Part shown: positions 1 through 64,000 of the stretch, in pieces
Position numbering within the stretch: position 1 is the stretch's first letter
How the letters are laid out: the number at the start of each line of letters is the position of its first letter
NCBI RefSeq assembly: GCF_008033385.1
Contig: NZ_VOGY01000007.1
Location: forward strand, 186,001-250,000
DNA: 64,000 nucleotides
Reading direction: 5' to 3'
DNA from: Algibacter pacificus
GTDB lineage: Bacteria; Bacteroidota; Bacteroidia; Flavobacteriales; Flavobacteriaceae
Position numbers and translations under genes: made by a program
The notes under the pieces: generated by a model
Databases searched by the model: none
Told to the model about the DNA's origin: nothing
What the model saw: only the letters and a program-made list of their open reading frames with translations

Positions 1-2
1 TA

Positions 3-569
3 ATTGCGGAAATTACCAGTGGTTACGAACTTTTTGTGCCCTTAATGATTGTTTCGGCCATATCCTTTACCATCACAAAATACTATATTTCCCACTCTAT
101 TTACACCTTAAAATTGGCTGAACGTGGCGAACTCATGACCCACGATAAAGATCAAAATGTCCTTATGGTTTTAGATATCGATAAAATTCTTGAAACCAAT
201 TTCATTATCCTAAAACCCGAAATGAAACTTGGGGATATTCTTAAAAACGCGGTAGCAAAATCCTCCCGAAATCATTTTCCCGTGGTTAACGACCAGCATG
301 AATTTCTCGGGGTTATTCGCCTAGACGATGTGCGCCATATCATGTTCAATTCCGATTTATACGACACCGTAAATGCCCAAAGCCTCATGCACGCCTCTGC
401 CGGAATTATAGATTATAATACCGATAATATGAACACCATTATGACCAAGTTTAAAACCACCGGCGCATGGAACTTACCAGTCACTAAAGATGGCAAATAC
501 TACGGTTATATTTCAAAATCCAAATTATTAACCGCCTATCGCGAACAACTTATTCAGTTCACCAAATAG
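3..569 (+). CDS. ClC-family chloride channel/transporter, C-terminal part with CBS pair
   Basis: This is the C-terminal 188 residues of a ClC-type chloride channel or Cl-/H+ exchanger. The gene enters from the left edge in frame, so its start is outside the window. The first residues (IAEITSGYELFVPLM) resemble the end of the ClC membrane domain. The rest fits two cytoplasmic CBS repeats at about residues 55-115 and 120-180, each with the alternating hydrophobic pattern of the fold (for example NHFPVVNDQHEFLGVIRLDD). CBS pairs in ClC proteins sense nucleotides or regulate gating. The small membrane protein downstream starts 26 bp later and may be cotranscribed. The family call is firm; channel versus exchanger cannot be decided because the gating glutamate region is missing. 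Confidence 0.85.
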   Translation: MAEITSGYELFVPLMIVSAISFTITKYYISHSIYTLKLAERGELMTHDKDQNVLMVLDIDKILETNFIILKPEMKLGDILKNAVAKSSRNHFPVVNDQHEFLGVIRLDDVRHIMFNSDLYDTVNAQSLMHASAGIIDYNTDNMNTIMTKFKTTGAWNLPVTKDGKYYGYISKSKLLTAYREQLIQFTK

Positions 570-594
570 CACTAAATATCATATTCAAACCTAA

Positions 595-831
595 ATGAAA
601 TACCTTATATCTCTTTTAACCATTGCAGCATTTACCAGTATTCTTCTCGGATTTTTTTTAGACGTCGATTATTCAGAAAAACTCATTGGTTTTGGCGTTA
701 TGGGACTATTTTTTATTGTTTTCCCCATATTTTCATACCACCGCTGGAAAGATAAAGACCCTAAAGATTATATGCTTACTAAAGAAAATTTAGATAAAAT
801 GAAAGCTTCTCAACGCGATAAAAAAATTTAA
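595..831 (+). CDS. Small two-helix membrane protein, function unknown
   Basis: A 78-residue protein with two hydrophobic segments (about residues 4-22 and 30-48) and a charged C-terminal tail ending DKMKASQRDKKI. It starts at an ATG 26 bp after the ClC stop, so the two may form one transcript. Short two-helix proteins of this type are common and uncharacterised in Flavobacteriaceae. I recognise no domain and assign no function. Codon use and base composition match the neighbours, and the ORF fills the available space, which supports a real gene. Confidence 0.65.
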   Translation: MKYLISLLTIAAFTSILLGFFLDVDYSEKLIGFGVMGLFFIVFPIFSYHRWKDKDPKDYMLTKENLDKMKASQRDKKI

Positions 832-836
832 TTTTT

Positions 837-925
837 TGGGCGTTACCCAAGGGTCGGGCTTTTACTACTCGCTCCCTCCCAAAAGGTCGGGGAGCTCAAA
901 CAGGCCGTTCAATCCCTAACGCGGG
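837..925. repeat. GGGCGTT...CCCTAACGC intergenic repeat element
   Basis: A G+C-rich block in an otherwise A+T-rich intergenic space between two convergent genes. It starts TTGGGCGTTACCC and ends CAATCCCTAACGCGGG. It contains an internal hairpin, GCTCCC (871-876) with GGGAGC (890-895), around CTCCCAAAAGG. From memory, sequences with these same ends and a variable middle recur between genes in many Flavobacteriia genomes, like REP elements. Only one copy is present in this window, so repetition cannot be shown here. No coding capacity is visible. It may also help end transcription from both sides. Confidence 0.5.
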
Positions 926-981
926 TATATCTGCTAAATACATTTTTCAACCCGTACTTGGTTATTGTCAAATTAAAAATG

Positions 982-1431
982 CTAGTTCAAATTTCGGCGT
1001 TCAATAAAAAAACGTTTCATAAGCGCCGAAGCTTCTTCAGCTAAAACACCGCCTTTTATTGTGGTTTTAGGATGTAGTTTCGTGTTCAAATTAATACAAC
1101 CACGTTCCAAATCTCTCGCCCCATAAACAATATTAGAAATCTGACTCCAATACAAAGCCCCAGCACACATTTGGCAAGGCTCTAGGGTAACATACAGCGT
1201 ACATTTTTGTAAATACTTGCCACCCAAAAAATTGGCCGCTGCCGTAATAGCTTGCATTTCTGCATGTGCTGTTACATCGTTCAGTGTTTCGGTTAAATTA
1301 TGTCCGCGTGCAATAATTTTATTATCAATAACAATTACAGCTCCCACCGGAATTTCGCCTTGCTCATAAGCAGCCTCGGCTTCCTGTAAGGCGCGTTTCA
1401 TAAAATAGGTATCATCAAAAGGTTGTATCAT
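982..1431 (-). CDS. tadA: tRNA-specific adenosine deaminase TadA
   Basis: Deaminates adenosine 34 of tRNA-Arg(ACG) to inosine for wobble decoding. The 149-residue length is typical. The zinc and catalytic motifs of the cytidine/adenosine deaminase fold are complete: H56-A-E58, where E58 is the proton shuttle, and P85-C86-Q-M-C89. The N-terminal GEIPVGAVIV strand and the C-terminal helical tail (ALMKRFFIERR) fit TadA rather than a free-nucleoside deaminase. It starts at an ATG and is divergent from dxs, with 41 bp between the two start codons. It ends about 55 bp after the repeat element on its 3' side. Confidence 0.95.
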   Translation of the reverse strand: MIQPFDDTYFMKRALQEAEAAYEQGEIPVGAVIVIDNKIIARGHNLTETLNDVTAHAEMQAITAAANFLGGKYLQKCTLYVTLEPCQMCAGALYWSQISNIVYGARDLERGCINLNTKLHPKTTIKGGVLAEEASALMKRFFIERRNLN

Positions 1432-1457
1432 AAAAGCAAAAATACAATTTGAAATAC

Positions 1458-1465
1458 TACATTTG
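1458..1465 (+). promoter_or_regulatory. Candidate -7 element for dxs (TACATTTG)
   Basis: TACATTTG matches the Bacteroidota -7 consensus TAnnTTTG exactly and lies 7 bp before the dxs ATG. Transcription would then start at or next to the start codon, giving a leaderless or nearly leaderless message. No TTG at the usual -33 spacing was found, so this is tentative. Confidence 0.35.
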
Positions 1466-1472
1466 TAAATTA

Positions 1473-3227
1473 ATGAGCAATCTTTTAAACCATATAAACT
1501 CCCCTAAGGAACTTCGTCTTTTAAACCAAAAAGACTTACCGCAACTTGCTCAAGAATTACGTGAGTTTATTATTAACATTGTCGCTACAAAAGAAGGCCA
1601 TTTGGGCGCTAGCCTTGGTGTAGTAGAACTCACCATTGCATTGCATTACGTTTTTAACACGCCAGACGATCAACTTATTTGGGATGTGGGCCACCAAGCC
1701 TACGGCCATAAAATTTTAACCGAGCGTCGCGAAATTTTTCACACCAATCGGCAATTACACGGCATAAGTGGTTTTCCAAAACGCAGCGAAAGTATTTACG
1801 ATACGTTTGGCGTTGGACACGCTTCCACCTCTATTTCCGCAGCCTTAGGCATGGCCATTGCTTCCAAATTAAAAGGTGATTTTAGTAAACAACACATTGC
1901 CGTAATTGGAGATGCTAGTATTGCGGGAGGCATGGCTTTTGAAGGTTTAAATCACGCCGGTGTTACCGATGCTAATTTACTCGTTATTTTAAACGATAAT
2001 GCCATAGGCATAGACCCAAGTGTTGGTGCTTTAAAACAATATTTAACCAATGTAAAAAAGGGCACACAAAAACAAGATAATATTTTTGAAGCCTTAAATT
2101 TTAATTATTCGGGTCCTATTGACGGGCATAATTTACCCAAACTTATTACCGAGTTGGAACGACTAAAAACCGTAAAAGGTCCAAAGTTTTTACACGTAAT
2201 AACCACGAAAGGCAAAGGTTTAAAACAGGCCGAAGAAGATCAAGTAAAATACCACGCACCAGGAAAATTCAATGCTAAAACAGGCGATTTAAATATAAAA
2301 ACACCTGTTATTGAACCTCCAAAATATCAAGATGTTTTTGGACATACCATTGTAGAACTTGCCAAAACAAACCCAAACATTGTAGGTATAACGCCTGCTA
2401 TGCCCACAGGAAGTTCTCTTAAATACATGATGAACGACATGCCAGACCGCGCTTTCGATGTTGGCATAGCCGAGCAACACGCTGTAACCTTAGCCGCAGG
2501 TATGGCAACACAAGGTTTGGTACCGTTTTGCAATATTTATTCCACCTTTTTGCAACGTGCTTACGATCAAATTATTCACGATGTGGCCACACAAAAATTA
2601 CCTGTTATTTTTTGTTTGGATCGCGCCGGTTTGGTTGGAGAAGATGGGGCAACGCATCATGGGGTTTTCGATTTGTCGTATTTACGCTGCATTCCTAATT
2701 TAATCATTTTCGCTCCAAGAAATGAAATTGAATTACGAAACATCATGTACACCGCACAACTAGGATTAGAATACCCTATTGCCATTAGATATCCAAGAGG
2801 TCGTGGCGTCACTATAGACTGGAAACAGCCTTTTTCGAAAATTGGAATAGGACAAGCTACCGAATTAAAAAAAGGAAAAAACCTGGCTATTTTGAGCATA
2901 GGTAATATGTCCAAAAATGTAAGCGAAGCTATTGAAAACTTAAACGTTTCGCATTATGATATGCGTTTTGTAAAACCTTTGGATGCCAATTTACTTCATC
3001 GTGTTTTTAAGGACAACAAAACTATTATTACGGTTGAAGATAATGCCATTACGGGTGGTTTTGGATCGGCTATTTTAGAATTTGCTGCACATCATAATTA
3101 TAAAAACACGATTAAAACACTGGGAATTCCAGATCAATTTATAGAGCACGGTAACGTATCTTTACTACACAATATCATAAACTTAAATGCTGAAAACTTA
3201 GAAAATTACTTTAACAAATATCTTTGA
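1473..3227 (+). CDS. dxs: 1-deoxy-D-xylulose-5-phosphate synthase
   Basis: Condenses pyruvate and glyceraldehyde 3-phosphate using thiamine diphosphate, the first step of the MEP isoprenoid pathway. I use the ATG at 1473 (MSNLLNHINSPKEL, 584 residues); a TTG 24 bp upstream would add a poorly fitting extension. Visible family blocks are DVGHQAYGHKILTGR-like DVGHQAYGHKILTERR, the TPP/Mg motif GDASIAGGMAFEGLNHAG followed by NDNAIGI, the pyrimidine-domain DVGIAEQHAVTLAAGMA, and DRAGLVGEDGATHHG. At 584 residues it is slightly shorter than the roughly 620 of the enterobacterial enzyme. It is monocistronic: tadA diverges upstream and lacI converges downstream. Confidence 0.95.
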   Translation: MSNLLNHINSPKELRLLNQKDLPQLAQELREFIINIVATKEGHLGASLGVVELTIALHYVFNTPDDQLIWDVGHQAYGHKILTERREIFHTNRQLHGISGFPKRSESIYDTFGVGHASTSISAALGMAIASKLKGDFSKQHIAVIGDASIAGGMAFEGLNHAGVTDANLLVILNDNAIGIDPSVGALKQYLTNVKKGTQKQDNIFEALNFNYSGPIDGHNLPKLITELERLKTVKGPKFLHVITTKGKGLKQAEEDQVKYHAPGKFNAKTGDLNIKTPVIEPPKYQDVFGHTIVELAKTNPNIVGITPAMPTGSSLKYMMNDMPDRAFDVGIAEQHAVTLAAGMATQGLVPFCNIYSTFLQRAYDQIIHDVATQKLPVIFCLDRAGLVGEDGATHHGVFDLSYLRCIPNLIIFAPRNEIELRNIMYTAQLGLEYPIAIRYPRGRGVTIDWKQPFSKIGIGQATELKKGKNLAILSIGNMSKNVSEAIENLNVSHYDMRFVKPLDANLLHRVFKDNKTIITVEDNAITGGFGSAILEFAAHHNYKNTIKTLGIPDQFIEHGNVSLLHNIINLNAENLENYFNKYL

Positions 3228-3314
3228 TAACTTTCAACACTTCTCATTTAATGAACAGTTTTAATAGAACTTTGCCATTTTTGTTAAAACCCGTAAGTAC
3301 TAAAAATGAAGAAA

Positions 3315-3341
3315 CCCTGTGGGTCTCTCACCTCCACAGGG
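3315..3341. terminator. Candidate bidirectional terminator hairpin
   Basis: CCCTGTGG (3315-3322) pairs with CCACAGGG (3334-3341) across an 11-nt loop, between the convergent dxs and lacI genes. No long T-tract follows on either strand, so it may be a weak terminator or only a 3'-end stabiliser. Confidence 0.4.
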
Positions 3342-3477
3342 AATATCTAATGATAAATCAGTAACAAAAAAAATGAAGTATATATTTTTTAGGCAACCAA
3401 TTGTTCAAAGATAAACATATATTTTCTTTTAAACATAAGAAAATTTAACGGTTTTTAACAAAAAAATACTATTTTCC

Positions 3478-4485
3478 TTATAAGGTAGATTTATTTTTTA
3501 CAATACTGGTTTTTACAATAATGGTTTTTACATCGGCATTAGCATGTTCCTTTTGCATTCTGGTAATTAACATTTGAGCAGCATTTACTCCAATGGCTTT
3601 GGCATGCTGACGAATAGTTGTTAGTTTTGGAATCGTATGATGCGAATCGGATTTACTAGCAAAAGCAATCACCGAAAAATCTTTAGGAACTTTTAAACCT
3701 AAATTTATAGCGGTGTTTAAAGCAATAATTCCAGACGAACTATCGGCAGCTACTACGGCATCAACCGTTCTATTTTTCTTTAAAAAAGACTTAATAACTT
3801 TTTGATGATCGTCTTTTCCTTTCTTTATTTTTAAAACTAAAGGCTCTTGCTTACCGTGTTCTAGAATGGCTTTATTGTAACCACGTTCGCGTAATTTACC
3901 AACACTTAAATCGTTTATGTTACTTACAAAAAGAATGTTTTTTCTTTTTTCCAATAAAAGACTTTTTGTGGCGTTATACATGGCATCAAAATCATCCACA
4001 ATTACCTTATCACACATCACATCATGAGCCACACGATCGAACATCACAATAGGCAAGCCTTGACTAATGGTTTTTTTAAAGTGTTCTATTTCATTTTTAA
4101 TTTGCGTTTCTTCTGCAACCGACAAAATAAAACCATCTACACTACCATTAGCAAGTAACTGTAAACTTTGTTTTTCTTTCTCTAAAGACTCGTTGGATAT
4201 ACAGGTAATAATATTGTAACCGTGTTTTGCTGCTTCCGTTTCTATACCAAAAAGGACTTTTGCTAAAATTCTATTTAAAATATTGGGAATAATAACACCA
4301 ATTGTTTTGGTTTTATTATTTTTTAAACTTAACGCGACTTTATTCGGTTTATAGTTATACAATTCAGCTAGTTCTTTTACACGTCTTACTGTTTCCTCTC
4401 CAATTTCTTCGCTATTATTTAATGCTTTTGAAACCGTAGAAATAGATACGCCTAATTCTTTTGCTAACTGTTTTAATGTAACCAT
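3478..4485 (-). CDS. LacI-family transcriptional regulator
   Basis: A 335-residue LacI/GalR-type repressor. The N-terminal helix-turn-helix (MVTLKQLAKELGVSISTVSKALN) and hinge (YKPNKVALSLKN) are complete. They are followed by a periplasmic-binding-protein-like sensor domain beginning KTIGVIIPNILNRI. The start is an ATG, preceded on the minus strand by TATTTTTG (4524-4517), an exact TAnnTTTG box. It is divergent from the AraC gene, with about 150 bp between the coding starts. Its target is unknown; the nearby AraC/TonB-receptor pair is the obvious candidate. The short GCGTTA direct repeat at 4500-4511, near its transcription start, could be an autoregulatory site but is not a clean palindrome. 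Confidence 0.88.
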   Translation of the reverse strand: MVTLKQLAKELGVSISTVSKALNNSEEIGEETVRRVKELAELYNYKPNKVALSLKNNKTKTIGVIIPNILNRILAKVLFGIETEAAKHGYNIITCISNESLEKEKQSLQLLANGSVDGFILSVAEETQIKNEIEHFKKTISQGLPIVMFDRVAHDVMCDKVIVDDFDAMYNATKSLLLEKRKNILFVSNINDLSVGKLRERGYNKAILEHGKQEPLVLKIKKGKDDHQKVIKSFLKKNRTVDAVVAADSSSGIIALNTAINLGLKVPKDFSVIAFASKSDSHHTIPKLTTIRQHAKAIGVNAAQMLITRMQKEHANADVKTIIVKTSIVKNKSTL

Positions 4486-4636
4486 ATATTTTTTTATATA
4501 ACGCTAACGCAATTTACAAAAATACACGTTGCAAATTACTATGCTAAAAATAAGTTATAATAATTTTATATTTTTACAAAATACAATTAAAATTTCCTTT
4601 TTTATTTTTAAAATATTCCCTTTAAGCCATAGGTAT

Positions 4637-5452
4637 ATGACAGAACTTACAATAAAAGATAAAACTAAGGCTCAAGAATATATAAAAATTGAATCGTTTA
4701 GAAAACATACCCGAGTAACAAAACCACATAAGCACAACAAATATTTAGAATTTGTTTATTTTAAAAAAGCTACAGGTTTTCATGTTATCGACCATTTTAA
4801 AATTGAAATTACCAATCCTATTTTTTTTATAGTTAGAAAGGAGCAAATTCATTATTGGCATTTAACTTCAGAGCCTGAAGGTTATGTTATCATTATAAAA
4901 GAAGCTTTTATCGAGCAGTGCGTAGATATTGAAATAAAGCAACAATTAGTAAAAATAAGTGCGTTTCCTTATTTAACACCAGAAGATAATAGGACGATAG
5001 AACAGTTGTTTCAATTATTAATTTCTGAAAACAAGCACAAGAAAAACAAAACCATTGTTGAAAGTTTATTGAAAGTACTGTTAAGCAAATTACTTCAAAT
5101 TGAAAACAAAAACGAACTTCCCCATCAATCCATTTACCAAGAATTTATTGGGTTATTAAGCAACCAAGAAACGTTATCTAATAGCGTAAAGTTCTATGCC
5201 GATTTACTCAATACAAGTCCGCAAAACTTAAATAAAAGTTGCCGAAATGAATGTAACAAAACAGCCTCTGAAGTATTATCCGATTTTATTTTAAGTGAAG
5301 CCAAGCGTTTGCTTTTATATACTGAAAAAAACATCTCTGAAATTGCTTACGCCCTTTCTTTTCGAGATAACTCTCATTTTACAAAATACTTTAAACGCCA
5401 TGTAGGTAAAACGCCTAGTGCCTTTAGAAGTAAAACATCATATATACCATAA
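4637..5452 (+). CDS. AraC-family transcriptional regulator
   Basis: A 271-residue regulator with an N-terminal cupin-like sensor (KPHKHNKYLEFVYF..., residues about 20-110) and a C-terminal double helix-turn-helix (SEAKRLLLYTEKNISEIAYALSF, then NSHFTKYFKRHVGKTPSAFR). I start it at the ATG at 4637 (MTELTIKDKT). Codons upstream encode a hydrophobic, A+T-rich stretch unlike the family and probably belong to the leader. It lies 85 bp before, and on the same strand as, the TonB-dependent receptor, so it probably activates that gene in response to the receptor's ligand. The ligand is unknown. Confidence 0.85.
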   Translation: MTELTIKDKTKAQEYIKIESFRKHTRVTKPHKHNKYLEFVYFKKATGFHVIDHFKIEITNPIFFIVRKEQIHYWHLTSEPEGYVIIIKEAFIEQCVDIEIKQQLVKISAFPYLTPEDNRTIEQLFQLLISENKHKKNKTIVESLLKVLLSKLLQIENKNELPHQSIYQEFIGLLSNQETLSNSVKFYADLLNTSPQNLNKSCRNECNKTASEVLSDFILSEAKRLLLYTEKNISEIAYALSFRDNSHFTKYFKRHVGKTPSAFRSKTSYIP

Positions 5453-5537
5453 ATTTTTCAAAAACACCATTCTGTTTTATTAAATAAGTATAATTTCGCA
5501 CCAAATTACCAATCCAAATTAATAAAACTAATATCGA

Positions 5538-8039
5538 ATGAAAATTAAAATTTCAGTAGTATTTACACTCCTATTCTTTTCTTCCCAATTTATTTTTAGT
5601 CAAATTACCGGAAAAATAATCGATGGTGATGTTAACGAACCATTAGAATACGCAACGGCTGCGCTATACAAAACAAACGGCAATTTAGTTACAGGTGTTG
5701 TAACCAATACAGAAGGTCTGTTTTCTTTAGAAAACATAAAAACCGGAAGCTATTTTCTAGAAGCATCTTTTATGGGATATACCGCTTTTAAATCGGAAAC
5801 CATTTTGGTGAACAAAAAAGGTCAAGCCATTAATTTAGGAAGCATCAAATTAACTTTAGGAAGCCAATTAAACGAAGTGTTGGTAAAAGCCGAACGTTCT
5901 GCTGTTGTTCACAAAATTGACCGTCAAGTATTCGATACTAAAAAATATCAAAATGCCGAAGGTGGAAATGCCGTTGATGTTATAAAAAACTTACCATCGG
6001 TTACCGTAGATGGCCAAGGTGAAATTAGCGTTCGTGGCAGTAAAGGTTTTACCGTATTAGTAAACGGAAAACCAACGCAAGGCGATGCCGCTTCAATTTT
6101 AGCGCAATTACCTGCAAATGCTTTAGAAACCGTAGAACTTATTACAGCACCATCTGCAAAATACGATCCCGAAGGAAAAGGAGGTATTCTAAATATTAAA
6201 ACTAAAAAAGGCGCTACAAATGGTACGTTTGCTCAAGTGAATGTTCGTGGTGGTTTTCCTTCTATTGAACCTTACGACACTCAAGTTCCAGCAGAACGTT
6301 ACGGTATAGATGCAACTGTAAATAAACGTACCGATAAATGGAATATTTCCGTTGGAGCAAGTTACCAACGTAATGATAAAACAGGGCGTCGTGAAGGCGA
6401 TATGTTTATTGTAAATCAAGCGGAAGATAAAACCACTTTCTTACCTTCGGATGGTGAACGTAGTTTTGATGACATTAGTTATAATGGTCGTTTTAATATT
6501 GATTTTACACCAAATGAAAACGATGAATTTTCATTAGGTTTTTTCGCTGGAAAACACACAAAAGAACGTCTTGCCGATATTGTGTATTATGATAATCACG
6601 CCCTTTCTCCAATTGGAACAGAAAATAGATTATATACTTTTTCATATTACAACCACAACTTAAGAATTAGAAAAGGCGATTTTGCTTTAGGAAGTTTCGA
6701 TTATGCGCATAAATTTAATAACGATTCTAAATTATCAACTTCCATTTTATATGAATATACTTTTCTTGGAGGACCAACAGTGAATGATAATTTAGGATTC
6801 TCCGACAACTCTAACGACCAACAAGAATACAACACCAATGATAATCCTCTTTACGGTACACGCTTTAACCTCGATTACGCGTGGAAACCTTTCACATTTG
6901 GAACGCTTGAAACTGGCTACCAATACCGCGATATTGATCACACAGGCGAGTTTGTTTACGAACGTGATGGTGAATTAGTCGAGGCATTCTCTAGTGATAT
7001 CCAATTAAAACGTGCTATTCATGCTGGATACGCGCAATTAACAGGCAAAAAAAATAACTGGGATTATAATGCTGGCGTGCGTTTAGAATCTATGGATAGA
7101 ACCTATACAGAAACCTTAGAAGGTAAGTCTCCAAATGTTTACCAATACGATTTTGTAAAATTATTCCCTTCGGCATCTGTGCAATATGCCGTTAACGACA
7201 AAACAAATATTAAAGCCGCCTACAGTAAACGTGTAGAACGCACCACCACTTTTAAAATGAATAGTTTTGCAGAGCGCGAGCATTCGGAAGTTTTTGAACA
7301 AGGGGATAACACCTTACTGCCAGAGTTTATCGATTTAGTAGAATTAGGGGTTACTAAAAAATTAAAAGGCGGCAATTCCGTTTATGCCACGACGTATTTC
7401 AGACATGTAGACAACGTCATAAACCGAGTAAACACCTTAGCTTACGAAACTAACGGTGCCGTAATTGATAGTGTTATAAACCGTGTATATTCTAACGTTG
7501 GAAAAAGCAATGCGATAGGCTTAGAGTTTGGAGCAACCATAAAACCTACAAAAAACTGGACAAACGTTATTGGTGCAAATGTCTATAATTATGCTATTGA
7601 TGGCGTTCTAAACTTTAATCATAGAGATGGAATTCCTAGAAGTTATGGTATTGATTCAAAATCGACTATTTATTCTTTCAACTTAAATTCAACCTATTTA
7701 TTTTGGGATAATGCATCGTTACAATTTACATTCAATTATTTATCCGATAGAAATACAGCTATGGGTGAGGATTCACGATTCTACTCGCCAAATTTAGCCT
7801 TTAGAAAAACCTTTATCGACAATCGTTTAACGGCAACGCTACAATGGCAAAACATAGATATGGGGCTGTTAGATACCAACGAGCAACGTATTACAACCTC
7901 GAGACCCGACCAATTTTATACCACTACAAATTATGTTTACGAAGTCGATATGGTATCCTTAAACCTATCATACACCTTCAATACGGTAAAAAACAAATCT
8001 AAATTTATTGATAGTGAATTTGGTAAAAAAGAATTTTAG
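5538..8039 (+). CDS. TonB-dependent receptor, OMP_b-brl_3 type, SusD-less
   Basis: An 833-residue outer-membrane receptor. It has a signal peptide (residues 1-21, ending FIFSQ), a carboxypeptidase-D-like regulatory domain (about 22-105, TGKIIDGDVNEPLEYA), a plug (about 120-230, with NLPSVTVDGQGEISVRG and ILNIKTKKG), then a large beta-barrel ending with an aromatic-rich strand and the tail SEFGKKEF. The barrel resembles the outer-membrane beta-barrel family 3 rather than SusC, and no susD follows. The upstream AraC gene suggests substrate-induced expression. A strong terminator follows. The substrate cannot be deduced. Confidence 0.88.
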   Translation: MKIKISVVFTLLFFSSQFIFSQITGKIIDGDVNEPLEYATAALYKTNGNLVTGVVTNTEGLFSLENIKTGSYFLEASFMGYTAFKSETILVNKKGQAINLGSIKLTLGSQLNEVLVKAERSAVVHKIDRQVFDTKKYQNAEGGNAVDVIKNLPSVTVDGQGEISVRGSKGFTVLVNGKPTQGDAASILAQLPANALETVELITAPSAKYDPEGKGGILNIKTKKGATNGTFAQVNVRGGFPSIEPYDTQVPAERYGIDATVNKRTDKWNISVGASYQRNDKTGRREGDMFIVNQAEDKTTFLPSDGERSFDDISYNGRFNIDFTPNENDEFSLGFFAGKHTKERLADIVYYDNHALSPIGTENRLYTFSYYNHNLRIRKGDFALGSFDYAHKFNNDSKLSTSILYEYTFLGGPTVNDNLGFSDNSNDQQEYNTNDNPLYGTRFNLDYAWKPFTFGTLETGYQYRDIDHTGEFVYERDGELVEAFSSDIQLKRAIHAGYAQLTGKKNNWDYNAGVRLESMDRTYTETLEGKSPNVYQYDFVKLFPSASVQYAVNDKTNIKAAYSKRVERTTTFKMNSFAEREHSEVFEQGDNTLLPEFIDLVELGVTKKLKGGNSVYATTYFRHVDNVINRVNTLAYETNGAVIDSVINRVYSNVGKSNAIGLEFGATIKPTKNWTNVIGANVYNYAIDGVLNFNHRDGIPRSYGIDSKSTIYSFNLNSTYLFWDNASLQFTFNYLSDRNTAMGEDSRFYSPNLAFRKTFIDNRLTATLQWQNIDMGLLDTNEQRITTSRPDQFYTTTNYVYEVDMVSLNLSYTFNTVKNKSKFIDSEFGKKEF

Positions 8040-8065
8040 TAAACCTACTCGTTTTTAAAAACATA

Positions 8066-8100
8066 ATCCTGTAAGACTTCAAAACCTTACAGGATTTTTT
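8066..8100 (+). terminator. Intrinsic terminator of the TonB receptor gene
   Basis: ATCCTGTAAG (8066-8075) pairs perfectly with CTTACAGGAT (8086-8095) over a 10-nt loop and is followed by a run of six T. Confidence 0.85.
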
Positions 8101-8166
8101 ATTTTAATAGTTTACTAACATGCCTATCAGTTCTAGTTTGTACTTTTGTAACAAGAATTATATTAT

Positions 8167-8976
8167 ATGAATTTATCTGAAGTAAAACTCGTAGTCTCCG
8201 ATATGGATGGCACGTTGTTAAATAATAATAGCGAAGTAAGCGATCGCTTTTTTAAACAATTTGAAGCATTAAAAAAACGAAACATACATTTTGTGGCTGC
8301 CAGTGGACGCCAGTACCAAAGCATTGTGCATAAACTAGACACCATAAAACATGACATTTCTATCATTGCAGAAAATGGAGGATTAATGCAATATAAAAAT
8401 GAAATTAATATTTTATTAAAATTATCTTCGGAAGATGTTTTTAAATCAATTGAAATACTTCGGAAAATACCAGGTTGTTACATTGTTTTATGCGGAAGAA
8501 AAGCCGCTTATGTTGAAACGAAAGATGATGAATTTATTTCAAAATTTAGTGAGTATTATACCGCTTATAAAATTGTTGAAGACTTAACAAAAGTAACCAA
8601 CGACGATTTTATGAAAATAGCTGTCTATCATTTTGAATCGTCCGAGAATTGCATTCTACCCAATATTTCGGGGCTTAAAGAAGACTATAAAATTACGATT
8701 TCAGGACAAAATTGGCTCGATATTTCGCATAAAAACGCTAACAAAGGTTACGCCTTACATATGCTTCAAAAAGATATGGGCATTAGTAAAAATGAAACTA
8801 TGGTTTTTGGCGATTATAACAACGATTTACAAATGCTAGAATTAGCACATTTTAGCTATGCTATGGAAAATGCGCACCCAAACGTTAAGAAAATAGCCAA
8901 CTTTGAAACTAAAAGCAACATGAATGAAGGCGTAGAATCTGTTTTAGAAGCATTGATAAACAGCAAATGCATTTAA
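8167..8976 (+). CDS. Cof-type HAD-IIB hydrolase
   Basis: A 269-residue haloacid-dehalogenase phosphatase of the Cof subfamily. Motif I is D12-M-D14-G-T, motif II is the serine in AASGR, and motif IV is GDYNNDLQML, which supplies the Mg-binding acidic residues. The cap between them is of C2B size. Such enzymes dephosphorylate sugar phosphates, flavin nucleotides or PLP; the substrate cannot be assigned. TACTTTTG at 8141-8148 matches TAnnTTTG and gives a leader of about 12 nt. With terminators on both sides, the gene appears monocistronic. Confidence 0.88.
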   Translation: MNLSEVKLVVSDMDGTLLNNNSEVSDRFFKQFEALKKRNIHFVAASGRQYQSIVHKLDTIKHDISIIAENGGLMQYKNEINILLKLSSEDVFKSIEILRKIPGCYIVLCGRKAAYVETKDDEFISKFSEYYTAYKIVEDLTKVTNDDFMKIAVYHFESSENCILPNISGLKEDYKITISGQNWLDISHKNANKGYALHMLQKDMGISKNETMVFGDYNNDLQMLELAHFSYAMENAHPNVKKIANFETKSNMNEGVESVLEALINSKCI

Positions 8977-9000
8977 AATTTCACGCTTATAAAAAATAAA

Positions 9001-9037
9001 AAAACCTTCCTGTTTCAATTAAAAAAAGGAAGGTTTT
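9001..9037. terminator. Bidirectional terminator between HAD gene and eda
   Basis: AAAACCTTCCT (9001-9011) pairs with AGGAAGGTTTT (9027-9037), with A-rich and T-rich flanks. It lies between convergent genes and can end both transcripts. Confidence 0.8.
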
Positions 9038-9059
9038 TATTATATATTTATTTTGAAAC

Positions 9060-9728
9060 TTACTTTCTAACCGACTTTACAATAGCTAAAGCCGCTTTAA
9101 CATCTTGCTCTAATTTTGCATAATCTTTGTTAGCAATAATCTCTTTAGAAATTAATTTAGATCCCATTCCAACGCAAGTTACACCTGCATCGAACCAACC
9201 TTTTAGGTTTTCTTCGGTTGGAGAAACACCACCTGTAGGCATCACGCTTGTCCATGGTTGTGGCCCTTTAATACCTTTTACAAATTGAGGTCCGTAGATA
9301 TCACCAGGGAAAAGTTTTACGATTTCGCATCCTAATTCTTCAGCTCTTGCAATCTCAGTTAATGTACCACATCCTGGAGACCATAATACTTTTTTACGGT
9401 TACAAGCAATGGCGATATCTTCTCTTAAAACAGGAGTTACAATAAAGTTTGCACCTAAAGCCATATAAAGAGAAGCTGCAGCACCATCGGTAACCGAGCC
9501 AACCCCCATAATCATTCCTGGTAATTCTGCAATAGCGTATTTAGTTAATTCACCAAAAACTTCATGAGCGAAATCACCACGAGCCGTAAATTCCATTAAT
9601 CTTGCGCCACCATCGTAACACGCTTTTAATACCTTTTTACTTAATTCTATATCGTTATGAAAAAATAAAGGAATCATTCCGGTATCTTTCATGGCTTGCG
9701 CCACTTCTAATCTTGAAAATTGTGCCAT
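9060..9728 (-). CDS. eda: KDPG aldolase (bifunctional 4-hydroxy-2-oxoglutarate/KDPG aldolase)
   Basis: Splits 2-keto-3-deoxy-6-phosphogluconate into pyruvate and glyceraldehyde 3-phosphate, the last step of the alginate monomer pathway encoded here. The 222-residue TIM barrel has the Schiff-base lysine K138 in IVKLFPG and the glutamate E46 in MEFTARG, matching KDPG aldolase positions. GGVSPTEENL near the C-terminus is the phosphate-binding loop. It lies 91 bp downstream of kdgK on the same strand, with a long hairpin in the gap, and is probably cotranscribed with it. A terminator lies just beyond its stop. Confidence 0.93.
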   Translation of the reverse strand: MAQFSRLEVAQAMKDTGMIPLFFHNDIELSKKVLKACYDGGARLMEFTARGDFAHEVFGELTKYAIAELPGMIMGVGSVTDGAAASLYMALGANFIVTPVLREDIAIACNRKKVLWSPGCGTLTEIARAEELGCEIVKLFPGDIYGPQFVKGIKGPQPWTSVMPTGGVSPTEENLKGWFDAGVTCVGMGSKLISKEIIANKDYAKLEQDVKAALAIVKSVRK

Positions 9729-9756
9729 TTTTTATTTAATATTTAATTGTTGATTT

Positions 9757-9814
9757 GTGTTTTTGTTGAACTGTTAAACATATTAAACCATTTAACAGTT
9801 CAACAATGAAACAC
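9757..9814 (-). other. Long stem-loop in the kdgK-eda intergenic region
   Basis: TTGTTGAACTGTTAAA (9763-9778) pairs perfectly with TTTAACAGTTCAACAA (9791-9806) over a 12-nt loop. GTGTTT (9757-9762) pairs with AAACAC (9809-9814) after a 2-nt bulge, giving 22 base pairs. In the direction of transcription it is followed by AACAAAAACACAAATC, with no U-run. It therefore looks like an mRNA processing or stability element between kdgK and eda rather than a terminator. Confidence 0.7.
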
Positions 9815-9819
9815 TAATA

Positions 9820-10866
9820 TTATCTTGCTACACGTCCAGAGGCATCACCACCCATAAGTTTTTCAACTTCAGCAACAGTTACTAAATTTGCATCACCTTT
9901 AATGGTGTGTTTTAAACAAGAAGCAGCTACTGCAAAATCTAATGCGTTTTGGTCGTCTTCTGGGTATTTTAATAATCCGTAGATTAAACCTCCCATAAAT
10001 GAATCTCCACCACCTACTCTATCTACGATATCTGTAATTTGGTATTGACGTGTTTGGAATAATGTTTTTCCATCGTATAAAACACCAGCCCAAGTATTGT
10101 GCGATGCAGAAATAGAACCTCTTAAAGTTGTAATTACTTTTTTAGCTCTAGGGAATTTAGCCATCATTTGCTCACAAACCGATAAAAAAGCTTCAGCTTT
10201 TACGTTGTGGCCTTCAGTTTGCACAGAAATACCTTCTGGTTTAATGCCAAAGTGCATTTCTGCATCTTCTTCATTTCCTAACACAACATCACAATATGAC
10301 GTTAACTCTGTCATAACCGCTTCTCTATGAGCATCATCACAATATTTCCATAATTTAGCGCGGTAATTTAAATCTGTAGAAATTTTCACACCTAATTTGC
10401 TAGCCGCTTTTACAGCTTCTAAACAAACATCGGCAGCCCCTTGAGAAATAGCAGGAGTAATACCTGTCCAGTGAAACCATTCAGCTCCTTCGAACACTTC
10501 ATCCCAGTTAATCATTCCAGATTCAATTTCAGCAATTGCCGAATGTGCACGATCATAAACCACTTTAGACCCTCTTGATACTGCACCCGTTTCTAAGAAA
10601 TAAATCCCTAAACGATCTCCTCCGTAAACAATTTTATCAACTCCAACGCCTCTTTTACGCATTTCCATCATGGCACACTCACCAATATCATTCTTTGGCA
10701 AACGTGTTACAAAATCTACATCTACGCCGTAATTAGCTAAAGAGACTGCTACATTAGACTCACCTCCACCATAAACAACATCGAAATTATTTGCTTGTGA
10801 AAATCTTAAAAATCCTTGTGGAGCTAATCTTAGCATGATTTCTCCAAATGTTACTACTTTACCCAT
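9820..10866 (-). CDS. kdgK: 2-keto-3-deoxygluconate kinase (PfkB family)
   Basis: Phosphorylates KDG to KDPG with ATP. The 348-residue ribokinase-fold protein has the N-terminal substrate loop GGGESNVAVSLANYG and the C-terminal catalytic/anion-hole motif DRVGGGDSFMGG. The combination with VTFGEIMLRL at the start and the adjacent eda gene points to KDG rather than fructose as substrate. It is the first gene of a kdgK-eda unit. A LacI-type palindrome lies about 32 bp upstream of its start, shared in sequence with the operator of the divergent lacI gene. A second PfkB kinase, in the sucrose-type locus, is clearly different. Confidence 0.92.
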   Translation of the reverse strand: MGKVVTFGEIMLRLAPQGFLRFSQANNFDVVYGGGESNVAVSLANYGVDVDFVTRLPKNDIGECAMMEMRKRGVGVDKIVYGGDRLGIYFLETGAVSRGSKVVYDRAHSAIAEIESGMINWDEVFEGAEWFHWTGITPAISQGAADVCLEAVKAASKLGVKISTDLNYRAKLWKYCDDAHREAVMTELTSYCDVVLGNEEDAEMHFGIKPEGISVQTEGHNVKAEAFLSVCEQMMAKFPRAKKVITTLRGSISASHNTWAGVLYDGKTLFQTRQYQITDIVDRVGGGDSFMGGLIYGLLKYPEDDQNALDFAVAASCLKHTIKGDANLVTVAEVEKLMGGDASGRVAR

Positions 10867-10897
10867 TTTTTAATACTTATTTTATTTTTAATTAAAG

Positions 10898-10915
10898 TTG
10901 CTTAAACGTTTAACC
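10898..10915. promoter_or_regulatory. LacI-type operator upstream of kdgK
   Basis: TTGCTTAAACGTTTAACC, with the perfect core TTAAACGTTTAA (10902-10913), repeats the core of the larger palindrome 93 bp away in front of lacI. TAAATTTA at 10917-10924 is a near-consensus -7 box for kdgK on the minus strand, so a bound repressor would cover the start of transcription. Confidence 0.7.
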
Positions 10916-10963
10916 TTAAATTTAGAAATAACATCAAAAAGCACATATTTTAAATATAATATT

Positions 10964-11017
10964 TTGATTCTATAAAGGAAGGCTATACCTTTGCTTAAAC
11001 GTTTAAGCAAAGGTATA
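10964..11017 (+). promoter_or_regulatory. lacI promoter with 34-bp perfect operator palindrome
   Basis: TTG (10964-10966), 19 bp, then TACCTTTG (10986-10993) is a perfect Bacteroidota promoter. A 34-bp perfect palindrome, with half TATACCTTTGCTTAAAC at 10984-11000 and its complement at 11001-11017, covers the -7 box and the expected start near 11000. Its core equals the kdgK operator. The layout implies tight autorepression. Confidence 0.8.
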
Positions 11018-11029
11018 AAAAAAAACAAT

Positions 11030-12061
11030 ATGAAAAAGAAAACGACTATAAAAGATATAGCAAACGTTTTAAATATCTCTGCTGCTGCTGTTTCGAAGGC
11101 ACTTCATGACGATTCTAGAATTAGTGAAAAAACGAAAAAAGCCGTGAGACAGGTTGCCAAAAACCTAAACTATCAGCCCAACCATTTAGCCAGTGCATTG
11201 CGAAAAGGAAAAAGTAATTTGGTAGGCGTTATTGTTCCTCGAACTAATAGTAACTTTTTTTCATCGGTAATTCAAAACATGGAAGAAGTTTTAAATAAAG
11301 CTGGGTACAATATTATTATTACCCAATCTAACGAATCGTACATAAAAGAATGTAATAATATAGACACCTTATTGTTTACCCAAGTTGATGGTATTATAGC
11401 CTCTATGGCCAATGAAACTATAGATTTAGGATATTATGAAAAAATAAAATCTAAAGGCATTCCGTTAATTTTATTTGATCGTGGTGAAAACGATTTGAAT
11501 GTAGATTATATAGGAATTAACGATTACAATAGCAGCCATATGATTGTGGAGCACTTGGTAAAACAAGGCTGTAAACGTATTGCTCACATTGGCGGTTTTA
11601 AACGTACTCGAATTTTTAATAATAGAATTCGTGGTTATGTGGATGCTTTAAAAAAACATAATTTACCTTTAGATAACGAACTTTTAATTGAAAGCAGCTT
11701 AACGACTGAAGATGGCCGAGAAAAAATGATCCAACTGTTAGCGCTTAAAACAAGACCCGATGCTGTTTATGTTGCTGGCGATTATGCTGCGTTGGGTGCC
11801 TTTCAGGTTTTAAATGAACAACAGATTAAAATGCCCGAAGACATTGCTTTAGTAGGTTTTGGAAACGAGCCTTTTACCGCCATGGTGTCTCCTACCATAA
11901 CAAGTATAGAACAACACAGTTCGGAAATTGGGCAACAAGCAGCAAAAACATTTTTGCAGTATGTTAAACAAAAACCCGTTAAACAAACACTAAATAAAAT
12001 TATTTTAAATGCGGAATTAGTAGTTCGCGATTCTTCTAAAAACAATAAAGCGCTTTTGTAA
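11030..12061 (+). CDS. LacI-family regulator of the KDG catabolic genes
   Basis: A 343-residue LacI/GalR-type regulator. It has an N-terminal helix-turn-helix (TIKDIANVLNISAAAVSKALHD), a hinge (YQPNHLASALRKG) and a sensor domain from residue about 60 (LVGVIVPRTNSNFFSSV). I start it at the ATG at 11030 (MKKKTTIKDIAN). A TTG further upstream lies inside the operator palindrome and would add non-family residues. Operators of the same core occur in its own promoter and before kdgK, so it probably represses itself and kdgK-eda. KDG or KDPG is a reasonable but unproven inducer. It converges on the SDR gene, with a terminator that overlaps its stop codon. Confidence 0.9.
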   Translation: MKKKTTIKDIANVLNISAAAVSKALHDDSRISEKTKKAVRQVAKNLNYQPNHLASALRKGKSNLVGVIVPRTNSNFFSSVIQNMEEVLNKAGYNIIITQSNESYIKECNNIDTLLFTQVDGIIASMANETIDLGYYEKIKSKGIPLILFDRGENDLNVDYIGINDYNSSHMIVEHLVKQGCKRIAHIGGFKRTRIFNNRIRGYVDALKKHNLPLDNELLIESSLTTEDGREKMIQLLALKTRPDAVYVAGDYAALGAFQVLNEQQIKMPEDIALVGFGNEPFTAMVSPTITSIEQHSSEIGQQAAKTFLQYVKQKPVKQTLNKIILNAELVVRDSSKNNKALL

Positions 12062-12081
12062 CGAAACAAAAGCGCTTTATT
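12044..12081. terminator. Bidirectional terminator overlapping the lacI stop
   Basis: AATAAAGCGCTTTTGT (12044-12059) pairs perfectly over 16 bp with ACAAAAGCGCTTTATT (12066-12081) across a 6-nt loop. The left arm includes the last codons of lacI. It separates lacI from the convergent SDR gene. Confidence 0.8.
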
Positions 12082-12104
12082 ATTTTAATAAAATCTATAA
12101 TTTT

Positions 12105-12869
12105 TTAGATACCTAAAGCTTGACCACCACCTATTTGTACAGTTTCAGCAGTCATAAAAGACGCATCTTTACTAGCTAAAAAAGACACCACTCCTGCAAC
12201 TTCTTCAGGCTGGCCTAACCGACCTAATAAAACACTGTTTGCCCATGAAGCAAAAACTTCTGGTTTCGTAGATTTAATTTGTGCATGAAAAGGCGTATCG
12301 ATAGTACCAGGAGATACTGCGTTGACTCTAATTCCATATTCTGCTAAATCTTTAGCTAAAGCTCTAGTGATAGATTGTACTCCACCTTTAGAAACTGAAT
12401 AAATTCCAGCTCCAGGTCCTGCTCCATTCCATGCGGCATTAGAAGTATAGTTAATTATGCTAGGATTTTCACTTTTTTTAAGGAAAGGAATAGCCGCTCT
12501 TGATGCAAAAAATACTGAATCTAAGTTTAATGCCATAACAAATCTGTATTGTTCCGTTGTCATTTCTTCAAATCTAGCTCTAACACCGATACCACCTGCA
12601 TTATTAACAAGGACATTAATTTTTCCATATTTTTCACCAATTTTATTAATATTTGCTGTTACTTCATCTTCATTTGTAACATCAAATCCATAATATTCAG
12701 CTTTAATACCTGCTATTTCAAGTTCCTTTACACGTTTATCCCCTGTTTCACTCTCTATACCATTTAAAATTATGGTATAACCATCTTTACCTAATCTTTT
12801 TGCGACTTCGAAACCAATACCTCCTGTGGCTCCTGTTATCACTGCAACTTTTTCGTTTGAATTACTCAT
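12105..12869 (-). CDS. SDR oxidoreductase, likely DEH reductase
   Basis: A 254-residue classical short-chain dehydrogenase. It has the cofactor motif TGATGGIG near residue 13, NNAG near 89, a catalytic serine in INYTSNAAW, and Y-x3-K in IYSVSKGG; the C-terminus is complete. In alginate-degrading bacteria, SDR enzymes encoded with kdgF, kdgK and eda reduce 4-deoxy-L-erythro-5-hexoseulose uronate (DEH) to KDG. No other gene here can supply that step, so this is the best assignment. It follows the MFS gene by 39 bp and is probably cotranscribed with it. NADH versus NADPH preference cannot be judged safely. Confidence 0.87.
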   Translation of the reverse strand: MSNSNEKVAVITGATGGIGFEVAKRLGKDGYTIILNGIESETGDKRVKELEIAGIKAEYYGFDVTNEDEVTANINKIGEKYGKINVLVNNAGGIGVRARFEEMTTEQYRFVMALNLDSVFFASRAAIPFLKKSENPSIINYTSNAAWNGAGPGAGIYSVSKGGVQSITRALAKDLAEYGIRVNAVSPGTIDTPFHAQIKSTKPEVFASWANSVLLGRLGQPEEVAGVVSFLASKDASFMTAETVQIGGGQALGI

Positions 12870-12908
12870 TTTTTTTATTTTAAGTTATACTTCTTTATTC
12901 TTAATTAC

Positions 12909-14192
12909 TTATTCTACAGATTTAATATCTTTTGCGAAATAATAGATAGCTCCAATTCCTAGAGGTACAAATAATGCTATGGCAATAAATACAGGTGTAT
13001 AAGAAACTTTGGCTACTATAGGCACAATAAAATTCATGATAATAACGGAGAATACCCCAACCATTCCGCCTAATCCAGCTAACGAGCCAACATTTTTGCC
13101 ACTAAACAAATCGCTAGGTAATGTTTGTACATTACCAATTGCAAATTGGAAACCAAATAATACTACGAATACAATACCCACAAAACGCTCTGGTGTATTA
13201 CCAAAAAATATGGTTGCCACAAGCCCCGAGAACATAATAATTCCACCAATTAAAATGGTATATTTTCTACCTTTGTCTATAGAGTTAGTTTTAGATATAA
13301 TTTGGCCAGACACATATCCGCCAACAATACTACCAATAGCTGCGCCTACATAAGGTACCCAAGCAAACATGCCAACTTCTTTTACGTTGAAACCATAAAC
13401 ATCAAATAAGTAAATAGGCATCCATCCTACAAATAACCACCAAATTGGCTCTAAAAAGAAACGCCCAACAACAATAGACCAAGCTTCTCTATGTGATAAA
13501 ATTTCTCTTAAACTTAATCCTTTTGCACTTTCTTCGGCATCACGATCGGCTTGACTTTGCCCATCTAAAATATATTTCTGTTCTTCTTCTTTAATCCATG
13601 GGTGTTTTTTTGGACCTGCTTTATTAATAAGTAACCAAGGAATAATCCATAATATACCAAAAGAACCTACCACCATAAATGTTGTTCTCCATCCATAAGC
13701 TACAAAGAGCATAGCTATAAATGGTGGCGCCACTACAGATCCTATAGAAGCTCCGGCATTAAATAAACCTTGAGCAATTGCCCGTTCTTTAATTGGAAAC
13801 CATTCTGCATTACTTTTAACACCGCCAGGCCAGTTTCCTGCTTCGGACAAACCTAAAGTACTTCTAAAAAAAGCCAAACCAATAAACCCTCTTACTGTAG
13901 AGTGTAAAAACGACGATAATCCCCAAACGCCAATACTAATAACATACCCAATACGGGTGCCTACTTTATCGAATAATTTACCTGAAAATAATTGACCTAA
14001 GGCATAAGCAACCATAAAAATGTTAAGAATATAACTATAATGTTCTTTTGTTAAACCTAAAGAATGTGAAATGGAACCTTCTAGGTTTTCATTTCCCCAC
14101 ATAACGGCTAACGCACTTCTATCGATATAATTAATTACTGACGCCAAAAATATGAGTCCAATAATAAACCAACGTAATCCTTTTACTTTCAT
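12909..14192 (-). CDS. MFS transporter, hexuronate (ExuT) type
   Basis: A 427-residue major-facilitator protein with about 12 membrane helices. It resembles the anion:cation symporter branch that includes hexuronate and glucarate transporters: the start RWFIIGLIFLASVINYIDRSALAV, GLSEAGNWPGGVKSNAEWFP and GLFNAGASIGSVVAPP are characteristic. In this context it should import unsaturated uronate or DEH released in the periplasm. It lies between gntR (134 bp upstream) and the SDR gene (39 bp downstream), all on one strand. The gap to gntR holds no clear terminator. Confidence 0.9.
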   Translation of the reverse strand: MKVKGLRWFIIGLIFLASVINYIDRSALAVMWGNENLEGSISHSLGLTKEHYSYILNIFMVAYALGQLFSGKLFDKVGTRIGYVISIGVWGLSSFLHSTVRGFIGLAFFRSTLGLSEAGNWPGGVKSNAEWFPIKERAIAQGLFNAGASIGSVVAPPFIAMLFVAYGWRTTFMVVGSFGILWIIPWLLINKAGPKKHPWIKEEEQKYILDGQSQADRDAEESAKGLSLREILSHREAWSIVVGRFFLEPIWWLFVGWMPIYLFDVYGFNVKEVGMFAWVPYVGAAIGSIVGGYVSGQIISKTNSIDKGRKYTILIGGIIMFSGLVATIFFGNTPERFVGIVFVVLFGFQFAIGNVQTLPSDLFSGKNVGSLAGLGGMVGVFSVIIMNFIVPIVAKVSYTPVFIAIALFVPLGIGAIYYFAKDIKSVE

Positions 14193-14326
14193 ATAAATAC
14201 ATTTTAAAGTAAACTATATATGCTTACTAAATTGATATGGTAATTAAACTTTTTAATTATCCATTTATATACTTTTAAAGTTTTCTATTTTAACATTTAA
14301 AAACTACCTACCTTAATTACAAGTCC

Positions 14327-15028
14327 TTAAACTTTATAACAGTACTGATAGAGAATTTTAAAATGATCTTTCATTTTTTGTTTTGCCAATGCTGGATCTT
14401 GTTTCTTTATGGCTTCATAAATACCACTGTGTTCTTCAATTCCAGTAACAGCTTGGTTAATATCGCAAACATGATATTTCCCAAAATCAATAATTATTTG
14501 TGGTGTAATAGTTAACATAAACGTGTTTATAGTACTATTTCCACATGCTTTAGCAATAGCTAAATGAAAAAGTAAATCTTCTTGAACCGCATCTTCTCCG
14601 GATAAAGCTTTTTCTTTATAAGCATCTAAAGCTGCTTTTATATTTTTTAAATCTTCATCTGTTCTTCTTAAAGATGCTAACCTAACTGTTTTTAGTTCTA
14701 ATAGAATTCTGGTTTCTACTAAAGATTTAAAATCTGGCGTTTCCAGTCTTAGAATATCTTCAATCATTCCATTCATAGCGATTACGCCAATATTGGCAAC
14801 AAAAGTTCCGCTTTGAGGAATGGACTTTAATAATCCATAAAACTCCAATCTTTGGATAGCATCTCTAACATTAGATCGAGTTACTCCAAACTTTTCAGAT
14901 AAGGTTCGCTCTGCCGGTAATTTATCACCTGGCTCTAAATTTTTATAATTGATAAGATCTCTTATTTTAACAATTATTTCATTTTGTGTTTTTTGGCTAT
15001 CGCCTACTGATATTGCTCCTAATTTCAT
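14327..15028 (-). CDS. GntR/FadR-family regulator of the alginate locus
   Basis: A 233-residue regulator with a winged helix-turn-helix (KLPAERTLSEKFGVTRSNVRD, then YGLLKSIPQSGTFVA) and an all-helical FCD ligand domain (about residues 85-225) with the FHLAIAKACGN motif. FadR-type regulators bind palindromes of the TGGTnnACCA class. Such sites occur 44 bp upstream of this gene and at the PL17, susC and PL6 promoters. It is therefore the best candidate repressor of the polymer-degrading genes, released by an alginate-derived acid such as DEH or KDG. The pairing of protein and site is inferred from family knowledge and position. Confidence 0.9.
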   Translation of the reverse strand: MKLGAISVGDSQKTQNEIIVKIRDLINYKNLEPGDKLPAERTLSEKFGVTRSNVRDAIQRLEFYGLLKSIPQSGTFVANIGVIAMNGMIEDILRLETPDFKSLVETRILLELKTVRLASLRRTDEDLKNIKAALDAYKEKALSGEDAVQEDLLFHLAIAKACGNSTINTFMLTITPQIIIDFGKYHVCDINQAVTGIEEHSGIYEAIKKQDPALAKQKMKDHFKILYQYCYKV

Positions 15029-15071
15029 ATATTATGACATTTTTTTACTCATATTTTAACTAACCCTACAA

Positions 15072-15083
15072 TTGGTTAACCAA
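15072..15083. promoter_or_regulatory. GntR-type operator upstream of gntR
   Basis: TTGGTTAACCAA is a perfect 12-bp palindrome 44 bp before the gntR start. It is a single site, not tandem like the others. TAAATTTA at 15094-15101 may be the -7 box, placing the operator near the transcription start and suggesting autoregulation. Confidence 0.65.
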
Positions 15084-15411
15084 GCAATGCTGCTAAATTT
15101 ATACAAAACCACTAAAAATTTCTATCGGATTTTATTTAGCTTAAATTGCATTATATAGTAAAACTTAACAAATCATGTTATTTTAATGTATTAGCACCAC
15201 ATTATAATATTTCACTTTAGAATATAGTATTAATCTATGCATGTTAAATAACTATTGCCTTTATAATAATTTCTAAAAAACGTTCTGTTTTTTTTTGATA
15301 ACATCACTATAAATTATAAGTTATTTAACGTTAAAAAGCACCTCTATTTATTCACTATTACATTATAAATTTTACTCTTAAGTTTTCTATAAAATTGTAA
15401 CTTTGTAGAAT

Positions 15412-15512
15412 GCATGTTTTTTTATTATGAAACGTCATGTTTTAATTTACTATGCTACAAAAAGAAGTAAATTATTTAAAAAAAGGGCAGGCGGCAACCT
15501 GTCCTTTTTTGC
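15412..15512 (+). ncRNA. Candidate small RNA, about 100 nt
   Basis: TAACTTTG (15398-15405) matches TAnnTTTG exactly and predicts a start near 15412. The transcript would contain hairpin 1, TAATTTACT (15443-15451) with AGTAAATTA (15466-15474), and end in a strong terminator at 15480-15510. One stem pair of the terminator is G-U on this strand but A-C on the other, which favours rightward transcription. No TTG lies at -33. No credible reading frame fits inside. No known RNA family is recognised. Confidence 0.4.
15480..15510 (+). terminator. Intrinsic terminator of the candidate small RNA
   Basis: AAAAAGGGCAGG (15480-15491), loop CGGCAA, CCTGTCCTTTTTT (15498-15510): a 7-bp G+C-rich stem with one G-U pair, extended by A-T pairs and ending in a T-run. 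A run of seven A on the left (15478-15484) could also serve the opposite strand, with one mismatch. Confidence 0.8.
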
Positions 15513-15578
15513 TTTTTAGTCTATGGTATTTTATTAATAGTTCTCATGATATATTTAGTTTATGTTTTTTATTTAAAT

Positions 15579-15608
15579 CTGGTATACCAGATTGGTTTAC
15601 CAAATATA
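15579..15608 (-). promoter_or_regulatory. Unassigned tandem GntR-type operator with leftward promoter
   Basis: CTGGTATACCAG (15579-15590) and TTGGTTTACCAA (15592-15603) have centres 13 bp apart. CAAATATA (15601-15608) reads TATATTTG on the minus strand, an exact -7 box. The same operator and -7 layout precedes the PL17 and PL6 genes, but here no coding sequence starts downstream. The leftward transcript would meet the hairpin element within about 120 nt, or run on as a 560-nt leader of gntR. Confidence 0.65.
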
Positions 15609-15732
15609 TACATTTTTTTGTTAATTATGAACTTTTATTAAAATTTAAATAAAAAATGTTGCTAATATTTTTAACTACACTATAAACCGACTCGCAAAGG
15701 GCAAAAATTATTAAATTTCCTATCTAAGTTGA

Positions 15733-16104
15733 TTATTTATTTCCAAAGTAAGACACTTCACCTCCACTTAAAAAATCTTCCCTTACTGGGCTAAAGGTGT
15801 CAATAAGCTCCCCTGCTTCTATGCAAACAGCACTATGCAATAAATTAGGCTCAATATAAACGCCATCACCAGCTTCTACAATTTGTTTTACGCCATCAAT
15901 TTCAAACTCAAATTTACCCGAAACAACAAAGGTAGCTTGGGTATGAAAATGTTGATGAGGAGCCCCTAATGCGCCTTTGTCAAATTTCACTCTTACCATC
16001 ATAATTTGGTTATCGTAACCTAAAAACTTTCTGGATACACCGCCGCCAAGCACTTCCCATTCCATGTCTTTTGTGATTACGTACTTTTCACTAAATCTTT
16101 TCAT
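15733..16104 (-). CDS. kdgF: KdgF, unsaturated uronate ring-opening cupin
   Basis: A 123-residue single cupin. KdgF proteins speed the conversion of 4,5-unsaturated uronate monomers, the product of exo-acting lyases, into the linear ketone (DEH for alginate). The metal-site residues appear as H50-x-H52 and Q56 in PHQHFHTQATFVVSGKFEF and H90 in EPNLLHS. The family signature LIDTFSPVREDF, including D102, is present near the C-terminus. It follows the PL17 lyase by 21 bp on the same strand, so lyase and cupin are cotranscribed and act in sequence. No signal peptide is visible, so it is probably cytoplasmic. Confidence 0.92.
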   Translation of the reverse strand: MKRFSEKYVITKDMEWEVLGGGVSRKFLGYDNQIMMVRVKFDKGALGAPHQHFHTQATFVVSGKFEFEIDGVKQIVEAGDGVYIEPNLLHSAVCIEAGELIDTFSPVREDFLSGGEVSYFGNK

Positions 16105-16125
16105 AATAATTTTATTTAATTGTTT

Positions 16126-18393
16126 TTATTTGAAATAATAAGAACCTGACCATTCATAATTCTTATTGCTAATTGTTAATTTATGTTCCGGTTCTGTATT
16201 CGTATTTGCTGTTATAAATAATTTAGAAACACCTTTAACAGTCGTAATCATGATTGCTGTATAATCTTCGGTATCTAAAACGACTTTTAAGTCGGCTATG
16301 TTACTTTTAGAGTTTACCGCAGATTCTGTTACGGTGCTATAACTTCCATGAGCTTCAATTGCAGATACAAACGTGGTGTTTTTTACATTTTTACGTCTTA
16401 AAAGCAAAGCAGCCTCTCTTCTTAAATTAAAATCTGGATCGTTTGCACCTATTCGGGTAAATAACAAATCGTCGGCAGCAGTAGTCACTGTGGTTAAGGT
16501 ATAAAACTTACCGTTATTTAACCAAGATAGTTTACTATTGTTACTTTGAGCCTTTGCCGATCCTTCAACAAATAAATGCTGGTACCCATTTTTAGTTCCT
16601 AAAGGTTTAAGTATTTCTGGTATTTTATATTCAAAATTAGTTTGCAAAACCTGCCCCAAAAAGTAATACGGAAAATCATATTGATTAGCTTTATCGGACG
16701 TTACTCTCATAAGATCTAAAACATAAGGTTTTTCGAAATCTTCATCTTTTATAACAGCCATGGTACGCAGCATTTCTGTTCCTGGATATGCATGAACATC
16801 TTTGGCACTGGCTACTTGAATACGTGTATCCTTTGAAGAAAAATAATTAAGGTCTGGGTGATATTTATTACCTGTTTCAAATTCACCTTTAAAATGAGAG
16901 GTTTCATTTTGGGTAACTGTATTATGAGCTATGGTTTGTTTAGCCCAAGTTTTATTTTCTTTTAAATAATTCCCGCCACCTTTTTGTTCAATATTTACAA
17001 AACGTGCTAAACCATAATCCTGAATAACCTCATCGCCGTTGTCGTATAATGAATACGATAATTTATCATAATGCCCGTGACTAGAACCTTGTGACGTATA
17101 TTTAAAAACAAGTTCTATCTCTTCGTTACGCAAAATACTTACACCACCTTGATTGCCATTAGGCCCATCGGTTAAGTTAATCGACTTTTTATCAAAGGGT
17201 TTTTCTTCGCCATTTTTTATTCCAAGTGCTACTGCTAAACCAGAATCGTCCAACAATACGCTATTTTGCAGCTTTGCAATACTTAACAACCCTGGATCTT
17301 GTCCTCCAAAATGATAAGAAATATCTACAGCACTAACTAAAGCACTGTTGTAATACGACATGCCTTTTTGACCATCGTTAAGAGGGAAAAACTCACCGTC
17401 GGCATCGGATAAGTTCAAAAGGGCTTTTATAGATTTTAGAAGTACACCCTCCTTATATTCAAAAATCTTCACCTCTGGTTTTACATGATGTAAACCTTCA
17501 GCAAAAATTAAAAAAGGATACATGGCATATCTTTGGTAGTATGGCCCTTCGTTATAATATCCATCCGGAGAAAAAGGCTCTTCAATATTTGCTAAAAATC
17601 CTGCTTTTCCATCTTTATTAATATATCCGCCGTCATCATCTTTAGCGGTTTTATCCATTTCCAAACCTCTAATACCATATAATGCACGGTTGATTAATTC
17701 CTCGTCATTCATAACCAAACCAATCATTCCAACTGCGGCATTTCCCCATGTACTATGGTTATGCACTCTGTTATAAAATTGTGGATTCTCTATAGAAATA
17801 TAATCGGCAAACGGCTTAAATAAATTAGTCTCTAATTTGTTTCTTTCTTCTTCCGTTAAATAATTATAAATACAATCGTAAGCCTGACTAACATACACCA
17901 ACCAATTAGAATCATTTAAACATTGCCAGAATAATTTACCTCTAGCATACGATCTTGTTTTAGGGTGTTTAGGTAATGTTTTGTACATACCCTCGTATTG
18001 CATAAGCATATTTTTTGCATATTTTGCATACTTTTCATCATTTAAAATTTGATATAAAACCCCTGCTTTTTGCAAAATGATCATGTTTCGTTTATGGCGT
18101 GCATGCGTATACCCACCCGAATAATCTTTTGGTATGGGCGTATCTATACCTAAGGCCATCTCGGTATCTACCTCGGCTTTGGTTTCAGCTAAACTTTTAT
18201 CGAAAATCGGGATATGTCCTAAATTTGCCCGAATATCCTTTACGCCTTTTTGAGTTAAAATCAAGTTTGGATGATTGCTTTCAGCTTCAACAGAAATGGC
18301 TTCTTGATTTTCATTTTCTGCTTTTTCTTTACAAGAAAGCATTATTAATAGGACGAGCGTTATAGCCAGGAAACTAGCTCTTGAATTATTCAT
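16126..18393 (-). CDS. PL17 alginate lyase, lipoprotein (oligoalginate lyase)
   Basis: A 755-residue exo-type lyase that releases unsaturated monomers from alginate oligosaccharides. I start it at the ATG at 18393. This gives a lipoprotein signal (ending VLLIMLSCKEK, lipidated cysteine near residue 20), whereas an upstream TTG lies in the operator. The N-terminal (alpha/alpha) domain has NHSTWGNAAVGM and SPDGYYNEGPYYQRYA, the His and Tyr active-site regions of PL17. The C-terminal heparinase II/III-like beta domain has SSHGHYDKLSYSLYD. It heads a PL17-kdgF unit with a promoter overlapped by two GntR-type operators. It probably acts in the periplasm or at the outer membrane. Confidence 0.92.
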   Translation of the reverse strand: MNNSRASFLAITLVLLIMLSCKEKAENENQEAISVEAESNHPNLILTQKGVKDIRANLGHIPIFDKSLAETKAEVDTEMALGIDTPIPKDYSGGYTHARHKRNMIILQKAGVLYQILNDEKYAKYAKNMLMQYEGMYKTLPKHPKTRSYARGKLFWQCLNDSNWLVYVSQAYDCIYNYLTEEERNKLETNLFKPFADYISIENPQFYNRVHNHSTWGNAAVGMIGLVMNDEELINRALYGIRGLEMDKTAKDDDGGYINKDGKAGFLANIEEPFSPDGYYNEGPYYQRYAMYPFLIFAEGLHHVKPEVKIFEYKEGVLLKSIKALLNLSDADGEFFPLNDGQKGMSYYNSALVSAVDISYHFGGQDPGLLSIAKLQNSVLLDDSGLAVALGIKNGEEKPFDKKSINLTDGPNGNQGGVSILRNEEIELVFKYTSQGSSHGHYDKLSYSLYDNGDEVIQDYGLARFVNIEQKGGGNYLKENKTWAKQTIAHNTVTQNETSHFKGEFETGNKYHPDLNYFSSKDTRIQVASAKDVHAYPGTEMLRTMAVIKDEDFEKPYVLDLMRVTSDKANQYDFPYYFLGQVLQTNFEYKIPEILKPLGTKNGYQHLFVEGSAKAQSNNSKLSWLNNGKFYTLTTVTTAADDLLFTRIGANDPDFNLRREAALLLRRKNVKNTTFVSAIEAHGSYSTVTESAVNSKSNIADLKVVLDTEDYTAIMITTVKGVSKLFITANTNTEPEHKLTISNKNYEWSGSYYFK

Positions 18394-18413
18394 ATGATTA
18401 GTCGTTAGTTTAA

Positions 18414-18467
18414 TTGGTTTACCAGTTTGGTTTACCAAATATAAGTATAATTATCACATAAGCCAAA
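18414..18467 (-). promoter_or_regulatory. PL17-kdgF promoter with tandem GntR-type operators
   Basis: On the minus strand TTTG (18467-18464), 20 bp, then TATATTTG (18443-18436) forms a consensus promoter with a start near 18430. TTGGTTTACCAG (18414-18425) and TTGGTTTACCAA (18427-18438) overlap the -7 box and start site, with centres 13 bp apart, a repressing geometry. Confidence 0.78.
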
Positions 18468-18807
18468 GAATGCTTTATAAATTCTAAATTTTAACAACTA
18501 GGACGTTATTTTTATTTTTTTAAAAATAAGTGATACCCTAAAAAAATAATTAAAAAATTATACTCAAATTGATTAAAAAGGTTAAATTATAGAATAAAAA
18601 GCACTCCCAATTTTAAAATGAATAGGTTTAAAATGGATTTCAATTTGTTTAAACAACATAAAAAAGCACCATTTATACCGTTCTTAACTTACCAAGCAAA
18701 TAAATTATAACTCATTTTATTTTTTTTAAACCATACATTATCAGTAACAATACAGGCTTTTAAGCCTATTTTATTATCTAAATTATTTAAAACAAACCTA
18801 GCATTTC

Positions 18808-18872
18808 TTGTTTATAATAAAAAATTAACTATATTTGGTAAACCAAACTGGTAAACCAAATTGGTATGGCAG
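18808..18872 (+). promoter_or_regulatory. susC promoter with three tandem GntR-type operators
   Basis: TTG (18808-18810), 19 bp, TATATTTG (18830-18837) is a perfect promoter. TTGGTAAACCAA (18835-18846), CTGGTAAACCAA (18848-18859) and the degenerate TTGGTATGGCAG (18861-18872) follow with centres exactly 13 bp apart. They overlap the -7 box and the start near 18844. Confidence 0.8.
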
Positions 18873-19031
18873 TTAAAATTTGTATTAATTACTAAGCTTT
18901 AATTTAAACTGATAAAAAAATATGAAACGCTAAAAAAAATTTAAGAAAACAACCAAACCAAGATGTTTGTTAAATCACCACGACAGCCAACACATATCTT
19001 ATTATTATTCTAATCTAAACGTATAAAACTA

Positions 19032-22000
19032 ATGAAAAAACACAAACGATTAAAAAAGGTTTACCTATTATTACTAGCCTTTTGTTTTGCTTTTACACTA
19101 AACGCACAACAAAAAACTGTTACAGGAACAGTGACTTCCGAAACTGATAACATGCCACTACCTGGCGTTAATGTTATAGTTAAAGGAACAACCACGGGAG
19201 CATCGACAGATTTTGATGGAAATTACTCTATAAATATAGAAGGAAGCGCTGCTGAATTAAGTTTTAGCTATATTGGATATGTATCCAAAACAATAACCAT
19301 AGGAAATCAATCTAAAATTAACGTGGCCTTAGCAGAAGATGTTAGCGCTCTAGAAGAAGTTGTAGTTGTTGGATATGGCGCTCGGAAAAAAAGTGACTTA
19401 ACGGGAGCTGTATCTTCAGTTAAAGCAGAAGAATTAAGTGCATTTCCCGTATTAAATGCCGAACAAGCACTTCAAGGACGTGCTGCCGGGGTTGTTGTAC
19501 AATCTAATAATGGAGGGGAACCGGGTGCTCCTATCAATATTAAAATTAGAGGTAACACCTCTATTAATGCAAGTAGTAGTCCACTTATTGTAGTTGATGG
19601 TTTTGTAGGTGCTAGTATGCCACAACCAAACGATATTCAATCTATGGAAGTTTTAAAAGATGCTTCTGCCACAGCAATTTACGGATCCAGAGGTTCTAAT
19701 GGTGTGGTTTTAGTAACTACAAAAAAAGGTAAGAGCGGAAAATTATCTATTGAAATAAATAGTAATTACGCAACGCAAACTACAGGAGATAAATTAGATT
19801 TATTAAATGCAGACGAATTTGCAGCTTACCAACAATTAAGAAACCCATCTTATGTTCAAGGAACCGAAGATACAGATTGGCAAGAACTACTGTACAAAAC
19901 AGGCCATACTCAAAACCACCAATTTTCTTTTTCTGGAGGAAGCGATAATATAAATTTCTATGCGTCTGCAAACTATTTTGAACAAGCAGGTGTTATTGTA
20001 AATTCAGATTACGAAAAAATGACCTTTTTATCAAATATTGATGCTCAAGTAACAGATAAATTAAAATTGGGGTTTAACCTTTTTGGAAGTAGAGCTACTA
20101 AAAATGGCGTTTCTACGCAATCTACAGGTGAAACTGCTAATGGAGGTGGTGATGATGTTATTTCACTATTAGTTAGATTTTCACCAGATTTAGGTATTTT
20201 TGATGAAAATGGTGATTATACAGTTAACTCTGTTGGAGACAACGTTGACAACCCTTATGCAGTAGCTACTGAACGTGTTAATGAAACAAAATCTGATAGA
20301 TATAGAGCAAATTTATATGCTAACTACGATATCATAGAGAATTTTACTTTTAAAACAACCTTTGGTTATAGTACCTTTAACGAAAACGTTGGAACATATA
20401 TTCCTAAAACGCTACTTATAACAGATGGAGGAAACAACGGGACTGCAGAAATCAATAACAGACAATCTACAACCTTATTAAGTGAAAATTACTTAACCTA
20501 CAAAACAGCTATTGGCAAAGGTGATTTAACTTTATTAGGTGGTTATTCCTATCAAAAAAATACAACCACTAGGTTTTCAGCAGGGGTACAAAACTTAATT
20601 GATGATGATTTTTCTTTCTATAACTTATCTGGTGGAGATACGCCATTAATTCCAGACTCTTCGATAGTAGAATCTGAAATTCAATCACAATTTGGTAGAA
20701 TAAATTATGATTATGATGATAAATATTTAATTACTGCTACAGTAAGACGCGATGGAGCTTCTAACTTTGCTTCAAACGAAAAATACGCTATTTTCCCTTC
20801 AGGAGCTATAGGTTGGAAAATATCAAATGAAGATTTTTTAATAGATCACGAAACCATCTCAAACTTAAAATTAAGAGCTAGTTATGGGTTAACAGGTAAC
20901 CAGGCTATTGATTCTTACCAATCCTTAGCAAAATTTGATAACATTAATGGCCTATACGGTGGCAGTGTTGTAAATGCAGTTGTACCAGATCAAGCTGCAA
21001 ATGACGATTTAAAATGGGAAACATCCTATCAAACAAATGTTGGTATAGACTTAGGTTTATTTAATAGTAAAATTTCGTTGTCTTTAGATTATTACAATAT
21101 CGACACTAAAGATCTTTTAATGGAAGATGGTAGTCAAGCGCAATATTTAGGTTTCCTTACAGCTGCTAGTTTAAGAAACGTAGGAGAGGTAAACAATCAA
21201 GGATTCGAAATATCATTAAACACCAGAAATATTACAAACGATAATTTTACTTGGACAACAGATTTTAACTGGGCTACTAATAAAAATGAGTTTAAAAAAT
21301 TATTAAATGGTCAAGATGTATTTTTAAATGCCGCACCAAGTTATTTATCATTAGGAGGTAGCACCCACGTTTTAAGAGAAGGTGAAGCTATTGGTGTATT
21401 TTACGGATATGAATACCGTGGTGTTTATGACGGTACTAACATTCCTGAAGGAACAGCTGTTTTTAATGGTGCCGTTGCCGGAGATGCCTTATACACCGAT
21501 GTTGCGGATGCTTCTGGTAACAGTGATGGATTGATTAATACAGACGATCAAAAGATAATAGGTGATCCAAATCCAGATTGGACTTTAGGTATAAACAATA
21601 ACTTCTCATACAAAGATTTCGATTTAAATATCTTTTTTCAAGGTGTTCAAGGTGGCGAGATATATAACCTAACAAAACTACAAGCTAATGTTGGAGATTC
21701 TAACACCACTAGAGATGTTTTAGATGCCTGGTCACCAACTAATACAGACTCAAATATCCCAACAGTATCTGGGGTAAGACGTTCAACTTCTAGATTTGTA
21801 GAAGACGGAAGCTATATTAGACTAAAAAACATTGCATTAGGTTACAACTTACCAGCAAACATTACTGAAAAGTTAGGATTAGATAATCTTAGATTATCAG
21901 TAAGTGCGCAAAACCTATTAACGTTCACTAGCTACTCTGGTTTAGATCCAGAAGTAAGCTATTCTGGTTCTGGTGGAAGTAGCGATTCTAAAGCGAACAC

Positions 22001-22073
22001 CACCCAAGGATTTGACTTTGGTAACTACCCAACAGTAAAATCGGTTACGATGAGCCTTAATGTGAAATTTTAA
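19032..22073 (+). CDS. susC: SusC-like TonB-dependent oligosaccharide transporter
   Basis: A 1013-residue outer-membrane transporter that imports alginate oligosaccharides with its SusD partner. It has a signal peptide (1-25, ending FTLNAQ), a carboxypeptidase-like regulatory domain (about 28-105, VTGTVTSETDNMPLPGVNV), a plug (about 110-230) with the SusC signature MEVLKDASATAIYGSRGSNG, and a 22-strand-type barrel to the C-terminus (SVTMSLNVKF). It is followed by susD after 24 bp. A GntR-controlled promoter and a 188-nt leader precede it. Alginate as substrate is inferred from the neighbouring PL17, PL6, kdgF and kdgK genes. Confidence 0.93.
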   Translation: MKKHKRLKKVYLLLLAFCFAFTLNAQQKTVTGTVTSETDNMPLPGVNVIVKGTTTGASTDFDGNYSINIEGSAAELSFSYIGYVSKTITIGNQSKINVALAEDVSALEEVVVVGYGARKKSDLTGAVSSVKAEELSAFPVLNAEQALQGRAAGVVVQSNNGGEPGAPINIKIRGNTSINASSSPLIVVDGFVGASMPQPNDIQSMEVLKDASATAIYGSRGSNGVVLVTTKKGKSGKLSIEINSNYATQTTGDKLDLLNADEFAAYQQLRNPSYVQGTEDTDWQELLYKTGHTQNHQFSFSGGSDNINFYASANYFEQAGVIVNSDYEKMTFLSNIDAQVTDKLKLGFNLFGSRATKNGVSTQSTGETANGGGDDVISLLVRFSPDLGIFDENGDYTVNSVGDNVDNPYAVATERVNETKSDRYRANLYANYDIIENFTFKTTFGYSTFNENVGTYIPKTLLITDGGNNGTAEINNRQSTTLLSENYLTYKTAIGKGDLTLLGGYSYQKNTTTRFSAGVQNLIDDDFSFYNLSGGDTPLIPDSSIVESEIQSQFGRINYDYDDKYLITATVRRDGASNFASNEKYAIFPSGAIGWKISNEDFLIDHETISNLKLRASYGLTGNQAIDSYQSLAKFDNINGLYGGSVVNAVVPDQAANDDLKWETSYQTNVGIDLGLFNSKISLSLDYYNIDTKDLLMEDGSQAQYLGFLTAASLRNVGEVNNQGFEISLNTRNITNDNFTWTTDFNWATNKNEFKKLLNGQDVFLNAAPSYLSLGGSTHVLREGEAIGVFYGYEYRGVYDGTNIPEGTAVFNGAVAGDALYTDVADASGNSDGLINTDDQKIIGDPNPDWTLGINNNFSYKDFDLNIFFQGVQGGEIYNLTKLQANVGDSNTTRDVLDAWSPTNTDSNIPTVSGVRRSTSRFVEDGSYIRLKNIALGYNLPANITEKLGLDNLRLSVSAQNLLTFTSYSGLDPEVSYSGSGGSSDSKANTTQGFDFGNYPTVKSVTMSLNVKF

Positions 22074-22097
22074 TACTAAACTAAAAAAACTGATATA

Positions 22098-23648
22098 ATG
22101 AAAACATATAAATATTTATTTTTATTGATAGGGCTATCAATGATAAGCTGTTCAGACTTAGAAGAAGAACCTGTAGGTTTATTATCTCCTACAACTTATT
22201 TTACGTCTCTAGACAAATTACAAGTAGCGGTTAATGGTGCTTATGGTTATATGCATAACAGGTTTTTCTTAACTCGTGAAACCGGCCTGACACTGATGCT
22301 TAGAAGTGATATGGTTGAAATTTCAGACCCTAACACAAGACAAGAAAGAATTGACCACGATGAATTTACTGATTTAGATGACAACGGACAAACATTAGTA
22401 AGCTGGCCAATAATGTATCAAATTGTAGCAGCGGCTAATCAAGCTATTGCAGGTGCAGAGACTGTAGATGCAGATGAAGCAGAAATAAATGCAATTGTTG
22501 CGCAAGCCTATTTTGCAAGAGCTTTAGCTTACTATCACTTAGTAAGACAATTTGGAGACATTCCTTACTTAAGTGAACCAGTAACCAATGTGGAAGAAGC
22601 AAATAATATAGAAAAAACAGCTGTTGCAGATGTTTACGCAAACATTATTGCCGACTTTACTTTTGCCAAAACATGGTTGCCATTAACTCAAGATAAAAGA
22701 TCTATACCATCGGCAGGAGCTGCTAGCTCTTATCTAGCTTCGGTGTATTTAACTATGGGAGACTACCCAATGGCTTATGCAGAAGCTAAAGATGTTATCT
22801 CTAAAAAGAATATTTACGGGTATGACTTAGAACCAGATTTTCAAAATTTATTTAATTCATCTGTAGTTCGCGATTCAAAAGAACCAATATTTACATTAGA
22901 TTATATTGGAGATACTTCTCTTGGAAATTATAGTACAGATTATCTAGTACCATTAACAGGAATTAGAGCAGATAATCAATATGGTTCTGGTCAAGAAGGC
23001 TGGGCTGTTACGGTTCCACCACTTAAAGCATACACGACTTGGGATGACAACGATTACAGAAAATCGGTTAGTTTTGATGCTACAGGTGTTTTTAACGGTG
23101 TTGAAAGAGCGTATAACCAACCTCCTACTGCTCAAGAATTAATAGACGACGCAGATAGTCAAGGAGGCTTTAATGCGGTAGACGCTAGAAATAAAAACCA
23201 ACCATATTGCGCAAAATACACACGTTTTAGAGGGGAATCTGGCGGAAACGGTAGAGCCTCTAGTCATGCATACTTACTGATGCGTTATGCAGAAGTATTA
23301 TTAATTGCTGCAGAAGCTGCTAACGAAGTTACTCCAGGAAGCCAAGAAGCTCACGACTGGGTTAATGAAGTAAGAGGAAGAGCTAGAGATGGAGCTGCAG
23401 GTAGTACACCAAGTGCGTCTCCAGCAGATGTTTCTGGATTATCTGGAGCTACCTTTACAGACATGGTTTTAGAAGAACGCCGATTAGAACTTGCTTTCGA
23501 ACTTAAAAGATGGTATGATATAGCTAGAAGAAAACTTGGTTCAGAGGTTTTCAGTGCATCTGGTTTAGAAGGCGCAAAGTCTTTTAGTGAAGACAATTAC
23601 TTATTAGCAATACCAGAAGTAGAGCAAGAGAGAAACCCAAATCTTTAA
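22098..23648 (+). CDS. susD: SusD-like surface glycan-binding lipoprotein
   Basis: A 516-residue partner lid of the SusC transporter. The lipoprotein signal ends LSMISCSDLEEE, so C18 is the lipidation site, and the acidic residues after it suit export to the cell surface in Bacteroidota. The tetratricopeptide-like helices and SusD blocks are present: AQAYFARALAYYHLVRQFGDIPYL, YLLMRYAEVLLIAAEA and EERRLELAFELKRWYDIAR. The C-terminus ERNPNL is a normal, if short, SusD ending. A terminator follows, which may reduce transcription into the GH88 gene. Confidence 0.93.
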   Translation: MKTYKYLFLLIGLSMISCSDLEEEPVGLLSPTTYFTSLDKLQVAVNGAYGYMHNRFFLTRETGLTLMLRSDMVEISDPNTRQERIDHDEFTDLDDNGQTLVSWPIMYQIVAAANQAIAGAETVDADEAEINAIVAQAYFARALAYYHLVRQFGDIPYLSEPVTNVEEANNIEKTAVADVYANIIADFTFAKTWLPLTQDKRSIPSAGAASSYLASVYLTMGDYPMAYAEAKDVISKKNIYGYDLEPDFQNLFNSSVVRDSKEPIFTLDYIGDTSLGNYSTDYLVPLTGIRADNQYGSGQEGWAVTVPPLKAYTTWDDNDYRKSVSFDATGVFNGVERAYNQPPTAQELIDDADSQGGFNAVDARNKNQPYCAKYTRFRGESGGNGRASSHAYLLMRYAEVLLIAAEAANEVTPGSQEAHDWVNEVRGRARDGAAGSTPSASPADVSGLSGATFTDMVLEERRLELAFELKRWYDIARRKLGSEVFSASGLEGAKSFSEDNYLLAIPEVEQERNPNL

Positions 23649-23682
23649 ACCCAATAAAAGCATATTAATTACCATTAGTTTT

Positions 23683-23720
23683 AAAACCTCATATCAAAAA
23701 TTGATACTGAGGTTTTTTTT
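23683..23720 (+). terminator. Terminator after susD
   Basis: AAAACCTCATATCAA (23683-23697) pairs with TTGATA (23701-23706) and TGAGGTTTT (23708-23716) around one bulged C and a 3-nt loop, followed by a T-run to 23720. No new promoter was seen before the GH88 gene, so readthrough is expected. Confidence 0.75.
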
Positions 23721-23770
23721 AACACCCTCTTTCGTTTTACTTAATACACCACTATTAAAGCAAAATCTTG

Positions 23771-24922
23771 ATGAAAAAACACCTATTAATCATTGCACTA
23801 ATAATTACCTTTTCAAGTTGTAAAAACAAAACTATTTCAGAAACTACTCCTGTAAACTTGAGATATAAAAAACTACTAGAATATCCATTAGATTCTTTAG
23901 CTCTACCAAGAAGTATTAATTTTAAAACAAATAAGATTAAAACTATAAAATCTACCGATTGGTGCAGTGGGTTTTTCCCAGGAAACCTTTGGCAGATTTA
24001 CGCCTTAACAGGAAACGACGCTTATAAAAACAAAGCCAAACAATGGACAGCTTATATTGAAAACGAAAAGTTTAATAACCGTACACACGATATGGGTTTT
24101 AAAATATTTTGCAGTTTTGGAAGCGGTTTAAAACATGAAAACAATGAAGATTACAAACAAATCATTGTTGAAAGTGCAAAAACGCTAAGCACGCGCTTTA
24201 ATGAAAACATAGGTAGTATTCGTTCGTGGGATTTCAATAAAGACGTTTGGCAATTCCCTGTCATTATAGATAACATGATGAACTTAGAATTACTGTTTGA
24301 AGCTACAAAAATCTCCAAAGACAGCACTTACCACAAATTAGCAATTAAACACGCTAACACCACCTTAAAAAATCATTTTAGACCCGATAACAGCTGTTTT
24401 CACGTGGTAGATTACGATACGGTTTCACACCAACCAAGAATGAAGGTGACACATCAAGGTTATAGTGATGAATCGGCTTGGGCACGTGGACAAGGTTGGG
24501 GCATTTACGGCTACACTATGGCCTATCGTTATACCAAGGATAAACGCTATTTAGATAGAGCTAAAGCTACGGCAGATTTCTTTATAAATCATAAAAACTT
24601 ACCCGAGGATGGTATTCCGTATTGGGACTTTAACGATCCAGCCATTCCAAATGCACCAAGAGATGTTTCAGCTGCAACGGTGGTTTCGTCTGCATTAGTA
24701 GAATTATATGGATATACCAAAAATGAAACTTACCTAAACTACAGTAAAAAAGTAGTAAACAGCCTAGAGTCGAAAAATTATCTTTTAGATGAAACGATTC
24801 AGGCACCTTTTATTTTAGATCACAGCACCGGAAATTGGCCTAAAAAAGATGAAGTGGATGAACCTATTGTTTATGGTGATTATTACTTTTTAGAAACATT
24901 AGTTAGACTTAAAGCGCAATAA
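23771..24922 (+). CDS. GH88 unsaturated glucuronyl hydrolase, lipoprotein
   Basis: A 383-residue enzyme of the GH88 (alpha/alpha)6 barrel family. GH88 enzymes hydrate the 4,5 double bond of terminal unsaturated uronates and so release the residue. I start it at the ATG at 23771. The lipoprotein signal ends IITFSSCKNK. Family motifs are WCSGFFPGNLWQIYALTG, THDMGFKIFCSFGSG (first catalytic aspartate), IIDNMMNLELLFEA (second aspartate) and SAWARGQGWGIYGYTMAYRYT. It follows susCD on the same strand. Known GH88 enzymes act on unsaturated gluco- or galacto-type uronates, while alginate lyase products have the manno configuration at C2. Its role in this locus is therefore an open question. Confidence 0.88.
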   Translation: MKKHLLIIALIITFSSCKNKTISETTPVNLRYKKLLEYPLDSLALPRSINFKTNKIKTIKSTDWCSGFFPGNLWQIYALTGNDAYKNKAKQWTAYIENEKFNNRTHDMGFKIFCSFGSGLKHENNEDYKQIIVESAKTLSTRFNENIGSIRSWDFNKDVWQFPVIIDNMMNLELLFEATKISKDSTYHKLAIKHANTTLKNHFRPDNSCFHVVDYDTVSHQPRMKVTHQGYSDESAWARGQGWGIYGYTMAYRYTKDKRYLDRAKATADFFINHKNLPEDGIPYWDFNDPAIPNAPRDVSAATVVSSALVELYGYTKNETYLNYSKKVVNSLESKNYLLDETIQAPFILDHSTGNWPKKDEVDEPIVYGDYYFLETLVRLKAQ

Positions 24923-24995
24923 AAATCTAACATCAATTTTTGCCCTGAGGTTTTAAAACTTACAAAGTTTATAAAATACTGTCTATAAAGGATTC

Positions 24996-25041
24996 AAAAA
25001 AAGGCTCCATAAAATTTATAAATTTTATGGAGCCTTTTTTT
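24996..25041. terminator. Perfect bidirectional terminator between GH88 and PL6
   Basis: Seven A plus GGCTCCATAAAATT (24996-25016) pair perfectly with AATTTTATGGAGCC plus seven T (25021-25041) across a TATA loop, 21 bp in all. It has a T-tract for either strand and insulates the convergent genes. Confidence 0.88.
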
Positions 25042-25113
25042 GAAGAACTCTTACAAAGTAAACGACTTCTAAAAGTACGTATATTAACTATAAACTGAAT
25101 TCAAATTAAAGTC

Positions 25114-27429
25114 TTAATACATCAACTTCATTTTTAAATTTTCTTCGGTTTTTATTTTACCAGAGTTACTGATGGTATTATCCGATGCGTAATTTTCTTT
25201 CGCTCCCCAAAGTATCGATACAAATTCAACCTTGTTATTTTTAAACGTGTTTTTATCGATGTTTACATAAACAATACCTCGGTGATTTAATAATATTTTA
25301 TTAGGTTCTTTTTCTCCACAATTGGTAAACGTACTGTTAGACACTAATAAATTCCCACCAATAGTGGATTCATCATAACCGCCACGGTAATAATCAATCA
25401 CGTTTTGTTTTACATTATCGAATGTACAATGATTTACGGTTAAATATTCCGTATTATAATCGCCTTTATCATTTGTTTCTTCAGATAATTCTAGGCCATT
25501 TTCACAGTTTGAAATGGAAGTGTTTTCAAACGTAATGTTTTCAGCAAAAGATTCCTTATACACTTTTAAAGCATAATCAAAATTACTTATTTCGCAACCG
25601 GAAACTGTTAACCCAAAATGATTAGACATGTTTTCCTTTAAACTTGCAAAGGCATAATTTGAACTATTTCCAGTAAGAATAATATTTTTTAAATTTAGAA
25701 TTCCATAAGGATTTAGCTCAAATAAAGGTGTTTGATTTTGACCTTCAAATACAATCTCTGCCTTTTCACCAGCTTTAGATTGAATGGTTATAGATTTATT
25801 AATTACTATAGATTTTGACACCTGATATGTTCCAGAAGTTAAGGAGATGATGTCTCCAGCTTTCGCCGATTCTATTTTAGTTTCTAATGATTCATTTGTT
25901 GGAGAAACGTCTATCACATTTGGTTCTGCAGGTTCAACAACATTAGAATACCAACTTGCTCCATATTTAGTTTTATCCAAAATGGCTGGAGCATTTAATT
26001 TACCTTGAATGGTTGCGCCAATAGAATTATTATTGTCACGAGAATTTCCAAAAAGATCTTTTGTAATATTTTCAAACCCAAAACCCTGATAGATAACAAA
26101 GTCTTTAGTTAATTTAGGTATATAAATATATTCGCTAACCTTTTCTAATTCAAATGTACTAGGCTCAATTCTTTCAGCATTACCAAAATCTACACCTTGA
26201 TTATTAATAACGTTATTACTAAACTGAACACCATCTGCTTTGTCATGCTCAATAATTACATTTTTATCACCAATTTCATTGTAAATAATATTGTTCGCAA
26301 CATGGGTTCTAAGCGCTCTTGCAGAACGTATTTCAGAAACAGGTAATACATCGGCTTGTGCAATATTGGTTCCTACTCCAAACTGCCAAGGTGATTTACA
26401 ATTTACATAGGTATTATAAGCCACCACAACATCGGTAACTTGGTTGTATCTATTTAATGGTGATTTTGGAATGCCGTTCATTACAGCAAGAGGACTTCTA
26501 AAGTTTTCACCAATAATATTATAGAAATAATTATTTATCACCCAATGCCCCGTGTTTACAAGTCTGATACCTCCGTAATTTTTATTTACGCCATCTCCAA
26601 TAAAATAATTTCCATCAATAACGGCATAATTACCATGACGAGTTACTACAGAACCTTCACTCTTATAGAAGACGTTATTTCTAATTTCATTAAAATTTGT
26701 TTTACTAGAAATAATTTCAACCTCTCCGTTACATGCTTCAAATAAATTATTTGCAATCGTTGTGTTACTTGGAGTCATAGAAGTAAAACTACTACCTAAT
26801 TGAATAGTCTCTCCTCTCGCACCACCTTTTCTTGGTCTTGGTCCAAAATGATTATTTACAATTTGATGATAATTTCTAATGCTTTGATTTCCTTTTAAAT
26901 CGACCCTAACTGTTGGGCCTCCATTGGTTTTACCAGCAATATAACAATGGTCTAATGTATTATGTGTTCCATAAAACTGAACCCAAAGATCTTCTTGATC
27001 GCGATGCTTTTGGTTGTAATCTAAAATAACACAATTAGTAACCGTAGAATAGTTGGCTACTTTTTCTTCACTTGTTCTAAACGCGATAACATTACCTGTT
27101 GGCGTATAACCATTTCTAAAAAATAAGCCCTTTACAACTAAATAATGTCCCGCAATTTCCAGGTTAGAGGCACCTTCAACAAATACATTACCTGTTGTTT
27201 CTGCACTTAAAGTAATTGGAGCATTTTCAGAGCCTTCTGCTACAAATTTTATTTGAACATCCTTCCATGTACCATTGGTCATAACAATGTTATCACCAGG
27301 TTTTGCGTTTTTGATAGCTTCATGCAACTCTGCATTAGTTTTCACTAATATGCCACCAGAACTCTTTATGTTTTCCTTACAAGAAAAACAACATAATAAT
27401 ACCAATAAAAGGCCAAATAACTTATTCAT
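25114..27429 (-). CDS. PL6 alginate lyase, two-domain lipoprotein
   Basis: A 771-residue polysaccharide lyase of family PL6 (chondroitinase B-like). A lipoprotein signal (ending VLLCCFSCKEN) is followed by two right-handed parallel beta-helix domains: the catalytic one at about residues 27-440 and a second at about 500-760, as in the two-domain PL6 lyases of marine bacteria. The catalytic basic residues fall in NHFGPRPRKGGARGETIQLG, and the calcium-site acids in CNGEVEIISSKTNFN. PL6 enzymes prefer G or MG blocks and complement the exo-acting PL17. It has its own GntR-type operator pair and a leader of about 250 nt. Confidence 0.92.
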   Translation of the reverse strand: MNKLFGLLLVLLCCFSCKENIKSSGGILVKTNAELHEAIKNAKPGDNIVMTNGTWKDVQIKFVAEGSENAPITLSAETTGNVFVEGASNLEIAGHYLVVKGLFFRNGYTPTGNVIAFRTSEEKVANYSTVTNCVILDYNQKHRDQEDLWVQFYGTHNTLDHCYIAGKTNGGPTVRVDLKGNQSIRNYHQIVNNHFGPRPRKGGARGETIQLGSSFTSMTPSNTTIANNLFEACNGEVEIISSKTNFNEIRNNVFYKSEGSVVTRHGNYAVIDGNYFIGDGVNKNYGGIRLVNTGHWVINNYFYNIIGENFRSPLAVMNGIPKSPLNRYNQVTDVVVAYNTYVNCKSPWQFGVGTNIAQADVLPVSEIRSARALRTHVANNIIYNEIGDKNVIIEHDKADGVQFSNNVINNQGVDFGNAERIEPSTFELEKVSEYIYIPKLTKDFVIYQGFGFENITKDLFGNSRDNNNSIGATIQGKLNAPAILDKTKYGASWYSNVVEPAEPNVIDVSPTNESLETKIESAKAGDIISLTSGTYQVSKSIVINKSITIQSKAGEKAEIVFEGQNQTPLFELNPYGILNLKNIILTGNSSNYAFASLKENMSNHFGLTVSGCEISNFDYALKVYKESFAENITFENTSISNCENGLELSEETNDKGDYNTEYLTVNHCTFDNVKQNVIDYYRGGYDESTIGGNLLVSNSTFTNCGEKEPNKILLNHRGIVYVNIDKNTFKNNKVEFVSILWGAKENYASDNTISNSGKIKTEENLKMKLMY

Positions 27430-27917
27430 AAATTAAGGATTTTAATAATACAATAAAAGAAAGCCTTTATATTTCAAAAGGCTCGCTTTACATAAAACAA
27501 CAAACAATTCAACTATAAGTTAATTTTACCTAAATACATGATAAGTGAATCGGAGTATTATTTAGTTTTAGAATTAGATTTACCCTTAAAAGGCTTTTAA
27601 AACACTTTGATAAGAAGATAAGTTTAAAACAAGTAGGCATAATTAACAATATAGTTAGAAATCAAACTGGTTAACCAAACTGGTTATCCAAATATACGTA
27701 TAATTTAGCAGTATACCATTTTTTTAATCAAAAAAATATCAATCTAACATACCTAATAGTTAAAATTATACAGATTTACATAGAAAATAGAATATATAAC
27801 AACAAAAGTTTATAATCTAAATTGTTTTTAAGCTATATGTTTTCATTAAAAAATGAAAACATAAAACCCCTTAAATACATTATGAAGTTGAAAAATATGT
27901 TTAAAGTAAAGGGAAAA
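27430..27917. other. 488-bp intergenic region upstream of PL6
   Basis: It contains the PL6 leader, with a hairpin AGCCTTT (27462-27468) / AAAGGCT (27477-27483) about 33 nt before the start codon. It also holds a near-palindrome TTAAAAGGCTTTTAA (27586-27600) and the promoter with tandem operators at 27667-27696. About 27700-27917 is A+T-rich with nothing recognisable, and no clear terminator for the Wzi-like gene's neighbour was found there. Confidence 0.55.
27667..27696 (-). promoter_or_regulatory. PL6 promoter with tandem GntR-type operators
   Basis: CTGGTTAACCAA (27667-27678) and CTGGTTATCCAA (27680-27691) have centres 13 bp apart. CAAATATA (27689-27696) gives a minus-strand -7 box TATATTTG with the same overlap as at PL17. 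No TTG at -33 was found. The start would lie near 27682. Confidence 0.72.
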
Positions 27918-30017
27918 TTAATAATCGAAATACCAATTAAATAAATCAGTTCTAATTCCGAAGTTAAACCAAACGGTACTATTTTTAAAGGTTGAAGCCG
28001 TAGTTGCATCTGGATTAAAATTACGAACCGTAATGTCTGTAAATAATTTTAAGTTGGATGCAGGATTAACCACATAACCTGCTTGCAGATTACCATTAAA
28101 AATATTGGTTTTAATGCCTTGCCCTATTATTACTCCAGAATCGAAAGGGCGATCGTTATAATTTTTAAAAATGTCTCCACCGTAACTAAAGCTATCTGTA
28201 TCATCATTAAAATCTAAGCCTCGAACACCAAATATGAGCTTAGCATCGGCAAACCAACGCTTGTAATGGTAACGCCCAATAAAAATAGCCTCACTAAAAT
28301 TCGCTCCCCAAAGGTGCGCCATAGATTGGTTATTATGTCCGTAATTTGTAGCAATGGTATTGTGTGAATAAGTATACGGACGAATACGATTATATTCAAA
28401 TTGAAGTAATAAATTTTTAATTTTAAAAGCATTGTAATATTTAACACCTAATTGATAACCAAACTTGTTTTTCCAACTCTTTTCACCTCCTTTTATATCG
28501 GCCAAAGAAAATTCGTCTAAAACAAATTGGCTGTATAAATTAACATTATCATTCCATTTATATTTTGCAGTTGCACCCATAATGGCATTACCTGCATCTT
28601 GACCGGTTTCAAATTCAATGGCTCTATAAAAAATGATAGGGTTTAAGTAATTTACATCGAAACCACGGTTACCGGAATTACTCCAAATTACCGATTCAAA
28701 TAAACCTAGATTAAAACGTTTGGATACATTCCAACTTAAATAATGATTGGCCATATATTTAGTTAAAAAAGCACCATCTTCCGTAACTTCCGGACGTACA
28801 TCTTTTAACCACATCCAGGTATTTGTATACTTAATTTTCCAAAACTTCGTATTCAATTTTAAAAAGGGGTATGGACTAGCAACATCACTTAGCAACAAAG
28901 AACGATACCCATCTCCAATAAAATTTTTACCATGCCCAAACTGAATATTTATATATTTTGCAGGGGCATAAGACATATAGGCCTCTGCCACCGGATAATC
29001 ATAAGAATCTGTTTTAAACCGTTTGGCAATACCACGACCAGGAATAATGGCTGGATCGGGACCAAAAGCCTTTAAACTTTCAGCATAACGGTTTACATAA
29101 TCTGCAAAACGCCCTTGACTTTCAAAAACCGATGCATAAAAATTAAATTTTTCACCCAAACCACCTCGTACCAGAAATCCGCGTGTATTATTATAAGTAG
29201 AACTAAATGCTGCATCGGTATCTTTCCCGACTTCCAAATCGAAAATAGGATCGATGGTAAACCAATAATCCTCATTTTGCAGCTCCACTAAATGTTCATT
29301 CCAAAGCTTTTGCCCCGCCCAAGTTTTAGTTTCGCGGTGTAAAGCTTCTGCCTCAGCATCAAAGTCGTAATAGGGAGCAACATCACTATAAACAAAAGGT
29401 TTAGACCCTGTATGGCTATTGGTGCCAACAAGATTCATTTGCCTATCAAATTTAGCATAATCACTATGCGTAAATTGAATATTTAATTGACTTTTATAAG
29501 CCTTGTTTTCAAAATCTTGTAAATCCTTATTTACTTTATCGAACTCTTGTTTTGCCTGTTGCTCTAATTTCGAAATTTGATTTATGGTATTAATTTCTTC
29601 ATTTCCTACACTGTTATCAACTAAAGGTATGTTAATTTCTAGAGCATATTGTTTAAAAATTGCACGTCCATTATAGGTTGCAGGTTTTATTTTTGGAAGC
29701 TTTGAAAAGACCCTTTTGGCCTCTTTTTTTAATTCATTATATATAGCATTGGCATAAATAACTTGAAACTGCCCTATTGTATCTACTTCAAAAAGTACAA
29801 CCACTTGTCCCTTATAATTTTCGGCTAACACCCTTTCTGGCACCTTAAAATTATTGTAAATGAGGTTATGAATTTGATTATTGAAACATTTTTCCTGTTT
29901 ACTAAAAGTAATACTATCGCATGCTGGAAACATTGGAGGTTTTTCAGAATACGCATTACTTTGGGCAAAACTAAAATATTGAACCAAAGTGAAAATTATT
30001 ACAAAAACTTGTTTCAT
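27918..30017 (-). CDS. Wzi/RemB-like outer-membrane protein with N-terminal TonB-C-like domain
   Basis: A 699-residue exported protein. I start it at the ATG at 30017; a GTG lies one codon upstream. A signal peptide (ending FSFAQ) is followed at about residues 28-130 by a domain resembling the C-terminal domain of the two TonB proteins next door (MFPACDS...KQEKC, then VVVLFEVDTIGQFQ and LPKIKPATYNGRA). A short coiled coil follows at about 140-175, then a beta-barrel of the capsule-assembly Wzi type to the aromatic C-terminus (DLFNWYFDY). The flavobacterial gliding protein RemB is of this type, but I cannot confirm orthology. It probably interacts with surface polysaccharide. Confidence 0.75.
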   Translation of the reverse strand: MKQVFVIIFTLVQYFSFAQSNAYSEKPPMFPACDSITFSKQEKCFNNQIHNLIYNNFKVPERVLAENYKGQVVVLFEVDTIGQFQVIYANAIYNELKKEAKRVFSKLPKIKPATYNGRAIFKQYALEINIPLVDNSVGNEEINTINQISKLEQQAKQEFDKVNKDLQDFENKAYKSQLNIQFTHSDYAKFDRQMNLVGTNSHTGSKPFVYSDVAPYYDFDAEAEALHRETKTWAGQKLWNEHLVELQNEDYWFTIDPIFDLEVGKDTDAAFSSTYNNTRGFLVRGGLGEKFNFYASVFESQGRFADYVNRYAESLKAFGPDPAIIPGRGIAKRFKTDSYDYPVAEAYMSYAPAKYINIQFGHGKNFIGDGYRSLLLSDVASPYPFLKLNTKFWKIKYTNTWMWLKDVRPEVTEDGAFLTKYMANHYLSWNVSKRFNLGLFESVIWSNSGNRGFDVNYLNPIIFYRAIEFETGQDAGNAIMGATAKYKWNDNVNLYSQFVLDEFSLADIKGGEKSWKNKFGYQLGVKYYNAFKIKNLLLQFEYNRIRPYTYSHNTIATNYGHNNQSMAHLWGANFSEAIFIGRYHYKRWFADAKLIFGVRGLDFNDDTDSFSYGGDIFKNYNDRPFDSGVIIGQGIKTNIFNGNLQAGYVVNPASNLKLFTDITVRNFNPDATTASTFKNSTVWFNFGIRTDLFNWYFDY

Positions 30018-30119
30018 CACGGGTATTGTATATTGATAAATAAGATAAATGTCTTTAAGCTCGAAAGATACTATATTTTTTAGATACGGGACCGATACTC
30101 TACTTCTTCATTTAAACAA

Positions 30120-30155
30120 CAAAAGCCACTAACTGATATTGGTTAACGGCTTTTG
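30120..30155 (-). terminator. Candidate terminator after the second tonB
   Basis: CAAAAGCC (30120-30127) pairs with GGCTTTTG (30148-30155), with a further TAAC/GTTA pairing inside. It lies just after the tonB stop and before the Wzi-like gene. The T-tract on the minus strand is interrupted, so termination may be partial. Confidence 0.5.
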
Positions 30156-30174
30156 CATGATTATTGTAACTTTT

Positions 30175-30966
30175 CTACTGTACACTAAATACTATGGGTA
30201 AGGTGTAGATAACCCCAACATTTTTATCGCGTTGTTTACCAGGTGTCATTTCTGGAAGTGTATTAATAACACGTTGCGCTTCCTTTTCTAAATCAGGATG
30301 TGTACCTCTAGTTTTTATATCCGTAACATGTCCTGTTTTATCAATTTTAAATTGAGTCCGAATTACTTGTTTACCAGATAAACCAAGTTCATCACCTAAA
30401 TTAGTATCAAATTTTTTCTGGACTAATTTGGTAATTTTTTCAGACATACATTTTCGTTTGTCTTTATTTGTTTTTTTGTTTTCACAACCTGGATAAATAG
30501 GGACTTCTTCAACACTAATAAAATCTACGGGAGTTTCATCTATAGGCGCTTTTCCAACTATAATATCTTTAATTTCAACAGGACTTGAGGGTATGTTTTC
30601 CTCTGGTGTTTTTATTTTAAGGACTTCTTTTACCGGATTATCATCTTCAATTTGAATAATTTTATCAATTACTTTTGTCGATTTTTTTGATTCTGGTTGA
30701 ACCTCCTTAATGGGCTCTACATAAATTTTAAAATTTTCTATCCGAATTTCTTCAGGCTCAGAATCAAAAGTCATAACCGTTTCTTTGGGGAGTTCTGTTT
30801 CAAATTTCATTTCAAAAAGGCCGTAGACCATAAATAAACAGAGGATTAAACCGATCTGAAAATAAAAAGTAGAGTTTTTTTGTAAATTTGCATCATGTTT
30901 TTGCGGTTTTTTCACGATTTGCTCATTTTGCCGAATGAGTTCGTGAGTTTCCTTTGGGTTTCTCAT
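30175..30966 (-). CDS. TonB-like energy transducer (paralogue 2)
   Basis: A 263-residue TonB-family protein. It has a cytoplasmic N-terminus, one membrane helix at about residues 33-51 (YFQIGLILCLFMVYGLFEM), an acidic periplasmic linker, and a C-terminal TonB domain (about 160-263) ending LPIVFSVQ. It carries the flavobacterial motif PIYPGCENKKTNKDKRKC. TonB couples the ExbB/D proton-motive energy to outer-membrane receptors. It lacks the polyproline stretch of its neighbour. It lies 131 bp after paralogue 1 with a terminator between them. No exbB or exbD is present in the window. Confidence 0.85.
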   Translation of the reverse strand: MRNPKETHELIRQNEQIVKKPQKHDANLQKNSTFYFQIGLILCLFMVYGLFEMKFETELPKETVMTFDSEPEEIRIENFKIYVEPIKEVQPESKKSTKVIDKIIQIEDDNPVKEVLKIKTPEENIPSSPVEIKDIIVGKAPIDETPVDFISVEEVPIYPGCENKKTNKDKRKCMSEKITKLVQKKFDTNLGDELGLSGKQVIRTQFKIDKTGHVTDIKTRGTHPDLEKEAQRVINTLPEMTPGKQRDKNVGVIYTLPIVFSVQ

Positions 30967-31021
30967 AATTATTAAAGTTTAAAATGTTAATATTATGATA
31001 AAACCACAATAAGCGTACCAC

Positions 31022-31059
31022 AAAAAAGAAATCCCGTTACATTAAATGTAACGGGATTT
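31022..31059 (-). terminator. Terminator after tonB paralogue 1
   Basis: ATCCCGTTACAT (31031-31042) and ATGTAACGGGAT (31046-31057) form a 12-bp perfect stem with a 3-nt loop, extended by A-T pairs. The A-run at 31022-31027 provides the T-tract on the minus strand. Confidence 0.78.
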
Positions 31060-31097
31060 TATATTTACTATACTGTTTTATAACAGCAATAAAAAAC

Positions 31098-31820
31098 TTA
31101 ATCTTGAACTTGAAATACGATTGGTAATGAATAAGGTACTGTAACTGCTTTTCCACGTTGCATACCTGGTTTCATTTTTGGTAATAAATTGATAACTCTA
31201 GCCGCTTCTTTTTCTAAACCTGGGTGCGGTGCTCTAGAACGAACTCCGGTAACCTTACCAGATTTATCAATTTTAAATATTACGTTAATACGTTGTCTTC
31301 CTGATAAACCTAAATCACTAGCTAACTCGGTGTTGAATTTTTTTGTTACAAATTTTTGTATTTTTTCAGACATACATTTTTTCTTTGCAGCATTGTTCCC
31401 TTTTTCACAACCTGGAAATACAGGTACGTTTTCAATAACTGCAAAAGGTACTTCTATATCTTCCTCAACGGCTTCCACTTCAACAACTTCTTCTACCTCT
31501 ACAATTTCGGTTTCTTGATCCACTTCTGTAGATTCTATTACGGTTTCTTCTACTTCTACTTCATCCTCAACAATCTCTATAACTTCTGGAGCCGCTGGTG
31601 GTGGTGGTGGCGGTGGTGGTGTTGCCATTAAGTTCGTTATTGGAATTTCTTCTTCAATAACTTCTTCCATAGTTACTACACCAATATCTGTAACCACTTC
31701 ATCGTAAGTTTTGTAATTAATAGCATAGTTCGTTAAAAATAACATTAACGCCAAGCCAATAGCAAAGTATAAAGAACTGTTACGTCCAACATTTGCTTTA
31801 GAATTTTTTTTAGGTTCCAT
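31098..31820 (-). CDS. tonB: TonB-like energy transducer (paralogue 1)
   Basis: A 240-residue TonB protein with one membrane helix (about residues 14-32, LYFAIGLALMLFLTNYAI). It has a run of eight prolines (MATPPPPPPPPAAPE), a very acidic Glu/Val-rich linker (about 80-125) and a C-terminal TonB domain (about 130-240) with VPVFPGCEKG and KKKCMSEKI. The domain is clearly homologous to that of the next gene: DLGLSGRQRINVIFKID here, ELGLSGKQVIRTQFKID there. It follows vanZ by about 60 bp and ends the ruvA-sprA-gcvH-vanZ-tonB string. Confidence 0.88.
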   Translation of the reverse strand: MEPKKNSKANVGRNSSLYFAIGLALMLFLTNYAINYKTYDEVVTDIGVVTMEEVIEEEIPITNLMATPPPPPPPPAAPEVIEIVEDEVEVEETVIESTEVDQETEIVEVEEVVEVEAVEEDIEVPFAVIENVPVFPGCEKGNNAAKKKCMSEKIQKFVTKKFNTELASDLGLSGRQRINVIFKIDKSGKVTGVRSRAPHPGLEKEAARVINLLPKMKPGMQRGKAVTVPYSLPIVFQVQD

Positions 31821-31881
31821 AAATTTAATTAGTTTTTCAAGATTGCTAAAATAACTATTTATTTTTCAAAAAAACAAGCCT

Positions 31882-32259
31882 TTATAATTTTTTAACTTGT
31901 ATTTTATTAATTCGCCACAAAATTATAGCGGCTATAAAGGCCCCAGAGGTATTTGCTACAACATCATAAACATCCATTGCGCGATTGTCTGTCATTGTAC
32001 CTTGTAACACTTCAATAATTATACCAAACACTACTGCAAATATGGTAACGTATAGTAAAGCTTTCATTTTTTTCAACTTAACGTTAAAGATAAGAGCGGT
32101 GTACCATAAAATGATAAACACAGCATATGCTCCAAAATGAAAAATTTTATCCGCATGAGACACGTGGACATCGGGTATATTTTTAAGTGACATTAAACAG
32201 GCCACAACCAGAATTCCAGTGTACAATACAGCAATTCCCATTGCTAATTTTTTAACCAC
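31882..32259 (-). CDS. VanZ-family membrane protein
   Basis: A 125-residue integral membrane protein with about four helices and the VanZ-like pattern HADKIFHFGAYAVFIILWY and a later EVLQGTMTDNRAMDVYDVVAN. VanZ homologues are widespread, with no firm function outside teicoplanin resistance. No ATG fits the family start: a GTG at 32259 overlaps the gcvH stop and gives VVKKLAMGIAVLYTG. A TTG one codon earlier and an ATG at 32241 are alternatives. The overlap suggests translational coupling to gcvH. Confidence 0.8.
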   Translation of the reverse strand: MVKKLAMGIAVLYTGILVVACLMSLKNIPDVHVSHADKIFHFGAYAVFIILWYTALIFNVKLKKMKALLYVTIFAVVFGIIIEVLQGTMTDNRAMDVYDVVANTSGAFIAAIILWRINKIQVKKL

Positions 32260-32632
32260 CAATTAAGGATTTGTAATCATCGGCAGACATTAAGCCTTCG
32301 ATTTGAGACACGTCGCTACATTTTACTTTAATCATCCAACCTTCACCATAAGGATCTGAATTTACTTTCTCTGGTTCATCTTCTAAAGTTTCATTAAATT
32401 CAATAATTTCACCTGATACTGGTAAAAATAAATCGGATACGGTTTTTACGGCTTCTACCGTTCCAAATACCTCTTCAGCTTCTAAGGTTTCGTCTAAAGT
32501 TTCAACTTCAACATAAACAATATCGCCTAATTCACTTTGTGCAAAATCGGTTATACCAATAGTAACAACATCGTCGTTAATTTTTACCCATTCGTGATCT
32601 TTTGTGTATTTCAATTCTGATGGAATGTTCAT
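32252..32632 (-). CDS. gcvH: Glycine cleavage system H protein
   Basis: A 126-residue lipoyl carrier that shuttles the methylamine intermediate of glycine decarboxylation between the P, T and L proteins. The lipoylated lysine is K63 in GTVEAVKTVSDLFLPVSG, and YTKDHEWV opens the fold. The partner genes gcvP and gcvT are not in this window, which is usual for Bacteroidota. It lies about 100 bp downstream of sprA, and its stop overlaps the vanZ start. The location between sprA and vanZ seems conserved in Flavobacteriaceae. Confidence 0.95.
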   Translation of the reverse strand: MNIPSELKYTKDHEWVKINDDVVTIGITDFAQSELGDIVYVEVETLDETLEAEEVFGTVEAVKTVSDLFLPVSGEIIEFNETLEDEPEKVNSDPYGEGWMIKVKCSDVSQIEGLMSADDYKSLIGG

Positions 32633-32729
32633 TTCAATTTTTTTTTACAATTAATTTATTAAATAGACTTGGTGCTATAAGTTTTCACAAATGTATTTAT
32701 TCAAAATTGAATTTCAAATAGATTACTTA

Positions 32730-35700
32730 TTAATTACCAAAATTATATCTAAGTGTGAACCCAGAACGAATGGTTGTTAACGGAAATGCTGTTGAAATGG
32801 CATATTCGGAGAACGAATAATCGAAATAAAAGATTCCTGTTAAATTTTTACTAAAGGCATAATCGGCCGAGTATTTTAAGCCCCAAATGGTTTGTCCAGA
32901 GGTTACTTGGTTATTTTCGAGATCTAAATATCGAATAATGGTTTTATTATCACGTATGGATATATCGGCTTTCATATTTAAATCGCTTACAATTCGCTGT
33001 TTTGGGCCTGCCAATTTGGATCTAATTCTTAAATCCTTTATTCTATATCCTAACCCTAAAATAAACTCATTTCCTATAATTTCGGTTAATAAATTATTAT
33101 CGAAACTTAAAGAAAGTAAACGGTCTTTTTTTATTTCTGCCAGAATTTTTACAGAATTTTTCATTTCCATATCTATTCGTATTAAAGGGCTAAACATTTC
33201 GGTTAAGTTAATATTACTAAACAAACGTTCGCTTTTATAATTTCCAGATTGATCTTTGGTGTCGTTTGCCAAATCATCATAGGGTAAAGAATAATCAATA
33301 TCGTTATAATCTAAATTAGATTGAAATTGATTAATAGTGTAGGATGAGCGGTAACCATGGGTTAAAGAAAACCGCTTGAAACGTTTTTTAAACCAGGCCA
33401 TTTTCATGAAACCAGAATATTTTAAATCCCAATTTGGTATAGGCACATCTCTAAAAGCACTGGTGCTTACTTTATTTGCATCTGTGCCAGTATATGCTGC
33501 TAAAAACGCTGGTAATAATACATTTTGACTGTTTTTACCAAAACCTTTTGGGTAACCTTCATCATCTAAATCGTTAACATCGGTTCCTTTTTCTGCGGCT
33601 AAACGGCGCGCGATAATGAGTCTATTACTTCTAAAATCGTTAAAGGCATCGGATGTGTTTTCATCACTATTACTAAAGGCTGTTTTTATTAATAATGTTG
33701 AAATATTAAAATTACCAAATGTATTTGGCGTTAACGATATATACTGGTTATCATTATTAACATCCACTCTATAATTTTCGGTAAAGTTTTTATAATATGT
33801 TCGGTTTCCAACAATATCAATTTTTAAATTTTTAACGGGTTCCAAACTCGCAGAAATATCTAATTGTTTCGTATTTGTAGATGTATATTGTTGGTTAAAA
33901 TCCTGATATAAAGTTAACCACCCATTTCTTGCAGCCAAATCTCTAATATCGTTTTGACTACCAAAAGTATAGCCCAAAGTAGGTTTAAGTGTTCCTATGA
34001 AACCAGGTGTTTGTGTATAGCCTGGTAAATAAGTTCCATTGTTTTCAGAATAATTAAACTGTATTCTTTTAACGGAAGTTAAAATATCTATTCCTGTATT
34101 TAATAATTTAGACTGTTTTTTACTTTTGTTTTGTTTTTTATTATTGGCAAATGTTCTGTTTCCAGAAGGGCTCGTTGTTCTAGGTTGTAAACGTCTTGTT
34201 CGTTTTTTTACCAAACCAATATATTTATACAGCTTATCCATATCTAAAGCAGCATTTATATTATGAGTATTGGCATTTTGAATGGTATTTCCTAAGTTAT
34301 ACGTTTCTCCGTCTAATTCTATATTGCCATATAAATCGGAACCTTTTTGCCATTGAAAATCGCCAGAATATTGATAAGTAGCATTTATAAAACTAAAGGT
34401 TGGTATTTTATCTAACGGTATTTTATAGGTAACGCCAAGGCTTTGTGTTTGTCTATTGGGATCTCCAAAATCAAAAAAGCCATCCCAAACATCGAGAAGC
34501 GGATCCTGTTCACCATTAATAATATTATCTTTAAAATAATTTCGAACAATATTATTATTTGAAGCTATAAAATTAAATTGTAATGACTCTGTTAAATTAT
34601 AATTGATTCCGTATTGAAAATCGAAAGTGTAATTCCTTCTAAATAATTCTTCTATTTCAATATTTGTACTTCCTGATAAATCGGTATCTCTAAATTTTTG
34701 TCTGTTAAACTGACGATTTAAATCTGTATTTATAGTAAAACTGGAAGGCATAAGATTAAGATTGAAATCTTTTAAAATTCTCCAATATTTCCCTGTAAAT
34801 AAGGAGTCGTTCTTTTTAAATGGTTGAATAGTAACCGGCTCAAAATTATGCGCATAATTTGCACCAACCCGTACCGTTTTACTTACAGAATTTTCTATTT
34901 CAAAATCTCGATGTTGTTCTTTATTATAAGAATAGTTTAGTGTCAGGTTTTCAACATCGTAAAAACGAGGTTTAGCATCGCCTGTTCTATTCTTTCGAAT
35001 ACCAATAAAATTAATACTTTGACGTTTTGTATAATTTTCGGATTGCTTTCTAACCCTATCCTTATCTGCCTGTGTTTCCTCGGCATCTATCCTAGAATCT
35101 AACGTTAAATCTTCATAAAGCTGGTCGTATTTTGGAGTAATTAACTCTTCACTCTGCCCGTAATTAAATGGTAATTGAATACCCCATTTTTCTGGTAATA
35201 ATTGCCCAATATTAACATTGGTTACCACATCGTATTGTTTTACATCTTCGAGACTACGTTGGCTAGGCCCTTGCTCGATGGATCCAAAACCAGATGTACT
35301 TTGGCTACCGGTAGCACTAATATTAGCAAAATCTGCTAAATTAGTATCCATACTTACCACAGCCGCCCAACCACCTTCATTATCCATATCAGACAAGCGC
35401 ATTTCGTTAAACCAAACCTTACCGCAAACGGTACCTCCATCTTTAGCTACGTTTTTAACACCTACCATAAGGGTTCTAATATCTCCATAATTTGGATTTC
35501 CTTTAATTCCTACACGGTGCTGATTGGCGGTATATCCAGAATAGGCATCATCCACTATCCTAATCTGATCATCTATAACATCATAAAATGTAGCATCTTC
35601 ATTAGAAAAGGATCTATCTGAAATACCTTTCGCTTTAACCTTTCCTAAAATTTCAATTGGCAAATTAATTTCATTGGGCCATAATAAATCTCTATCTGTA

Positions 35701-38700
35701 GTGCCTTCTTCTGAAACTTTTAAAGGTATTTCAATTTGATAGTAGTTTTCAGTAAGATCATTTCCCATTCTAATAAACCCAACCAATTCTTGCTCATCAT
35801 CATCACCTTTTAAGTTATTAGAATCATCATCATCGGCATGCATAAACATGCGTATGCGTTTATATTGGCGCATATCAAAACTTACATTTTTAAAAACGGC
35901 TCTAGAATCTTCAACTTCTAAATCGCATGTTTTTAGCACTAAGGCTTGTTCATTTTGTTCAATAACCGAGTTATTATAATATAGTTCTTCTGGATTAATT
36001 CCTGGGGGGCTTTGGTAGCTTCCTTCATTTTCAATAGTTCCTACAATTTCTACAGAGAAATCGGTATTAGAATTATAGGGAATATCATTATTCAAGGTTT
36101 GCGTATAGCGACGCCAATCACTTCTTACCAAATCTAAAGTTCCAAAACGGAAAACTGTGGTTTCTGTAAATTCCTTAAGGTAAATTCTAGAAAACCTAAC
36201 GGAACGCAAATCTGATATTCCACCAATGGCTTTACGGTTTGAACTTTCAACAGGTATTCTTATTTGGTACCATCTTACATCTACAGTTTCACCATTTGGA
36301 AGGCTTCTTTTTTGAAATTTATAATCTCTTAAATATTCTTTTAAAGGATTGCTATCTGGAATATTATCAAAATCGGCCTGACTGGTTGGTAAATTTTGTG
36401 GTTTAATATCCAATTCGTACTCAAAATAACTATTAATCGTATTCATGGTATTATCACGATTAATATCTTCTACATCGGGTTTGGTATTAGCTCCTCTATT
36501 AGTATCTGTAAACGTATTGGGCGTATTTCCTTCTACGCCATTATATTTTTTATAACGTTCAAAAATATCACCTTCGGTATTTAAAAAATAGGTATAATTA
36601 TCATTTGAAGGGTCGTTGCCAAAAACAGAGCCAAAAGCCGAGGCTTCTTCGGCATCATTATAACCATCATAACCAACATCTTGATTTACTCGCTCATCGC
36701 CAGTGGTATCAAAAGCATAAATTAAGGATTGATTTTGTGGCACTACTGTTCCCCATTCTGTAGGCGTTTGTTTTAACAATTCAATATTTCCATCATCAGG
36801 CAGTCCGTTTTCATATAATTTTCTACCATCTTTAATAATATCTTCGGAAATATTCCCTAAGTTAAAAACGAGTTTACCCCCTGGGTTTGATCTATTTTCT
36901 TGAAAAGGATCTTGTAACCAAAACTCGATATATTCTACATTTTGCTGTTCAAAATCTGTGGATGTAATTTGCCTAGTAATACCTGCCCAACTATCTTTGG
37001 CTTCTATATTATCAATGCCATCTGCGGCATCTGGATCGAAATTATAAGGCCCGCGTTCTTGTGGATAATATGCTAAATCTAAAGTATAAATTACAGAACT
37101 TTGCCCTTGTACTATATCGCGTTCTGGAAATAATTCATTAATAAAAACACGACTAGTATATAAGCTAGATAGGTCTTCGTCTGTAATTTCATCTGGTCTT
37201 CGTGCACTATAAAAAATAGGATCGATAGTGTACCAGTTTAGCAGCGCGCGTTGATAACCATTTTGAATGCCATTTTCATCTTCGTTTGGATTGGAAGCTA
37301 CGTTTAAACCTACAGGTCTACTGGATAAAGACCAAGATTCTTGCGAACGCAAATCAATCGCATTTTGAGAGCCTTCAAAGTCATCAATATAAGAAGTAGC
37401 TTCTCCATTTAAATTTGTGGCGTTGGGTGATCCTGGCAATAAATAAGCAACTTCCCCACGAACAGAGAAATTAGATTCGGCATCGGTATCAATATTTGGT
37501 AATTTGTTTACTAAACGTGTTAAAAAAGGAACTTTAGTAGAATAATTTCCATTAAACCCAATTATAGTATTGTTAATAGACTCGGTACCATAATTTGCTT
37601 TTTGCGTTATTGGGCGTTCATTAAGATTTAAAAATGTTCCACCGAGGACAAAATTTTCGTTAAATTTATGTTCCACATTCAAACCTGTAAACCGTTTAGT
37701 TTGTTGTGCAAAAATAGCATTACTTTCGGTTGAAACTTCAATAGGTGTATTAGATGCTTTTAACGATGAATCTAAAATTTGAACAAGTCCCAATTGATAA
37801 TTTACAGTATAATCTACACCCTCAACCAATAGCCTCCCTCCTGCCGTAACCCGAACAGAACCTTGTGGTACATTAAAACTTCCTATAGGAATACCGTCGC
37901 TTCCAGAGGATTTATAACTTCCTTTTAATTTAAATTTATTTTTTTCATTTTCATTTAAAGCTGCTGTTTTTGTGCTTTTATAAAGTACATCATACACATA
38001 CTTAGCTTGGTTTTCATTATATGATGTTTCATTTTCATAATCGCCTCCTCCTAAAACCTCAAATAAATATTCGCCAAAAGGTTCTACGTTTGGAAAAATA
38101 ATTTGTCCATTTTGTGAAAACACGGTAATACCTTCAACAAAATCGAAAAAACCATCACCGTTAGTTTGTGGATCGTTATTATAATTTAATTTATCTAAAT
38201 TAAAAACGCGTAATAAGGGCTGTTCATCTAAGGGTTTTTCACCTGCGTCTTGATCTGGAAAACTTGTTGTTCCAACCGGAATTATATAGTTTAAAGGTGA
38301 AGCTTCATTATAAAAAATATTAAGTTTAAAATCCTCAGAACTTAAATTATAGGCTCCCGTATCGTAGATGTTTTTCATCATTAAATCCCAGATAGGCAAT
38401 TCCACACTAGTCACACTACTTTTTAATAATTTGACTATTAAATTACTGTTTGTAACTTGAGTAACTTGCCCACTAGTATTTGTAGTAACCTCGGTAGCAT
38501 TAACGCCATCGTTAGCAAACTCTCCCACTTGATAAACCTCACCTCCAAGGGTATATTGAAAAGCTACCGCTAAAACTTCATCATTATTTAAACGTTGGTT
38601 TAAAGAGATATAACCCAGCTCGGTATTTAATACATACTCCTGTCCATTTATTAATTTTCTTGCATTTTCTAAGGTTGCATAATCGAAACCTTCATTAATA

Positions 38701-39938
38701 CCAGACACACTAATTCCCGATTTTACAGTTGCTACATCCCTAATACTACTAGTTAATTGAGAGGTTGCGCCACCACCATCAATTTTAGTTGGGTCGAAGG
38801 CATTATTTTCATTTTTAGGAAATGCCCCTGGTCCTCCAAAAACATTGACCGCCGAGTACACTTTATCTGTTTCTCCTAAATCCTGAAGCGCAACAATATT
38901 CCTTACATTTTCAGTTTGGTTTGTTCTATTGGTAACCCAAACTTCAATTCTGGTAATTTGTAAGCCTTTTGTGTTTAAATATGGATAACTCTTTAAAGCT
39001 TCATCATAATGATCTCTAAAATATTGCGCTAAAAAAAAGTGCCTGTTTTCATCATAATCCTGAACAAAAAATTCAAAATCCTGAATAGTTCCTCCGCTTT
39101 GAGAAATTACGGTATTTGATTCTGACCTTTGCTCGGAAAACACCCCGGTTACCGTTGTTTTACCAAATTGTAGCTGCGCTTTTACACCAAAGAGACTTTG
39201 TGCTCCTGTAATTAACGAGCTATTTAAAGGCATACTCACGTTACCAATTTCTATTTTTTGAAGAATATCATCCTCGGTTGGTTCGTATTCTAATTTTATA
39301 AGATTTTGAAAATCGAATGTAGATTGGGTGTCGTAATTTGCATTAACTTGAAGTCGAGTTCCCACTTTGCCCAGAAGGCTTAAACTAATTCTCTGATCGA
39401 AATCAAAAGAAAAATTGGTTCTATTTCTAGGTGAAAATGATGGGTTATCTTGTTTTGAAAATAAAACTCCCAAATCCATTTCTACAGAACCTTGAGGAAT
39501 AACCTCGATTGTATTACCTCCAAAAACAGATTGAAAAAAATCGGAATCAACATAAAATTCTGGCAGTAAATTTTTTTGAGCATCTTCCGAACCTTCTTTT
39601 TGTCCTGAAAACGCATCGACTTTCTCTTTATAATAACTGCTTAAATTTTGCTTTGCGACCAAGGCATAATATTCCTTTGGTGTTAAAATTACGGGATAAT
39701 TTATATTAAACTGGCCAATTTTCTCAGTATAAATATAACGATCTGTTAAGGCATCATAAGTGTATTTAGTTTCAATACCACGGGGTTGTGCGGTTTTAAT
39801 TTCACCTTGTTGATAGCCCTTTTTAACAGAATCTTGTTCCTTTTCTTGCCCCCAAGAAACGCCGGAAAAACACATTATGAATACAATAAAACTAACGTGC
39901 TTTAATAATTTATAAAAATAAAGGTTCGTTTTTTTCAA
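32730..39938 (-). CDS. sprA: SprA, outer-membrane translocon of the type IX secretion system
   Basis: A 2402-residue giant outer-membrane barrel (SprA/Sov) through which type IX secretion cargo crosses, including gliding adhesins and many secreted enzymes. Length and sequence fit the flavobacterial protein. It has a signal peptide (ending CFSGVSWGQ), an N-terminal domain with DLGVLFSKQDNPSFSPRNRTNFSFDF near residue 150, repeated long beta-rich segments, and a C-terminal strand ending TIRSGFTLRYNFGN. The only fitting start is a TTG at 39938, 6 bp after the ruvA stop, so translation is probably coupled. Its presence implies a gliding or type-IX-secreting flavobacterium. Confidence 0.93.
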   Translation of the reverse strand: MKKTNLYFYKLLKHVSFIVFIMCFSGVSWGQEKEQDSVKKGYQQGEIKTAQPRGIETKYTYDALTDRYIYTEKIGQFNINYPVILTPKEYYALVAKQNLSSYYKEKVDAFSGQKEGSEDAQKNLLPEFYVDSDFFQSVFGGNTIEVIPQGSVEMDLGVLFSKQDNPSFSPRNRTNFSFDFDQRISLSLLGKVGTRLQVNANYDTQSTFDFQNLIKLEYEPTEDDILQKIEIGNVSMPLNSSLITGAQSLFGVKAQLQFGKTTVTGVFSEQRSESNTVISQSGGTIQDFEFFVQDYDENRHFFLAQYFRDHYDEALKSYPYLNTKGLQITRIEVWVTNRTNQTENVRNIVALQDLGETDKVYSAVNVFGGPGAFPKNENNAFDPTKIDGGGATSQLTSSIRDVATVKSGISVSGINEGFDYATLENARKLINGQEYVLNTELGYISLNQRLNNDEVLAVAFQYTLGGEVYQVGEFANDGVNATEVTTNTSGQVTQVTNSNLIVKLLKSSVTSVELPIWDLMMKNIYDTGAYNLSSEDFKLNIFYNEASPLNYIIPVGTTSFPDQDAGEKPLDEQPLLRVFNLDKLNYNNDPQTNGDGFFDFVEGITVFSQNGQIIFPNVEPFGEYLFEVLGGGDYENETSYNENQAKYVYDVLYKSTKTAALNENEKNKFKLKGSYKSSGSDGIPIGSFNVPQGSVRVTAGGRLLVEGVDYTVNYQLGLVQILDSSLKASNTPIEVSTESNAIFAQQTKRFTGLNVEHKFNENFVLGGTFLNLNERPITQKANYGTESINNTIIGFNGNYSTKVPFLTRLVNKLPNIDTDAESNFSVRGEVAYLLPGSPNATNLNGEATSYIDDFEGSQNAIDLRSQESWSLSSRPVGLNVASNPNEDENGIQNGYQRALLNWYTIDPIFYSARRPDEITDEDLSSLYTSRVFINELFPERDIVQGQSSVIYTLDLAYYPQERGPYNFDPDAADGIDNIEAKDSWAGITRQITSTDFEQQNVEYIEFWLQDPFQENRSNPGGKLVFNLGNISEDIIKDGRKLYENGLPDDGNIELLKQTPTEWGTVVPQNQSLIYAFDTTGDERVNQDVGYDGYNDAEEASAFGSVFGNDPSNDNYTYFLNTEGDIFERYKKYNGVEGNTPNTFTDTNRGANTKPDVEDINRDNTMNTINSYFEYELDIKPQNLPTSQADFDNIPDSNPLKEYLRDYKFQKRSLPNGETVDVRWYQIRIPVESSNRKAIGGISDLRSVRFSRIYLKEFTETTVFRFGTLDLVRSDWRRYTQTLNNDIPYNSNTDFSVEIVGTIENEGSYQSPPGINPEELYYNNSVIEQNEQALVLKTCDLEVEDSRAVFKNVSFDMRQYKRIRMFMHADDDDSNNLKGDDDEQELVGFIRMGNDLTENYYQIEIPLKVSEEGTTDRDLLWPNEINLPIEILGKVKAKGISDRSFSNEDATFYDVIDDQIRIVDDAYSGYTANQHRVGIKGNPNYGDIRTLMVGVKNVAKDGGTVCGKVWFNEMRLSDMDNEGGWAAVVSMDTNLADFANISATGSQSTSGFGSIEQGPSQRSLEDVKQYDVVTNVNIGQLLPEKWGIQLPFNYGQSEELITPKYDQLYEDLTLDSRIDAEETQADKDRVRKQSENYTKRQSINFIGIRKNRTGDAKPRFYDVENLTLNYSYNKEQHRDFEIENSVSKTVRVGANYAHNFEPVTIQPFKKNDSLFTGKYWRILKDFNLNLMPSSFTINTDLNRQFNRQKFRDTDLSGSTNIEIEELFRRNYTFDFQYGINYNLTESLQFNFIASNNNIVRNYFKDNIINGEQDPLLDVWDGFFDFGDPNRQTQSLGVTYKIPLDKIPTFSFINATYQYSGDFQWQKGSDLYGNIELDGETYNLGNTIQNANTHNINAALDMDKLYKYIGLVKKRTRRLQPRTTSPSGNRTFANNKKQNKSKKQSKLLNTGIDILTSVKRIQFNYSENNGTYLPGYTQTPGFIGTLKPTLGYTFGSQNDIRDLAARNGWLTLYQDFNQQYTSTNTKQLDISASLEPVKNLKIDIVGNRTYYKNFTENYRVDVNNDNQYISLTPNTFGNFNISTLLIKTAFSNSDENTSDAFNDFRSNRLIIARRLAAEKGTDVNDLDDEGYPKGFGKNSQNVLLPAFLAAYTGTDANKVSTSAFRDVPIPNWDLKYSGFMKMAWFKKRFKRFSLTHGYRSSYTINQFQSNLDYNDIDYSLPYDDLANDTKDQSGNYKSERLFSNINLTEMFSPLIRIDMEMKNSVKILAEIKKDRLLSLSFDNNLLTEIIGNEFILGLGYRIKDLRIRSKLAGPKQRIVSDLNMKADISIRDNKTIIRYLDLENNQVTSGQTIWGLKYSADYAFSKNLTGIFYFDYSFSEYAISTAFPLTTIRSGFTLRYNFGN

Positions 39939-39944
39939 AATTTA

Positions 39945-40526
39945 CTATAATTTTTTTAAGGCTTGTTTTATAATAGATTCCACCGTGGCATCGGGCTCTG
40001 CTACTACAATTTTATCCACAACGCGTTCGGCTTGTTTTTTAACAAAACCTAATACTTCTAAGGCAGATAACGCTTCATTTTTATTCGTATTGTCTTTAGA
40101 AACAGAAACTTCGTCAATATCATAAATTTTTAAAATTTTATCTTTCAAATCCAGAATAACACGTTGTGCAGTTTTAACTCCAATGCCTTTTACAGATTGT
40201 ATTAACGCCACATCACCTGTAGCGATACCTTCTCGTATTTGTTTAGGAGTTAAGGAAGATAGCATGGTACGGGCTATATTAGCACCAATACCACTTACAG
40301 AAAGTAATAACCTAAAAATCTCACGTTCTGCAACCGAAGAAAACCCGTATAAAGTATGCGCATCTTCTTTTATTTGAAGATGAGTATATAATTTTAGGCT
40401 TTCTGCATCTGGAATTTGAGAAAAAGTATGGAGAGAAATATTTAGCATATATCCAACACCATTGCAGTCTATAACCACATGTGTTGGATTTTTTTCTACT
40501 AGTTTCCCTTGAATGTGTGTTATCAT
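39945..40526 (-). CDS. ruvA: Holliday junction branch migration protein RuvA
   Basis: A 193-residue DNA-binding subunit of the RuvAB motor. The OB-fold domain I (MITHIQGKLVEKNPTHVVIDCNGVGY-like start) is followed by the helix-hairpin-helix pair (LLSVSGIGANIARTMLSSL and LIQSVKGIGVKTAQRVILDLKDKI) and the C-terminal three-helix domain III that contacts RuvB (ALSALEVLGFVKKQAERVV). Its partner ruvB is about 13 kb away in this window, not adjacent. It sits between malic enzyme and sprA. Confidence 0.94.
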   Translation of the reverse strand: MITHIQGKLVEKNPTHVVIDCNGVGYMLNISLHTFSQIPDAESLKLYTHLQIKEDAHTLYGFSSVAEREIFRLLLSVSGIGANIARTMLSSLTPKQIREGIATGDVALIQSVKGIGVKTAQRVILDLKDKILKIYDIDEVSVSKDNTNKNEALSALEVLGFVKKQAERVVDKIVVAEPDATVESIIKQALKKL

Positions 40527-40588
40527 AACAAGTTATTAGTGCTCTTTCAAATGTAATAAAATTATTTTAAGCAGATATATTCTATTTC

Positions 40589-42865
40589 CTACTTCTCTTT
40601 ATGCTGTGCATCTATAACAGCAATTGCTGCCATATTAACAATTTCGTCTACTTTGGCTCCAAGTTGAAGGATATGCACAGGCTTACGCATCCCCATCATA
40701 ATTGGCCCAATAGATTCGGCTTCGTTTAATTCCTTTAATAACTTATATGTAATATTTGCTGAATCTAAATTTGGAAAAATTAACGTATTCACTTTTTTAC
40801 CTACCAATTTAGAAAAGGGAAATTTTTCACGAAGCATATCATCATTTAAAGCGAAATCTGTTTGCAACTCGCCATCCACAATCATATCTGGGTAATGTTT
40901 ATGTAAAAACGCTACCGCTTCTCTTACTTTTGAAGAACGCTCGTTGGTTGATGAGCCAAAGTTTGAATATGACACCATAGCCATTACCGGCTCTAAACCA
41001 AACATTTGAACCACTTTTCCTGTCATTTGTGTTATTTTAGCCAAATCTTTAGCTGTAGGATCTATATTGATTGATGTATCACTTAAAAATAACGGTCCAC
41101 GCTTTGTCATCATTAAGTTTGTTGTTGCTGCTCTGGTGATACCTTTATCCATTCCTATCAACTCCAACATTGGTTTTATAACGGTTGGATAATTTCTAGA
41201 GTATCCAGAGATTAACCCATCGGCATCACCTTCGTTCACCATCATGGCAGCAAAATAATTACGCTCACGCATTAGGCGTTGTGCCGAATAAAGCGTTACA
41301 CCTCGGCGTTTACGTTGCTCCCAATATACTTTGGCGTATTTATTTTTTCTATCGTTTTCTTCTTCTTCTTTTGGATCGATAATTAAAATATCGGAATTAA
41401 ATTCAATTTCCTTCATTAAGGAAGCAATGGTTTCTTTTCTTCCTAATAAAATAGGGATAGCAATCCCTTCATCATGTACAATTTGCGCCGCTTTTAAAAC
41501 ATCTAATTGATCTGCTTCTGCAAAAACAATACGCTTTGGCGCTAATTTTGCTCTATTTAAAAGCAAACGCACTAGTTTATTATCCGATCCCATGCGTTGT
41601 AATAAACTATCCTTATAGTTTTCCCAATCGGTGATATGATGCTTAGCCACACCACTTTCCATAGCTGCTTTTGCAACTGCTGGTGGTACTTCACTAATTA
41701 AACGTGGATCGAACGGTTTTGGAATAATATAATCTTTACCAAAAGTTAAGCGGGTTTCACCATAGGCAATATTTACTTGCTCTGGAACAGGCTCTTTTGC
41801 CAATTTAGCCAAGGCTTTTACTGCTGCCATTTTCATGGCTTCATTAATTTTAGTTGCGCGAACATCTAGTGCGCCTCTAAAAATAAAAGGAAAACCTAAT
41901 ACATTATTAACTTGGTTAGGATGATCGCTACGTCCCGTTGCCATGATAATATCTTTCCTTGTATCTACTGCTAATTGATATTTAATTTCGGGGTTTGGAT
42001 TAGCCAAAGCAAAAACAATAGGGTTTTCTGCCATTGTTAAAAGCATTTCTGGCGATACAATATCGGCCATAGATAAACCAATAAATACATCGGCATCTAC
42101 CATAGCTTCCTCTAAAGTGTCTATTTTTCTATCGGTAGCAAATTCTGCTTTTTCATTAGAAAGAACTTCTCGATCTTTACGAATAACGCCTTTACTATCC
42201 AACATTACCATATTTTCTCGTTTAGCACCACAAGCTTGGTATAAACGTGAACAGGAAATGGCTGCCGCTCCAGCACCACTAATTACAATTTTTACCTCTT
42301 CAAATTTCTTCCCTGCTAATTCTATTGCGTTTATTAATGCTGCCGAGGAAATAATTGCTGTTCCGTGCTGGTCATCGTGCATAACAGGAATATTTAATTC
42401 TTCCTTTAAACGACGTTCTATTTCAAAAGCTTCGGGAGCCTTTATATCTTCTAGGTTAATGCCTCCAAAAGTTGGTGCTATATTTTTTACGGTTTCAATA
42501 AAAGCGTCTACATTTTCGGTATCTACTTCAATATCAAAAACATCAATATCGGCAAAAATTTTAAACAATAAGCCTTTACCTTCCATTACAGGCTTGGAGG
42601 CTTCTGGTCCAATATTCCCTAATCCTAATACAGCGGTTCCATTGGATATTACAGCAACTAGATTCCCTTTTGCTGTATATTTATAGACGGCTTCTGCATC
42701 TTTTTCAATTTCTAAACATGGCACAGCAACACCTGGAGAATAGGCTAAGGATAAATCGCGCTGTGTTGCATATTTTTTTGTTGGAACAACAGCTATTTTA
42801 CCCGGAGTTGGTTTTGCGTGATAAATAAGAGCTTCTCTCCGTTTACTTTCTTCACTCATTTTCAT
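40589..42865 (-). CDS. maeB: NADP-dependent malic enzyme with phosphotransacetylase-like domain
   Basis: Oxidative decarboxylation of malate to pyruvate. The 758 residues match the MaeB hybrid. The malic N-terminal domain (about 20-160) has SLAYSPGVAVPC and KGNLVAVISNGTAVLGLG. The NAD(P)-binding domain (about 165-400) has GAGAAAISCSRL. A C-terminal phosphate acetyl/butyryltransferase-like domain (about 430-750), usually regulatory, has LISGYSRNYPTVIKPML. A second ATG two codons downstream (MSEESKRREAL) is an equally possible start. It lies 62 bp before ruvA. The 184 bp upstream hold no recognisable motif. Confidence 0.94.
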   Translation of the reverse strand: MKMSEESKRREALIYHAKPTPGKIAVVPTKKYATQRDLSLAYSPGVAVPCLEIEKDAEAVYKYTAKGNLVAVISNGTAVLGLGNIGPEASKPVMEGKGLLFKIFADIDVFDIEVDTENVDAFIETVKNIAPTFGGINLEDIKAPEAFEIERRLKEELNIPVMHDDQHGTAIISSAALINAIELAGKKFEEVKIVISGAGAAAISCSRLYQACGAKRENMVMLDSKGVIRKDREVLSNEKAEFATDRKIDTLEEAMVDADVFIGLSMADIVSPEMLLTMAENPIVFALANPNPEIKYQLAVDTRKDIIMATGRSDHPNQVNNVLGFPFIFRGALDVRATKINEAMKMAAVKALAKLAKEPVPEQVNIAYGETRLTFGKDYIIPKPFDPRLISEVPPAVAKAAMESGVAKHHITDWENYKDSLLQRMGSDNKLVRLLLNRAKLAPKRIVFAEADQLDVLKAAQIVHDEGIAIPILLGRKETIASLMKEIEFNSDILIIDPKEEEENDRKNKYAKVYWEQRKRRGVTLYSAQRLMRERNYFAAMMVNEGDADGLISGYSRNYPTVIKPMLELIGMDKGITRAATTNLMMTKRGPLFLSDTSINIDPTAKDLAKITQMTGKVVQMFGLEPVMAMVSYSNFGSSTNERSSKVREAVAFLHKHYPDMIVDGELQTDFALNDDMLREKFPFSKLVGKKVNTLIFPNLDSANITYKLLKELNEAESIGPIMMGMRKPVHILQLGAKVDEIVNMAAIAVIDAQHKEK

Positions 42866-43049
42866 GGATATGATATTTATGATTGATTACATTTTAACTA
42901 CTAAAATAATCTCAATTAAAACGAGACCATCAAATCTATTAAAACGATTTGTTTCTAACTCACAAATATAATAATCCTACTAAGGAAACCGCTATTCTTT
43001 TTAAAAATTGATTTTTATTTTGAAATTTAAAGTTTATATAAAGTTCATC

Positions 43050-44783
43050 TTAAAAGCCCCATGTTTTCGTAATTTCATTTTCTGAAAATTTAATTGAGAA
43101 TAATTTAGTTTGAAGATTCGCTTTAAAATATGCAAAATCATTTTCATGAGTCCAAGAAATATCTATCTGATGCGCTTCGGAATCATTAATTTTTACTGTT
43201 CCTAAAAAAGCTTTAGATGTATTTCTTAATCTAATTAATTCTAATTGATGAAGAACAATATTCTTTTTAAGTCCCGTGTCTATATCTTGTTGGGTTAATG
43301 TTGTTCTATTAATTTCCTTATGGCCCGCACTGCCTCCTTTATCGGCAGATTGGTAATCATTCTTACCCGCAAAAATATCTAAATACCACACTTGCGGAAT
43401 ACCAGGCATAAACATTTGGATAGCACGAGCAAGTAATAGTTTTTGTTCATCTTCGCCTAGAGCACTAAAAAAGGTAGCATTTACCTGATAGTAAGAGATT
43501 TTATTACCCGCTGGATCGTACAAATTTTTAACGCGCCCACCACGATCTAATATTTTATTCATTATAGCTTCAATCTCACCATCTTCTAGTAAACCTTTAT
43601 TATACACACCATCCACGGTTTTACCTTTTAAATCTAAAACGGGAATACCATCATGACAGCCAAGCATATTAACCGTTTTGTAACCTTTGGTAATAATTTC
43701 TTTAGCCCAAGTTAATAAGGCTTTACTATTCTCATTTTCTAGTGTATGTATGGTTAATCCAGGTAGGAAAAAATCGTATATTTGATAACCTTGCTCCGCA
43801 ACTTCATCATGTAAATGCAAACCATATTCGGCATGAATTTCTGGCAACAATGTTAAATTATTTTTTGTAGCAATTTGTTTTATCCGTTCCAAATGCTCCC
43901 AAGTCCCTGGTTTATTAAAAAAGTTAGATTGTCCAATTTCTTTATGTAAATAAGCAAAGGCATCTAACCTTAGAATTTTGCAACCAAAATCACTAACTTT
44001 CTGCAATGTCTCTTCGTAAAACTCCCAAACTAACTCAGAATTTGCATTAACATCCATTTGGCCTAAGTACGACCGGTTTTTATTTACAATTTGTAATATT
44101 TCGGCTTTTAGATGCTGAACGTTTTCAAAATTTAAAGCTGAAAGATCTTCATTATTTTCAATAGCTTGGTTTACTATGTTACAAACCGCATTTGCGTCTT
44201 CCAAAGTTAACCCCTTTAATTGATCTAAATGAGATGTATTTATTTTATGATACGTAATTTGTTGATAAAAGGTATTCCAATACGGCTGTTCACTACCATC
44301 TGGAAAAAGTACTTTTAATACGGGAAGCCCCGATTTTCTCATAAATAATTTATCAAGAAATTCTTTGTTCGGGATAATAATTCCATCTTCACCTAGGGTG
44401 CCTTTACCTTCCCAAAAGGTATTCCAGTTAATAAAAAAGTCTTTGTATTTTGATTTATTCCCGTATTTTAATAAATCTTTAAACTGTGGAGATGCTACCG
44501 ATAAATGATTTAAAACAATATCAAATTTTAGTTGAATATTTAGTGCCTCTAAAGCTTTTAAATCTTCTTTAGACACTAAATCTAGATTAAGGTTATAATC
44601 TATTACCGAAAAACCGCGATCTAAATCACTATTAAAAAAAGTTGGCAACACATAGAATAATGAAAAAACATTATTAAACTCTGGTCTTTTTAGCATAGCA
44701 ATGGTATCTGCTAAATTATTCCCTATACTGTCTGGGTATGCATTAAGCATCACTCCATGACTTATTATGTTTTCTTTAGACAT
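43050..44783 (-). CDS. GH13 subfamily 18 glycoside phosphorylase, probably sucrose phosphorylase
   Basis: A 577-residue GH13 enzyme of the sucrose phosphorylase type: no signal peptide, nucleophile aspartate in CKILRLDAFAYLHKE, acid/base glutamate in LLPEIHAEYG, and the third aspartate in NMLGCHDGIPVLDLKG. Sucrose phosphorylase makes glucose 1-phosphate and fructose; the next gene is a fructokinase-like PfkB, which fits. It is longer than classical sucrose phosphorylases (about 490-505 residues). Extra sequence of about 75 residues separates WNTFYQQI from MDVNANSELVWEFYEE. GH13_18 also includes glucosylglycerate and glucosylglycerol phosphorylases, so the acceptor is not certain. Confidence 0.85.
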   Translation of the reverse strand: MSKENIISHGVMLNAYPDSIGNNLADTIAMLKRPEFNNVFSLFYVLPTFFNSDLDRGFSVIDYNLNLDLVSKEDLKALEALNIQLKFDIVLNHLSVASPQFKDLLKYGNKSKYKDFFINWNTFWEGKGTLGEDGIIIPNKEFLDKLFMRKSGLPVLKVLFPDGSEQPYWNTFYQQITYHKINTSHLDQLKGLTLEDANAVCNIVNQAIENNEDLSALNFENVQHLKAEILQIVNKNRSYLGQMDVNANSELVWEFYEETLQKVSDFGCKILRLDAFAYLHKEIGQSNFFNKPGTWEHLERIKQIATKNNLTLLPEIHAEYGLHLHDEVAEQGYQIYDFFLPGLTIHTLENENSKALLTWAKEIITKGYKTVNMLGCHDGIPVLDLKGKTVDGVYNKGLLEDGEIEAIMNKILDRGGRVKNLYDPAGNKISYYQVNATFFSALGEDEQKLLLARAIQMFMPGIPQVWYLDIFAGKNDYQSADKGGSAGHKEINRTTLTQQDIDTGLKKNIVLHQLELIRLRNTSKAFLGTVKINDSEAHQIDISWTHENDFAYFKANLQTKLFSIKFSENEITKTWGF

Positions 44784-44795
44784 GATTTTAAAAAT

Positions 44796-45734
44796 TTACA
44801 GAAGTTCTGATAGTATATTAATATTGTCTGGCAATCTTCCCACATTTTGAAGTTTTAAAGCCGCTAATTGTAAAGCAACTTCCAAACATTTCTCAATAGG
44901 TTTTTCTTTTACGTAAGCAAATAAAAATCCAGACCAAAAAGCATCGCCAGCACCTGTAGCATCTTGAACTACATCTATTTTAATTGCTGGTAACTCAATA
45001 ATATCTTTACCTTTTTGAGACAACTTAACACCTTTACTTCCCAATGTTAAACATACCGTATCTACGCCCTGTGAATGGAAAAACTCAAAAATTTCTTGAT
45101 GGGCTAATTCTTTTTCAAAAAGCCTTAACATATCATCTTCACTAATCTTAACGAGCGGATTAAATTTGCAATACGCTTGTATTACAGCAAGTGCTTCTGC
45201 TTGACTGTCCCAAAGTTTTTTAGCGTAATTAACATCAATACTTAATTGGCATCCTGCATTATAAGCTGCCTCTGCCTTTGCTAAAATAGTAGTTTGTGCA
45301 GGCTTTTTACTTAACGCAAAACAGGTAGTATGGTATATTTTTGTTTTTAAAAGCAAGGTTTCGCTAATTTGGTCTTCGGAAATACAAAAATCGGCTTCAC
45401 GAAAAGGAATAAAATCTGGAGTACTATCTGTTCTCGACACAAAAATTACGCTAGATGCTTTATCATTTAACTCTTTAATATGGTCTGTAATCACGCCTAC
45501 TTCTTTAAGTCTCTCTAAAATATATTCCCCAAATCCATCTTTTCCTACGGTTGCAACCATAACGGATTTTAATCCAAGTCTTGCAGAATTCATGGCTACG
45601 TTTGTAGGCGAACCGCCTAAATACCTATGATAATCTCTAGTATTGTTTATTTGAACACCAGATTGATGGCCAATGAAATCCACTAGAACCTCACCAACGC
45701 ATAAAATATCTATATTTTTTGTTTTACTTTTCAT
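44796..45734 (-). CDS. PfkB-family sugar kinase, probable fructokinase
   Basis: A 312-residue ribokinase-fold kinase. It starts IDILCVGEVLVDFIGH, has the substrate loop GGSPTNVAMNSARLG, and carries the catalytic signature DATGAGDAFWSGFLFAY near residue 260. It lies 12 bp before the GH13_18 phosphorylase gene on the same strand, which points to phosphorylating the fructose released from sucrose. It is distinct from kdgK, which has GGGDSF in place of GAGDAF. Substrate assignment rests on context; other ketoses or 2-keto sugars cannot be excluded. Confidence 0.87.
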   Translation of the reverse strand: MKSKTKNIDILCVGEVLVDFIGHQSGVQINNTRDYHRYLGGSPTNVAMNSARLGLKSVMVATVGKDGFGEYILERLKEVGVITDHIKELNDKASSVIFVSRTDSTPDFIPFREADFCISEDQISETLLLKTKIYHTTCFALSKKPAQTTILAKAEAAYNAGCQLSIDVNYAKKLWDSQAEALAVIQAYCKFNPLVKISEDDMLRLFEKELAHQEIFEFFHSQGVDTVCLTLGSKGVKLSQKGKDIIELPAIKIDVVQDATGAGDAFWSGFLFAYVKEKPIEKCLEVALQLAALKLQNVGRLPDNINILSELL

Positions 45735-45853
45735 CTATTAAAACTCTATTTTTCATTTATTAGGCAGATTGAATTTACCCTAAAACATCAAAATGTTTAT
45801 CCATTGTTTCTGGGGTTATTTCAATGCTTCATATTTTTTTATTTACTTATATA

Positions 45854-47200
45854 CTAATGTCCTGCTTCTTTAGAAAAAACCATATTACCATCATTACCAG
45901 TTTTAGGCTCCTTAAGGCGCAATGCTAGAATACCAGCTATTACAAAAAAAACACCCCCAAAAACTATGGCACTAATAGCACTATTGTTTAGCAAGTTTTT
46001 TACTATTGGACCAAAGGTTACGGTTTGAATTCCCATTGGGATAACAATCATCATGTTCAAAATCCCCATGTAAACCCCACGACGCTCTTGTGGCACAATT
46101 TTAGACACCATAGAATAAGGTATACCCATCATGGCTGCCCATCCAATACCAAACAAAATCATTGGTAAAATAACCAAAATGGGATCTTGTATATATGGAA
46201 TAGAAAGCATTGCGGCTCCGGTTAAAAACAAACTAAGTACATATACTTTTTTACCTCCAAATTTTAATGCTAGCGGCACTAATGCCAAAGCAAAAACAAT
46301 TGTAGAAAGATTGTATGTGGTGTTCATTTTTGCAGCTTGACTTAGAGCTTGAGACTTATCGAAACCCATACTTTCCTCGAACATTGGAGAAATAAATTGC
46401 CAATACACAAATAGAGCATACCACTGAAATAAATAAACAGCAGATAGTTTCCACATAAATTTGGGCATATCTTTTATGGCCTTAACAATCTCTATAAATG
46501 GATTTTTTATTCTATTTGAAAGCGAAAGCGCATTGTGTTTTTTAATAGCTATTAATTCCTTATCGGAAGGAGGAATTTCTGGTGTTTTTAAAACTGACCA
46601 TAAAATGGTAGATATGGATAAAATAGCACCAATAAAAAATGAATAGTATAACCATTGCGGTATAACTTTTACCGTTTCGGTAACAGATTCTTCGCCACCA
46701 AACCAATCTTGAAAAAGAAAAATAGAAGCATTGGCCAATACAATACCAGCACCTACAAATAAACTTTGCATTTGATAACCAAAACTTAATTGTTTGTTAG
46801 GTAGTTTATCGCCTACAAAAGCACGATAAGGTTCCATAGCCATATTATTCCCTACATCTAATATCCACAATAAACCTACGGCAAACCAAAGCGCTGGACT
46901 AAAAGGAAACGCAAATAAACATAAACTACCAATTAGGGCTCCTATTAAAAAGAACGGTTTACGCCTACCCCAACGTGGGGACCATGTTTTATCTGAAATA
47001 GCCCCAATTATAGGCTGAATAATTAAGCCTGTTACAGGGCCTGCAAGATTTAACAATGGTAAATCTTCATGATGTGCTCCCAAAAATGAAAAAATTGGAT
47101 TTACGGCTGTTTGTTGCAAACCAAAACTGAATTGAATTCCTAAGAACCCTACATTCATATTAAAAATTTGCCAGAAACTTAAGTTTGGTTTTTTTAGCAT
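45854..47200 (-). CDS. MFS sugar transporter, SLC45/sucrose-proton symporter type
   Basis: A 448-residue 12-helix major-facilitator protein resembling bacterial and eukaryotic sucrose or maltose symporters of the GPH/SLC45 type. It has the loop RWGRRKPFFLIGALIG, preceded by GAISDKTWSP, then LLWILDVGNNMAMEPYRAFVGDKLP, and MMGIPYSMVSKIVPQERRGVYMG in the second half. It would move sugar across the inner membrane after import by the TonB-dependent receptor. It is 15 bp from the thioredoxin-fold gene upstream and 119 bp from the kinase gene downstream, all on one strand. Confidence 0.88.
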   Translation of the reverse strand: MLKKPNLSFWQIFNMNVGFLGIQFSFGLQQTAVNPIFSFLGAHHEDLPLLNLAGPVTGLIIQPIIGAISDKTWSPRWGRRKPFFLIGALIGSLCLFAFPFSPALWFAVGLLWILDVGNNMAMEPYRAFVGDKLPNKQLSFGYQMQSLFVGAGIVLANASIFLFQDWFGGEESVTETVKVIPQWLYYSFFIGAILSISTILWSVLKTPEIPPSDKELIAIKKHNALSLSNRIKNPFIEIVKAIKDMPKFMWKLSAVYLFQWYALFVYWQFISPMFEESMGFDKSQALSQAAKMNTTYNLSTIVFALALVPLALKFGGKKVYVLSLFLTGAAMLSIPYIQDPILVILPMILFGIGWAAMMGIPYSMVSKIVPQERRGVYMGILNMMIVIPMGIQTVTFGPIVKNLLNNSAISAIVFGGVFFVIAGILALRLKEPKTGNDGNMVFSKEAGH

Positions 47201-47215
47201 AATGGGCTTATTGAG

Positions 47216-47587
47216 TTAGTTGGTTATTACTTTTAAAAATGCTTTAAATTGAGTGGGATTATTTTGATACATAATTCCTTTTTTATCAATTACAGGTAGA
47301 CTTAAACTAGAAAGGTCTATACCTGCATTCTGTAACTTTATAATCATCTCGTTTTGCTTATCTAGATCGATATCAACATCATAATACATAAAATCAATTT
47401 TATTTTCTTTTAAATATTGCTTTGTTTCTATGCAGTAGTGGCATGTATCACTACCATAAACAACAATTACTTTTTTTTCAATTTCTGTATTTAAGGCTAA
47501 ATGAGGTGAAGTAGAACTTACGGCCTGAGCAAAACTAATTTGCAACGAACCCACAATAAAAAAGATAAATAAAACAATGATTCTCAT
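47216..47587 (-). CDS. Exported glutaredoxin/thioredoxin-fold protein with CHYC motif
   Basis: A 123-residue protein with a signal peptide (residues 1-20, ending LQISFAQ) and a glutaredoxin-like domain. The redox motif C-H-Y-C in VVYGSDTCHYCIETKQYL is followed by a cis-proline region (LSLPVIDKKG). It would act in the periplasm on disulfides, or as a reductase if a thiol donor reaches it. Its place inside a sucrose-type operon, 86 bp after the receptor and 15 bp before the transporter, is unexpected. The adjacent receptor carries a C-C pair (NCCQRK), a possible partner, but this is speculation. Confidence 0.75.
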   Translation of the reverse strand: MRIIVLFIFFIVGSLQISFAQAVSSTSPHLALNTEIEKKVIVVYGSDTCHYCIETKQYLKENKIDFMYYDVDIDLDKQNEMIIKLQNAGIDLSSLSLPVIDKKGIMYQNNPTQFKAFLKVITN

Positions 47588-47604
47588 AATTTTAATATTT
47601 AAGT

Positions 47605-47640
47605 TAAAAAAGAGCTGAGACTTAGCAAACCACTCAGCCC
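47605..47640 (-). terminator. Attenuating terminator after the sucrose-type receptor gene
   Basis: GAGCTGAG (47612-47619) pairs with CTCAGCCC (47633-47640), with one mismatch, over a 13-nt loop. The A-run at 47605-47610 is a T-tract on the minus strand. Located between the receptor and the downstream genes, it probably lowers their expression relative to the receptor. Confidence 0.55.
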
Positions 47641-47673
47641 TTTATTACTAAAAAACTAACTAAACTAATTCAT

Positions 47674-50361
47674 TTAAAATTTATACTGTAATGATACTGT
47701 TGAAGAACGACCACTAATAGATCTTGCTCTTACTAAACGGTTAGAACCAAAAGCACCGTCTCCATTACCTTCTACTTCTGTAATACCAATAGTATCAAAA
47801 AGGTTGTTTACACTTAAAACTACTGAAAGACCTTTAGTTAAACCTGCACGACCAACTAAATTGAAGTATGCATATGCTGGCATTACTAAGCTATTATCGT
47901 CTTGCGCATAAGATTTTGTAGTTCCTAAAACACTAAGGGCTACACTGTGTTGGTTTGCTTCACCAAAAAGATAAGATGGTGATAAGTTATACACTAAATC
48001 GGCCTGCCTTCTAGGTGTATTTCCTTTGTTAGCCCCGCCATCAATTTCAGCTTTCGTCCAAGTAAAAGAACCATTAAAAGACATATTTTCTCCAAAAGAC
48101 AAAGCAGTTTCTGCTTCTAAACCAATGGCTTTAAATGGGTTTCCTACAGATCTATTCAATTCATTACTTAACCCTTCATCTGTTTTACTACTAAAACCTG
48201 TTAAATTAAGCACACCATTTTTAAGTCTTTTCTTGTAACCAACTTCTAATTGAGATACTTCATCATACTGAACATCAGCTTTTCCGTTTAAACCATAAGT
48301 ATTTCTATCAGCAGCTCTTCCCGATGCACCAGAACTATATCTTGCAAATACTGCAGCACCTTCATCTAATTTATAATTAAGCCCCATTGAGTAGGAAATA
48401 AAGTTATAATCGTCGTTTACAATTTGTCCAGCATTACCAATAATTAATGGCACACTTTGCTCAATACCTTCAATAATTCCGTTTCCATTATAATCATAAT
48501 TACCTTGACTTGTTGGACCACCTTGAATACTTCCGTTAACATTAACATTTTCAAAACGTACACTACCATCAAAGTTTAATTCTTCTGTAATATCTGCATC
48601 TAAACCTAAATATGGTGCGTTTACATTGTGAACTGTGTTGTATTTACGTTGACAGCAGTTACCCCAAACAGGAGTTCCGTAAGAAAACTGTCCGCCTCTA
48701 GAAAAACCATCTACATCTCCTAATCTTGCTTGTCCGCCTCCATTAACTTCAGATAAGAAAGAATTCCATTGCCATCCAATTTTAGTGTTTTGTGTAGCTG
48801 TAAATAAACCTGCGGTTACACCAACATTATCCCCTAATTTCTTAGAAATTTTTACATCACTAAAAAAGTTACTTAAATCATCGATAGAAACATCGAACAT
48901 GTGAATAATTTGTGCTAAACCATTTGATGGATTAAAAGCCTCTCTATTACCATCAGTATACACTAAGTTTGACGGCACATCTGCAGCTGTAGCATATTCA
49001 CCTAAATGAGATTGCACACCAGCCGTTTTAACATCGTTATCAGCAGTTAAAGTATTTTGAATTTCTGAAACAGTACCAACAGCTGCTGTAAAGGGTGCAA
49101 CCCATTCTCCGCTGTTATTAGAATATCTTGCTTTACCTGCAATTTTCCAATTGTTTCCTAAATCGAAAGAAAACTCTGCACCTAAGGCTTTTGAAATTGG
49201 ATTGTTTCCATTTCTTACATCGTTAACATGTCTTTCACCTGTAAAAGGAGATGTTCCTGCACTTTGCTGTAAGTAAGCAGAGTGCAACGCATCTGAAGTG
49301 GCATCGAAACCTGGTAAATTAGAATATGTTGGGTTATCGTTACTACCTTCTAATTGCATTGGCATTGGTAAGTACATTACGGCTTTATCATTTAAAAACT
49401 TAAAGTACGTACGCACATAACCATTATCAAACTTTTTAGTTAAGTTCGCTTTAATTTGGCCACCTTTATTTCCTTGGTATCCTATTTCTCTTGGTCCCTC
49501 ACCTGCTCTCATAAACCCACCAATATGGTAAGATAATCCGTTACCAAGTGGTGTTCCATATTCAAAATCTAAACGACTTGTTTGATAATCTAACCCAAAA
49601 GTTGTTGCAATAGAACCACCTTCTGTAGCACCTGTTTTACTAATCATGTTAATAATACCTGCTGGTCCGTTTGATGTTTGTGTAGATGCAGATCCACCTC
49701 TAATAGCCTCAACTCTTCCAATATTAGAATCAATTCTTAAAAAATTATCAGCATTTCCAAAAGATGTATCACCAAATAAATTTAGAGGCAAACCATCTTC
49801 TTGAATTTGAAAATAACGAGAACCACCAGAAGAAATTGGTACACCACGCACATTAAAGTTGGCATTACCCTCACCACCTGAAGACTCTGCACGAATACCT
49901 GGAACATTTCTAAAAAGCTCTCCTGCACTTCTAGGAGAAGCTTGCTCTATAAGTTTAACACTCATTGAGGAAACCGATACACTCGATTCTAGTTTAGATT
50001 TTGGGTTAACAACCCCAGTTACTACAATTTCATCTAAAGATGCAGCATCTTCGGCCATTGTAAAATCTAATACAATGTCTACACCACTAGCAGTAATACT
50101 TTTACTAAATGTTTTGTAACCAATAAAAGTAGCTTTTAAAGTATACTCACCACTTTCAACACTAGAAATAGAATAATTTCCATCAAAATCTGTTACGGCA
50201 CCCTTAGTGGTACCTTCTAAAATAACGTTTACCCCGCCAATTGGAACGCCTCCTTCATCTTTTACCAATCCGGAAATAGAAGATTGCGCAAACATTGCGG
50301 ATACTGAAAATAACATTAGGAGCAAAAAACTCCATTTAGTTGTAGTTGTAGTTGTTTTCAT
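47674..50361 (-). CDS. TonB-dependent receptor of the sucrose-type locus
   Basis: An 895-residue outer-membrane receptor with a signal peptide (ending VSAMFAQ) and a carboxypeptidase-like regulatory domain (about 27-105, SGLVKDEGGVPIGGVNVILEG-like). The plug (about 115-240) has SPRSAGELFRNVPGIRAESSGGEG. The barrel ends STVSLQYKF. It is not SusC-like and no susD is present, as in other SusD-less sucrose receptors. A loop contains the pair C-C in WGNCCQRKYN. It is the first gene of a leftward operon with thioredoxin-fold protein, transporter, kinase and phosphorylase. It diverges from lacI, with two LacI-type palindromes between. Confidence 0.9.
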   Translation of the reverse strand: MKTTTTTTKWSFLLLMLFSVSAMFAQSSISGLVKDEGGVPIGGVNVILEGTTKGAVTDFDGNYSISSVESGEYTLKATFIGYKTFSKSITASGVDIVLDFTMAEDAASLDEIVVTGVVNPKSKLESSVSVSSMSVKLIEQASPRSAGELFRNVPGIRAESSGGEGNANFNVRGVPISSGGSRYFQIQEDGLPLNLFGDTSFGNADNFLRIDSNIGRVEAIRGGSASTQTSNGPAGIINMISKTGATEGGSIATTFGLDYQTSRLDFEYGTPLGNGLSYHIGGFMRAGEGPREIGYQGNKGGQIKANLTKKFDNGYVRTYFKFLNDKAVMYLPMPMQLEGSNDNPTYSNLPGFDATSDALHSAYLQQSAGTSPFTGERHVNDVRNGNNPISKALGAEFSFDLGNNWKIAGKARYSNNSGEWVAPFTAAVGTVSEIQNTLTADNDVKTAGVQSHLGEYATAADVPSNLVYTDGNREAFNPSNGLAQIIHMFDVSIDDLSNFFSDVKISKKLGDNVGVTAGLFTATQNTKIGWQWNSFLSEVNGGGQARLGDVDGFSRGGQFSYGTPVWGNCCQRKYNTVHNVNAPYLGLDADITEELNFDGSVRFENVNVNGSIQGGPTSQGNYDYNGNGIIEGIEQSVPLIIGNAGQIVNDDYNFISYSMGLNYKLDEGAAVFARYSSGASGRAADRNTYGLNGKADVQYDEVSQLEVGYKKRLKNGVLNLTGFSSKTDEGLSNELNRSVGNPFKAIGLEAETALSFGENMSFNGSFTWTKAEIDGGANKGNTPRRQADLVYNLSPSYLFGEANQHSVALSVLGTTKSYAQDDNSLVMPAYAYFNLVGRAGLTKGLSVVLSVNNLFDTIGITEVEGNGDGAFGSNRLVRARSISGRSSTVSLQYKF

Positions 50362-50449
50362 TTGTCTTTAAATTTAGTTATTTAATAATTATTAGGTTTC
50401 AATAATGCGAATCTAATAACGTAACAAGTAAAACATTACGAAATAAACA

Positions 50450-50483
50450 TCGAAAACGTTTTCGAATATACCGAAAACGTTTT
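50450..50483. promoter_or_regulatory. Twin LacI-type operators, receptor/lacI intergenic region
   Basis: TCGAAAACGTTTTCGA (50450-50465) is a perfect 16-bp palindrome. AAAACGTTTT (50474-50483) within CCGAAAACGTTTTAGA is a second copy. Centres are 21 bp apart, two helical turns. They lie about 90 bp from the receptor start and 50 bp from lacI, suited to joint control of both. Confidence 0.78.
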
Positions 50484-50531
50484 AGATTTTAGTTTTTATT
50501 GGTATCTTTAAGCATAAATTCATTCTTTTTT

Positions 50532-51569
50532 ATGAAACCAGTTACATTAAAAGACATTGCTGAGCAATTAAACATCTCTATTACAACAGTTTCAAAAGCC
50601 TTAAAAGATTATCCAGATGTTAGTAAAAAGACAAAAGGCTTAGTTAAGGAGCTTGCTAAAACTCTAAACTACAAGCCCAATACCTTTGCTGTAAATTTAA
50701 GAATGAAGGAATCTAAAACAATAGGATTAGTAGTCCCTGTAATTGTTCATCATTTTTTTTCGAATATTATTAAGGGCATCATTTCACAAGCTGAAAAGAA
50801 AGGCTATTTGGTTATTATACTTCAATCTAACGAATCTTATGAACTAGAAAAAAAACAAGTTGACCTGCTACTAAGTCAACGTGTAGATGGTATATTGATA
50901 TCTTTAGCTAATGGTACGGCAGATTTTAGTCATTTAAATGGCATTATTCAACAAGGTAAACCACTAGTTATGTTTGATAAGATTGCCAAAATAATAAAAT
51001 GTTCTAAAATTATCATTGACGATCGAAAAGCGGCATATAACGCCACACAACATTTAATAGATATTGGTTGTAAGCGTATTGCTCATTTTAGAGGTGCACT
51101 TTTACCACAAAACTCTATAGATAGATTTCTTGGGTATAAAAAAGCGCTACTCGATAATAATTTTCCATACGATCCGTCTTTGGTTTACATATGCGAACTT
51201 GGCGATAATAGTTTTGAAGAAGGGAAGGAAAATGCTAGAAAACTATTAAAAGATCATAACGACGTTGATGGTATTTTTATCAACACAGATTTAGTCGCTA
51301 TAGGTGCCATGACGGAATTTAAAAAACATGGTGTAAAAGTTCCAGAAGACATTAATATAGTAGGTTTTAGTAACTGGTTTATGTCCTCGGTAATTTCACC
51401 AACACTAACCACTATAGATCAGCCGGGTTATAAAATGGGCAAAACAGCTTTTAAACAGCTTTACAAAGAAATGAAGGCGATAAAAAACAAAAAGCCCCTA
51501 CCGTCAAAAATTATTACTCTTGAAACAGCGTTAATAAAGAGAGAATCTACAAAATCAGAGATGGAATAA
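50532..51569 (+). CDS. LacI-family regulator of the sucrose-type locus
   Basis: A 345-residue LacI/GalR-type regulator with helix-turn-helix TLKDIAEQLNISITTVSKALKD, hinge YKPNTFAVNLRMKE and sensor domain from SKTIGLVVPVIVHHFFSN. I start it at the ATG at 50532 (MKPVTLKDIAEQ). A TTG-type start further upstream adds MVSLSINSFFF, which does not fit the family. It is divergent from the receptor operon. Twin GAAAACGTTTT palindromes in the shared promoter region suggest that it controls both directions. The inducer is probably a sugar of the pathway (sucrose, fructose or a phosphate), by inference. Confidence 0.9.
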   Translation: MKPVTLKDIAEQLNISITTVSKALKDYPDVSKKTKGLVKELAKTLNYKPNTFAVNLRMKESKTIGLVVPVIVHHFFSNIIKGIISQAEKKGYLVIILQSNESYELEKKQVDLLLSQRVDGILISLANGTADFSHLNGIIQQGKPLVMFDKIAKIIKCSKIIIDDRKAAYNATQHLIDIGCKRIAHFRGALLPQNSIDRFLGYKKALLDNNFPYDPSLVYICELGDNSFEEGKENARKLLKDHNDVDGIFINTDLVAIGAMTEFKKHGVKVPEDINIVGFSNWFMSSVISPTLTTIDQPGYKMGKTAFKQLYKEMKAIKNKKPLPSKIITLETALIKRESTKSEME

Positions 51570-51612
51570 TGTTTTTTTTAGTTTCTTAATTATTTTTAAT
51601 AGATAATAAAAT

Positions 51613-51653
51613 AAAAAGCCTTAATTATCAACTTGTGACAACTAAGGCTTTTT
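51613..51653. terminator. Bidirectional terminator between lacI and lipoprotein gene
   Basis: AAAAAGCCTTA (51613-51623) pairs perfectly with TAAGGCTTTTT (51643-51653) over a 19-nt loop. It lies between convergent genes, with T-tracts for both strands. Confidence 0.78.
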
Positions 51654-51672
51654 AATATTATTTGTTGATTAA

Positions 51673-52581
51673 TTATTTATTCAATACTTCTGCCCCTTCT
51701 GGTTTAGAAAAGAAATTATCTTCTACAGTTGGCGAAAAACTAATATCGCTAACATCTATTTTAGTAATATATTCTCCTAAACCGTCTGGGTTTTCCTTGG
51801 ACGACCAATATGTTTTAAAACCCGTTGCTAGATTAAGTCCACCTACATTAATTATCCCTTGTGTTACTGTAGTTTTCTCAGGAGCATGCCCGCCGTTAGG
51901 AAAATATTGCGGATAAGACACAATATATTTAAAAGCATCTACCAAATTAGTTTTTGCATTTACGTACAAAATATAATAATCGTCTGGTGCCGATCCTACA
52001 CCAGCATCATAAGTTGCTTTTATCACTTTATGTAAATCACCTTTGAATACAACCTCAGGTAATAACTCAAGATTAACACCTTCTCCATCTAAAACAAAAG
52101 GTTGTCCAGAAAAATATAACGGCGTTAATGCCCAAAACTGAGTATCATATTTAAAAGAAGTACTATCTTTTGCTTTTACCCAAGCCTCCTTGCCATCCCA
52201 ACCAAAAACAGATGTTGGATCTTCTACACTGTTATGCCTTGCTTTATTACTCCAAGTATCAATAGTTTGGTATGAATCTCTAATTCCTTTACCATTTAGT
52301 GGCTGATAATTAAAACGCATGGAAAAATAACCATTTGCATACCATGTTTCTAATCCTCCATGAGCCTCCATAGCGTTCCATAAAACTTGTCCAGCTTTAG
52401 TTGCATTTAATCTATGTTTTGCTGCATTAACTCTTTTTTGTATCCAAGAATCTGGAATATGATATACTTTTTCCGCAGTTTTTACTTGGGAATGAGTTAC
52501 TTGTTCTTTTTTACTTGTTTCTTTACAAGCAATAAAAATTAATACTAAAAATAAACTGAATGATTTAAGTAGGTTTTTCAT
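51673..52581 (-). CDS. Lipoprotein of the DUF6503 type, function unknown
   Basis: A 302-residue lipoprotein: the signal ends LVLIFIACKETS with the lipidation cysteine at about residue 19. The mature part (ALEAHGG-like NAMEAHGGLETWYANGYFSMRF, then VFGWDGKEAWVK and YYILYVNAKTNLVDAFKYIV) resembles beta-rich lipoproteins annotated as DUF6503, with a LolA/outer-membrane-lipoprotein-like sheet. The function is not known. It converges on the sucrose-type lacI and has no visible operon partner; queG lies about 150 bp upstream and ends toward it. Confidence 0.7.
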   Translation of the reverse strand: MKNLLKSFSLFLVLIFIACKETSKKEQVTHSQVKTAEKVYHIPDSWIQKRVNAAKHRLNATKAGQVLWNAMEAHGGLETWYANGYFSMRFNYQPLNGKGIRDSYQTIDTWSNKARHNSVEDPTSVFGWDGKEAWVKAKDSTSFKYDTQFWALTPLYFSGQPFVLDGEGVNLELLPEVVFKGDLHKVIKATYDAGVGSAPDDYYILYVNAKTNLVDAFKYIVSYPQYFPNGGHAPEKTTVTQGIINVGGLNLATGFKTYWSSKENPDGLGEYITKIDVSDISFSPTVEDNFFSKPEGAEVLNK

Positions 52582-52731
52582 CTAAATAATTTTATTGATA
52601 GGTTAAAGTCGAATTAATCGATTTAGTATTACAAAAAAATCAACTTTTTTTTAGCTATCATTTATAAGTTTCGTTAATATTATTTTTAGAATGAAATTAA
52701 TAGAATGTTTTATTACTAACACCGTATGGTG

Positions 52732-53661
52732 TTATGTCTCTAAAAACTTAATGTTTCGAGTTAATCCTGCATACTTTGTTCGTTTAACCGCAGATTTTTG
52801 AAACACTTTTTTAAAGGTATCTTCAGTAATTTCTTCCCAATCTTTTTTTGACATAGAGAGTAATTCGGGGTGTGGATTAAATAGCGGTTCATTATGCGGT
52901 TTAGAAAACCGGTTCCATGGGCACACATCTTGACATATATCGCAACCAAACATCCAATTATCCATTTTTCCTTTAAAATCATTTGGAAGATTTTCTTTTA
53001 ACTCAATGGTTAAGTATGAAATACATTTACTACCATCCACAACATAAGGCTCTGTAATGGCTTGAGTGGGGCAAGCATCTATACAGGCTGTACAGGAACC
53101 GCAATGATCGGTTGTAATAGTGTCGTATTCTAACTCTAAATCGATAATAAGTTCGGCTATAAAATAAAATGATCCTACTTGTTGTGTTATTAAATTACTG
53201 TGTTTACCAATCCATCCTAGCCCAGATTTAGCTGCCCATGCTTTATCTAATACAGGTGCCGAGTCTACAAACGCTCTACCATTTACGGCTCCTATTTCCT
53301 TTTGAATAAAATGCAAAAGTTGCTTTAATTTATCTTTAATTACAAAATGATAATCTTGTCCATAGGCGTATTTACTTAATTTAGGCGCATCCTGACATTC
53401 TTGAAGTTGCGCTGGATAATAATTTAACAATAAAGAAACCACACTTTTGGAGTTCTCAACGAGTAAGGTAGGATTCAATCGCTTATCAAAATGATTTTCC
53501 ATGTAACGCATTTCACCATGCATACCTTTTTCTAAATAACTTTCTAACCGAGGAGCTTCTTCTTCTAAAAACTCGGCTTTACTAATTCCACAAGACAAAA
53601 AACCGAGGCGTTTGGCTTCGGTTTTAATTAATGCGGTATATTTACTTTTACTGCCTATCAC
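52732..53661 (-). CDS. queG: Epoxyqueuosine reductase QueG
   Basis: Reduces epoxyqueuosine to queuosine in tRNA using cobalamin and two [4Fe-4S] clusters. The 309 residues include the conserved [16 protein letters not shown] and [18 protein letters not shown] blocks. Eight cluster cysteines are visible, in [16 protein letters not shown] with the later CIS, and in [11 protein letters not shown]. The likely start is a GTG at 53661. It is short of the about 380 residues of enterobacterial QueG because the C-terminal HEAT repeat is absent, as in many Bacteroidota. It follows ruvB by 25 bp, so the two are probably cotranscribed. Confidence 0.92.
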
Positions 53662-53686
53662 AAATAAAATTAATTAGTAAAATTGA

Positions 53687-54709
53687 CTAAAACAAGCCTC
53701 CTTGCGTTGGCCCTTTAATTCGCCCTAAATGTTTATAAGCTTCTGGTGTTACCTCACGACCTCTTGGAGTTCGCATAATAAATCCTTGTTGAATTAGAAA
53801 AGGTTCATATACCTCTTCAATAGTTTCAGGGCTTTCACTTACTGCAGTAGCTATGGTAGAAATCCCAACAGGTCCTCCTTTAAATTTATCAATGATTGTG
53901 GATAAAATTTTGTTATCCATTTCATCCAAACCATGGGCATCTACGTGCAAAGCCTCTAAAGCATATTTAGCAATACGAATATCAATCTTTCCATTTCCTT
54001 TAATTTGTGCAAAATCTCGAACACGCCTTAATAGGGCGTTTGCTATTCTAGGTGTTCCACGGCTTCTTCCTGCAATTTCAATAGCCGCTTCCATAGAAAT
54101 AGGCACCTTTAAAATCATGGCACTACGTTGCACAATACTGGTTAACAGATCAGTTTTATAATATTGCAATCTGCTTTGAATTCCAAAACGTGCTCGCATA
54201 GGTGCAGTAAGCAAACCAGAACGCGTAGTTGCTCCAACCAAAGTAAATGAATTTAAATTTATTTGAACAGTTCTAGCATTTGGTCCAGTTTCAATCATTA
54301 TATCAATTTTATAGTCCTCCATTGCCGAGTATAGATACTCCTCAACAATAGGACTTAACCGATGAATTTCATCAATAAAAAGCACGTCACGTTCATCTAA
54401 GTTAGTAAGTAAACCAGCCAAATCTCCTGGTTTATCAAGAACAGGTCCAGACGTTATTTTAATGCCAACATTTAACTCATTTGCAAGAATATTAGCCAAA
54501 GTTGTTTTTCCTAGTCCTGGTGGCCCATGAAATAAAGCGTGATCTAAGGCTTCGCCTCTTTGGTTGGCTGCCTGAACAAATATTTTAAGATTTTCCAACA
54601 CCTGATCTTGCCCCATAAAATCGGAAAAAGATAACGGTCTTAATTGTTTTTCAACATCCAATTCTTCTGGAGAAAAATGCGCATCGGTTGGATCTAGGTT
54701 TTCGTTCAT
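53687..54709 (-). CDS. ruvB: Holliday junction branch migration helicase RuvB
   Basis: A 340-residue AAA+ motor of the RuvAB complex. Walker A is [12 protein letters not shown], Walker B is LFIDEIHRL, sensor 1 is VGATTRSG, and the arginine finger region follows at [10 protein letters not shown]. The C-terminal winged helix has [14 protein letters not shown]. The N-terminus [12 protein letters not shown] is the usual RuvB opening. It starts at an ATG and lies 25 bp upstream of queG. The cytochrome oxidase operon terminator lies in the 134 bp between it and ctaD. Confidence 0.96.
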
Positions 54710-54770
54710 TAAATAACATTTTGGTATACTAAAACCGCTCTAAAGAATACAGAACAGAAAAAACAAAGAT

Positions 54771-54803
54771 AAATAAAAAGCCTCTCCAAATTTGGAAAGG
54801 CTT
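54771..54803 (-). terminator. Terminator of the alternative complex III/oxidase operon
   Basis: AAGCCT (54778-54783) and TCCAAATTTGGA (54785-54796) with AGGCTT (54798-54803) fold into a 12-bp stem with one mismatch. The A-rich left flank (54771-54780) is a T-tract on the minus strand, 40 bp after the ctaD stop. Confidence 0.7.
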
Positions 54804-54843
54804 ATAAATAATATGTTTTATTACTATTAAAATAGTATAAAGA

Positions 54844-56637
54844 TTAGTGCTGTAACTCTTCCTCACCCTCCATTAATGGAACATTTTGAGGAACAAAGTC
54901 AACATCATGACCTGGTTTACTATAATCGTAAGCCCAACGATAAACGTGCGGAATTTCTCCAGGCCAGTTTCCGTGAACATGTTCTACAGGTGTAGTCCAT
55001 TCTAAAGTTGTGGCTTTCCAAGGGTTCTGTTCTGCTTTTTTTCCATAATACATGCTAGCAAAGAAATTATATAGATATATTAATTGTACCACACCACCTA
55101 TAAGGGCAAATATTGTAATTACTACATTAACATTAGCTAAATCATCGAATAATGGAAAATTAGAATTCGTATAATAACGACGAGGTAAACCAGCCATACC
55201 AATAAAGTGCATAGGGAAAAATACGCCATAAGCACAAACTGCGGTAATCCAGAAGTGAATATATCCTAAGTTTTTGTTTAGCATACGTCCATACATTTTT
55301 GGATACCAGTGATAAATACCAGCAAACATACCATAAAGTGCAGATATACCCATTACCAAGTGAAAGTGAGCAATAACAAAATATGTATCATGAACATTAA
55401 TATCTAGTGCAGAATCTCCAAGAATAATACCTGTTAAACCACCAGTAATAAAAGTAGAAACAAAACCAATAGAAAATAACATCGCTGGATTCATTTGTAA
55501 ATTTCCTTTCCAAAGTGTGGTAATCCAGTTAAAGGCTTTAACCGCCGACGGAATTGCAATTAACAAAGTTGTAAAGGTAAATACAGATCCTAAAAAAGGA
55601 TTCATGCCTGATACAAACATATGATGTCCCCAAACAATAGTTGAAAGGAATGCAATAGCTAATATTGAAGTAATCATGGCACGATAACCGAAAATTGGTT
55701 TACGCGAATTTGATGCCATAATTTCGGATACTAAGCCCATTGCAGGTAAAATTACAATATATACCTCTGGGTGACCTAAGAACCAAAATAAATGTTCAAA
55801 CAATACTGGAGACCCGCCTTGATAATGTAAAACTTCACCTTGTATAAATATATCTGATAGGAAAAATGATGTTCCAAAACTTCTATCCATTATTAATAAT
55901 AACGCTGCCGATAACAACACTGGGAAGGATACAATACCAATAATAGCAGTAACAAAAAAGGCCCAAATAGTTAAAGGTAATCTTGTCATAGACATCCCTT
56001 TTGTACGTAAATTTAATACTGTAACAACATAATTTAGTGACCCTAATAATGAAGAGGCTATAAAAATAGCCATAGAAACAAGCCATAGCGTCATTCCCAT
56101 TCCGGAACCTCCTTGAGCCATTGGTAATGCACTTAACGGGGGATAAATTGTCCATCCGGCTGCAGCTGGCCCTGCTTCAACAAATAATGAAATTAACATG
56201 ATTATACTAGATAAAAAGAATAACCAATAGGATACCATGTTTAGGAATCCAGATGCCATATCACGAGCACCTATTTGTAATGGAATTAATAAGTTACTAA
56301 ACGTACCACTTAAACCAGCCGTTAAAACAAAGAATACCATAATAGTTCCATGTATTGTAACTAATGCCAAATAAATATCGGCATCCATAACACCTCCCGG
56401 TGCCCATTTACCTAATAACGCTTCAAATAATACGTTCGGTTCCTCAGGCCATGCAATTTGCATACGAAACATCATAGACATTAGTATACCTATAACCCCC
56501 ATAATAGTACCTGTAACCAAGTATTGTTTTGCAATCATTTTATGATCTTGACTAAATATGTATTTAGTTACAAACGTTTCTTTATGATGATGTCCGTGGT
56601 CGTCGTCGTGAGCGTGAGTATCTGCGTGTGCTGACAT
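54844..56637 (-). CDS. ctaD: Cytochrome c oxidase subunit I
   Basis: The catalytic haem-copper subunit of an aa3-type oxidase, 597 residues and about 12-13 membrane helices. Visible motifs are WFLGHPEVYIVILPAMG (CuB histidine and the crosslinked Tyr), WGHHMFVSGM (two CuB histidines), and HDTYFVIAHFHLVMG (haem ligands). The N-terminus is unusual: MSAHADTHAHDDDHGHHHKE has seven histidines in twenty residues. It is the last gene of the ActB-C-D-E-F-ctaC-ctaD string, so electrons pass from quinol through alternative complex III to this oxidase. Confidence 0.96.
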   Translation of the reverse strand: MSAHADTHAHDDDHGHHHKETFVTKYIFSQDHKMIAKQYLVTGTIMGVIGILMSMMFRMQIAWPEEPNVLFEALLGKWAPGGVMDADIYLALVTIHGTIMVFFVLTAGLSGTFSNLLIPLQIGARDMASGFLNMVSYWLFFLSSIIMLISLFVEAGPAAAGWTIYPPLSALPMAQGGSGMGMTLWLVSMAIFIASSLLGSLNYVVTVLNLRTKGMSMTRLPLTIWAFFVTAIIGIVSFPVLLSAALLLIMDRSFGTSFFLSDIFIQGEVLHYQGGSPVLFEHLFWFLGHPEVYIVILPAMGLVSEIMASNSRKPIFGYRAMITSILAIAFLSTIVWGHHMFVSGMNPFLGSVFTFTTLLIAIPSAVKAFNWITTLWKGNLQMNPAMLFSIGFVSTFITGGLTGIILGDSALDINVHDTYFVIAHFHLVMGISALYGMFAGIYHWYPKMYGRMLNKNLGYIHFWITAVCAYGVFFPMHFIGMAGLPRRYYTNSNFPLFDDLANVNVVITIFALIGGVVQLIYLYNFFASMYYGKKAEQNPWKATTLEWTTPVEHVHGNWPGEIPHVYRWAYDYSKPGHDVDFVPQNVPLMEGEEELQH

Positions 56638-56663
56638 AATCTTATATCGTTTTATCTTTTTTA

Positions 56664-57731
56664 TTAGTTAATTAGAGAGTTTTTGAATTCTTTTTGCTCT
56701 TTTATCCAAGCATCATATTCATCTTGCGTTTCTACAATAATTTTCATTTGCATATTGTAGTGCGAAGTTCCACAAATTTTATTACATATTAATAAATAGT
56801 CAAACTCGTAACGTTCCAAAGCATCTTCTCCTTTAGCTATTAATGCTTTACTATTTTCAACTCTTATTTCATTTATATGTTTAACTTTTTCTTGCATTTG
56901 CTCTGTCTGGCGCATATCAGCGGTAGTGACTGTTGGTGTAAAACCAAATTGAGTAATCATACCTGGAACACAGTTCATTTGTGCTCTAAAGTGAGGCATA
57001 TAAGCAGAGTGCAGTACATCTTGTGATCTCATTTTAAACAACACAGGTTTTCCTACAGGTAAATGTAATTCGGTGGTAATAATATCATCTTGAGCATTAG
57101 GATCGGCTTCATCTAAACCTAAAATATTCGCTTTATCGATATCAATTAATCGCACGTTTGCTTTTCCTAAAGTATTATCTGCTCCAGCATATCTCGCTTT
57201 CCAGTTAAACTGTTGGGCATATAATTCAATAATAAGCGGATCATCACTTTCATCAACACTAGTAATGTTAATCCAAGTATTTAAACCATAGATTATTAAA
57301 CCGGCTAAAACCACTACGGGTATAATAGTCCAAATAAATTCCAATTTATTATTATCGGCAAAGAACAACGCTTTTCTTCCTTTTTCACCTTTATATTTAA
57401 AAGCAAAATAATGTAATAAAAACTGAGTTACTGTTTGCACAAAAAATATAAGTACCATGGAAATTACCATAAGGTTATCCACCGTGGAACCATGTTCTGA
57501 TGCGGAGTTGGACAGCAAAGGTAAATCTCCCCATTTTACAAAACAGACTATGGTAATGATATAAATGAACGCTAAAAAGCCCATCATTAAATACGCATTC
57601 ATTGTGTTGTCTTTTTCTGTTGCAACACTTGAATTCTCACCTTTAGCTTGGGCTAAATCAAAAATTTTAACCATTTGCCATATGGCAACTAAAATAAATA
57701 CTAAAACTATAATTGTTAATAAAGCAGTCAT
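56664..57731 (-). CDS. ctaC: Cytochrome c oxidase subunit II
   Basis: The CuA-bearing subunit, 355 residues. Hydrophobic helices lie at about residues 3-20, 47-66 and 85-110, with another near 135-150. The CuA domain follows, with HSAYMPHFRAQMNCVPG and CNKICGTSHYNMQM (C-x3-C-x3-H-x2-M). An insertion rich in charged residues (about 265-305, AEQMQEKVKHINEIRVENSK-like) lies between the two CuA segments, longer than in most subunit II proteins. It lies 26 bp upstream of ctaD. Confidence 0.94.
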   Translation of the reverse strand: MTALLTIIVLVFILVAIWQMVKIFDLAQAKGENSSVATEKDNTMNAYLMMGFLAFIYIITIVCFVKWGDLPLLSNSASEHGSTVDNLMVISMVLIFFVQTVTQFLLHYFAFKYKGEKGRKALFFADNNKLEFIWTIIPVVVLAGLIIYGLNTWINITSVDESDDPLIIELYAQQFNWKARYAGADNTLGKANVRLIDIDKANILGLDEADPNAQDDIITTELHLPVGKPVLFKMRSQDVLHSAYMPHFRAQMNCVPGMITQFGFTPTVTTADMRQTEQMQEKVKHINEIRVENSKALIAKGEDALERYEFDYLLICNKICGTSHYNMQMKIIVETQDEYDAWIKEQKEFKNSLIN

Positions 57732-57761
57732 TGGTATCGTTCGTCTTTATTTATTTCTTAA

Positions 57762-59147
57762 TTAATAATGAAAATCTTCACTTTCTTTTCTAAAAGGGTA
57801 ACCTTTTACTAATAATGGTGCCTTGGTTAAAGCTGTAAACACCACAAATATAAACAACCCTGCGAAAAGCAAAACAGAAGCTATTTCTGGAATTCCGATA
57901 AACCATCTATCTCCAACGGTTGCAGGCATAATCATATTGAAAATATCTATGTAATGTCCGCACAAAATTACCAAACCAGCCATAACAACAAACCATGGTA
58001 TACGTTTATAATCAGCATTCATTAACAATAATAAAGGGAATACAAAATTCATAACCACCATACCCAAGAAAGGTAATTGATAATCTTGGAAACGTGTTAC
58101 AAAATACGTCACCTCTTCTGGAATATTTGAGTACCAAATTAACATGAATTGTGAGAACCATAAGTAGGTCCAAAAAATACTAATGGCAAACATAAATTTA
58201 GCCACATCATGTAAATGGTTTTCATTAACAAACTCTAAATAGTTTTTAGATTTTAAGTAAATAGTAACTAAAGCAATTACTGTAATTCCACTTACAAACA
58301 TACTTGCAAATACATACCATCCAAATAATGTTGAGAACCAGTGAGGATCAACACTCATAATCCAATCCCAAGACATTATAGATTCTGAATAAATAAAGAA
58401 CACTAAGAATGCCGCAGCTATACGAAATGATTTTTTGAAATTACTATTATCTTCAGCCGTATCTTGTGCGATAGAAAATTTACGCGCAAAATGACGATAT
58501 AAACTCCATCCTGCAATAAAGATTAAACCTCTTACAGCAAACCATCCAATGTTTAACCATCCCGATTTACCTGCAATTAATTTATCAAAATGTGGACTAT
58601 CTGGATTTGACAACTCAGGATCCATCCAAATAAAAATATTGTAATGTCCTATAGTACCAGAGGCAACGGCAATGGCTAAAACTATTAAAGCTCCAGGTAA
58701 TAAATAGGCAGTAATACCTTCCATAACTCTAAAAAGTACAGGAGACCAACCAGCCTGTGAAGCAATTTGTATAGCATAAAAAGCTAAAACTCCTAAGGCT
58801 ATCATCATAAAGAAAAATGCCGCAACATATAGTGCAGACCAAGGTCTATTCGCTATTTGATGCTGTACATGTTCGATGTGTTTTTTGTGAGCATCCACAT
58901 GATGATCTTCAGACGACGCGTGGGCTGTTTCACCGTGAGTATTTGCTTTTGTATGTTCATCATGAGTAGGTGCAGCATGTGCCGCTTCCTCTCCATGCCC
59001 ACCACCGTGATGCGCTTCTTCTGCCAGTAAGGTTTCAACCTCGTCAAAAGATAAATGAGATGTCATAAAACCATATCCAACTCCTAATGCTCCTAAAATC
59101 ATTAGAGTGAAAGAAAATGTCTTTAATTTATTTGAAAATGTGTACAT
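57762..59147 (-). CDS. actF: Alternative complex III subunit ActF
   Basis: A 461-residue integral membrane subunit of the quinol:cytochrome c/oxidase oxidoreductase (alternative complex III), with about ten helices. ActF is a divergent NrfD-like protein with SESIMSWDWIMSVDPHWFSTLFGWYVFASMF. After the first helix there is a histidine-rich insertion (about residues 40-95) with fourteen histidines in about 55 residues, facing the periplasm by the usual topology. It lies between actE (22 bp) and ctaC (30 bp). Confidence 0.92.
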   Translation of the reverse strand: MYTFSNKLKTFSFTLMILGALGVGYGFMTSHLSFDEVETLLAEEAHHGGGHGEEAAHAAPTHDEHTKANTHGETAHASSEDHHVDAHKKHIEHVQHQIANRPWSALYVAAFFFMMIALGVLAFYAIQIASQAGWSPVLFRVMEGITAYLLPGALIVLAIAVASGTIGHYNIFIWMDPELSNPDSPHFDKLIAGKSGWLNIGWFAVRGLIFIAGWSLYRHFARKFSIAQDTAEDNSNFKKSFRIAAAFLVFFIYSESIMSWDWIMSVDPHWFSTLFGWYVFASMFVSGITVIALVTIYLKSKNYLEFVNENHLHDVAKFMFAISIFWTYLWFSQFMLIWYSNIPEEVTYFVTRFQDYQLPFLGMVVMNFVFPLLLLMNADYKRIPWFVVMAGLVILCGHYIDIFNMIMPATVGDRWFIGIPEIASVLLFAGLFIFVVFTALTKAPLLVKGYPFRKESEDFHY

Positions 59148-59169
59148 ATCTATAATAATCTTATCAATC

Positions 59170-59721
59170 TTACTTTTCTAAATCTTCTTTCAACTTTAAA
59201 ACATAAGCCACAACTTGCCAACGCTCTTCTTCGTTTATTTGGTTTGCATACGATCCCATCGCATTCTTCCCATAATAAATGGTATGATAGATACTTCCTT
59301 CATTAATTGCTCTACCGGCATCATCATAACTAGGAATACCCAATATTTTTTCACGTTTAACTAGGTTGCCTTGGCCGTTACCTTTTGTTCCGTGACAAAT
59401 AGCACAATATATATTGTACAACTCTTTTCCGCTTTCAAGATCTATTTCGCTTTCAGATAGCGGGTTTTTTAACGTAGCTTTAGCTAATTCATATCCCGCA
59501 GTAGAATTTTCTATATCAAAAGGTACGTATCCTCGTGCAATAGAGCCATCTGCAGGTAACTGAGCTTCTACTCCATTTTTAAATGCGGCTTCGCCATAAG
59601 TTTCATAACCAGCAGATTCATACATACTTGGCATAAACTGATAGTTAGGTGCTGTATCCTTTTTACAAGATACTGCAAGTAAAACAACTGCGATTACTAA
59701 TATTTTAATTAAGCTTTTCAT
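59170..59721 (-). CDS. actE: Alternative complex III cytochrome c subunit ActE
   Basis: A 183-residue monohaem cytochrome c lipoprotein. The signal ends VVLLAVSCKKD, so C19 is lipidated. The haem motif is C-A-I-C-H in YNIYCAICHGTKGNGQG, with a methionine in KNAMGSYANQI as likely axial ligand. It passes electrons out of alternative complex III toward the oxidase. It is 22 bp before actF and 8 bp after actD. Confidence 0.93.
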   Translation of the reverse strand: MKSLIKILVIAVVLLAVSCKKDTAPNYQFMPSMYESAGYETYGEAAFKNGVEAQLPADGSIARGYVPFDIENSTAGYELAKATLKNPLSESEIDLESGKELYNIYCAICHGTKGNGQGNLVKREKILGIPSYDDAGRAINEGSIYHTIYYGKNAMGSYANQINEEERWQVVAYVLKLKEDLEK

Positions 59722-59729
59722 ACTTTAAA

Positions 59730-60260
59730 TTAATGCGCTTTATCAACTAAATTAATTTCTACGGCTCCAGTTTCGGCTAACAAACTTTTTAATCCCTCTT
59801 CATTACCATTAACAGCAATTTCCATTAAAAAATGATCATCTGTTGTTCTTGGGTCAGGATTTTCAGCACTTTTAAATGGCCACATTCTACTTCTCAAATA
59901 AAACGTTAACACCATTAAGTGGGCCGCAAAAAACACCGTAAGTTCGAACATAATTGGAACAAATGCTGGCATATTTTCAATATAACTAAAACTTGGCTTA
60001 CCACCTATGTTTTGTGGCCAATCTTCTATCATGATGAAATTCATCATAACTGTTGCAACCGTTAAACCAATTAAACCGTATATAAATGCGGTAATTGCAA
60101 TACGAGTAGGTGCTAACCCCATTGCTTTATCTAGTCCGTGAACTGGAAATGGTGTATATATTTCTTCGATATGAAAACGTTCTGCCTTAACTTTTTTAAC
60201 AGCCGACATTAAAACGTCATCATCCGTATAAATAGCGTGAATTACTTTAGATGCTTCCAT
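59730..60260 (-). CDS. actD: Alternative complex III subunit ActD
   Basis: A 176-residue membrane subunit (DUF3341). A soluble N-terminal part (VIHAIYTDDDVLMSAVKKV, then the signature EEIYTPFPVHGLDKAMGL) is followed by two membrane helices (about 54-76 and 98-120) and a short cytoplasmic tail. ActD contributes structure rather than redox centres. It lies 3 bp after actC and 8 bp before actE. Confidence 0.93.
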   Translation of the reverse strand: MEASKVIHAIYTDDDVLMSAVKKVKAERFHIEEIYTPFPVHGLDKAMGLAPTRIAITAFIYGLIGLTVATVMMNFIMIEDWPQNIGGKPSFSYIENMPAFVPIMFELTVFFAAHLMVLTFYLRSRMWPFKSAENPDPRTTDDHFLMEIAVNGNEEGLKSLLAETGAVEINLVDKAH

Positions 60261-60263
60261 TAT

Positions 60264-61721
60264 CTACGCTTCGTTTTTTTTATTATTTACTTTATCTACA
60301 GTTGTTCTAGGATCTGCTCCCGTACCAGCTAAACTTTCACCTCTTTCTCTAATGTTCTTATAACGTTCACCAGAAGATTTCAATATAGTTTTAACCTCTG
60401 CCTGCGCAATTACAGGGAATGTTCTGGAATATAACAGGAATAACACGAAGAAGAATCCTATAGTTCCGACAAATATTCCAATATCCACAAAAGTTGGTGA
60501 AAACATAGTCCAAGATGACGGTAGATAATCTCTATGTAACGAAGTTACAATAATTACAAAACGTTCAAACCACATTCCTATATTAACTACAATTGAAATA
60601 AAGAAAGAAAACATAATACTCGTTCTTAATTTTTTAAACCACATAAATTGTGGAGAGAATACATTACAAGTCATCATAGCCCAATATGCCCACCAGTAAG
60701 GTCCAGTTGCTCTATTCAAGAAAGCATATTGCTCATATTCCACACCAGAGTACCATGCGATAAATAACTCAGTAATGTAAGCCACACCAACTATGGAACC
60801 AGTAATCATAATAACTATGTTCATTAATTCAATGTGCTGTACTGTAATATAATCTTCTAAGTTACATACTTTTCTCATAATAATAAGAAGCGTATTTACC
60901 ATAGCAAATCCTGAGAATACCGCACCAGCCACGAAATAAGGAGGAAAAATTGTAGTATGCCATCCAGGTATAACCGATGTGGCAAAATCGAAAGATACAA
61001 TTGTGTGTACAGAAAGTACTAAAGGTGTTGCTAAACCAGCTAGCACTAAAGATACTTCTTCAAAACGTTGCCAATCTTTTGCACGACCAGACCAACCAAA
61101 ACTTAACAAGGCGTAAATTTTCTTCTGAAAAGGTTTTACAGCTCGATCTCTAAGCATAGCAAAATCTGGAAGTAACCCGGTCCACCAAAATACTAATGAT
61201 ACGGATAAATATGTAGAAATTGCAAATACATCCCAAAGTAATGGTGAATTAAAGTTAACCCATAATGACCCAAATTGATTTGGAATTGGCAGTACCCAAT
61301 ATCCCAACCATGGACGACCCATATGAATTATTGGAAATAAACCAGCTTGCACAACAGAGAATATAGTCATCGCTTCTGCCGAACGGTTAATAGCCATTCT
61401 CCACTTTTGACGGAATAATAATAGTACCGCAGAAATTAAAGTTCCTGCGTGACCAATACCAACCCACCAAACGAAGTTAGTAATATCCCAGGCCCAACCT
61501 ACGGTTTTGTTTAAACCCCAAGTTCCAATACCTGTTGAAACGGTATAAATAATACATCCTATTCCCCAAAGGAAAGCCACAACTGCTATAGAAAAAACTA
61601 TCCACCATTGCTTATTTGCTTTTCCTTCTACAGGTTTTGCCACATCCACAGTAACGTCGTGGTATGATTTTTCTCCTGTAACTAAAGGTCTTCTAATAGG
61701 TGCTTCGTAATGAGACGCCAT
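60264..61721 (-). CDS. actC: Alternative complex III quinol-binding subunit ActC (NrfD type)
   Basis: A 485-residue NrfD/polysulfide-reductase membrane subunit with about ten helices. It is the likely quinol-oxidation and proton-handling subunit next to ActB. Recognisable blocks are NFVWWVGIGHAGTLISAVLL, FPIIHMGRPWLGYWVLPIPN and FERFVIIVTSLHRDYLPSSW. The N-terminus PIRRPLVTGEKSYHDVT is typical of flavobacterial ActC. It lies 28 bp after actB. Confidence 0.94.
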   Translation of the reverse strand: MASHYEAPIRRPLVTGEKSYHDVTVDVAKPVEGKANKQWWIVFSIAVVAFLWGIGCIIYTVSTGIGTWGLNKTVGWAWDITNFVWWVGIGHAGTLISAVLLLFRQKWRMAINRSAEAMTIFSVVQAGLFPIIHMGRPWLGYWVLPIPNQFGSLWVNFNSPLLWDVFAISTYLSVSLVFWWTGLLPDFAMLRDRAVKPFQKKIYALLSFGWSGRAKDWQRFEEVSLVLAGLATPLVLSVHTIVSFDFATSVIPGWHTTIFPPYFVAGAVFSGFAMVNTLLIIMRKVCNLEDYITVQHIELMNIVIMITGSIVGVAYITELFIAWYSGVEYEQYAFLNRATGPYWWAYWAMMTCNVFSPQFMWFKKLRTSIMFSFFISIVVNIGMWFERFVIIVTSLHRDYLPSSWTMFSPTFVDIGIFVGTIGFFFVLFLLYSRTFPVIAQAEVKTILKSSGERYKNIRERGESLAGTGADPRTTVDKVNNKKNEA

Positions 61722-61749
61722 AATTATATAATTGATTCTTTAATTAGAT

Positions 61750-64000
61750 TTATGCTTCGGTTGTATTTCTCACTTTTGTTTGATATTGTACGTTAGGTTT
61801 TGTTCCAACGTGTTCCAACAAGTGATACATACGGTTATCTTCTTTAAGTTTTGCAACTTGACTTTCTTTATCATTGATATCTCCAAATACCATTGCCCCA
61901 CTGCTACAAGCTGCCGAACAAGCCGTTTGGAATTCTCCATCCTTAATAACCCGTCCATCGCGTTTAGCATCAAGAATTGTTTTTTGTGTCATTTGAATAC
62001 ACATTGAACATTTTTCCATAACACCACGAGAACGAACTACAACATCTGGATTTAATACCATACGTCCTAAATCATCATTCATATGATAATCGAACTCATC
62101 ATTACCATTATATAAGAACCAGTTAAAACGACGGACTTTATAAGGGCAGTTATTTGCACAATATCTTGTACCTACACAACGGTTATATGCCATATGGTTT
62201 TGACCTTGACGACCGTGTGATGTTGCCGCAACTGGACAAACCGTTTCACAAGGAGCGTGATTACAGTGTTGACACATGATTGGTTGGAATGCTACTTGAG
62301 GATTATCCGAGGCATGTTCCATTTCACCAAATTCGCTTAATGAACTACCTAAACCAGAAATATTTTCTTTCTTTTCGTTGTCTCCTTCAAATGATTCTTC
62401 AGAAGAATAATATCTATCAATACGTAACCAGTGCATATCTCGACTACGACGTACTTCTGATTTACCAACAACAGGAACATTATTTTCTGCGTGACAAGCT
62501 ATAACACATGCGCCACAACCCGTACAAGCATTTAAATCTATTGATAAGTTAAAATGATGTCCTATAGAACGATCAAACTCATCCCACAAATCTACCTTTG
62601 GGTCTGTTACCGGAGTTTCTTCATGATTTAAAGAAACAACAGCCATTGGATTCCAAATATCCTTGTCTTTCGTATTAAAAATCTCTAAAGATGTTTCTTT
62701 TATAATATCACCACGCCCCATTAAGGTATTATGCAACTGTACAGAAGCAAATTCATGCTCACCAGCTGCAACTTCTACAGTTACATTTTGAACTGTATTG
62801 AAATTATGGTATAAAGCAAAGGCGTTAACACCGGTTTGCATTTCTTCTTTTAATCCTTTTGTTTTTCCGTAACCAAATGATAAACCTACAGATCCTTTAG
62901 CTTGCCCTGGTTGGATTAAAACAGGTACAGTTAAACTCACACCATTTACAGTAACATTAGCATAACTACCATTTAATGCACCGTTTGCAACGTGCTTGTT
63001 CATTAAACCTAATGCTTCTGCATCAGCGTTAGAAACTGTTAAATAGTTATCCCAAGATGTTCTTGTAATTGGATCTGGAAATTCTTGTAACCAAGGGTTA
63101 TTGGCTTGCTGCCCATCTCCCATACCTACTTTGGTATATAATACTAATTCTAAACCATTAGGTTTAGCAGATGATGCAAGCGCACTTGCCGCATTACCTA
63201 CAACAGTTTCGTTTGTTTTTTCTTCAACTTCTACTTCGGTTTCTTCAACACTAGTAGCAATTTCACCAACATATACACCATCGTGTAGTGCTTGATTAAA
63301 AGAACTACCTCCTAAAATAGTGGTTCCCCAAGTTTCTTTTATATAATCGTGATAAGAAGAATCATTCCCTGTCCACTTTAATAAAGCATCTTGAAATTGA
63401 CGCGTATCAAATAGCGGACGTATTGTTGGTTGCATTAAAGAATAATGTCCCTTTTTTATTTCAACATCACCCCAAGATTCTAAATAATGTGGTGCTGCGC
63501 CTATATATTCTGTTTCAGTCGACGTTTCATCTTCCTTTAATGAAAAAGTAATAGATAAATCGACTTTCTTTAACCCTTCTAAAAACTCTGAAGAATTTGG
63601 TAGGCTATATACCGGATTAACACCGCTCATAATTAAGGCGCTAATTTTTCCAGCTTTCATATCAGCAACTAATTTAGCCACTGCTTTATCACTACCTTGT
63701 CTTGTTTTTATTGGTGTGCTTGGATCAAATGCTTTACTTTTTATAGCCTCATTTATTTCTAAAGCTACAGTTTGCGCATTCCTATCTTGAATACCAGTAA
63801 CAACAACAGCATTACTTCCAGCATTTTTAATCTGGGTTGCAGCATTTTTAACTGCTTCCTCAATCTTTGCTGGCAAGGTACCAGAAACAGAACCTCCAAC
63901 AATATAACTATATAATTTAGCTAACGCTATTTTTTGTTCTGACGGTGTTAACGGTACACGCTTATCTGCATTAGCACCGGTAAGAGACATATTAGATTCG
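61750..64000 (-). CDS. actB: Alternative complex III iron-sulfur subunit ActB (5' end outside window)
   Basis: The C-terminal 749 residues of the large iron-sulfur subunit; the reading frame is open to the right edge (preceding codons read ESNM), so the start lies outside. The protein is a fusion of a molybdopterin-oxidoreductase-like part, seen here to about residue 440, and a ferredoxin-like part. Cluster motifs are CTGCGACVIACHAENN, CQHCNHAPCETVCPV, YCANNCPYKVRRFNW and CSMCIQM. In alternative complex III the molybdopterin-like domain carries no molybdenum cofactor. It accepts electrons from quinol and passes them to haems in ActA and ActE. actA would lie beyond the edge. Confidence 0.94.
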   Translation of the reverse strand, partial: ESNMSLTGANADKRVPLTPSEQKIALAKLYSYIVGGSVSGTLPAKIEEAVKNAATQIKNAGSNAVVVTGIQDRNAQTVALEINEAIKSKAFDPSTPIKTRQGSDKAVAKLVADMKAGKISALIMSGVNPVYSLPNSSEFLEGLKKVDLSITFSLKEDETSTETEYIGAAPHYLESWGDVEIKKGHYSLMQPTIRPLFDTRQFQDALLKWTGNDSSYHDYIKETWGTTILGGSSFNQALHDGVYVGEIATSVEETEVEVEEKTNETVVGNAASALASSAKPNGLELVLYTKVGMGDGQQANNPWLQEFPDPITRTSWDNYLTVSNADAEALGLMNKHVANGALNGSYANVTVNGVSLTVPVLIQPGQAKGSVGLSFGYGKTKGLKEEMQTGVNAFALYHNFNTVQNVTVEVAAGEHEFASVQLHNTLMGRGDIIKETSLEIFNTKDKDIWNPMAVVSLNHEETPVTDPKVDLWDEFDRSIGHHFNLSIDLNACTGCGACVIACHAENNVPVVGKSEVRRSRDMHWLRIDRYYSSEESFEGDNEKKENISGLGSSLSEFGEMEHASDNPQVAFQPIMCQHCNHAPCETVCPVAATSHGRQGQNHMAYNRCVGTRYCANNCPYKVRRFNWFLYNGNDEFDYHMNDDLGRMVLNPDVVVRSRGVMEKCSMCIQMTQKTILDAKRDGRVIKDGEFQTACSAACSSGAMVFGDINDKESQVAKLKEDNRMYHLLEHVGTKPNVQYQTKVRNTTEA

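Follow-up and report, generated by a model that had tools for sequence, protein, structure and literature searches.

Gene content of the alginate locus

The window analysed here, the whole stretch of 64,000 nucleotides from Algibacter pacificus, is part of an alginate-type locus according to the Pfam domains of the encoded proteins, with matches for a KDPG aldolase, a PfkB kinase, LacI, SDR and MFS proteins, a GntR/FCD regulator and a cupin protein. The window also encodes a protein with Alginate_lyase and Hepar_II_III_C domains (PL17-like), a Chondroitinase B protein (PL6-like) and a pair consisting of a TonB-dependent receptor and a SusD protein. An alginate GntR repressor was reportedly the subject of work by Dudek et al. 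in 2020. The gntR gene (start 15028, leftward) is separated from the cupin gene (end 15733, leftward) by a gap of 704 bp, which contains a rightward -7 box beginning at 15398, three predicted hairpins, the last being a strong terminator, and an operator placed on a leftward -7 box. All of the features named in an earlier sequence-only reading of this gap, that is, the rightward box, a hairpin, the terminator, the tandem operator and the leftward box, were found in place (Table 1).

Table 1. Features of the gntR-cupin gap and neighboring genes, in positions of the window
Feature	Position	Strand	Basis
MFS transporter gene; its leader is the predicted second partner in relatives	12909..14192	-	Pfam PF07690
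gntR-MFS intercistronic region, pairing site absent in the window	14193..14326	-	comparison with leaders of relatives
gntR, GntR and FCD domains, presumed regulator of the locus	14327..15028	-	Pfam PF00392, PF07729
Putative deletion junction, susCD missing between blocks	15387..15397	.	two-block alignment to four congeners
-7 promoter box TAACTTTG of the predicted sRNA	15398..15405	+	aligned with TAnTTTTG in 48 copies
Predicted sRNA, ~100 nt	15410..15511	+	R1 match 15398-15511, 79.2 bits, E 2.5e-12
Hairpin 2; usual loop CUUCCCUCCuAAAAG, in the window CUAUGCUACAAAAAG	15443..15474	+	alignment, minimum-energy fold
Intrinsic terminator hairpin; usual loop GG-CGUGCA-CC, in the window GG-CGGCAA-CC	15479..15510	+	alignment, fold, terminator scan
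Tandem operator TGGTATACCAGATTGGTTTACCA, putatively assigned to the GntR/FCD regulator	15580..15602	.	pattern counts, relatives
Leftward -7 box TATATTTG, orphaned promoter of the missing susC	15601..15608	-	layout in relatives
Cupin gene flanking the operator	15733..16104	-	Pfam PF07883

The tandem operator is made up of TGGTATACCA-GAT-TGGTTTACCA. The pattern TGGTNNACCA occurs 10 times in the window (0.83 expected), and the tandem pattern with up to two mismatches occurs 11 times with both strands counted (0.06 expected). The placement of the operator on a -7 box is repeated at 18415-18443, before the PL17 gene, and at 27668-27696, before the PL6 gene, in agreement with the earlier remark that the layout copies that of the two lyase genes.

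A predicted small RNA gene

The plus strand at 15398-15511 is predicted to be the gene of a small RNA (sRNA) of about 100 nt, with promoter box, hairpins and terminator. With the box placed at -12 to -5, as given in the available part of the source (PMC9723704), the start of the sRNA is predicted near 15410. Boxes of the form TANNTTTG are not above chance in the window (97 found, 110 expected), so that the weight of the -7 box comes from its conservation, and this conservation is in the 48-copy alignment partly by construction because the copies were cut at the box. The minimum-energy fold of 15408-15513 (+) includes both hairpins and has an energy of -28.8 kcal/mol (z -4.6), an equally stable fold being found in none of 200 shuffles of this segment. 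A scan for terminators between 14100 and 19100 detected seven, against 2.3 in shuffles, and the most-paired of them, with 13 pairs, is the one that ends the predicted sRNA. Of the 432 terminator pairs in the aligned copies, 431 can form on the plus strand but only 395 on the other, and the hairpin is more stable on the plus strand in 34 of the 48 copies, which upholds the choice of strand that had been made from the terminator. Of the 48 copies, 26 have U-G at one terminator pair, 18 have U-A and 4 have C-G, so that in 26 this pair can form on the sRNA strand only.

Regarding known RNA families, Rfam has none that reaches its gathering score for the element, as the sequence-only reading had already stated; at a permissive E value the best of 10 weaker matches has an E of 0.097, and all are far under the gathering scores.

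Distribution in the Flavobacteriaceae

A DNA search with a 138-base query (E <= 0.001) detected the element in 31 of 299 family genomes, that of the window among them, while a gntR homologue is present in 73 of the 299 at E <= 1e-60. For comparison 76 stretches were fetched, most of them around sRNA or gntR genes and from part of the genomes with a gntR homologue (those not fetched include G099, G165 and G185). Alignment A2, consisting of 48 sRNA copies, is the basis of covariance model R1, and the window copy is itself included in A2. Hairpin 2 with its CUUCCCUCC loop and the terminator with its GG-CGUGCA-CC loop are the most prominent elements of A2. In the consensus fold 4 of 17 pairs vary on both sides, all in the terminator, and hairpin 2 is nearly invariant; covariation therefore backs the terminator stem only.

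Model R1 finds the sRNA in 100 of 395 family genomes, representing 68 of 203 genera and usually with one match per genome, so that the proposed rightward RNA gene of about 100 nt is borne out, as a prediction, by box, terminator and conservation in relatives. In an order-level sample R1 matched 21 of 393 genomes, 20 inside the family and one, borderline, outside it. The model also confirmed 54 of 55 contigs picked by loop pattern from a collection of 84,980 species. These belong to genera including Algibacter, Hyunsoonleella, Flaviramulus, Maribacter, Flagellimonas, Aquimarina, Lutibacter, Tamlana and Robiginitalea, and Flavobacterium muglaense is also among the carriers; a Chitinophagales contig (L146) was rejected, its loop pattern not being part of any R1 match. 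The sRNA is present in all five genomes examined of the genus of the window, and no second copy was found in the window's own genome.

Several copies differ from the usual form. In three genomes with two copies, one copy has a changed promoter box (L114:10665-10773, L223, L062:12802-12915). In L136:13985-14088 and L137:13786-13891, two genomes with a 51-53% GntR, an R1 match lies directly behind gntR and its loops are quite different; these copies possibly represent a second specificity of the same sRNA family.

Proposed first partner: susC on the opposite strand

In 95 of 101 sRNA loci a susC-like gene starts on the opposite strand, 65-161 nt (median 121) from the sRNA box, the loci without an adjoining susC being the window, L122, L127, L258, L259 and L260. 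Of the 101 loci, 96 have TGGTNNACCA no more than 250 nt behind the sRNA, and 96 likewise have an operator end fused to a leftward -7 box. Pfam served to check SusC/SusD identity in the pairs of the window and of L200 and in the SusC of L065. As predicted from this arrangement, the sRNA of the relatives is antisense to the susC leader, a layout of the DonS type, and operator and leftward box are, from their position, the promoter of susC and not the sRNA's own control. The sequence-only reading had described the operator as unclaimed, which holds in the window, where susC is missing, and does not hold in the relatives, where it belongs to the leftward susC. Its statement that no gene starts behind the operator is likewise correct nearby, the next leftward gene being gntR, about 550 nt further on. 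It had also left a choice between a rightward RNA, a leftward RNA or both. The layout of the relatives resolves this in favor of a predicted rightward sRNA, the leftward transcript being the leader of the susC mRNA, whose gene is missing in the window. A stretch like GTTANACATTTAGTTTAGTT between sRNA terminator and operator is kept in many copies from closer relatives (e.g., L063:2968-3060); this stretch would open the susC leader and may contain a further element.

The segment 15029-15732 of the window aligns with four congeners in two blocks, which are 6.4-9.0 kb apart in those genomes and meet in the window near 15387. The left side of this junction corresponds to the gntR upstream region of the congeners and the right side to their sRNA-operator region, and susCD is located beside the sRNA in all four. 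On a plain reading of the alignment, the lineage of the window would have lost susCD and retained its promoter and antisense RNA. No close SusC was found elsewhere in the genome with three congener SusC queries, the best near full-length matches being 35-36%, and for two of the three queries the best match is the other SusC of the window. The sRNA-linked SusC proteins of the congeners are 40-92% alike, with some pairs at 40-41%. The sRNA unit and operator therefore seem to stay while the transporter gene is exchanged, and by the same divergence the genome of the window could hold a very divergent, relocated SusC. The GntR proteins of L201 and L202 are nearly identical, and their sRNA-linked SusC proteins only 41% alike. 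In the absence of susCD, the leftward promoter under operator control points toward gntR in the window, and the hairpin lies between the two (15028-15608).

Proposed second partner: a site between gntR and the MFS gene

A bipartite element complementary to both sRNA loops is located between gntR and the MFS gene of the relatives, kilobases from the sRNA. It consists of a hairpin with the loop UGCACG followed 22-37 nt further on by AGGAGGG, matching the two loops in the right order, and lies a median of 154 nt before the MFS start (41 leaders). The UGCACG core is inside a hairpin loop in all of 61 leaders, compared with 36% of flank shuffles, and an innermost stem of at least five pairs is present in 53 of the 61, compared with 18% in shuffles; these counts include L111, whose fetched stretch holds no sRNA, and six leaders set by hand. 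A role of this hairpin as gntR terminator was rejected, a T-rich tail being present in only 1 of 41 cases.

In a genome-wide search with the two-part pattern both alginate leaders, of susC and of MFS, were found in 11 of 14 genomes. Strays number 0-3 per genome and add up to 8, while the reversed pattern yields 10; the exceptions are G265, with a one-base variant in both leaders, G000 (the genome of the window), without a match, and G153, with one stray. A TANNTTTG box was detected between gntR and MFS in none of 42 leaders (L111 again included), shuffles giving an expected 0.11 per leader downstream of the site. Co-transcription of MFS with gntR is therefore possible.

Covariation and joint loss of loops and site

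The base after ACUUCCCU in the sRNA (x1) pairs with its partner in the site in 38 of 38 loci, as C-G or U-A, and the next three positions do so in 34.5 (x2), 28 (x3) and 23 (x4) of the 38. For x1-x4 together the score is 123.5 out of 152, whereas 20000 swaps gave 90.3 on average and 108.5 at most. The variable base of the terminator loop also matches the site in all 38 loci, with 30 C/G and 8 T/A combinations and no exception. Four loci with sites (L062, L078, L103, L123) were left out of this test, and the site position of L112 and L118 and the hairpin of L076 were reset by hand. On the regulator tree x1 changed three times and the terminator-loop base seven times, giving one and three well-supported independent pairs, respectively.

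A test free of motifs gave own scores of 1879.5 for loop 2 (swapped maximum 1645.5) and 1476.5 for loop 3 (swapped maximum 1396.5) in 88 loci, exceeding all 20000 permutations, which ignore relatedness; 3 of 91 loci were skipped and the automatic cutting of loops was unusable in some rows (e.g., L129, L202). Against shuffled leaders, loop 2 is above the 99% level in 56 of the 88 loci and the shorter loop-3 contact in only 25. Deviations from the site are U.G wobbles in 12 of 14 cases in the first six positions and in 13 of 40 over ten. Rewritten contacts that still match are present in L238 (CGTACA/TGTACG), L242 (TGTGCG/CGCACA) and L249 (CTTCTCTCTA/TAGAGAGAAG), genomes which played no part in finding the pairing rule; in L244 the site is kept and the terminator loop mismatched.

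Regarding joint presence, site and terminator loop in the first set gave the table [[42,0],[0,18]], 4 of 64 loci being dropped as they have no MFS leader to score, with motifs drawn up after this set had been inspected. With the motifs fixed beforehand, later-fetched genomes (37, of which 5 were dropped) gave [[14,4],[3,11]] (p 0.004). After inspection, 92 loci were scorable: with the site, 59 have a canonical terminator loop and 4 do not, and without the site none of 29 has one; loop 2 is kept and not kept in 61 and 2 loci with the site and in 6 and 23 without it. In this table the site calls of the 32 newer loci were made by inspection where motif and eye disagreed, by which L230, L232 and L234 gained sites that the motif misses and those of L235 and L249 were re-placed. 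The site underwent 17 changes on the regulator tree, with five independent well-supported pairs and none opposing. The complementarity of a cis-antisense RNA does not depend on its loop sequences, and the joint loss therefore points to the trans site as a reason why the loops are kept.

In L122 and L127 (genomes G102 and G236) the sRNA is a few hundred bases from gntR, has no adjoining susC and retains both loops together with the MFS site. G236 has a second copy, by its coordinates before susC, with a changed promoter box (TGTTTTTG) and one mismatched terminator pair.

Thus, as predicted from comparison of the relatives, the sRNA has two-loop complementarity to a distant message that covaries with it. 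The earlier suggestion that the RNA is linked to the alginate genes is supported.

The window copy

The MFS site is absent and the terminator loop altered in the window and in the four other congeners examined. Of the five, only the window is without susCD, and only there is the loop of hairpin 2 fully changed, that of L202 having one base changed. Against its own MFS leader the window copy scores 14.0 and 10.5 for the two loops, which is no more than expected from shuffles (99% levels 19.0 and 19.5), and the genome-wide pattern search detected no two-part site in this genome. The antisense relation to a susC 5' region is absent as well, its susC being missing. With both partners gone and both loops changed, the window copy most likely represents a decaying orphan; its stems and terminator are sound and it may therefore still be transcribed. 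The best predicted duplex of the window sRNA involves the 5' region of the gene at 3478-4485 (window 4485-4685, -), at -33.8 kcal/mol.

Alternatively, the window sRNA may act on a newly gained target, or transcription from the susC promoter may continue past the terminator into gntR and give the regulator an attenuated self-control. Consistent with such a new role are the intact stems, box and terminator, the loss of susCD that puts an operator-controlled leftward promoter upstream of gntR, and a minus-strand T run of 7 at the terminator, compared with a median of 4 in the alignment. The duplex with gene 3478-4485 also counts for it, as the one candidate among 18 gene starts; it is borderline, 1 of 60 shuffled RNAs being as good. 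The genome has no target of the usual two-loop kind and both loops have changed together, which makes a new role unlikely compared with decay of an orphan.

Proposed mechanism and alternatives

Comparison of the loci supports the predicted gene, its layout, its potential to pair at two sites, and the covariation and joint loss of loops and site, all at the level of sequence. Taken together, the sRNA is probably an antisense RNA acting both in cis and in trans that couples outer- and inner-membrane import of alginate, the window copy being an orphaned relic. The sRNA, of about 100 nt, would be made from its own box and terminator opposite the susC leader and would expose one loop in hairpin 2 (CUUCCCUCC) and one in the terminator (CGUGCA), which are able to pair with the susC leader, encoded by the same DNA, and with the gntR-MFS site in trans. 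When alginate is absent, pairing would lower expression of the importers, that is, of the MFS-SDR part of the gntR message and of susC. Because the site follows the repressor gene at a long distance from the start of MFS, pairing would more likely affect the stability of the message between the cistrons than block the start codon directly. On induction, the susC leader RNA may soak up the sRNA and thereby free the MFS message. It is conceivable, though we hold it only tentatively, that one sRNA links both import steps in this way, reaching the MFS message through a two-loop kissing complex, and that the susC leader, made only after release of the repressor, acts as a sponge that reports from the outer- to the inner-membrane importer, with the window as the end state after loss of both partners.

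A cis-antisense RNA of the DonS type that represses only the overlapping susC, the likeness of the MFS leader reflecting shared ancestry or shared protein binding, would account for the prevailing layout and for the six loci in which loop 2 is retained without an MFS site, and RNAs of this type do so in Bacteroides, as far as the available part of the report goes (PMC7366714). Pairing in cis puts no constraint on the loop sequence, yet the loops track the distant MFS site, they are intact in the G102 and G236 copies that have no adjoining susC, and nearly all deviations in the first six core positions are wobbles, as RNA pairing allows; we regard action in cis alone as improbable.

Less probable still is a protein that binds the shared TGCACG hairpin and AGGAGGG of the susC and MFS leaders, the sRNA strand being incidental. 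The motif is present in both leaders in the same sense, and GGA in loops is a classic protein target. On the other hand, the opposite strand has a conserved box and terminator, pairing within the terminator is better on the sRNA strand, and the motif changes in step at both places, which is hardly expected of a fixed protein site. A small peptide encoded by the 30-codon ORF at 15427 can be dismissed almost entirely, since this ORF extends into the terminator and visual inspection of the 48 copies shows neither its ATG nor its frame to be conserved, an observation that, for this one ORF, also enters the small-ORF comparison with type I toxin-antitoxin RNAs. The antisense RNA with partners in cis and in trans thus remains the preferred reading. 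The loci would then form an evolutionary series from an intact pair through a rewritten pair and a missing cis partner with loops kept to the absence of both partners with loops changed.

Comparison with known systems

DonS and PUL-associated antisense RNAs of Bacteroides were reportedly described by Cao et al. in 2016. PUL antisense RNAs are a known kind; the match of the two loops to a second conserved site is new here, and among titles and abstract openings, in a collection lacking most subscription papers, no account of the sRNA family or of a second target was recognised.

Regarding regulation of sugar uptake by sRNAs, control of its target by ChiX is relieved when another message soaks ChiX up. 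This decoy offers an analogy for the possible role of the susC leader as a sponge; ChiX is not known to be antisense-encoded to its target, unlike the alginate sRNA. If the sponge reading is true, induction of one transporter would be signaled to the other through RNA. In iscRSUA, the site of the iron-response RNA RyhB adjoins a hairpin and separates the repressor gene from the genes that follow, and the predicted alginate site is similarly located between a repressor gene and the following genes with a hairpin adjoining.

FopS of B. thetaiotaomicron, as described in the accessible part of its report, is present in 14 copies of about 65-70 nt with a single-stranded 5' seed followed by a terminator hairpin (PMC11697453). 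Pairing of FopS and GibS acts on susC-type messages according to the same partial source, and the alginate sRNA is likewise predicted to pair with the susC leader. It does not have their architecture of a single-stranded 5' part and one terminator hairpin: unlike FopS as documented there, it contains a further conserved hairpin with a C-rich loop and has usually one match per genome.

The closest likeness is to DonS and the PUL-associated cis-antisense RNAs of Bacteroides, which in the part of the report at hand are 78-128 nt long, divergent from and antisense to a susC homologue (PMC7366714). The alginate sRNA shares with them its predicted length of about 100 nt and its position opposite a susC homologue in a polysaccharide locus; unlike DonS, as covered there, it has a second conserved site in trans, in another operon, with predicted loop-to-loop pairing. 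Antisense RNAs opposite susC are thus known from gut Bacteroides, and the predicted second target would extend the reach of such an RNA beyond the overlapping gene; with its compensatory changes, this target is directly testable in cultured alginate degraders.
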